From the IMG/VR virus record IMGVR_UViG_3300022467_001034, positions 1 through 21,713 of that record: 21,713 nucleotides of DNA. The stretch is one strand, 5' to 3'. Shown piece after piece: positions 1-21,713 of the stretch; the stretch's first letter is position 1; every line of letters starts with the position of its first letter. A model generated the notes under the pieces. It saw only the letters and a program-made list of their open reading frames with translations. It was not told the origin of the DNA and ran no database searches. Source of the stretch: a virus. Both the position numbers and the translations under genes were made by a program.

Positions 1-2
1 CG

Positions 3-74
3 CAGTCTGGATACTGCAACACGCCCCCGAATACTTGGAACCGACAAGAAGAGGCACAGCATAAGTGGCCCTAG
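3..74 (+). CDS. Possible 3' end of an upstream gene (frame uncertain)
   Basis: The first 64 bases probably hold the tail of a gene that begins before the window. The frame starting at base 3 runs open to a TAG at 72-74 and overlaps the next gene by 10 nt. The frame starting at base 2 ends at a TAA (62-64) directly abutting the next start, which also fits the tight packing seen elsewhere. I prefer the frame from base 3 because the base-2 frame uses codons that are rare in this window (ATA, paired AGA). About 23 residues are too few to name a function. Confidence 0.25.
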   Translation, partial: QSGYCNTPPNTWNRQEEAQHKWP

Positions 75-1018
75 AGACCTTTCAGTTCCTTGACAGCCTC
101 GTGCCGGACAATCCTGTCGTGAGCGATGGCCTTGTCAACGGCGACGACCATATCCGGGGCATCAAGTTTGCCCTGAAGCAGTCCTTCCCGAACATCACGG
201 GAGAAGTGACTGCAACGCAGACCGACCTCAACACCGTCAACACGGGCGTTGTAAAGCTTCAGAGCGCTGGAGTGTTCTTCAGTGCCAACACGACTGACGG
301 CTTCGTCAACTCGCTTGCTGGCGATATCGACGTGCAGCTTCAGGGCGCTGTAGCAGCGACCTTCCAGCGCACAGGCGGCGTCAACTTCTTCAAGGTGAAG
401 GGCGCTCTCCAAGTTGATACGAGCATCACAGGCCCCGGCATGTGCCCCATTGGGTCCATCGTGGTTTGGCCCTCTGACACTCTGCCTCCCACAACGGAAG
501 GCGTGTTCACTTGGTGCAACGGCGCGACGTTCAACAAGACCGACTACCCTACTGCACACGACCGCCTCAACGGCAATGGCACGACGTTCACTGTCCCGAA
601 CTACCAAGAGGTAGCTTTGGTGGGCAAGAGCGGTATGGGAGGCGCAACGTCTCCGGGGCTGCTCAACAGCATCTCATCGAGCCTCAAGGCTGTCCTCAAC
701 GCCATCTTCGGCAGCGACACTCAGTCGCTCATCGCCAATCAAATCCCGACCATCACAGGCGCTGGCTCAAGCTCCGGTAGCTTCTCTGGCAGCATCTCAG
801 GAACGGCCAACACGGTCATACTTGGCAACTCGTCGGGCGGCGGTATCGGTGGTGGTGGCTCCTTCGGCGTCACAGGCAACGCTGGTGTGACTGGTAGTTG
901 CTCTGGCTCCTACTCAGGCTCCGCTTCGATCACGTCGAACAACACTGGCGGCAGTGCTCCTGTCCACAACAACGTCCAGCCCTCGAAGGCTGTGAACTGG
1001 ATCATCCGAATTGGGTGA
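65..1018 (+). CDS. Tail fibre / tail collar protein
   Basis: This 317-aa protein is a probable virion fibre. Its N-terminus has the pattern GDDHIRGIKFALKQSFPNI, which recurs at the virion-proximal end of many phage fibre proteins. Residues about 125-195 match the tail-collar domain (PF07484 pattern): PIGSIVVW, then WCNG, then a TFTVPNY motif. The last ~110 residues are Gly/Ser-rich and repetitive (SGSFSGSISG and similar) and end in NWIIRIG, a common end for collar-type fibres. The start is GTG at 65, preceded by AAGAGG at 49-54, about 10 nt upstream. It lies apart from the other fibre genes (16934-19685) and is followed by a long non-coding gap, so it may close a transcription unit. The collar domain is seen in the sequence; host binding is inferred. 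Confidence 0.85.
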   Translation: MALETFQFLDSLVPDNPVVSDGLVNGDDHIRGIKFALKQSFPNITGEVTATQTDLNTVNTGVVKLQSAGVFFSANTTDGFVNSLAGDIDVQLQGAVAATFQRTGGVNFFKVKGALQVDTSITGPGMCPIGSIVVWPSDTLPPTTEGVFTWCNGATFNKTDYPTAHDRLNGNGTTFTVPNYQEVALVGKSGMGGATSPGLLNSISSSLKAVLNAIFGSDTQSLIANQIPTITGAGSSSGSFSGSISGTANTVILGNSSGGGIGGGGSFGVTGNAGVTGSCSGSYSGSASITSNNTGGSAPVHNNVQPSKAVNWIIRIG

Positions 1019-1063
1019 TCATCTTCATCTGCAATCCTGACAGTGGATTTGGGGGTAAGGGGG

Positions 1064-1138
1064 CTATAGAGCCCTCTAAAGCTCCTTAAGAGCAACTATG
1101 ATGATGATCTATAGAGATCATTCCTTACAGCTATAGAG
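1064..1138 (+). repeat. Three copies of CTATAGAG (candidate phage-type promoter motif)
   Basis: The octamer CTATAGAG occurs at 1064-1071, 1109-1116 and 1131-1138. The first two copies overlap hairpin loops. The core CTATAG is the initiation-side sequence of T7- and SP6-type phage promoters, but the upstream recognition bases of the three copies do not agree with each other or with those consensuses. No phage RNA polymerase gene is in the window. A promoter role is therefore speculative. The repetition itself is seen directly. Confidence 0.3.
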
Positions 1139-1239
1139 AGCTTCATAAAGGCTCTCTAGGAAGCTCCTAAGAAGCTCTTACAAGCTTACCCCTCTAGTTC
1201 TCTCAACATCATCCCTCTTCCGTGCCCCAAGCGAAGCGA

Positions 1240-1269
1240 CCCACCTTTGGTGGGGCGTGAGCGCTTACG
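1240..1269 (+). other. Hairpin and near-palindrome just before a start codon
   Basis: CCCACC (1240-1245) and GGTGGG (1249-1254) form a perfect 6-bp stem with a TTT loop. It overlaps at base 1254 with the 16-nt near-palindrome GCGTGAGCGCTTACGC (1254-1269), imperfect at one pair. The ATG of the next gene lies 7 nt further on and has no recognisable Shine-Dalgarno sequence. It could be an RNA structure controlling that start or a protein-binding operator. Confidence 0.4.
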
Positions 1270-1276
1270 CACGGCT

Positions 1277-2902
1277 ATGGAGCATCCATTGAGCCTCCCA
1301 AAGCTCCGCAACCTCGACAAGTACGGGGTCATCACTGACGTTGACCCGTTCGACTTGCCACTTGGTGCTTGGTCGATGGCTCTCAACGTTCGCTTCGAGA
1401 ATGGCCGTGTTAGCTCTGCGCCTGTGTGGCGAGCTGTTGGCAATCCTCTCAGCAACACCAGCCCTCGCTTTGTGTTCGTCGCGAACAAGGCTGACAGTTC
1501 AACGTCCATCTACGTGTGTAACTTCGATGGGACTGTGATCGATTGGACACCTAACGCTGAGACTGATGTTTCCATTACCGGCTTCACGACCAACGAAGCT
1601 GAAGCACAGTGGACTGGTGCAGCCCTAGCAGGCGTCGTGTACCTCAATCGGGAAGACAGGCACCCTTGGTGTCTGAAACCAACCGACAGCATCTTCTCTG
1701 AAGTCCCTCTGTGGGACAGCGGATGGCACGCGAAGATCATCCGTGCTTACGCTGGTGCGCTGGCAACCTTCAACATCACCAAGGATGGCGTTCGCTATCC
1801 TACGATGGTCAAGACTTCCGATATCGTGGCTGATCCGGGTGTGCCCCCTCCCTCATGGGATGCGACCGACGCAACGACCAACGCAGTCGAGAACCCCCTT
1901 ACGGAGATGAATGGCGAGATTGTCGAAGCTCAGCAGCTTGGCAACGCCATGATCATCTACAGCAACCAAGAAACTTGGCAGATGGCTGCTGATGGTAGTG
2001 ACGATGTTTACTCGTTTCGCCCTCTGCCCTTCTCGAAGGGTGCAATCGGGACCAACTGCGTCGTTGAAGTAGATAATCAGCACTACGTGTTCGGGGCAGA
2101 CGACATTTGGAAGCATGACGGCCTGTCGAGCGAGAGCATCGCAGACGCCAAGGTGCGCAAGTTCGTCTTCAACACCCTCAACGCCAAGCAGAGCGACCGC
2201 TTCTTCGCCTCGTACAACCCATCGAAGAAGACCATCAGCTTCAACTACGTCAGTGGTGATGCCTACGTGGTCTTCAACGGCAAGGGATGCAACCGCGCGG
2301 CTGTCTATCATATCCCCACGGGGACTTGGACGTTCGATGACGTGCCTCTGGCATTTGCCTCTGGCTACGCGAAGGTCTCTCTACAGACACAGACGTGGAC
2401 CAACGTAACAGGTACGTGGGCGACGGCTGGCGGTACGTGGCAGGACCTCGAAGACGGCTTCAAGCGCACCCTGGTCTATGTGGGCGAGAACGCCAGTGGG
2501 CTCACAGCGCGCGTTTACGCACGCGACGACTACGGCCAAGGCTCAAACCTCTCCTCTGACGTGGACACGGTAGCGACGCGGCCGGGTATGCTCCTGCGTG
2601 AAGGCATCGACCTTGACGAGTTGGACGCTGAGCTTCGAGGCTACAAGGTGCTCCTAGCACTCTGGCCTCAAGGCCGCCTAGACCCCTCTGCTGCTCCCAT
2701 GAGCTTCACGGTTGGTGCGACTGACTACCCGTCAGTGCCATACGTCTATGACCCTGCTCAGACCTACGACACAGCCGAGAACTACAAGCTGGACTTCCAA
2801 GCGGCTGGGCGCTTCCTCAGCTTGAGGATGGACTACCCCGACTACAAGACAATGAGCCTCAGCGGTTTCGATTTCGATATCGACACCACAGGCTCACGAT
2901 AG
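1277..2902 (+). CDS. Nozzle / packaged-DNA stabilisation-like tail protein
   Basis: This 541-aa protein resembles the beta-rich nozzle or stabilisation proteins (P22 gp10-type role) that plug the head-tail channel of short-tailed phages. The N-terminal pattern DVDPFDLPLGAWSMALNVRF is typical of these proteins. Mid-protein repeats such as MIIYSNQETW, KGAIGTN and HYVFGADDIWKHDG look like propeller blades. A Trp-repeat segment (TWTNV, TGTWAT, GGTWQD) precedes the C-terminal beta region. The frame is open from a TTG at 1247 and GTG at 1250, but I chose ATG 1277 because family-like sequence begins just after it. No clear ribosome binding site precedes any of the three. Structured non-coding regions flank it on both sides, so it may be transcribed separately. 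The family is inferred from pattern, without a database search. Confidence 0.7.
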   Translation: MEHPLSLPKLRNLDKYGVITDVDPFDLPLGAWSMALNVRFENGRVSSAPVWRAVGNPLSNTSPRFVFVANKADSSTSIYVCNFDGTVIDWTPNAETDVSITGFTTNEAEAQWTGAALAGVVYLNREDRHPWCLKPTDSIFSEVPLWDSGWHAKIIRAYAGALATFNITKDGVRYPTMVKTSDIVADPGVPPPSWDATDATTNAVENPLTEMNGEIVEAQQLGNAMIIYSNQETWQMAADGSDDVYSFRPLPFSKGAIGTNCVVEVDNQHYVFGADDIWKHDGLSSESIADAKVRKFVFNTLNAKQSDRFFASYNPSKKTISFNYVSGDAYVVFNGKGCNRAAVYHIPTGTWTFDDVPLAFASGYAKVSLQTQTWTNVTGTWATAGGTWQDLEDGFKRTLVYVGENASGLTARVYARDDYGQGSNLSSDVDTVATRPGMLLREGIDLDELDAELRGYKVLLALWPQGRLDPSAAPMSFTVGATDYPSVPYVYDPAQTYDTAENYKLDFQAAGRFLSLRMDYPDYKTMSLSGFDFDIDTTGSR

Positions 2903-2903
2903 C

Positions 2904-2928
2904 TCCCGAATAGGCTCTGCCTGCGGGA
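2904..2928 (+). terminator. Composite hairpin right after the nozzle gene
   Basis: The stem TCCCG/CGGGA (2904-2908/2924-2928) encloses a second stem AGGC/GCCT (2912-2915/2919-2922, loop TCT). It starts two bases after the TAG stop. Its position suits a terminator, but no U-run follows, so stabilisation or processing of the mRNA 3' end is equally possible. Confidence 0.35.
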
Positions 2929-2946
2929 TAGCCAAAGGACTACCGT

Positions 2947-2970
2947 ATGGGCTCCGGCTATCGTCGATAA
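2947..2970 (+). CDS. 7-codon mini-ORF with a good ribosome binding site
   Basis: AAAGGA at 2934-2939 lies 7 nt before ATG 2947, which opens an ORF encoding MGSGYRR and a TAA stop (2968-2970). The same AAAGGA box precedes the genes at 13022, 13630 and 15995, so ribosomes would be expected to load here. The stop lies inside the hairpin 2956-2972, so translation would melt it. It could be a leader peptide, the broken start of a lost gene (the fibre gene at 16934 also begins MGSG), or chance. Confidence 0.3.
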   Translation: MGSGYRR

Positions 2971-3208
2971 CCCCAAGCGTAGAATGCAGTGTCTCCCATA
3001 TGGGAAGGCACAGTGCCGTGCGATACGGCTAGGGGCCTACAAGACCACGCTCATGACGTGGCCGGGAGGAGTTGATCACCTCCCGCTTACATTTCAAGAG
3101 CCAATGCGGCCCACGCGCGATCAGTGGGGTACATGACCAGCGCCTCTGCCTCCCTCCCCGTACACAAAGCCGGGTGACAGGTACGCGCTGGCCCTCCCTT
3201 GGACACAC

Positions 3209-3379
3209 ATGGCCGACACAGACGTTCTCAAGCAATACCGCGTGGGCGATCCTCCTACACTGCCGGGCAGCGACAAGCTGTACCTGTCTGAGGAGTTGAA
3301 GCGCATCTCAGCCGCGATCAACCTGCTTGTGCAGGTCGCAAAGAAGCTCGAAGCGCGGATGACTGCCAATGGGATTTGA
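3209..3379 (+). CDS. Small 56-aa phage protein, function unknown
   Basis: The ATG at 3209 opens a 56-aa ORF: YRVGDPPTLPGSDKLYL, then SEELKRISAAINLLVQVAKKLEARM. The first half is Pro/Gly-rich. The second is a clear amphipathic helix of about 28 residues that could form a coiled coil. Small proteins with a LYLSEELKRI-like start to such a helix are common beside phage tail and ejection genes, but I know of no assigned role. The ribosome binding site is weak (TTGGA about 6 nt upstream), and the gene follows the structured region 2903-3208. Its last 11 bases overlap the start of the next gene (ATG 3369), supporting translational coupling. Confidence 0.65.
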   Translation: MADTDVLKQYRVGDPPTLPGSDKLYLSEELKRISAAINLLVQVAKKLEARMTANGI

Positions 3380-3809
3380 GTTTCACGCCGAGCACGAGCT
3401 TTCCTCCTCCGATGAGTATCGCTCAGTGCTTCACGAGCTTCGTGACGAGCACGGCAACCAGATGCTCTGTATCCACATGGACGTGAATGCTGCCCACTTC
3501 AAGCCATCCACGCTGAAGAGGATGCAACACGAGTTTGCGTGTCTCCGTCAATGTACGGACGCGCCGATATTCGCCATCGAAGACATTCCCGACGACGCCA
3601 AATGGGCTCGATACGTCGGTCACATGGGCTTCGAGTTCTCCAGTCGTGTTGAATGCACGGACGGTCACTCGCGACGATGCTTCGTCAGCAACAAAAAGAA
3701 CAAGAATGACGACTTCCAGCACTTCCTCGACGCAGAGCAGCGCTCCGTGGTCAGTACAGCAGCCGTACCTGACGCAAGCGTTCGGTCAGGCCTCGACCAA
3801 CCTCAATAA
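3369..3809 (+). CDS. GNAT-like acetyltransferase-fold protein
   Basis: The gene encodes 146 aa. The middle follows a pattern I associate with small GNAT-fold proteins of podoviruses: HMDVNAAHFKPSTLKRM, then CTDAPIFAIEDIPDDAKWAR, YVGHMGFEF and RRCFVSNKKN. The 'wa+yv..mGF' and 'r+.Fvs' elements resemble the last strands of a GNAT domain. A textbook acetyl-CoA loop (Q/RxxGxG/A) is not evident, so catalysis is doubtful. Its start overlaps the 56-aa gene by 11 nt. Its last ~34 codons overlap the next gene out of frame, and this tail (after FVSNKKN) looks low-complexity and may be a by-product of the overlap. The role in the virion is unknown. Confidence 0.6.
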   Translation: MGFEFHAEHELSSSDEYRSVLHELRDEHGNQMLCIHMDVNAAHFKPSTLKRMQHEFACLRQCTDAPIFAIEDIPDDAKWARYVGHMGFEFSSRVECTDGHSRRCFVSNKKNKNDDFQHFLDAEQRSVVSTAAVPDASVRSGLDQPQ

Positions 3810-4854
3810 CGCCAACGCGAACACCTACACGGGTCCGCAGATTGCGCAGATGACCCCTGATCAGCTTGCGAACTTCCGCAACATGATCGGGTACGGCTCC
3901 AACCTCAACGGCGCTAACACGTCTGGCACGGTTGGAGCGACGACTGCCAATCAGGGCTCTAGCGCCCTTGGTGCAGCCCTTCAGGGCCTCACGAACTATA
4001 CGCCGCAGGGTACGCCTCAAGACAACATCGACTACGCCAGCAAGGTCGCCAGTGACGGAAACGTCAGCGCCTTGACGCAGGCGGCGATGCGTGACGCTAC
4101 CAATCAGGTCAACGAGCAGACGCTTCCTGCCTTGGCTCGTGCGAACGCCATGAGTGGCAACACCATGAGCAACCGCAACGCCATCTCTCAGGGATTGGTG
4201 GAGCGCGGCTTGGCCGATACGACCGCCGACACGAGCGCGAACATTCGCGGTCAGTTGTTCAACGCTGGTCTGTCGCAGGCAGAGCAAGCACGAGAGGCAA
4301 ACAACAACAGCACACTCTCTGCGCTTACTAGCGCGGCAGGTGCTGGCACAGGTGCAGTCGGAACTGGTGTTGGGGCTATTGGCTCTGGCATCGATCAGGC
4401 TGGAAATCTGTTCAACCTCGCTGGTCAAGGCGGCGCTGGACTTCAGCAGAACAACCAGAACGCCATCGACAACTCGAAGGGCGTTGATGAGTACGCCAAC
4501 AGTCAGGCCGCTCAGAACCTTCAGAACTTCTTCAACATCATCGGTGGTCAGAATTGGGGCGGAACGTCTTCGGGTACGCAGACGAGCACACCGAGCACTT
4601 GGAACACCATCGGCTCCGCCCTTGGTATTGGCTCAGCGCTGTTCAAGCTCTCCGACCGCCGCCTGAAGAAGGACATTCGCTGCATCGGACAGGCCGACAA
4701 CGGCTTGCCGATCTACACGTTCCGCTACCTCAACGACCCCAAGGGCGAACTCCACATGGGCTTCATGGCTCAGGACGTGGAGAAGGTTAAGCCAGAAGCA
4801 GTGTCGAAGGTTGGTGGTATCATGGCAGTCAACTACGAACTGGCAGTCAACTAA
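3706..4854 (+). CDS. Virion protein with C-terminal S74-type chaperone motif
   Basis: This is a 382-aa protein. The N-terminus (PWSVQQPYLTQAFGQASTNL) matches a pattern common in short-tailed phage ejection or tail-associated proteins. The centre is rich in Asn, Gln, Ala and Gly. The C-terminus from residue 316 has SDRRLKKDI, then LPIYTFRYLND, HMGFMAQDVEKVKPEAV and VNYELA, the signature of the S74 intramolecular chaperone (PF13884), here in a short form of about 67 residues. In the family the Ser of SDRRLK is linked to self-cleavage. I chose ATG 3706 (weak AAGAACAAG upstream) because conserved-looking sequence starts right after it, although the frame is open further upstream. It overlaps the previous gene by 104 nt and the next by 1 nt (TAATG). 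Confidence 0.75.
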   Translation: MTTSSTSSTQSSAPWSVQQPYLTQAFGQASTNLNNANANTYTGPQIAQMTPDQLANFRNMIGYGSNLNGANTSGTVGATTANQGSSALGAALQGLTNYTPQGTPQDNIDYASKVASDGNVSALTQAAMRDATNQVNEQTLPALARANAMSGNTMSNRNAISQGLVERGLADTTADTSANIRGQLFNAGLSQAEQAREANNNSTLSALTSAAGAGTGAVGTGVGAIGSGIDQAGNLFNLAGQGGAGLQQNNQNAIDNSKGVDEYANSQAAQNLQNFFNIIGGQNWGGTSSGTQTSTPSTWNTIGSALGIGSALFKLSDRRLKKDIRCIGQADNGLPIYTFRYLNDPKGELHMGFMAQDVEKVKPEAVSKVGGIMAVNYELAVN

Positions 4855-6197
4855 TGGCTCAGTGGGACCCGCGTTGGGGCGACGCCATCGCCTCCATCGA
4901 GAGTAGCGGCGGTAACTACGGCCTGCTTGGTCCCACGACCAAAAGCGGAGACCGCGCCTATGGCAAGTATCAGGTCATGGGCAACAACATCGCGGACTGG
5001 ACCAAGAATGCTCTTGGCCGTGCGCTGTCGCCGCAAGAGTTCTTGAACGACCCTGACGCGCAAGAAGCTGTCTTCAAGCAACAGTTTGGAAACTCCGTTG
5101 ATAAGTACGGCAACCCGCAAGATGCGGCGTCGGTCTGGTTTAGCGGTCGTCCTATGGCTCAGGCAGGGAACGCAAGTGACATTCTCGGAACGACTGTCCC
5201 CGGCTACGTCAGCAAGTTCAACAACTACCTCGATCATCCACTCCAGCAGTCCGCTGGTGCCAGAGCAATCAACAACGCAGCCCCTCAAGGAGGAGCAATG
5301 AATACTGCCCCGCCTGACGATGGCTTCATGGGTGCCCTGCTCAACCGCATCAACGGTAGTAACAGCAACGCCGCTCCAGGAGCGCAGCCATACGACTTGG
5401 GCGACGCCATGGGTAACGCTGGTGCAGCCATGATGGCGCTCGACAACGCCAAGGGCGCTGCTGTGCTCGCGTCGATGACGCAAGCGAACCGCAAGGCCGC
5501 CAACCCGGCGCAGAAGATGACCGAGTGGTCCTACGAGCCGAGCACTGGCGTCTTCTATCGCACCGACCCGCGCACTGGACAACTTCAGACCATGCAGGGC
5601 AACGCGAAGGAGAAGGAAGCCAAGCCGGTTCCTGAGCAGGCGATGAAGTACGTAGGCGACAATATGTCGAACTACGACTACCTCACCCAAAGTGCGCAGA
5701 ACGCCGCAGACATTCTTGACGATATCAAGAAGGGCAACCTCGACCTTGGCCTGTTCAAGAACTGGATCAACTCCGGTAAGAACGTGGCGGGGATGAGCGA
5801 CGACCAGTCGCGCGCCCTTGCTCGCTTTCAGCAGTTCCAGCAGGGCCTCGTCAACGACAATCTGCGGCTCAACAAGGGCGTGCAGACCGAAGGCGATGCT
5901 TACCGCGCCCTCAAGGAGTTCGCCTCCAGTGGCGCGAACTACGATAACGCAGCGGCGACTGAAGCGCTCCAGCGCATCATCAAGAAGAACAAGGAAGCGG
6001 TGCTCAACAGGGGCTCCCGTATTCTTGATAGTCATGAAGCCAACTATCCCGGCAACGACGAAGCCTTCCAGCCCTATACAGATCAAGTGAACGGTTGGAA
6101 GAACGCTTTCAGCGACATTGATAGCCGCTTGGCTGCTCAGCCCTCTGCGGCTGCACCTGCAACTGGCGGCTTCAGGATCATCAAGGGACCCCACTAA
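4854..6197 (+). CDS. Virion-associated lytic transglycosylase, ejection protein
   Basis: The 447-aa protein begins with an SLT-type lysozyme-like domain (residues ~5-130). IESSGGNYG places the catalytic Glu at E16, and AYGKYQVMG is the second family motif, followed by ALSPQEFLNDPDAQEAVF and VWFSGRP. Such domains cut peptidoglycan locally during DNA entry. Residues ~149-447 are a largely helical, Ala/Asn/Lys-rich domain without a family I can name. The start codon overlaps the previous stop (TAATG) with no Shine-Dalgarno, so translation is probably coupled. A strong internal in-frame start at 5298 divides the two halves. It sits between two other ejection-type genes, as the internal virion proteins of short-tailed phages usually do. 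Confidence 0.85.
   Translation: MAQWDPRWGDAIASIESSGGNYGLLGPTTKSGDRAYGKYQVMGNNIADWTKNALGRALSPQEFLNDPDAQEAVFKQQFGNSVDKYGNPQDAASVWFSGRPMAQAGNASDILGTTVPGYVSKFNNYLDHPLQQSAGARAINNAAPQGGAMNTAPPDDGFMGALLNRINGSNSNAAPGAQPYDLGDAMGNAGAAMMALDNAKGAAVLASMTQANRKAANPAQKMTEWSYEPSTGVFYRTDPRTGQLQTMQGNAKEKEAKPVPEQAMKYVGDNMSNYDYLTQSAQNAADILDDIKKGNLDLGLFKNWINSGKNVAGMSDDQSRALARFQQFQQGLVNDNLRLNKGVQTEGDAYRALKEFASSGANYDNAAATEALQRIIKKNKEAVLNRGSRILDSHEANYPGNDEAFQPYTDQVNGWKNAFSDIDSRLAAQPSAAAPATGGFRIIKGPH
5287..5295 (+). promoter_or_regulatory. Strong internal Shine-Dalgarno inside the transglycosylase gene
   Basis: AAGGAGGAG at 5287-5295 is the best match to the anti-Shine-Dalgarno sequence I found in the window, stronger than that of any annotated gene start. 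The core AGGAGG (5288-5293) lies 4 nt before an ATG at 5298 that is in frame with the surrounding gene (codon 149). Confidence 0.6.
5298..6197 (+). CDS. Possible separate C-terminal product of the transglycosylase gene
   Basis: Initiation at ATG 5298 would give a 299-aa protein starting MNTAPPDDGFMGALLNRI and sharing the stop at 6197. It lacks the whole lysozyme-like domain. The start falls at the boundary between the enzymatic domain and the helical half, and the new N-terminus reads like a natural gene start. In-frame nested starts of this kind are known in phages (lambda C/Nu3, T7 4A/4B). The ribosome binding site and frame are seen; production of the shorter protein is inferred. Confidence 0.45.
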   Translation: MNTAPPDDGFMGALLNRINGSNSNAAPGAQPYDLGDAMGNAGAAMMALDNAKGAAVLASMTQANRKAANPAQKMTEWSYEPSTGVFYRTDPRTGQLQTMQGNAKEKEAKPVPEQAMKYVGDNMSNYDYLTQSAQNAADILDDIKKGNLDLGLFKNWINSGKNVAGMSDDQSRALARFQQFQQGLVNDNLRLNKGVQTEGDAYRALKEFASSGANYDNAAATEALQRIIKKNKEAVLNRGSRILDSHEANYPGNDEAFQPYTDQVNGWKNAFSDIDSRLAAQPSAAAPATGGFRIIKGPH

Positions 6198-6206
6198 GGA
6201 GCGATA

Positions 6207-8816
6207 ATGCCGCAGTACACTGTTGGCCTGCCTGACGGCAAGCAAATGGTCGTAGAGGCCGACAGCGAAGACGCGGCACTCTCCGGTGCTCAGAACTGGT
6301 ACTCTCAGAACAGTTCACAGAAGCCCGACACGTCGATGATGGGAGCACTCTCTCAGGGTGCTTCCGACCTCGTGACGGGCGTTGGTAAGACCGTCAAGGA
6401 TTACGTCAGTCCCGACACTGGCAAGGCCATTGCAGACAAGGGCGCTACCCTCGCCAGCAAGAATTATCAGCCTGCGTCCGAAGAGTTCATACATCCTTCG
6501 GACGGTGCGTCGAACCACACAATGGGGCTCGACTGGTCTGCGCTGCCTCGTGCAGCCGTGGAACAGGCTCCCGGCCTCGCCCTCGACATTGGCGGCCAGA
6601 TGCTCACGAAGCGTCTTGGTCCAGCCGCTCAGTACATCGCCAACGCCGTCACCTATGGTGCGCGGACGCTTGGCAACGAGGCTGAGAAGAGGGCAGCAGC
6701 AAGAACAGGCGACGCCAACGCGGAGCCAACGGCTGAAGACAAGCTCACGGGCTTGCAGTCTACGCTCGCTCAGACCGCCCTCAACAAGATTGGCCTGTCC
6801 GGCATCACCAACCCTGCGAAGGTGATTGGTACAGGCGCTCAAGGCGTCCTGCGCGCTGGTGGCAACGTGCTGAAGTCGGCTGCGAAGGAAGGCCTGACCA
6901 ACGCTGGTCAAGACCTAATCTCGCAGGGCTTCATCAAGAAAGGCACTGACCAGCCGATTGACGCGCAAGAAGCGCTTGGCGCTGGTGTCATGGGCGCTGG
7001 CGGTGGCGCTCTATTCTCCGCACCACATGCGGCGAAAGAGGCGCTAACCTCAGTACGAATGAACGATCAGGCTGGCGACGCTCACACAGCGATGGCAGCT
7101 AACCGCATCACGGAACACGCTGGCGGCACGGACACGCTCGCTGACCCGAAGGTGGCTTACAAGGCCACGCAGGGCGCGATTGAAGACGTGAGGCGAGAGA
7201 TTGGTGACGCTGCGAAGCGCACCAGCAACCCCTCTACCGAGGCCTCCAACGCCATCGCCGCTGCAAAGAGCGGTGAAGCTCTCACTGATAAGCAGACGGC
7301 TGCGGTTGACGCTGAAGGCAATGACCAACTGTCGTCCCTCGTGCGTCAGGCTACCGCGCTCAGCAAGCTCACTGACATGGGCAACTTCGATAGCGGTGAA
7401 GGCCGCTTCGCAGGCGGCGCAAGCGAGTTCGCGCGCAATAACGCTCGTGCAGCGGTCTACGGACTGACTGGAGCGGCTGCGCTTCCTCACATGGTGGCTC
7501 AGGGGGGCGTTGGTCTAGACAGCCTCTCTGCCTCTGTACCTCACCTTGCGGAAGCAGCGGCGGCCGGTGTTGCTGGCTACAAGGGCCTGAAGCTCGCTGA
7601 CAAGGCGCTTGGCTTCGCCTCGCCTGCCAAGACGTTCGCAGAACGCTTCGGAGACACCAGCGGCAACGTCCGTGTACCACTCCAGCTTAACCAGAGCCCG
7701 ACAGGGCCGAAGGTGACGCCTCAGAACAGCCTCACCCCGGCCCAGCCGTGGGGACTTATCGCGCCGAAGCCGACACCGTTCAAGCCTGACGTGCTTGAGC
7801 CCGGTATCGCTAAGATCGTTGAGAAGCTTCAGAACCAGAAGCAGCAGCAGACGGCGCGCGCGGCCATGCCGCTGCTTAGGCAGTTGGCATCGCAGAGCAA
7901 GCCGCCTGCTCCTCCCGAGCCCGACACGACGCTGCAAGACGCCATCACGGCGGGCAAGCAGGTTGTGAAGGATCGGCAGTGGGCTGACAACCTCCGACAG
8001 CGCTTCGAGGCCGAACAGGCTGCGAACGCTCCGCAGGCTTCTGCTGCACCGACGATGGATCAGACGATGGCCGCTACTGCGAAGCTCGCTAAGGGCCTCC
8101 AGAAGATGGCTGACCTTCGCCAGAAGGGTCTTGGAAGCAATCAGGCGGAAGCTGAAGCAGCCGTGTCTCCGATGATCCAAGAGCAGGGTGGGCTCGATGC
8201 CGTCATGAACCCCATGATGGGCAAGCGAGCAAGCGAACTCATCGGTGCCGCCAATGCGCTGAAGAAGCTCCGTGCTCAGCCTGAAGAGGAAGCGCCAACA
8301 CCGCAACCCGCACCAGCCGCTCCTGCGCCTGCGATGGGTCCGAAGGGTGTTGACCCCACTGGAGCGACGCCGCTCACGGTGGCTGACATTCTCTCTCGCA
8401 TCTCTGGCGAGGCTCCGAAGGCCGAAGCTCCCAACGCTGCTGCTGTGTTCACTCTCCCTGAGAGCCCGCACAGCTTCAAGACGCCGCAGGAAGCCGCTCA
8501 GGCCATCTACAACGAGGCCGTGGCAGGCGGGAAGATCATCCGCCACGCAGAGGGCTTCAAAGCCGGTACGACCCGTCGATTGGCGGGCGAGGAAGCAATC
8601 TACAACAACATCTCCAAGGCGCTCTCCAGCGTCGCGGAGCGTGGTGCCTTCCACAAGTACCTAGCAGCCCTGTGGGGCTCCGATAGTCCTGAAGTCGTAA
8701 CCCAAGTCCGTGAGCACATGCTTGCTGAGTTTCCGCAACACGCCGGAACGATCAACAAGCATCTGTCGGACCAAGCGATCAAGGACCTATGGACGAAACC
8801 CGCAAAGAAGAAGTGA
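6207..8816 (+). CDS. Large internal virion / DNA ejection protein
   Basis: At 869 aa this is the largest protein here, rich in Ala, Gln and Lys. The first ~35 residues (YTVGLPDGKQMVVEADSEDA, then ALSGAQNWY) form a small domain seen at the start of several phage internal proteins. Gly/Ala-rich, moderately hydrophobic stretches at about 252-275, 416-436 and 444-468 could insert into membranes. Residues ~540-720 are Pro/Gln-rich with helical segments, and the end is basic (WTKPAKKK). Length and position suggest the role of T7 gp16 or P22 gp16, a protein ejected ahead of DNA. I see no second lysozyme motif. AAGGAG at 6196-6201 overlaps the previous stop and gives a firm start at ATG 6207. Its end overlaps the terminase gene by 28 nt. 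Confidence 0.7.
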   Translation: MPQYTVGLPDGKQMVVEADSEDAALSGAQNWYSQNSSQKPDTSMMGALSQGASDLVTGVGKTVKDYVSPDTGKAIADKGATLASKNYQPASEEFIHPSDGASNHTMGLDWSALPRAAVEQAPGLALDIGGQMLTKRLGPAAQYIANAVTYGARTLGNEAEKRAAARTGDANAEPTAEDKLTGLQSTLAQTALNKIGLSGITNPAKVIGTGAQGVLRAGGNVLKSAAKEGLTNAGQDLISQGFIKKGTDQPIDAQEALGAGVMGAGGGALFSAPHAAKEALTSVRMNDQAGDAHTAMAANRITEHAGGTDTLADPKVAYKATQGAIEDVRREIGDAAKRTSNPSTEASNAIAAAKSGEALTDKQTAAVDAEGNDQLSSLVRQATALSKLTDMGNFDSGEGRFAGGASEFARNNARAAVYGLTGAAALPHMVAQGGVGLDSLSASVPHLAEAAAAGVAGYKGLKLADKALGFASPAKTFAERFGDTSGNVRVPLQLNQSPTGPKVTPQNSLTPAQPWGLIAPKPTPFKPDVLEPGIAKIVEKLQNQKQQQTARAAMPLLRQLASQSKPPAPPEPDTTLQDAITAGKQVVKDRQWADNLRQRFEAEQAANAPQASAAPTMDQTMAATAKLAKGLQKMADLRQKGLGSNQAEAEAAVSPMIQEQGGLDAVMNPMMGKRASELIGAANALKKLRAQPEEEAPTPQPAPAAPAPAMGPKGVDPTGATPLTVADILSRISGEAPKAEAPNAAAVFTLPESPHSFKTPQEAAQAIYNEAVAGGKIIRHAEGFKAGTTRRLAGEEAIYNNISKALSSVAERGAFHKYLAALWGSDSPEVVTQVREHMLAEFPQHAGTINKHLSDQAIKDLWTKPAKKK

Positions 8817-9412
8817 CGAAAAAGGGCGGGAGGCCGCCTAAGCGTGAGCAAGCCCCGCGCAAGAAGCAGCCTCCCAAAGGCCCTCGCCGTCCCGCTCGTT
8901 CCCGTGCAGTCAAGAAGTTGCACGAGGACAACCCGATTTATCACGCACGCGTGCTGATGGCGCTCGAAAAGGGCCGCCGCAAGCAAAGTGTCCCTAGCCG
9001 CCTTGGTGTCCCCGATGGGTGGAGCCGAGGGCAAGCGGACATGCAGCGTGTGTATGACGGCATCAAAGCCGACCTCATCATAGACCGAATGAAAGCAGAA
9101 GGCATGGTTGACGAAACCAAACCCGGCGACTTCGAAATCCTCATCGTTGAAGTCAACGGCGAGCAGAAAGAAGTTCGCATCCCGAAGACCGAAGCGGGAA
9201 TGGCCGAAGCCGCTCTGCGTGAAGCCGTGATTGGCGCGATCAGCCCACTGACGCACTCGAAAGAGAAGCCGACTTACATTCGCACCGTCCTTGAGTGGAC
9301 GAAGGCGAAGCCTGCGCAGACCAGCAACGTGAACCTCAATTCTGAGGATTGGCTGGATGCAGCACTGAAGGACAACAATGGCGACCGAACAGGAGAAGAT
9401 AGCCCTTCGTAG
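8789..9412 (+). CDS. terS: Probable small terminase subunit
   Basis: The 207-aa protein directly precedes the large terminase and overlaps it by 35 nt. The first ~50 residues are extremely basic (GRPPKREQAPRKKQPPKGPR), suited to binding DNA. The middle is helical (MQRVYDGIKADLIIDRMKAE). The C-terminus, PTYIRTVLEWTKAKPAQTS, then NVNLNSEDWLDAAL, resembles small-terminase tails that contact the large subunit. Recognition of phage DNA for packaging is the expected role. AAGGA at 8781-8785 is 3 nt before ATG 8789, inside the end of the ejection-protein gene. Naming rests on position and tail pattern, because small terminases vary greatly in sequence. Confidence 0.65.
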   Translation: MDETRKEEVTKKGGRPPKREQAPRKKQPPKGPRRPARSRAVKKLHEDNPIYHARVLMALEKGRRKQSVPSRLGVPDGWSRGQADMQRVYDGIKADLIIDRMKAEGMVDETKPGDFEILIVEVNGEQKEVRIPKTEAGMAEAALREAVIGAISPLTHSKEKPTYIRTVLEWTKAKPAQTSNVNLNSEDWLDAALKDNNGDRTGEDSPS

Positions 9413-10964
9413 GCGCTTCTACGAAGACTTCGACTTCTACAGTCGTCACGCGCTGAAGGTCCGCGCGAAGAACAACGAAATCCGCAACTTCACGCTCAAC
9501 GCGGTGCAGAGGCGTTTCAATGCAGAGGTCGAAGACCAACGCAAGCGCACTGGCCGCGTCCGCAAGATCATCCTCAAGGGACGACAACAGGGCTTCTCGA
9601 CCTACGTGGGCGGGCGGAAATACTTCCGCCTGTCTCAGCGCAAGGCGAAGAAGGGCCTCGTTGTCGCCCACAAGGCGGACAGCACTCGTGCGCTGTTCGA
9701 TATGTACCGGCGATACCACCAGTCCTGTCCGCCGATGCTCCAGCCCGAGACCGCCTACTCCTCACGTAAGGAGTTGGTGTTCTCGAAGCTTGATACCGCC
9801 ATCGTGGTTGCTACCGCAGGCGGCGATGGCATCGGACGCGGCGAGATGTTCTCCGACATGCATCTCTCTGAGATTGCCTTCTGGCCCGCGAATGCCGCCG
9901 CAGAGAACTTCAACTCTCTCATGCAGTGTCTCCCGAACATGGACGACACTGAGTGCTACATCGAGAGCACCGCGAACGGGTTCAACCTGTTCAAGACGCT
10001 GTGGGATGGTGCCGTAGCTGGCGAGAACGAATTTGAGCCGTTCTTCGCAGCTTGGTTTGAAACCCCTGAGTACCGTATGCCGGTCGTAGAGGACTTTGAG
10101 CGCACGTTGGAAGAAGAAGACCTCGTGTCTCTCTACGGCCTCGACAACGAACAGCTTATGTGGCGTCGCCGCAAGATTGCAGCCAACGGTCGCGACCTGT
10201 TCATGCAGGAGTATCCTTGCTGCCCCGACGAAGCGTTCATCGCTTCCGGCCGTCCCGTGTTCAACCCTGAGCAGATTGTCGAGCTTATTGGCTCTGCCCC
10301 GGCCATCCTCAAGTCGATGGACGTTGAAGAGACTGGCGCTCATCTGCGCATCGCAGAGACGCCCGTGGGACGTATGAAGGTTTACCGCGAGCATGAAGCT
10401 GGCGAGCAGTATGCCATCGGCGCTGACGTGGGCTTGGGCATCAAAGACGGCGACTGGTCAGTTGCGCATGTCCTCGACAGCGAGAAGCGCCAAGTAGCGG
10501 TCTTCCGTGCTCAAGTGCATCCCGACTACTACGCGGACATTCTCGCAGCCATCGGACGCTACTACAACGACGCACTGATTGCTCCAGAGCGCAACAACCA
10601 CGGCCTCGTGACGTGTCTGCGGCTCTACAAGGACCTTCAGTACCCCAACGTCTACCTCGACCTCAAAGAGGGGCAAATCGAGGATCAGGACACCCTCAAC
10701 ATCGGACACTACACCGACGTGAAGACGCGACCGCTCATCATCGACCGCCTACGCGGCTCGATGCGCGAGGGCGATATCACTGTCAACGACGTGACAACGT
10801 TGAAGGAGATGCAAACCTTCGTGGTGAATGAAGCGGGCAAGATGACTGCCGAAGCTAACTGTCACGACGACACGGTTATGGCTCTCGCCATCGCCAACCA
10901 CATTCACCCCGGACGTGCAACGCCCGTCATTGTCCCTGACGACTACTATGTGAACGCAATTTAA
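9378..10964 (+). CDS. terL: Large terminase subunit (packaging ATPase and nuclease)
   Basis: The 528-aa protein drives DNA into the prohead and cuts it. The ATPase half has a deviant Walker A, KGRQQGFST (residues 67-75), with Arg and Gln where many P-loops have other residues, as is normal for terminases. Walker B is MHLSEIAFW with the catalytic Glu at 155, and the coupling motif is ESTANG (186-191). The nuclease half has the expected acidic residues: D340 in YAIGADVGLG, E394 in APERNNHG and D487 in CHDDTVMALA. GAAGGA at 9367-9372 is 5 nt before ATG 9378. The stop overlaps the portal start (TAATG). All key motifs are present, so it should be active. Confidence 0.95.
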   Translation: MATEQEKIALRRRFYEDFDFYSRHALKVRAKNNEIRNFTLNAVQRRFNAEVEDQRKRTGRVRKIILKGRQQGFSTYVGGRKYFRLSQRKAKKGLVVAHKADSTRALFDMYRRYHQSCPPMLQPETAYSSRKELVFSKLDTAIVVATAGGDGIGRGEMFSDMHLSEIAFWPANAAAENFNSLMQCLPNMDDTECYIESTANGFNLFKTLWDGAVAGENEFEPFFAAWFETPEYRMPVVEDFERTLEEEDLVSLYGLDNEQLMWRRRKIAANGRDLFMQEYPCCPDEAFIASGRPVFNPEQIVELIGSAPAILKSMDVEETGAHLRIAETPVGRMKVYREHEAGEQYAIGADVGLGIKDGDWSVAHVLDSEKRQVAVFRAQVHPDYYADILAAIGRYYNDALIAPERNNHGLVTCLRLYKDLQYPNVYLDLKEGQIEDQDTLNIGHYTDVKTRPLIIDRLRGSMREGDITVNDVTTLKEMQTFVVNEAGKMTAEANCHDDTVMALAIANHIHPGRATPVIVPDDYYVNAI

Positions 10965-13012
10965 TGGTTGATACAAAGAAGAAGTACGGGAAGACGGAAG
11001 ACGAGATTATGAGCTTGGTTGACCCTGCGGTCAGCCGCTCCACGTCATGGTGTGATACCCAACTGTCGTCCGAACGCACACGCCTCCAGCGCTATTACGA
11101 CGGCCAACTCCCGAAGCGCCATCACGAAGGTAGCTCCAGCTACGTGTCGTCTGACGTGCAGGATGGCGTCGATAGTATGCACGCGCAGTTGCTCGAAGTG
11201 TTTGGGGGCTCGCATGATATCGTGCGCTTCAAGCCGTTGAACCTCAACGACGTGGACGCTGCGAGGCTTGAAACCTCGTACATCGCCTATTTGATCATGG
11301 AGGAAAATCACGGCTTCGACCGCTTCTCCGACGTGATCATGGACGGTCTCAAAGGCCGTAACGGCGTCATCCAATATTATTGGGAGAACTGCGTCGAGAG
11401 AGACGAGCACACCTTCGAGGGTATGTCCCTTGATGACGTGCAGGCTCTAGCGGCTCAAGAAGACGTTGAAATCGACGCGCAGTTAGACAGTAGCGATCAA
11501 GTCAACGATTATCTATCCAACGCCCAAGGTCCTACCTACAGCGGTACTTGGACGCGCATCATCGATAAGTCCGGCTTGCGTGTCGAGAACGTTCCTCCAG
11601 AGGAATACTTCTCTGACGGCACCAAGAAGCGCCGCCAAGACGGCGTGAGAGGGCGTAAGACCCTCAAGACCCGCTCTGAGTTGGTCAAGGACGGCTATCC
11701 GAAGGATAAGGTTGAGAAGATCGGGACCAGCAACGAACTGGACTTCGATCAGGAGCGACAGGAGCGTGACAAAGGCACCAGCGACGGTATGCAGCGTGAC
11801 GCTGCGCAGCCCGAACTGGAGCACGTCATGCTCTACGAGACGTTCATCCAGCTTGCCCTCAAGGGCGACGGAACGTCCGCTCTGTACCGCATAGTCCATG
11901 CGGGTGGTCAGTTGTTCGAAATGGACGAAGTGGAGTGTGACAACTTCCTCGACTTCGTACCGCTTCGTCGGCCGCACTCTCAGTTCGGCAACAACTTTGC
12001 CAAGCGCATCGTCCCGACGCAGAACGCACGTACCGTGCTCACGAGGGCCATCCTCGACCACACGGTTACGACGACCAACCCGCGCTGGACGGTTCTCAAC
12101 AACTCGTTGACGAACCCCAAGGAGCTTCTGGACAACCGCCTTCGTGGCATTGTCAACGTGAAGAACCGCGACGCGATTGGTGTGCTGCCTTACCCGACGA
12201 TGAACCAGTTCGCCATGCCGGTTCTGGAGATGCTTAAGAGCAACAAGGAAGAGACCACTGGCCTCTCCTCGCTGTCTCAGGGCCTCAACAAGGACGCCAT
12301 CTCCTCGCAGAACTCGCAGGGCATGGTGAACGACCTAGTGAACCTATCGCAGGTTCGTCAGAAGATCATCGCCCGCAACTTCGCGATGTTCGTATTTGAC
12401 CTGTTCCTCGCGTGCCGCAAGCTCGTTATCGAGAACCAGACCCGCAAGAAGGTTTGGGAGTTCGACAACAACTTCGTCAACATCGACCCGAAGCTCTGGA
12501 CGCCAACGCGTATGGTCCAGGTATCGCTCAATGTCGGTTACGGCGAGCAGGAGAAGGAAGCGGCGAAGTACGCCCAATTGTGGGGTATGCTCTCGACCGA
12601 CCCGAAGGCGTCGTTGTTCTGTCCGCCAGACAAGCAGTACAAGCTGCTCACGGACGGCATGAAGAAGAACGGCTTCACCAACTTCAACGACTACATCATC
12701 ACGCCTGATCAGGTCAAACCGCCCGGCCCCGATCCAATGGAGATGCAAAAGCTCCAGATTGAGGACAAGAAGGCACAGGCGATGCTCCTCACGGCACAGG
12801 CCGCAGCCGACAAGGCGCAAGGCCACCATGAGATTGAGATGATGAAGGTGCAGATATCTCAGCTTCTCGCGCATGTGAAGGAGATGACTGCGCAGCGTGA
12901 CGCCGACCGCAAGGACATGGATATCGCCAACAAGGTGAACGTGTCGCAGCGTGAGACGCATCTGCTTGAAGTCGCTCCCACGGCCGCTGAGAAGGCCATC
13001 GTCAGCCCGTAA
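10964..13012 (+). CDS. Portal protein (P22-type)
   Basis: The 682-aa protein would form the ring through which DNA enters and leaves the capsid. The N-terminal part (RLQRYYDGQLPKRHHEGSSS, YVSSDVQDGVDSMHAQLLEVF) and the following FDRFSDVIMDGLKGRNGVI stretch match the large P22-like portals of short-tailed phages. Length is close to the 725 aa of P22 gp1. The C-terminal ~90 residues (MEMQKLQIEDKKAQAMLL onward) are a long charged coiled coil, as in the portal barrel. The start overlaps the terminase stop by one base and has no ribosome binding site, implying coupled translation. The acidic segment near residues 155-175 (EDVEIDAQLDSSD) is a likely surface loop. Confidence 0.9.
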   Translation: MVDTKKKYGKTEDEIMSLVDPAVSRSTSWCDTQLSSERTRLQRYYDGQLPKRHHEGSSSYVSSDVQDGVDSMHAQLLEVFGGSHDIVRFKPLNLNDVDAARLETSYIAYLIMEENHGFDRFSDVIMDGLKGRNGVIQYYWENCVERDEHTFEGMSLDDVQALAAQEDVEIDAQLDSSDQVNDYLSNAQGPTYSGTWTRIIDKSGLRVENVPPEEYFSDGTKKRRQDGVRGRKTLKTRSELVKDGYPKDKVEKIGTSNELDFDQERQERDKGTSDGMQRDAAQPELEHVMLYETFIQLALKGDGTSALYRIVHAGGQLFEMDEVECDNFLDFVPLRRPHSQFGNNFAKRIVPTQNARTVLTRAILDHTVTTTNPRWTVLNNSLTNPKELLDNRLRGIVNVKNRDAIGVLPYPTMNQFAMPVLEMLKSNKEETTGLSSLSQGLNKDAISSQNSQGMVNDLVNLSQVRQKIIARNFAMFVFDLFLACRKLVIENQTRKKVWEFDNNFVNIDPKLWTPTRMVQVSLNVGYGEQEKEAAKYAQLWGMLSTDPKASLFCPPDKQYKLLTDGMKKNGFTNFNDYIITPDQVKPPGPDPMEMQKLQIEDKKAQAMLLTAQAAADKAQGHHEIEMMKVQISQLLAHVKEMTAQRDADRKDMDIANKVNVSQRETHLLEVAPTAAEKAIVSP

Positions 13013-13021
13013 AGGATCACA

Positions 13022-13576
13022 ATGAACCCTCTTGCTCTGCTGATGCTGGCACAAGGCTCGACCCACGGGATGGGTCAGCCCTTCTACGGTAGCCAGACCA
13101 GCGACCTCAAGGGCCTCACGGACGCGCTTGCTGCCTACAAGCAGTTTGCGCCCACGGAGGTCAACGAAGCGGACAAGGGAGACAGCCAAAAGCAGTCCCC
13201 CATCGACCGCATCAAGGCGGCCTTTCAGTCGCTCAAGGACATGCACCAGCCTGACGCAAGCGTGGCTAATAATGCGCCTGCGGACAGCCCGTATTATGGG
13301 CCGCTTGGTGCCAATCCCAACGCTCAGTTCTATGGGCCGTTGGGTGCTCCTGCACCGCAGGCTCCCTCGCAGGCTCCTGCTCCAGCCCCTTCGGCTGGCG
13401 TGCCGATGCCTCAGCCGCGTCCCGCCGACGCTCCACAAGCACCCTCTCCCATGATGAGCCTCTTTCAACGTTCCGCAGCGTTGCAGCAAGACCCGCTCAC
13501 GGGAGACTACATAGACCCGACCGCCGCAGCGAAAGCCAACGCGCAACCGGGCATCTTCTCCAAGCTGTTCGCTTGA
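13022..13576 (+). CDS. Pro/Ala-rich head-module protein, unknown function
   Basis: I do not recognise this 184-aa protein. It begins with a short hydrophobic run (MNPLALLMLAQ), then a charged region, then a Pro/Ala/Gln-rich low-complexity section (about 85-145) containing two copies of YGPLGA (in YYGPLGA and FYGPLGA). It ends GIFSKLFA. AAAGGA at 13011-13016, overlapping the portal stop, gives a clear start. It lies between portal and scaffold, so a head-assembly or minor virion role is likely but unproven. Confidence 0.7.
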   Translation: MNPLALLMLAQGSTHGMGQPFYGSQTSDLKGLTDALAAYKQFAPTEVNEADKGDSQKQSPIDRIKAAFQSLKDMHQPDASVANNAPADSPYYGPLGANPNAQFYGPLGAPAPQAPSQAPAPAPSAGVPMPQPRPADAPQAPSPMMSLFQRSAALQQDPLTGDYIDPTAAAKANAQPGIFSKLFA

Positions 13577-13584
13577 GAACTCGC

Positions 13585-13611
13585 GGGGAGGTCGCCGTAT
13601 GGGGCCTCCCT
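13585..13611 (+). terminator. Intergenic hairpin with GGGAGG/CCTCCC stem
   Basis: Bases 13585-13593 pair with 13603-13611 (9 bp, two G-U pairs, 9-nt loop). It begins 9 nt after a stop codon and is followed by GCCCCTTTC, a weak pyrimidine run, then by the AAAGGA box of the next gene. It could be a leaky terminator or an RNA processing/stability element that sets protein ratios in the head operon. Confidence 0.45.
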
Positions 13612-13629
13612 GCCCCTTTCAAAGGACAC

Positions 13630-13920
13630 ATGAGAACCGAAGACGAAACTGTCTCGCTAGGACAGTACGCGAAGGCGCTTGTCTCCAACGACGCATTCAA
13701 CGTGCTCTACCGAGAATACACGGACTCGATGCTCTCTCGCATTATCGAGAGCCAACCACACGAAACCAAGGTGCGTGAGTTTGAATACGCACAGGTGCGA
13801 GCCATGACTGGCTTCATCAATCATCTCGTAGGTCTCGCTGAGGCTGCTGAGAAGATCATTCAGAAGAACGACAACCCGGTTCAAGACCCTGACGAAGCGG
13901 GTCTGGACTTAGAGGACTAA
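13630..13920 (+). CDS. Small helical protein preceding the scaffold
   Basis: A 96-aa acidic, helical protein (SLGQYAKALVSNDAFNVLYR, then EYAQVRAMTGFINHLVGLAE). Helical proteins of this size with an 'A..L..n.af..l' opening often lie just before scaffold or capsid genes in phages. Their role is generally unassigned. The frame is open from a TTG at 13573, but ATG 13630 is the better start because AAAGGA (13621-13626) precedes it and the upstream codons fall in the hairpin 13585-13611. The scaffold gene follows after 10 nt. Confidence 0.75.
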   Translation: MRTEDETVSLGQYAKALVSNDAFNVLYREYTDSMLSRIIESQPHETKVREFEYAQVRAMTGFINHLVGLAEAAEKIIQKNDNPVQDPDEAGLDLED

Positions 13921-13930
13921 AGAACTGCTC

Positions 13931-14986
13931 ATGCCACCCATCCAACAGGACGGTGCTACCGATATTGAATACAGCAGCGATGACGCCGCTGACGCTTTCT
14001 CGAAGTTGTGGAAGTTGGACGCTCCTAACGAGCCATCCGAAGACGACAAAGAGAAGAAGCAGGAAACTGCTGAAGACGAAACGCCGAATGACGACGTTGA
14101 AGCCAATGACGCGACTGAGACCTCCGAGGAAACTCCAGAGGGCGAGGAAGGCGATGAAGGCGACGACGAGAGCGAAGGTGAAGACGAAGGCAAACAGCCT
14201 ACCGTCGAAATCAAGGACGACCACCAATTCGAGGTCACTGTTGACGGACAGCAGATCAAGAAGTCGTTGGGCGAACTGAAGCGCCTCGCTGGTCAAGAAG
14301 CAGCCCTGACGCGTAAAAGTCAGGAAGTCGCTACACAGCGCAAATCGATTGGCGAACAGAGTGCCGTGCTGCTTGCGCAGCAGCAAGCCCTACTGGACCG
14401 CGCCAAGAAGCGCTACGAGCCCTACGCCAACCTAGACCTCCTTGCAGCCTCGAAGAACCCGAACATCTCCGCAGAGGAGTTGGTCGCCGTTCGCAACGCT
14501 GCTCAGGCCGCCTACGACGACGTGAAGTATCTCGAAACCGAGACCTCCCGTGTCGCTGAGGCGCTGCGCGAGCAGGCCCGCAAGGAATTGATGGAGCAGG
14601 CACAGGAGAGCCTTAAGACGCTCTCTGACCCTGAGAAGGGCATCGAGGGGTTCAACCAGCAAGTCTATGGCGATATCTGCACGTTCGCAGTCGAGCAAGG
14701 ACTGCCCGCCGAAATCGTCAATGACCTCGTGAACCCCGCAGCTATCAAGCTGATCAACATGGCTCGTCTCTACGCAAAGGGACAGAAAGCCGTCCAGACC
14801 GCGAAGCCGGACAAGAAGAAAGCTCCGAAGCGGATTGTGAAGGGCACTGCCTCTGCCGAGACGACCAAGAAAGTAACGACGACCGCCAAGAGCGCTGAGC
14901 CCATGAAGAGGCTTCAGAAGTCTGGTGCGGTTGAGGACGCCGCTGACGCCTTCATGGCGCGCTGGAACCGTCCTAGCGAAGACTAA
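13931..14986 (+). CDS. Scaffolding protein
   Basis: This 351-aa protein directly precedes the major capsid gene. It should guide capsid assembly from inside and then leave. Residues ~30-95 are strongly acidic (EGEEGDEGDDESEGEDEG). Residues ~100-260 are predicted long helices (QEAALTRKSQEVATQRKSI onward), and ~285-330 is basic (KPDKKKAPKRIV). The basic C-terminal region followed by an EDAADAFMARW tail is typical of scaffold proteins that bind the coat through their C-terminus. A similar DAADAF-W motif occurs near the N-terminus (DDAADAFSKLW). The ribosome binding site is weak (AAAGAA). Confidence 0.85.
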   Translation: MPPIQQDGATDIEYSSDDAADAFSKLWKLDAPNEPSEDDKEKKQETAEDETPNDDVEANDATETSEETPEGEEGDEGDDESEGEDEGKQPTVEIKDDHQFEVTVDGQQIKKSLGELKRLAGQEAALTRKSQEVATQRKSIGEQSAVLLAQQQALLDRAKKRYEPYANLDLLAASKNPNISAEELVAVRNAAQAAYDDVKYLETETSRVAEALREQARKELMEQAQESLKTLSDPEKGIEGFNQQVYGDICTFAVEQGLPAEIVNDLVNPAAIKLINMARLYAKGQKAVQTAKPDKKKAPKRIVKGTASAETTKKVTTTAKSAEPMKRLQKSGAVEDAADAFMARWNRPSED

Positions 14987-15012
14987 CCAACTCCACAACT
15001 AAGAAGAAGAAA

Positions 15013-15915
15013 ATGGCTAACGAATACACGTCCTACGACATTGTTGGTGCGAAGGAAGACGTTTCCGATATCATCACCAATATCACGCCTACCAAGGCTC
15101 CCTTCACCAGCCTGACCAAGCAGGAGACCGTCCACAACAAGGTATTCGACTGGCAGGAAGACGCGCTGCGTGACCCTGCGGCGAACGCACAGGTCGAAGG
15201 CTTCGACGCCTCTCCGGTGGCGCGTACTCCGACCACGATGCGTGAGAACGTCACTCAAATCTTTGAGGACACCTTCTCCGTCACTGGCACGAACGATGCC
15301 ATCTCGAAGTATGGTCGTGGCAAGGAGAGCGCCTACGAGGCCTCCAAGGCTGCGGCTGCGCTGAAGCTCGACCTTGAGCGTGCGTACACCTTCAACGACG
15401 CTGCGATGGTCAAGCCTACCGACAACACGACTGCTCGTGTGTTCGCTGGTGTGCAGCGCCAGATTGACGCTGGCAACATCGTCAAGACCGGCGCAGTCGG
15501 CACCAAGATCAGCGAAGAGAACTACCTCGACGCTCTTGAGGCTCTCTACAACGCTGGCGCTGAGGCGACCATCACGCTCGTGACCCCGACGAACTCCCGT
15601 GTGTTCGCTGGCTTCACTGGTGCGGCTGGCCGCTCCCGCGTCTTCAACGATGGTACCAAGACCCTCGTGAACGCTGTGAACCTCTACGTCTCGCCTTATG
15701 GCGAAGAGAAGATCGTTCTGTCGCGTCACCTGAAGACTGGTGACACGCTGATGTTCGATCCTTCCATGTGGAAGCGTGTTGCGCTTCAGGGCCGTAACTG
15801 GTTCCGCGAGACGCTGGCGAAGACCGGCGACAAGCTCTCGATGATGATCGTAGGCGAGTTCTCGCTGAAGCACATGCACCAGAAGGCTTCGGCCTTGGTG
15901 CGTGAGAGCGCCTAG
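15013..15915 (+). CDS. Major capsid protein (SU10-type)
   Basis: The 300-aa protein fits the SU10 major-capsid family (PF17236 pattern). It has a short N-terminal arm with DIITNITPTKAPFTS and then VFDWQEDALRDP and AQVEGFDA. TQIFEDTFSVTGTNDAISKY follows, then a spine helix (KESAYEASKAAAALKLDLER), and the C-terminal part has ITLVTPTNSRVFAGF and DPSMWKRVALQGRNWFRETL. It would have the HK97 fold and build the head shell. No protease gene is near, consistent with scaffold-directed assembly. The upstream sequence is only AAGAAGAAG, a modest ribosome binding site for such an abundant protein. A long hairpin follows the stop. Confidence 0.92.
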   Translation: MANEYTSYDIVGAKEDVSDIITNITPTKAPFTSLTKQETVHNKVFDWQEDALRDPAANAQVEGFDASPVARTPTTMRENVTQIFEDTFSVTGTNDAISKYGRGKESAYEASKAAAALKLDLERAYTFNDAAMVKPTDNTTARVFAGVQRQIDAGNIVKTGAVGTKISEENYLDALEALYNAGAEATITLVTPTNSRVFAGFTGAAGRSRVFNDGTKTLVNAVNLYVSPYGEEKIVLSRHLKTGDTLMFDPSMWKRVALQGRNWFRETLAKTGDKLSMMIVGEFSLKHMHQKASALVRESA

Positions 15916-15931
15916 TAGCGACTAAGTTTGT

Positions 15932-15979
15932 GTGGAGGGTCCTAACGCGAAGCGATGCTCCGCTTAGTGGCCCTCCCAC
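15932..15979 (+). terminator. Long hairpin after the capsid gene
   Basis: GTGGAGGG (15932-15939) pairs with CCCTCCCAC (15971-15979, one bulged C). The stem continues through 15940-15945/15964-15970 with one bulge and is capped by GCGAAGC/GCTCCGC around a GAT loop (15947-15963, one mismatch). It starts 17 nt after the capsid stop and is followed by TTCTT. It is a probable partial terminator or 3'-end stabiliser that keeps capsid mRNA abundant relative to downstream genes. Confidence 0.6.
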
Positions 15980-15994
15980 TTCTTAAAGGACAAC

Positions 15995-16285
15995 ATGAAA
16001 CTGCTTGATACAAACGTCACGCTCTTGGATAGCGCTGGCGAACTTGGTGTTCAATTCACCCAAGATATCCCTGATGAGTTCGTACAGGACATTCAGGACC
16101 GCTTCACGCACGCGAATGATGCAGTCGGAGGCGAATTTCTTTTCGTAGGCTCAGTGCCAACCGGCGTTGTCGATCGGTGGATGCGCGAGGGCTACAACAT
16201 ATTCGAGGAACCCATCCGTAAGACACTCGCCAAGCTCAAGGCTGAGAACTTCGGGCGGTTCGTCGCGACTTCCAAGAGCATCTAA
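15995..16285 (+). CDS. Small head-region protein, unknown function
   Basis: The 96-aa protein has a beta-leaning first half (DTNVTLLDSAGELGVQFTQD) and a second half with VPTGVVDRWMREGYNIFEEP, then TLAKLKAENFGRFVAT. A small protein with the 'VPT.VVD.W+REGY' pattern often follows the capsid gene in short-tailed phages, but I know of no experimental role. AAAGGA (15985-15990), 4 nt before the ATG, is a good ribosome binding site. The stop TAA directly abuts the next start. Confidence 0.75.
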   Translation: MKLLDTNVTLLDSAGELGVQFTQDIPDEFVQDIQDRFTHANDAVGGEFLFVGSVPTGVVDRWMREGYNIFEEPIRKTLAKLKAENFGRFVATSKSI

Positions 16286-16930
16286 ATGGCAATGGACTAC
16301 GCAGCGCTGAAGACAGACTTCCTTGGTCTGTTGAAGAGGCGCGACATTACGGACACGCAGGCTGATGGTTTTATCCAGAAGGCCGTGAACCGCACGCAGC
16401 GAGTGCTGCGCATTCCGCCCATGGAGAAGTCCATCGCTGTCACTTACGACGGCACAATCATCACTGATGGACAACTCCCCATCCCTTCGGACTACCTGCG
16501 CCTCATCACCATGACGGCGACTGACGTAGATGGCGGAGAAAGGGAAATAAAGCAGGCCGATCTCCAGAGCGTTCTAGCGCTCCGTGAGCCCTTCTACATC
16601 GCTTCCTGTCCTCGCAAGTTCGTCCGTCGTGGGGGCTATTGGGTGTTTGGTCCGGAACCTGCGGTTGGTACGGTCTTCCGTATTGACTACTACGACGAGT
16701 TTCCCACGCTCACTAACGACAGCGACACCAACTACCTGACGCAGGGCGCAGCCGATCTTATCACCTACGGAGCACTTCGGTTCGCAGCCGACTACTTCAT
16801 GGATAAGAGGCGCGACGACTTCGAGAACACCTTCCAACTCATCAAGGGTGAAATCGAGGATCAGGCGCAGACAGATGCGCTGATCAACGCCGAAGTATCG
16901 GCACCCTACATCTTTCCAGAGGATTGCTAA
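16286..16930 (+). CDS. Head-tail adaptor protein
   Basis: This 214-aa protein fits the phage adaptor pattern: an N-terminal helix pair (LKRRDITDTQADGFIQKAVN, RTQRVLRIPPMEKS), then QLPIPSDYLRLITMT, a FGPEPAVGTVFRIDYYDEFP strand pair and a C-terminal helix (AADLITYGALRFAADYFMDK). Adaptors bind the portal from below and join it to the nozzle, so it probably partners the protein at 1277-2902. It starts directly after the previous stop; a second ATG at 16292 is an alternative start. AAGAGC upstream is weak, suggesting coupled translation. Confidence 0.85.
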   Translation: MAMDYAALKTDFLGLLKRRDITDTQADGFIQKAVNRTQRVLRIPPMEKSIAVTYDGTIITDGQLPIPSDYLRLITMTATDVDGGEREIKQADLQSVLALREPFYIASCPRKFVRRGGYWVFGPEPAVGTVFRIDYYDEFPTLTNDSDTNYLTQGAADLITYGALRFAADYFMDKRRDDFENTFQLIKGEIEDQAQTDALINAEVSAPYIFPEDC

Positions 16931-16933
16931 AAC

Positions 16934-18379
16934 ATGGGCAGCGGCTTCTTCGACGGTCCTCAGATTGGCGAGGTCGTGGACCAACAGGGCTTCTATGACG
17001 GCCCTGCGTACACTCAGATGGACCCTACGGCCATCGAGAACTTCAAGGACGAAGCTGCTGCTTCCGCTGCTGCCTCTGAGGCATCTCATCAGGCCGCCGA
17101 GGCCGAACGCATCGCCGCTCAGGCTGCTGAAGCTGATGCGACCGATCAGGCCAACACTGCGACCGCTGCTGCTGGCGTAGCGGCAGGTCAGGCGACAATC
17201 GCCACCAATCAGGCAGGCATCGCCACCACGCAAGCAGGCATCTCTACCACTCAGGCTGGTAATGCTGCTACCAGCGCCTCTGACGCCCTCACGAGCGCTA
17301 ACAACTCTGCTACAAGCGCTGCTGCGGCTGCGACCAGCGAGACTAACGCGGCGGCCTCTGAAGCCTCATCAGCGGCTCATGACACGTCTGCAGGTACTCA
17401 CGAAGTCAACGCGGCTGGTAGCGCCTCTGCGGCTCACACGAGTGAGGTCAACGCAGCAGCTAGTGCTGCCAGCGCAGCGAGTGCGGTCAGCACGGCTATC
17501 ACCAACCTAGTTGGCAGTGCTCCGTCAACTCTTGACACGCTGAAAGAGATTGCTGACGCGTTAGGGGACGACCCGAACTTCGCGACCACGATGACGACCG
17601 CGTTGGGTCTCAAGGCTCCTCTAGCCTCTCCAGCGCTCACTGGCACCCCTACGGCTCCTACGGCTCCTGTTGCGGACAACAGCACCAAGATTGCCACGAC
17701 GGCCTTCGTGCTCGCCAACAGCATCTCCGATGCTCCCGCCGACGGCAACGAGTACGCCCGCAAGAACAACGCGTGGGCTCTTGCTGCTGGTGCTGTGAGT
17801 ATTCAGGACACGGCGCCCACTGGGTTAACCCCGGGCTCCCTGTGGTGGAATAGCCTCAACGGTCAACTCTACGTTCTCTTCGGCACTGCGTGGGTTGCTG
17901 CGAGCACCATCGCTTCGCTTCCCGGCACTGTGCAGTACGACGTGGTGCAGGCCCTCAGCGCTGCTCAGCAGACGCAGGCTCGGCAGAACATCGGCGCGGC
18001 TCCTGCGGTATCCACACTCACCAATTCGATCAGTGCAGACGTGGCGCTAAACAACACCGCGAATTATTTCGACGGTCCTAGCGTCAACGCGGGTTCAACC
18101 GGCTCTTGGTACGTTTCCGGTACCGTGACGGTCACCGACACGGCGATTGCGCGCGTATTCGCCAAGCTGTGGGACGGGACCACGACCGTCGCGAGTAGTC
18201 AGGAGCGCATTGAGGCCGGTACCACCATTCGGTCCATAGCCTTGTCTGGCATTATCACAAACCCGGCCGGAAATATTCGGATCAGTTGCAGTGACGTGAC
18301 GAACACGACAGGTAAAATCCTTGCCAATAACACTGGCGTTGGGTTCGATAGTACCATCACCGCAGTGAGGATCGCCTAA
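16934..18379 (+). CDS. Tail fibre with Ala-rich coiled coil and C-terminal binding domain
   Basis: The 481-aa protein has four parts. Residues 1-40 contain two related motifs, GFFDGPQ and GFYDGPA, likely the virion-attachment end. Residues ~41-185 form a long Ala/Ser/Thr/Asn heptad coiled coil. Residues ~190-300 hold common fibre segments (STLDTLKEIADALGDDPNF, then PALTGTPTAPTAP and IATTAFV, then PGSLWWNS). After ARQNIGAAP, the last 114 residues (368-481) are a beta domain ending TITAVRIA that recurs in the next gene. Receptor binding is inferred. AGAGGA (16918-16923) is 10 nt upstream of the ATG. The stop overlaps the next start (TAATG). Confidence 0.85.
   Translation: MGSGFFDGPQIGEVVDQQGFYDGPAYTQMDPTAIENFKDEAAASAAASEASHQAAEAERIAAQAAEADATDQANTATAAAGVAAGQATIATNQAGIATTQAGISTTQAGNAATSASDALTSANNSATSAAAAATSETNAAASEASSAAHDTSAGTHEVNAAGSASAAHTSEVNAAASAASAASAVSTAITNLVGSAPSTLDTLKEIADALGDDPNFATTMTTALGLKAPLASPALTGTPTAPTAPVADNSTKIATTAFVLANSISDAPADGNEYARKNNAWALAAGAVSIQDTAPTGLTPGSLWWNSLNGQLYVLFGTAWVAASTIASLPGTVQYDVVQALSAAQQTQARQNIGAAPAVSTLTNSISADVALNNTANYFDGPSVNAGSTGSWYVSGTVTVTDTAIARVFAKLWDGTTTVASSQERIEAGTTIRSIALSGIITNPAGNIRISCSDVTNTTGKILANNTGVGFDSTITAVRIA
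17192..17275 (+). repeat. 21-nt coding repeat in the fibre coiled coil
   Basis: Residues 87-114 are four successive 7-residue units: ATIATNQ, AGIATTQ, AGISTTQ and AGNAATS. At the DNA level this is a diverged 21-nt tandem repeat. Such heptad units set fibre length and can grow or shrink by slippage or recombination. Confidence 0.7.
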
Positions 18380-18381
18380 TG
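18365..18381 (+). repeat. Fibre gene junction repeat, copy 1
   Basis: GTGAGGATCGCCTAATG encodes the last codons of the 481-aa fibre, its stop and the next start codon, and contains the next gene's ribosome binding site (GAGGA, 18367-18371). An identical 17-mer occurs at 19174-19190, and the match extends upstream with four mismatches over 35 nt. Confidence 0.85.
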
Positions 18382-19188
18382 CCCCTCTCATTCCCCTCAT
18401 CCCCCTCGGTCGGCCAACTCTACCCATCGCCCCCCATCACCAACACTCCCGTATGGAAATGGGACGGCTCCGAATGGGTCCTCTCTAGCGGCACGACTGC
18501 TTCCGTACTTACTCAATTCGAGTACACGGGCCTCACGACCTGCACAGGCACGGACAACAACGGTGCGACCTTGGCTTACCAGCCGGGCCTCATCGAAGTC
18601 TTCGTCAACGGCCTGAAGCTCAACAAGGGTGACTACACGGCGACCAATGGCACCTCGGTTGTCATTGGCTCGACTGTTGGTGCCACAGACCTCGTTACGA
18701 TCCTCGCGTTCGCTGCGATCAGCGGTTCGAACACGTTGGCTCCTTCGAACGACTTGAGTGACGTTGCGAGCGCAAGTGCGGCTCGGGCGAACATTGGTGC
18801 TGCACTTGCCCCAACGGTGTTCACGAACGCTCTCACCGCCGACGTAGCCCTCAACAACCTCTCGACGTTCTTCGACGGACCTTCGGTTGCTCAAGGTACT
18901 AGCGGTACGTTCTTCGTCATTGGCGCGGTTCTGATCTATGACACCAACGGTGCAGCCGCGTCTTTCGACCTGAAGCTGTGGGATGGCACTACCGTCATCG
19001 ACAGCGCGCGCGCGGAGGTGCCTTCAGCGCAATTTAGAAACAAGATCACGTTGCAGGGGGTCATCACGAACCCGGCAGGTAATCTACGAGTGTCGGTGAA
19101 TGACCGAAGCTTCACCACAGGCAAAATCGCGTTCAACCAGTCTGGCTTGGGTAAAGACAGCACCATCACAGCCGTGAGGATCGCCTAA
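18379..19188 (+). CDS. Second tail fibre, sharing its C-terminal domain with the first
   Basis: The 269-aa protein opens with a fibre-type segment (PSSPSVGQLYPSPPI, WKWDGSEWVL) followed by VFVNGLKLNKGDYTATNG, a pattern frequent in phage fibres. LSDVASASAARANIGAA links to the C-terminal 116 residues (154-269), which align along their length with the last 114 residues of the 481-aa fibre, sharing ADVALNN, FFDGPSV (YFDGPSV there), KLWDGTT, ITNPAGN and DSTITAVRIA. It lacks the long coiled coil and the attachment end of its neighbour, so it may bind as a subunit of the same fibre. Its ribosome binding site lies inside the end of the first fibre gene. Confidence 0.8.
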   Translation: MPLSFPSSPSVGQLYPSPPITNTPVWKWDGSEWVLSSGTTASVLTQFEYTGLTTCTGTDNNGATLAYQPGLIEVFVNGLKLNKGDYTATNGTSVVIGSTVGATDLVTILAFAAISGSNTLAPSNDLSDVASASAARANIGAALAPTVFTNALTADVALNNLSTFFDGPSVAQGTSGTFFVIGAVLIYDTNGAAASFDLKLWDGTTVIDSARAEVPSAQFRNKITLQGVITNPAGNLRVSVNDRSFTTGKIAFNQSGLGKDSTITAVRIA

Positions 19189-19190
19189 TG
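19174..19190 (+). repeat. Fibre gene junction repeat, copy 2
   Basis: This is an exact copy of the 17-mer at 18365-18381, again covering the last codons of a fibre gene, the TAATG overlap and the ribosome binding site (GAGGA, 19176-19180) of the following gene. Confidence 0.85.
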
Positions 19191-19685
19191 TCCGTCTCCA
19201 AAATCCTCACCAATGCCATCCTCGGCTCTCACTTCGCTCCCGACATAATTGTTGAGGAGCAGCAGCCGAGTGGCACGAATGCAGGCACGGCCACACCTGG
19301 TTCTTGGTTGAAGCGTGCCCTGAATACGCTTGTTCGCAATAATGGCTCTATAGCGTCTTTAGCTTCAAACCAGATCACCCTACCTGCCGGTACTTACTAT
19401 TTCTCGTGGAATGCCCCAGCTTTCGCGGTAGATCGACATAGGACGCGCATACAGAACATCACTGACGCGACCACGGTCGCTCTGGGCACTTCTGACTGTG
19501 CTAGTTCAGGTACTGCCTCCGGTTTCAACCGATCTGCGGGGTCATGCGTCGTGTCCATCGCTTCCTCCAAAACGTTTGAGTTGAACCATCAGGTACAGAC
19601 AACTCAAGCCGCCAACGGTCTTGGTATTTGTGGCAGTTTCGGCACGGAAACCTACGCGCGCCTTGAAATCACGAGACTAGCTTAA
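19188..19685 (+). CDS. Third fibre/spike protein, C1q-like type beta domain
   Basis: The 165-aa protein matches a fibre-tip domain pattern I recognise: EEQQPSGTNAGTATPGSWLK, ALNTLVRN, SNQITLPAGTYYFSWNAPAF, HRTRIQNITDATT, FELNHQ, then GLGICGSFGTETYARLEI. Several phage fibres end in this TNF/C1q-like trimeric beta domain. It is unrelated to the duplicated domain of the two preceding genes. Its first ~18 residues (SVSKILTNAILGSHFAP) may contact the fibre. Its DNA is less GC-rich than its neighbours: I counted 26 G/C in 60 at 19321-19380 and 30 in 60 at 19561-19620, against 38 in 60 in the capsid gene at 15301-15360. This hints at separate acquisition. Confidence 0.75.
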   Translation: MSVSKILTNAILGSHFAPDIIVEEQQPSGTNAGTATPGSWLKRALNTLVRNNGSIASLASNQITLPAGTYYFSWNAPAFAVDRHRTRIQNITDATTVALGTSDCASSGTASGFNRSAGSCVVSIASSKTFELNHQVQTTQAANGLGICGSFGTETYARLEITRLA

Positions 19686-19689
19686 AAGC

Positions 19690-19917
19690 ATGAACCTCCA
19701 AGACCGCCTCATTGCCGATTGGCATTGGGTGCTCAAGCGCTCGTGGTCCGTCCGCTTCTTGGCTGTCGCAGCGCTCTTATCTGGCGCTGAGACGGTCTTG
19801 CCGCTCTTTCAAGCGCGCATACCTCACGGACCCTTCGCCATCGCTTCATTCATCCTCACGGCTGCTGCGTTCGGCGCGCGGTTCGTGGCTCAGACCAGAG
19901 ACGAAGACAAGAAGTAA
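19690..19917 (+). CDS. Holin-like small membrane protein
   Basis: The 75-aa protein has two hydrophobic segments, about residues 20-40 (SVRFLAVAALLSGAETVLPL) and 47-66 (PFAIASFILTAAAFGARFVA), and a charged tail (QTRDEDKK). The 'WSVR.l..AallsGAE..lPlf' pattern recurs in small phage proteins next to endolysins, often annotated as holins (DUF7940, from memory). It is the first gene of the lysis cassette. With a SAR endolysin downstream, it may act as a pinholin that collapses the membrane potential. The upstream AAAAGC is a weak ribosome binding site. Confidence 0.7.
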   Translation: MNLQDRLIADWHWVLKRSWSVRFLAVAALLSGAETVLPLFQARIPHGPFAIASFILTAAAFGARFVAQTRDEDKK

Positions 19918-20571
19918 ATGCCCCAACTCAAGACCTCTCACAAGGTCGGGGGTGCCGCTGCTGCTGCCGTCATCGCTGCTACTGTAGCCTTCCTCCCTAA
20001 TTGGGAAGGAACGGACTACGTTGCCAAGCGAGACGCCATCGGCACTGGTCATCCGATCACATGGTGTCATGGACAGACGCCAGCCGACGAACCCAACATG
20101 AAGGTACACGTCGGACAGCGCTTCACCAAAGAACAGTGTGACGCTGAGCTTGCCAAGAGCCTGCCCAAGTACCTCGACAAGATTGGTCCAGCCGTCCACG
20201 TCGCTATCCCGGTCAAGTCGATGGCTGCTCTCTTGGACGCGTCCTATAACGCTGGTGCAGGAGCCGTCATCAAGTCACCTATGGTGCGCCAGTTCAACGC
20301 TGGCAACTTCAAAGCGGCCTGCGACGCCTTCAAGGGCTGGTACGTCCGCTCAGACGACAAGGTGCGCAAGGGCCTCATCGCCCGCCGCGCTGGAGAGACC
20401 GTAGGCGACACTCGCAAGAGCGAGCGTGCTCTGTGCATCGAGGGCCTGAAGGACACCACGACGCCTCTGTACCTCTATGGAGCGCCTGTGGAGCCTCAAG
20501 AGCCTCCGAAGCCTATCGAAGCCCCTAAGACCGCTACTGCCTCTTGGCAGGAATGGTTCTGGAGTAAGTAA
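19918..20571 (+). CDS. SAR endolysin, lysozyme-type (GH24)
   Basis: The 217-aa protein degrades peptidoglycan at lysis. Residues 10-29 are a weakly hydrophobic Gly/Ala-rich segment, typical of a signal-anchor-release helix. WEG, RDAIGTG and ITWCHGQT place the likely catalytic triad at E30, D39 and T48. SYNAGAGAVIKSP, RQFNAG and GLIARRAGE are further GH24 motifs (PF00959 pattern). Cysteines at 50, 74, 135 and 173 might hold an inactive or active disulphide form, as in P1 or P21 enzymes. The C-terminal ~35 residues are a Pro-rich extension. The start follows the previous stop directly (TAAATG). Confidence 0.92.
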   Translation: MPQLKTSHKVGGAAAAAVIAATVAFLPNWEGTDYVAKRDAIGTGHPITWCHGQTPADEPNMKVHVGQRFTKEQCDAELAKSLPKYLDKIGPAVHVAIPVKSMAALLDASYNAGAGAVIKSPMVRQFNAGNFKAACDAFKGWYVRSDDKVRKGLIARRAGETVGDTRKSERALCIEGLKDTTTPLYLYGAPVEPQEPPKPIEAPKTATASWQEWFWSK

Positions 20572-20960
20572 TGCCCTGGATACTCTCCTACGTGGGCTCT
20601 CACTTCGCCCTCATCATCGCAACCGTGCTCGCAGTCATCCTCTTGGGTGCTGTGGCGTGGTTCGCAAAGAACTGGAAGGTCGCCGTGGCTGCTGTTGCGG
20701 TCGTGGTGGCTGGTCTCGCCTATCAGCAGATTGACAAGAGCGCCTATCAGCGCCGTGTGGCCGAAGAAGCCGCTGCTCAGGTGAAGACCCTGCAAGGCCG
20801 CCTCAACACGGTCAACGCCGTCAACGAGGCGTATGGCAAGCGCTACGCGTCCGACCAGAAAGAACTCTCCGAACTCAGAAAGCTTGCTCGTGAAACTCCA
20901 GCTAATAGCTCCCCTTGTCTTGATCGGGACGCTGCTCGCAGGGTGCGATCAATCCACTAG
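20571..20960 (+). CDS. Rz: Inner-membrane spanin (Rz-like) with two hydrophobic segments
   Basis: The 129-aa protein ends SPCLDRDAARRVRSIH, a recurrent Rz tail, preceded by a coiled coil from about residue 52 (QQIDKSAYQRRVAEEAAAQV) to 108. The N-terminus carries two hydrophobic segments, about 10-32 and 37-50, separated by KNWK, instead of the usual single anchor. It would bridge to the o-spanin encoded within its end and fuse inner and outer membranes at lysis. GGAG at 20561-20564 is a fair ribosome binding site, and the start overlaps the endolysin stop (TAATG). Confidence 0.85.
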   Translation: MPWILSYVGSHFALIIATVLAVILLGAVAWFAKNWKVAVAAVAVVVAGLAYQQIDKSAYQRRVAEEAAAQVKTLQGRLNTVNAVNEAYGKRYASDQKELSELRKLARETPANSSPCLDRDAARRVRSIH

Positions 20961-21168
20961 CGGCGTACCGACGCCCACGGCGCTCCCGTACCCGCCCGCA
21001 GAGTTTCAGACGTGCTTCAAAGGCGTCGTGGGAGTGCCTGACAAGGCTCTCTCCGTCGCTGAAGTTGAAGCCCTATGGAAGATTGACCGCGTTCGTCTAG
21101 TTGCCTCTCAGCGCTGCGGCGCAAGGTTCAACGCATGGTACAGCCAACTACGAAAGCAATGGCAGTAA
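20890..21168 (+). CDS. Rz1: Outer-membrane spanin lipoprotein (Rz1-like)
   Basis: The gene starts inside the i-spanin gene in another frame. GTG 20890 begins VKLQLIAPLVLIGTLLAGC, a lipoprotein signal with lipobox LAGC and lipid-accepting Cys 19. A TTG at 20884 or the ATG at 20833 are less likely starts. The mature part has a short Pro-containing stretch (GVPTPTALPYPP) and then an extended helical C-terminus (LSVAEVEALWKIDRVRLVAS), making it longer (92 aa) than lambda Rz1 (60 aa). The overlap with Rz is 71 nt, the classic nested arrangement. No strong ribosome binding site is visible. Confidence 0.88.
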   Translation: MKLQLIAPLVLIGTLLAGCDQSTSGVPTPTALPYPPAEFQTCFKGVVGVPDKALSVAEVEALWKIDRVRLVASQRCGARFNAWYSQLRKQWQ

Positions 21169-21317
21169 TGGATCACGCGACTTCAGCAGGTGCAGGAGCC
21201 GGGCTCACAGCGTTGCTGTGGCTCCCTGCCCTCAATCCATATCTGCAATTGATCCTGACTGTTATCTCGATCCTGTGGATTGCGCGACAGTTCTACCGCT
21301 CATTCAAGGATAAGTAA
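21168..21317 (+). CDS. Small membrane protein, possible second holin or antiholin
   Basis: The ATG at 21168 overlaps the o-spanin stop (TAATG) and opens a 49-aa ORF. Residues ~10-43 are hydrophobic (LTALLWLPALNPYLQLILTV, ISILWIA) with an Asn-Pro break that could split them into two short spans. The end is basic (RQFYRSFKDK). The frame is open from 21135, but the overlapping start fits the pattern of this cassette. Size, hydrophobicity and neighbours suggest a holin, pinholin or antiholin partner of the protein at 19690. Sequence alone cannot decide. Confidence 0.65.
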   Translation: MDHATSAGAGAGLTALLWLPALNPYLQLILTVISILWIARQFYRSFKDK

Positions 21318-21697
21318 TGCCCCTCGACCTCTCTAAGCTTCAGGATGCTGTCAACAGCGTCGCTGGCATTGCCTCTCAGGCCGCTGCGGCGCAGGCTCAG
21401 AACGCTGCCCTCCTCAAGGACATGGCGGACGCTCAGGCATCTGTGGACGCCCTGACGGCTTCTCTCGTGGCTGCTACGACCTCTCCCGCTGGTGCGGTAG
21501 GTCTGGTGGCTGTGAGTGCCGCCCTCGCCGACCCTGTGGTCCCTGTGGCTGTAGGCGCATCTGTCGATGCTGGTAACACTGGCAACGCTCCCGGCGCGCT
21601 ACCTGCGGCCTCTAGCCCTCTCTCCCCGAGCATCCCCGCTGGTCTCCTGACCTCGCCTGCTCAGGTAAGTGCTGCGATCAACGCGGCCAAGAAGTAA
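21317..21697 (+). CDS. Ala-rich coiled-coil protein, unknown function
   Basis: I do not recognise this 126-aa protein. Residues ~3-50 are an Ala-rich amphipathic helix (LSKLQDAVNSVAGIASQAAA, LLKDMADAQASVDALTASLV), followed by an Ala/Val/Gly-rich region and a Pro/Ser-rich stretch (ASSPLSPSIPAG), with a short C-terminal helix (VSAAINAAKK). AAGGA (21306-21310), 6 nt before the ATG, and the TAATG overlap with the previous gene support expression. It lies after the lysis genes, so a minor virion role or a lysis accessory role are both possible. The 16 bases after it show nothing. Confidence 0.7.
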   Translation: MPLDLSKLQDAVNSVAGIASQAAAAQAQNAALLKDMADAQASVDALTASLVAATTSPAGAVGLVAVSAALADPVVPVAVGASVDAGNTGNAPGALPAASSPLSPSIPAGLLTSPAQVSAAINAAKK

Positions 21698-21713
21698 AGA
21701 AACTTGAAACCCC

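Follow-up and report, generated by a model that had tools for sequence, protein, structure and literature searches.

Two-polypeptide endolysins made by means of an in-frame internal start include Lys170, CTP1L, CD27L and LysP7951 (Pinto et al. 2022, PMC9430671; CTP1L, PMC4777826), and ratios of 1:3, 2:2 and 1:5 have been reported for such enzymes (PMC9430671, PMC4777826). The 2022 endolysin survey covered Gram-positive and mycobacterial hosts only and left out proteins with phage-tail domains as likely virion-associated lysins (PMC9430671). Ejection proteins with a peptidoglycan-cutting domain are also described, namely T7 gp16 and K1E/K1-5 gp35, and enzyme domains are known to swap between ejection proteins (PMC8954989). 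The most numerous ejection protein of P22 is gp20, with about 30 copies versus 12 and 12 for the others (PMC8402733). In the searchable literature we found no ejection protein described as having an internal start, which is not proof of absence.

We analysed the gene at 4854-6197 of a 21.7-kb virus record of short-tailed-phage type (the whole stretch is called the window here). The gene resembles the two-polypeptide endolysins in that the enzyme comes first, a strong start lies in the linker, the predicted enzyme-free C-terminal product shares the stop codon, and the position is conserved among relatives. However, those endolysins serve lysis in Gram-positive phages and bind the cell wall through their C-termini, whereas this gene encodes a putative virion ejection protein; its module family has members annotated as injection proteins, and it sits among ejection genes. 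Like T7 gp16 and K1E/K1-5 gp35, it joins a swappable enzyme domain to an ejection protein. It differs from them in its internal start and from P22 gp20 in its enzyme domain, neither of which is mentioned for those proteins in the accessible part of PMC8954989.

The window encodes a SU10-like portal and major capsid protein (PF23899, PF17236). The gene lies between gp7-like and gp16-like genes and beside a gp10-like gene, an arrangement like that of P22 gp20 and T7 gp15-like tunnel proteins, and we take this, from the P22 map, to be the position of P22 gene 20 (gp20). Synteny of the region is shared with four other loci (L003, L084, L313 and L315). Unlike P22 gp20 and T7 gp15, the helical module showed no homology to the gp20/gp15 family in PHROGs, in PDB sequences or in a Foldseek search of the PDB with a moderate-confidence model (mean pLDDT 77 when modelled alone), and the PDB fold and sequence searches gave nothing significant for it. 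The start of the gp7-like gene was set at 3706 by comparison with L084, and its first part (3706-3809) seems to share about 100 bases with the preceding open reading frame (3369-3809) in another frame. The features are listed in Table 1.

Table 1. Positions of features in the window, and codons of linkers in the second phage group
Feature	Position	Strand	Basis or remark
gp10-position gene	window		PHROG virion structural protein
gp7-like ejection gene, upstream, with C-terminal Peptidase_S74 domain	3706..4854	+	PHROG 'DNA ejection protein' 6.7e-33; PF13884
TAATG stop/start overlap, SD-less start of full-length product, coupled to upstream gene	4852..4856	+	
Full-length gene, 447 aa: N-terminal lysozyme/transglycosylase-like domain and helical ejection-protein module	4854..6197	+	
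Lysozyme/transglycosylase-like enzyme domain, residues 1-130	4854..5243	+	related tape-measure/minor tail proteins
Disordered linker, residues 131-157, contains internal start	5244..5324	+	pLDDT < 50
Internal Shine-Dalgarno AAGGAGG, 4 nt ahead of ATG	5287..5293	+	
Internal in-frame start codon ATG, codon 149	5298..5300	+	
Predicted short product (MNTAPP...): helical ejection module of 299 aa, enzyme-free	5298..6197	+	
Large ejection protein, 869 aa, P22 gene 16 position	6207..8816	+	same gene order in L005, L084, L002
Candidate endolysin-like gene	19918-20571		own sequence and position
Second-group linker KENSQ/MM			AAG GAG AAT AGC CAA
Second-group linker QGEAP/MM			CAA GGA GAA GCA CCA
Second-group linker TGGQP/MM			ACA GGA GGC CAG CCA
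Second-group linker TETKP/MM			ACG GAG ACT AAA CCG

A strong predicted ribosome binding site in the linker

Residues 8-144 of the protein matched a PHROG family of unknown function, and the N-terminal part matched tape-measure and minor tail proteins, some of them labelled 'glycosylase'. The enzyme domain had no Pfam match, and its best PDB fold match, the catalytic domain of the Ralstonia sp. A-471 chitinase, was weak (prob 0.98, TM 0.45, E 0.18). In the AlphaFold2 model of the 447-aa protein, the chain was structured before residue 130 and after about residue 157, while residues 131-157 were disordered (pLDDT < 50), which places codon 149 in the linker between the lysozyme-like domain and the helical half.

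The site reads AAGGAGG-AGCA-ATG at 5287-5300, in frame with the 447-codon gene, and AAGGAGGAGNNATG occurs once in the whole record. Its strength was measured as duplex energy against an anti-SD tail that may not be the host's own; on this measure it reached -11.4 at 5298, whereas the gene's own start (4854) scored -2.1 and the strongest of the gene starts (6207) scored -8.3, so that its SD exceeds that of every gene start in the window. It ranked first among the 120 in-frame internal ATGs of the window's genes (runner-up -7.1), and 2 of the 552 ATGs on both strands equal or exceed its energy. The initial annotation had called it the strongest such site, lying exactly between the two halves of the protein, and both statements were borne out, as were the sequence and position given for it, its reading frame (codon 149) and the 299-aa product (MNTAPP...) predicted from it. 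The start lies outside conserved domains and clearly above the background of the gene. The 4-nt spacing from GGAGG to ATG is slightly short, and the accessibility of the local RNA was about equal to that of other starts and not informative. Because synonymous-codon shuffling of the peptide QGGA attained the energy of the site in about 10% of trials, the window's site alone is suggestive, and the weight is carried by conservation.

The start of the full-length product was described in the same annotation as lacking an SD, which is right (-2.1), though this start is a TAATG overlap with the upstream gene. A stop/start overlap is also present at this point in L084 (TAATG) and L005 (TAGTG). The portal gene at 10964 is likewise SD-less and has a TAATG overlap with the terminase stop (10962-10966), so the start at 4854 need not be weak. 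Several relatives in a second phage group have a strong SD at the full-length start. The suggestion that the full enzyme is made at a low level was therefore unsupported on the grounds offered for it.

Persistence of the site through enzyme exchange

Three close relatives of the gene were found in IMG/VR, L002/L004 (52% identity), L005 (49%) and L084 (61% over the module), and further scans for close relatives added none. A scan with the large neighbouring gene added only one contig, which belongs to the same virus and leaves the internal site uncovered. L176, a 5-kb contig recovered from a different metagenome, matches the window at 100% identity across the large ejection protein and stops short of the site. 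A prophage search of 397 genomes, from the order of the Ancylobacter locus, gave no relative of the full gene; the matches were to the enzyme domain only, in longer open frames, save one already known module-only match (Ancylobacter).

In all three close relatives the module opens with an in-frame ATG that lies shortly ahead of T-x-P-x-P-D-D-G-F and has GGAG upstream; its relative position is the same as in the window. The junction sites are CAGGAGGCGTAATG in L004 (-10.3), AAAGGAGCCGATGTAATG in L005 (-7.9) and CAGGAGACAGTGCCACGATG in L084 (-7.4), and in each gene the junction ATG is the top-scoring internal ATG. The linker residues diverge among the window and these relatives (QGGA, SGGV, KGADV, TGDSAT). 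L084 (3485-4876) carries an unrelated N-terminal Phage_lysozyme2 domain (PF18013, 1e-23) on the 61%-identical module; therefore, the enzyme has been exchanged at the linker while the start at the joint remains. Loss of the site in close relatives, which the initial annotation had named as counter-evidence, was not observed: the site is kept in all three and at most enzyme/module junctions of the second, separate phage group.

That group has a different C-terminal module, which starts M(M)Q..PRGLL... The enzymes ahead of this module, some of the same kind and some of other kinds, are lysozyme-like, SLT, Hydrolase_2 or glucosaminidase domains. The group shows the same junction design, with ATG(ATG) preceded by GGAG mostly 8-9 nt upstream. 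Another linker, KGGG(T/A)V, follows a lysozyme-like domain and also an SLT domain, with AAAGGAGGNGG..GTG in both settings. Proteins related to those of the second group are annotated as 'P22-like injection translocase' in Pseudomonas phage AH02 and as 'putative injection protein' in Rhizobium phage RHph_N3_2. The design is also present in an isolated phage, Octadecabacter Antarctic DB virus 2, whose gp19 (L313:4533-6104, 'cell wall hydrolase', Hydrolase_2) has the site at the enzyme/module joint as GGAG-8nt-ATG, AGAGGAGCGCCACAG-ATG (AGAGGAGCGCCACAGATG), with an energy of -8.3. The SD at the junction is weak in L192-L194 and L203/L204, and no clear junction site was found in more distant enzyme-bearing relatives, namely M15 types (L103, L117, L126), L112, BUCT555 and lysozyme types (L051, L077).

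As a separate observation, three loci with the linker KGGGxV-TPDQIAQG (L038, L039, L153) have AAAGGAGG..GTG after a lysozyme-like domain in some phages and after SLT in another, as if this linker were a recombination joint.

The GGAG is thus kept in close relatives, through an enzyme swap, in a second group and in two codon frames, which favours a real internal start. We consider it probable that the site is a genuine internal start and that the 447-aa and 299-aa forms are both made; they would be packaged together, with only part of the copies bearing the enzyme.

Origin of the junction and alternative readings

The profile search with the helical module yielded about 90 loci. A recognised peptidoglycan hydrolase was present at about 15 of the 76 module loci scanned, and most had none; the hydrolases were SLT, Phage_lysozyme2, M15, Hydrolase_2 and glucosaminidase. 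Counted over all its occurrences, the module is preceded by about six types of enzyme domain. Members without a recognised enzyme start at their own start codon, and the module also occurs in a named phage (MW202573) as a hypothetical protein. The flanks retrieved for the module loci, which reached up to 4 kb, contained no separate open reading frame with a lysozyme domain of the window's type. The nearest case is RHph_N3_2, in which a separately annotated SleB-like hydrolase gene lies two genes downstream of the injection protein related to the second-group module. The idea that the gene is a fusion of two formerly separate genes consequently held in part: a mostly enzyme-free module with some six kinds of enzyme points to modular accretion, but an adjacent split pair at this point, which the initial annotation had proposed to look for in relatives, was not seen in these flanks. 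The history is better described as enzyme modules swapped ahead of a module that is mostly without a recognisable enzyme.

Since the module mostly stands alone with its own start, and the enzymes in front of it vary, the junction was plausibly once a gene start. The same facts would fit a relic, in which an ejection gene that once stood alone had an enzyme joined in frame to its front, while its former ribosome site and ATG survived with little or no use. We regard this as unlikely, because the linker residues of the window, L004, L005 and L084 have diverged yet the SD and ATG have stayed, and because the second group keeps GGAG in two codon frames; after this much divergence one would expect a relic to have eroded.

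To compare the junctions with other ATGs of the same genes, we used 15 non-redundant junctions (<80% upstream identity). The results showed that GGAG precedes 13 of the 15 junction ATGs, compared with 4 of 194 other in-frame and 7 of 142 out-of-frame ATGs; two of the 15 junctions, L192 and L203, have only a weak SD. The motif is spelled in two codon frames and across several peptides. The median duplex energy was -7.7 at the junctions versus -2.8 at the 194 other in-frame ATGs (Mann-Whitney P 1e-8). A synonymous-codon test gave a combined P of 7e-4, which became 1.2e-3 when the window was left out and was 0.019 for the window together with its three close relatives. Single-site P was 0.03-0.26 for most junctions and 0.84 and 1.0 for the two weak ones. 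The combined values overstate significance because the junction sequences are related, and all P values are guides only, since a site had also already been seen in the first members of the second group when that group was looked up. These comparisons bear on the reading that Gly-rich linkers yield GGAGG through codon choice, with an accidental methionine after it. The shuffling result for QGGA lends this some credit, but the excess at junction ATGs, the combined synonymous test and the presence of GGAG in the Gly-free linkers KENSQ and TETKP make it improbable. Least probable of all is a pausing site, at which an SD-like stretch would slow the elongating ribosome and give the enzyme domain of a single product time to fold before synthesis reaches the helical module. 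The position exactly between two folded parts would suit it, but pausing would not require a start codon, and the junctions that have the signal carry an in-frame ATG (or GTG) at initiation distance from it, while out-of-frame and other internal ATGs rarely have the signal.

Two predicted forms of an ejection protein

Under the preferred reading of a working internal start, ribosomes coupled through TAATG at 4854 would produce the full 447-aa protein, consisting of a peptidoglycan-cutting domain, linker and helical module, and initiation at 5298 would produce the 299-aa enzyme-free module in the same frame. The comparison with relatives (three of three close relatives and most second-group junctions) supports the two products proposed in the initial annotation. 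The long and short forms would share the contacts of the module and be co-packaged with the neighbouring ejection proteins, and an enzyme would then sit on some copies in the ejected conduit and not on others. We infer that ribosomes use the site, that the short form is packaged and that the purpose is to set enzyme dosage; an enzyme on every copy of an abundant ejection protein may be unnecessary or harmful, so that an enzyme-free form would be favoured.

A broader reading, to which we give an even chance, is that in several P22-like podophages peptidoglycan-cutting domains are exchanged just upstream of an embedded, conserved ribosome site, and that the virion is a mosaic of armed and unarmed subunits in a ratio set by two starts in one gene. 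A new enzyme would then arrive as an N-terminal extension, while the enzyme-free module retains its own start. If so, the two-polypeptide strategy would extend from lysis enzymes to the DNA-injection machine, it would become understandable that enzyme domains can swap between ejection proteins and leave assembly intact, and a mixed stoichiometry of ejection proteins would be predicted. The gp19 of Octadecabacter Antarctic DB virus 2 offers the site in an isolated phage, open to direct test; in the accessible part of the virion mass-spectrometry data for Sulfitobacter phage PhiGT1, nothing bearing on this protein was found.

Elsewhere in the window, the adjoining genes 16934-18379 and 18379-19188 have similar C-terminal domains with the identical end DSTITAVRIA, after which both continue into the nearly identical sequence gaggatcgcctaATG. 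The first of them matches tail-fibre families, and the pair likely reflects a domain duplication.
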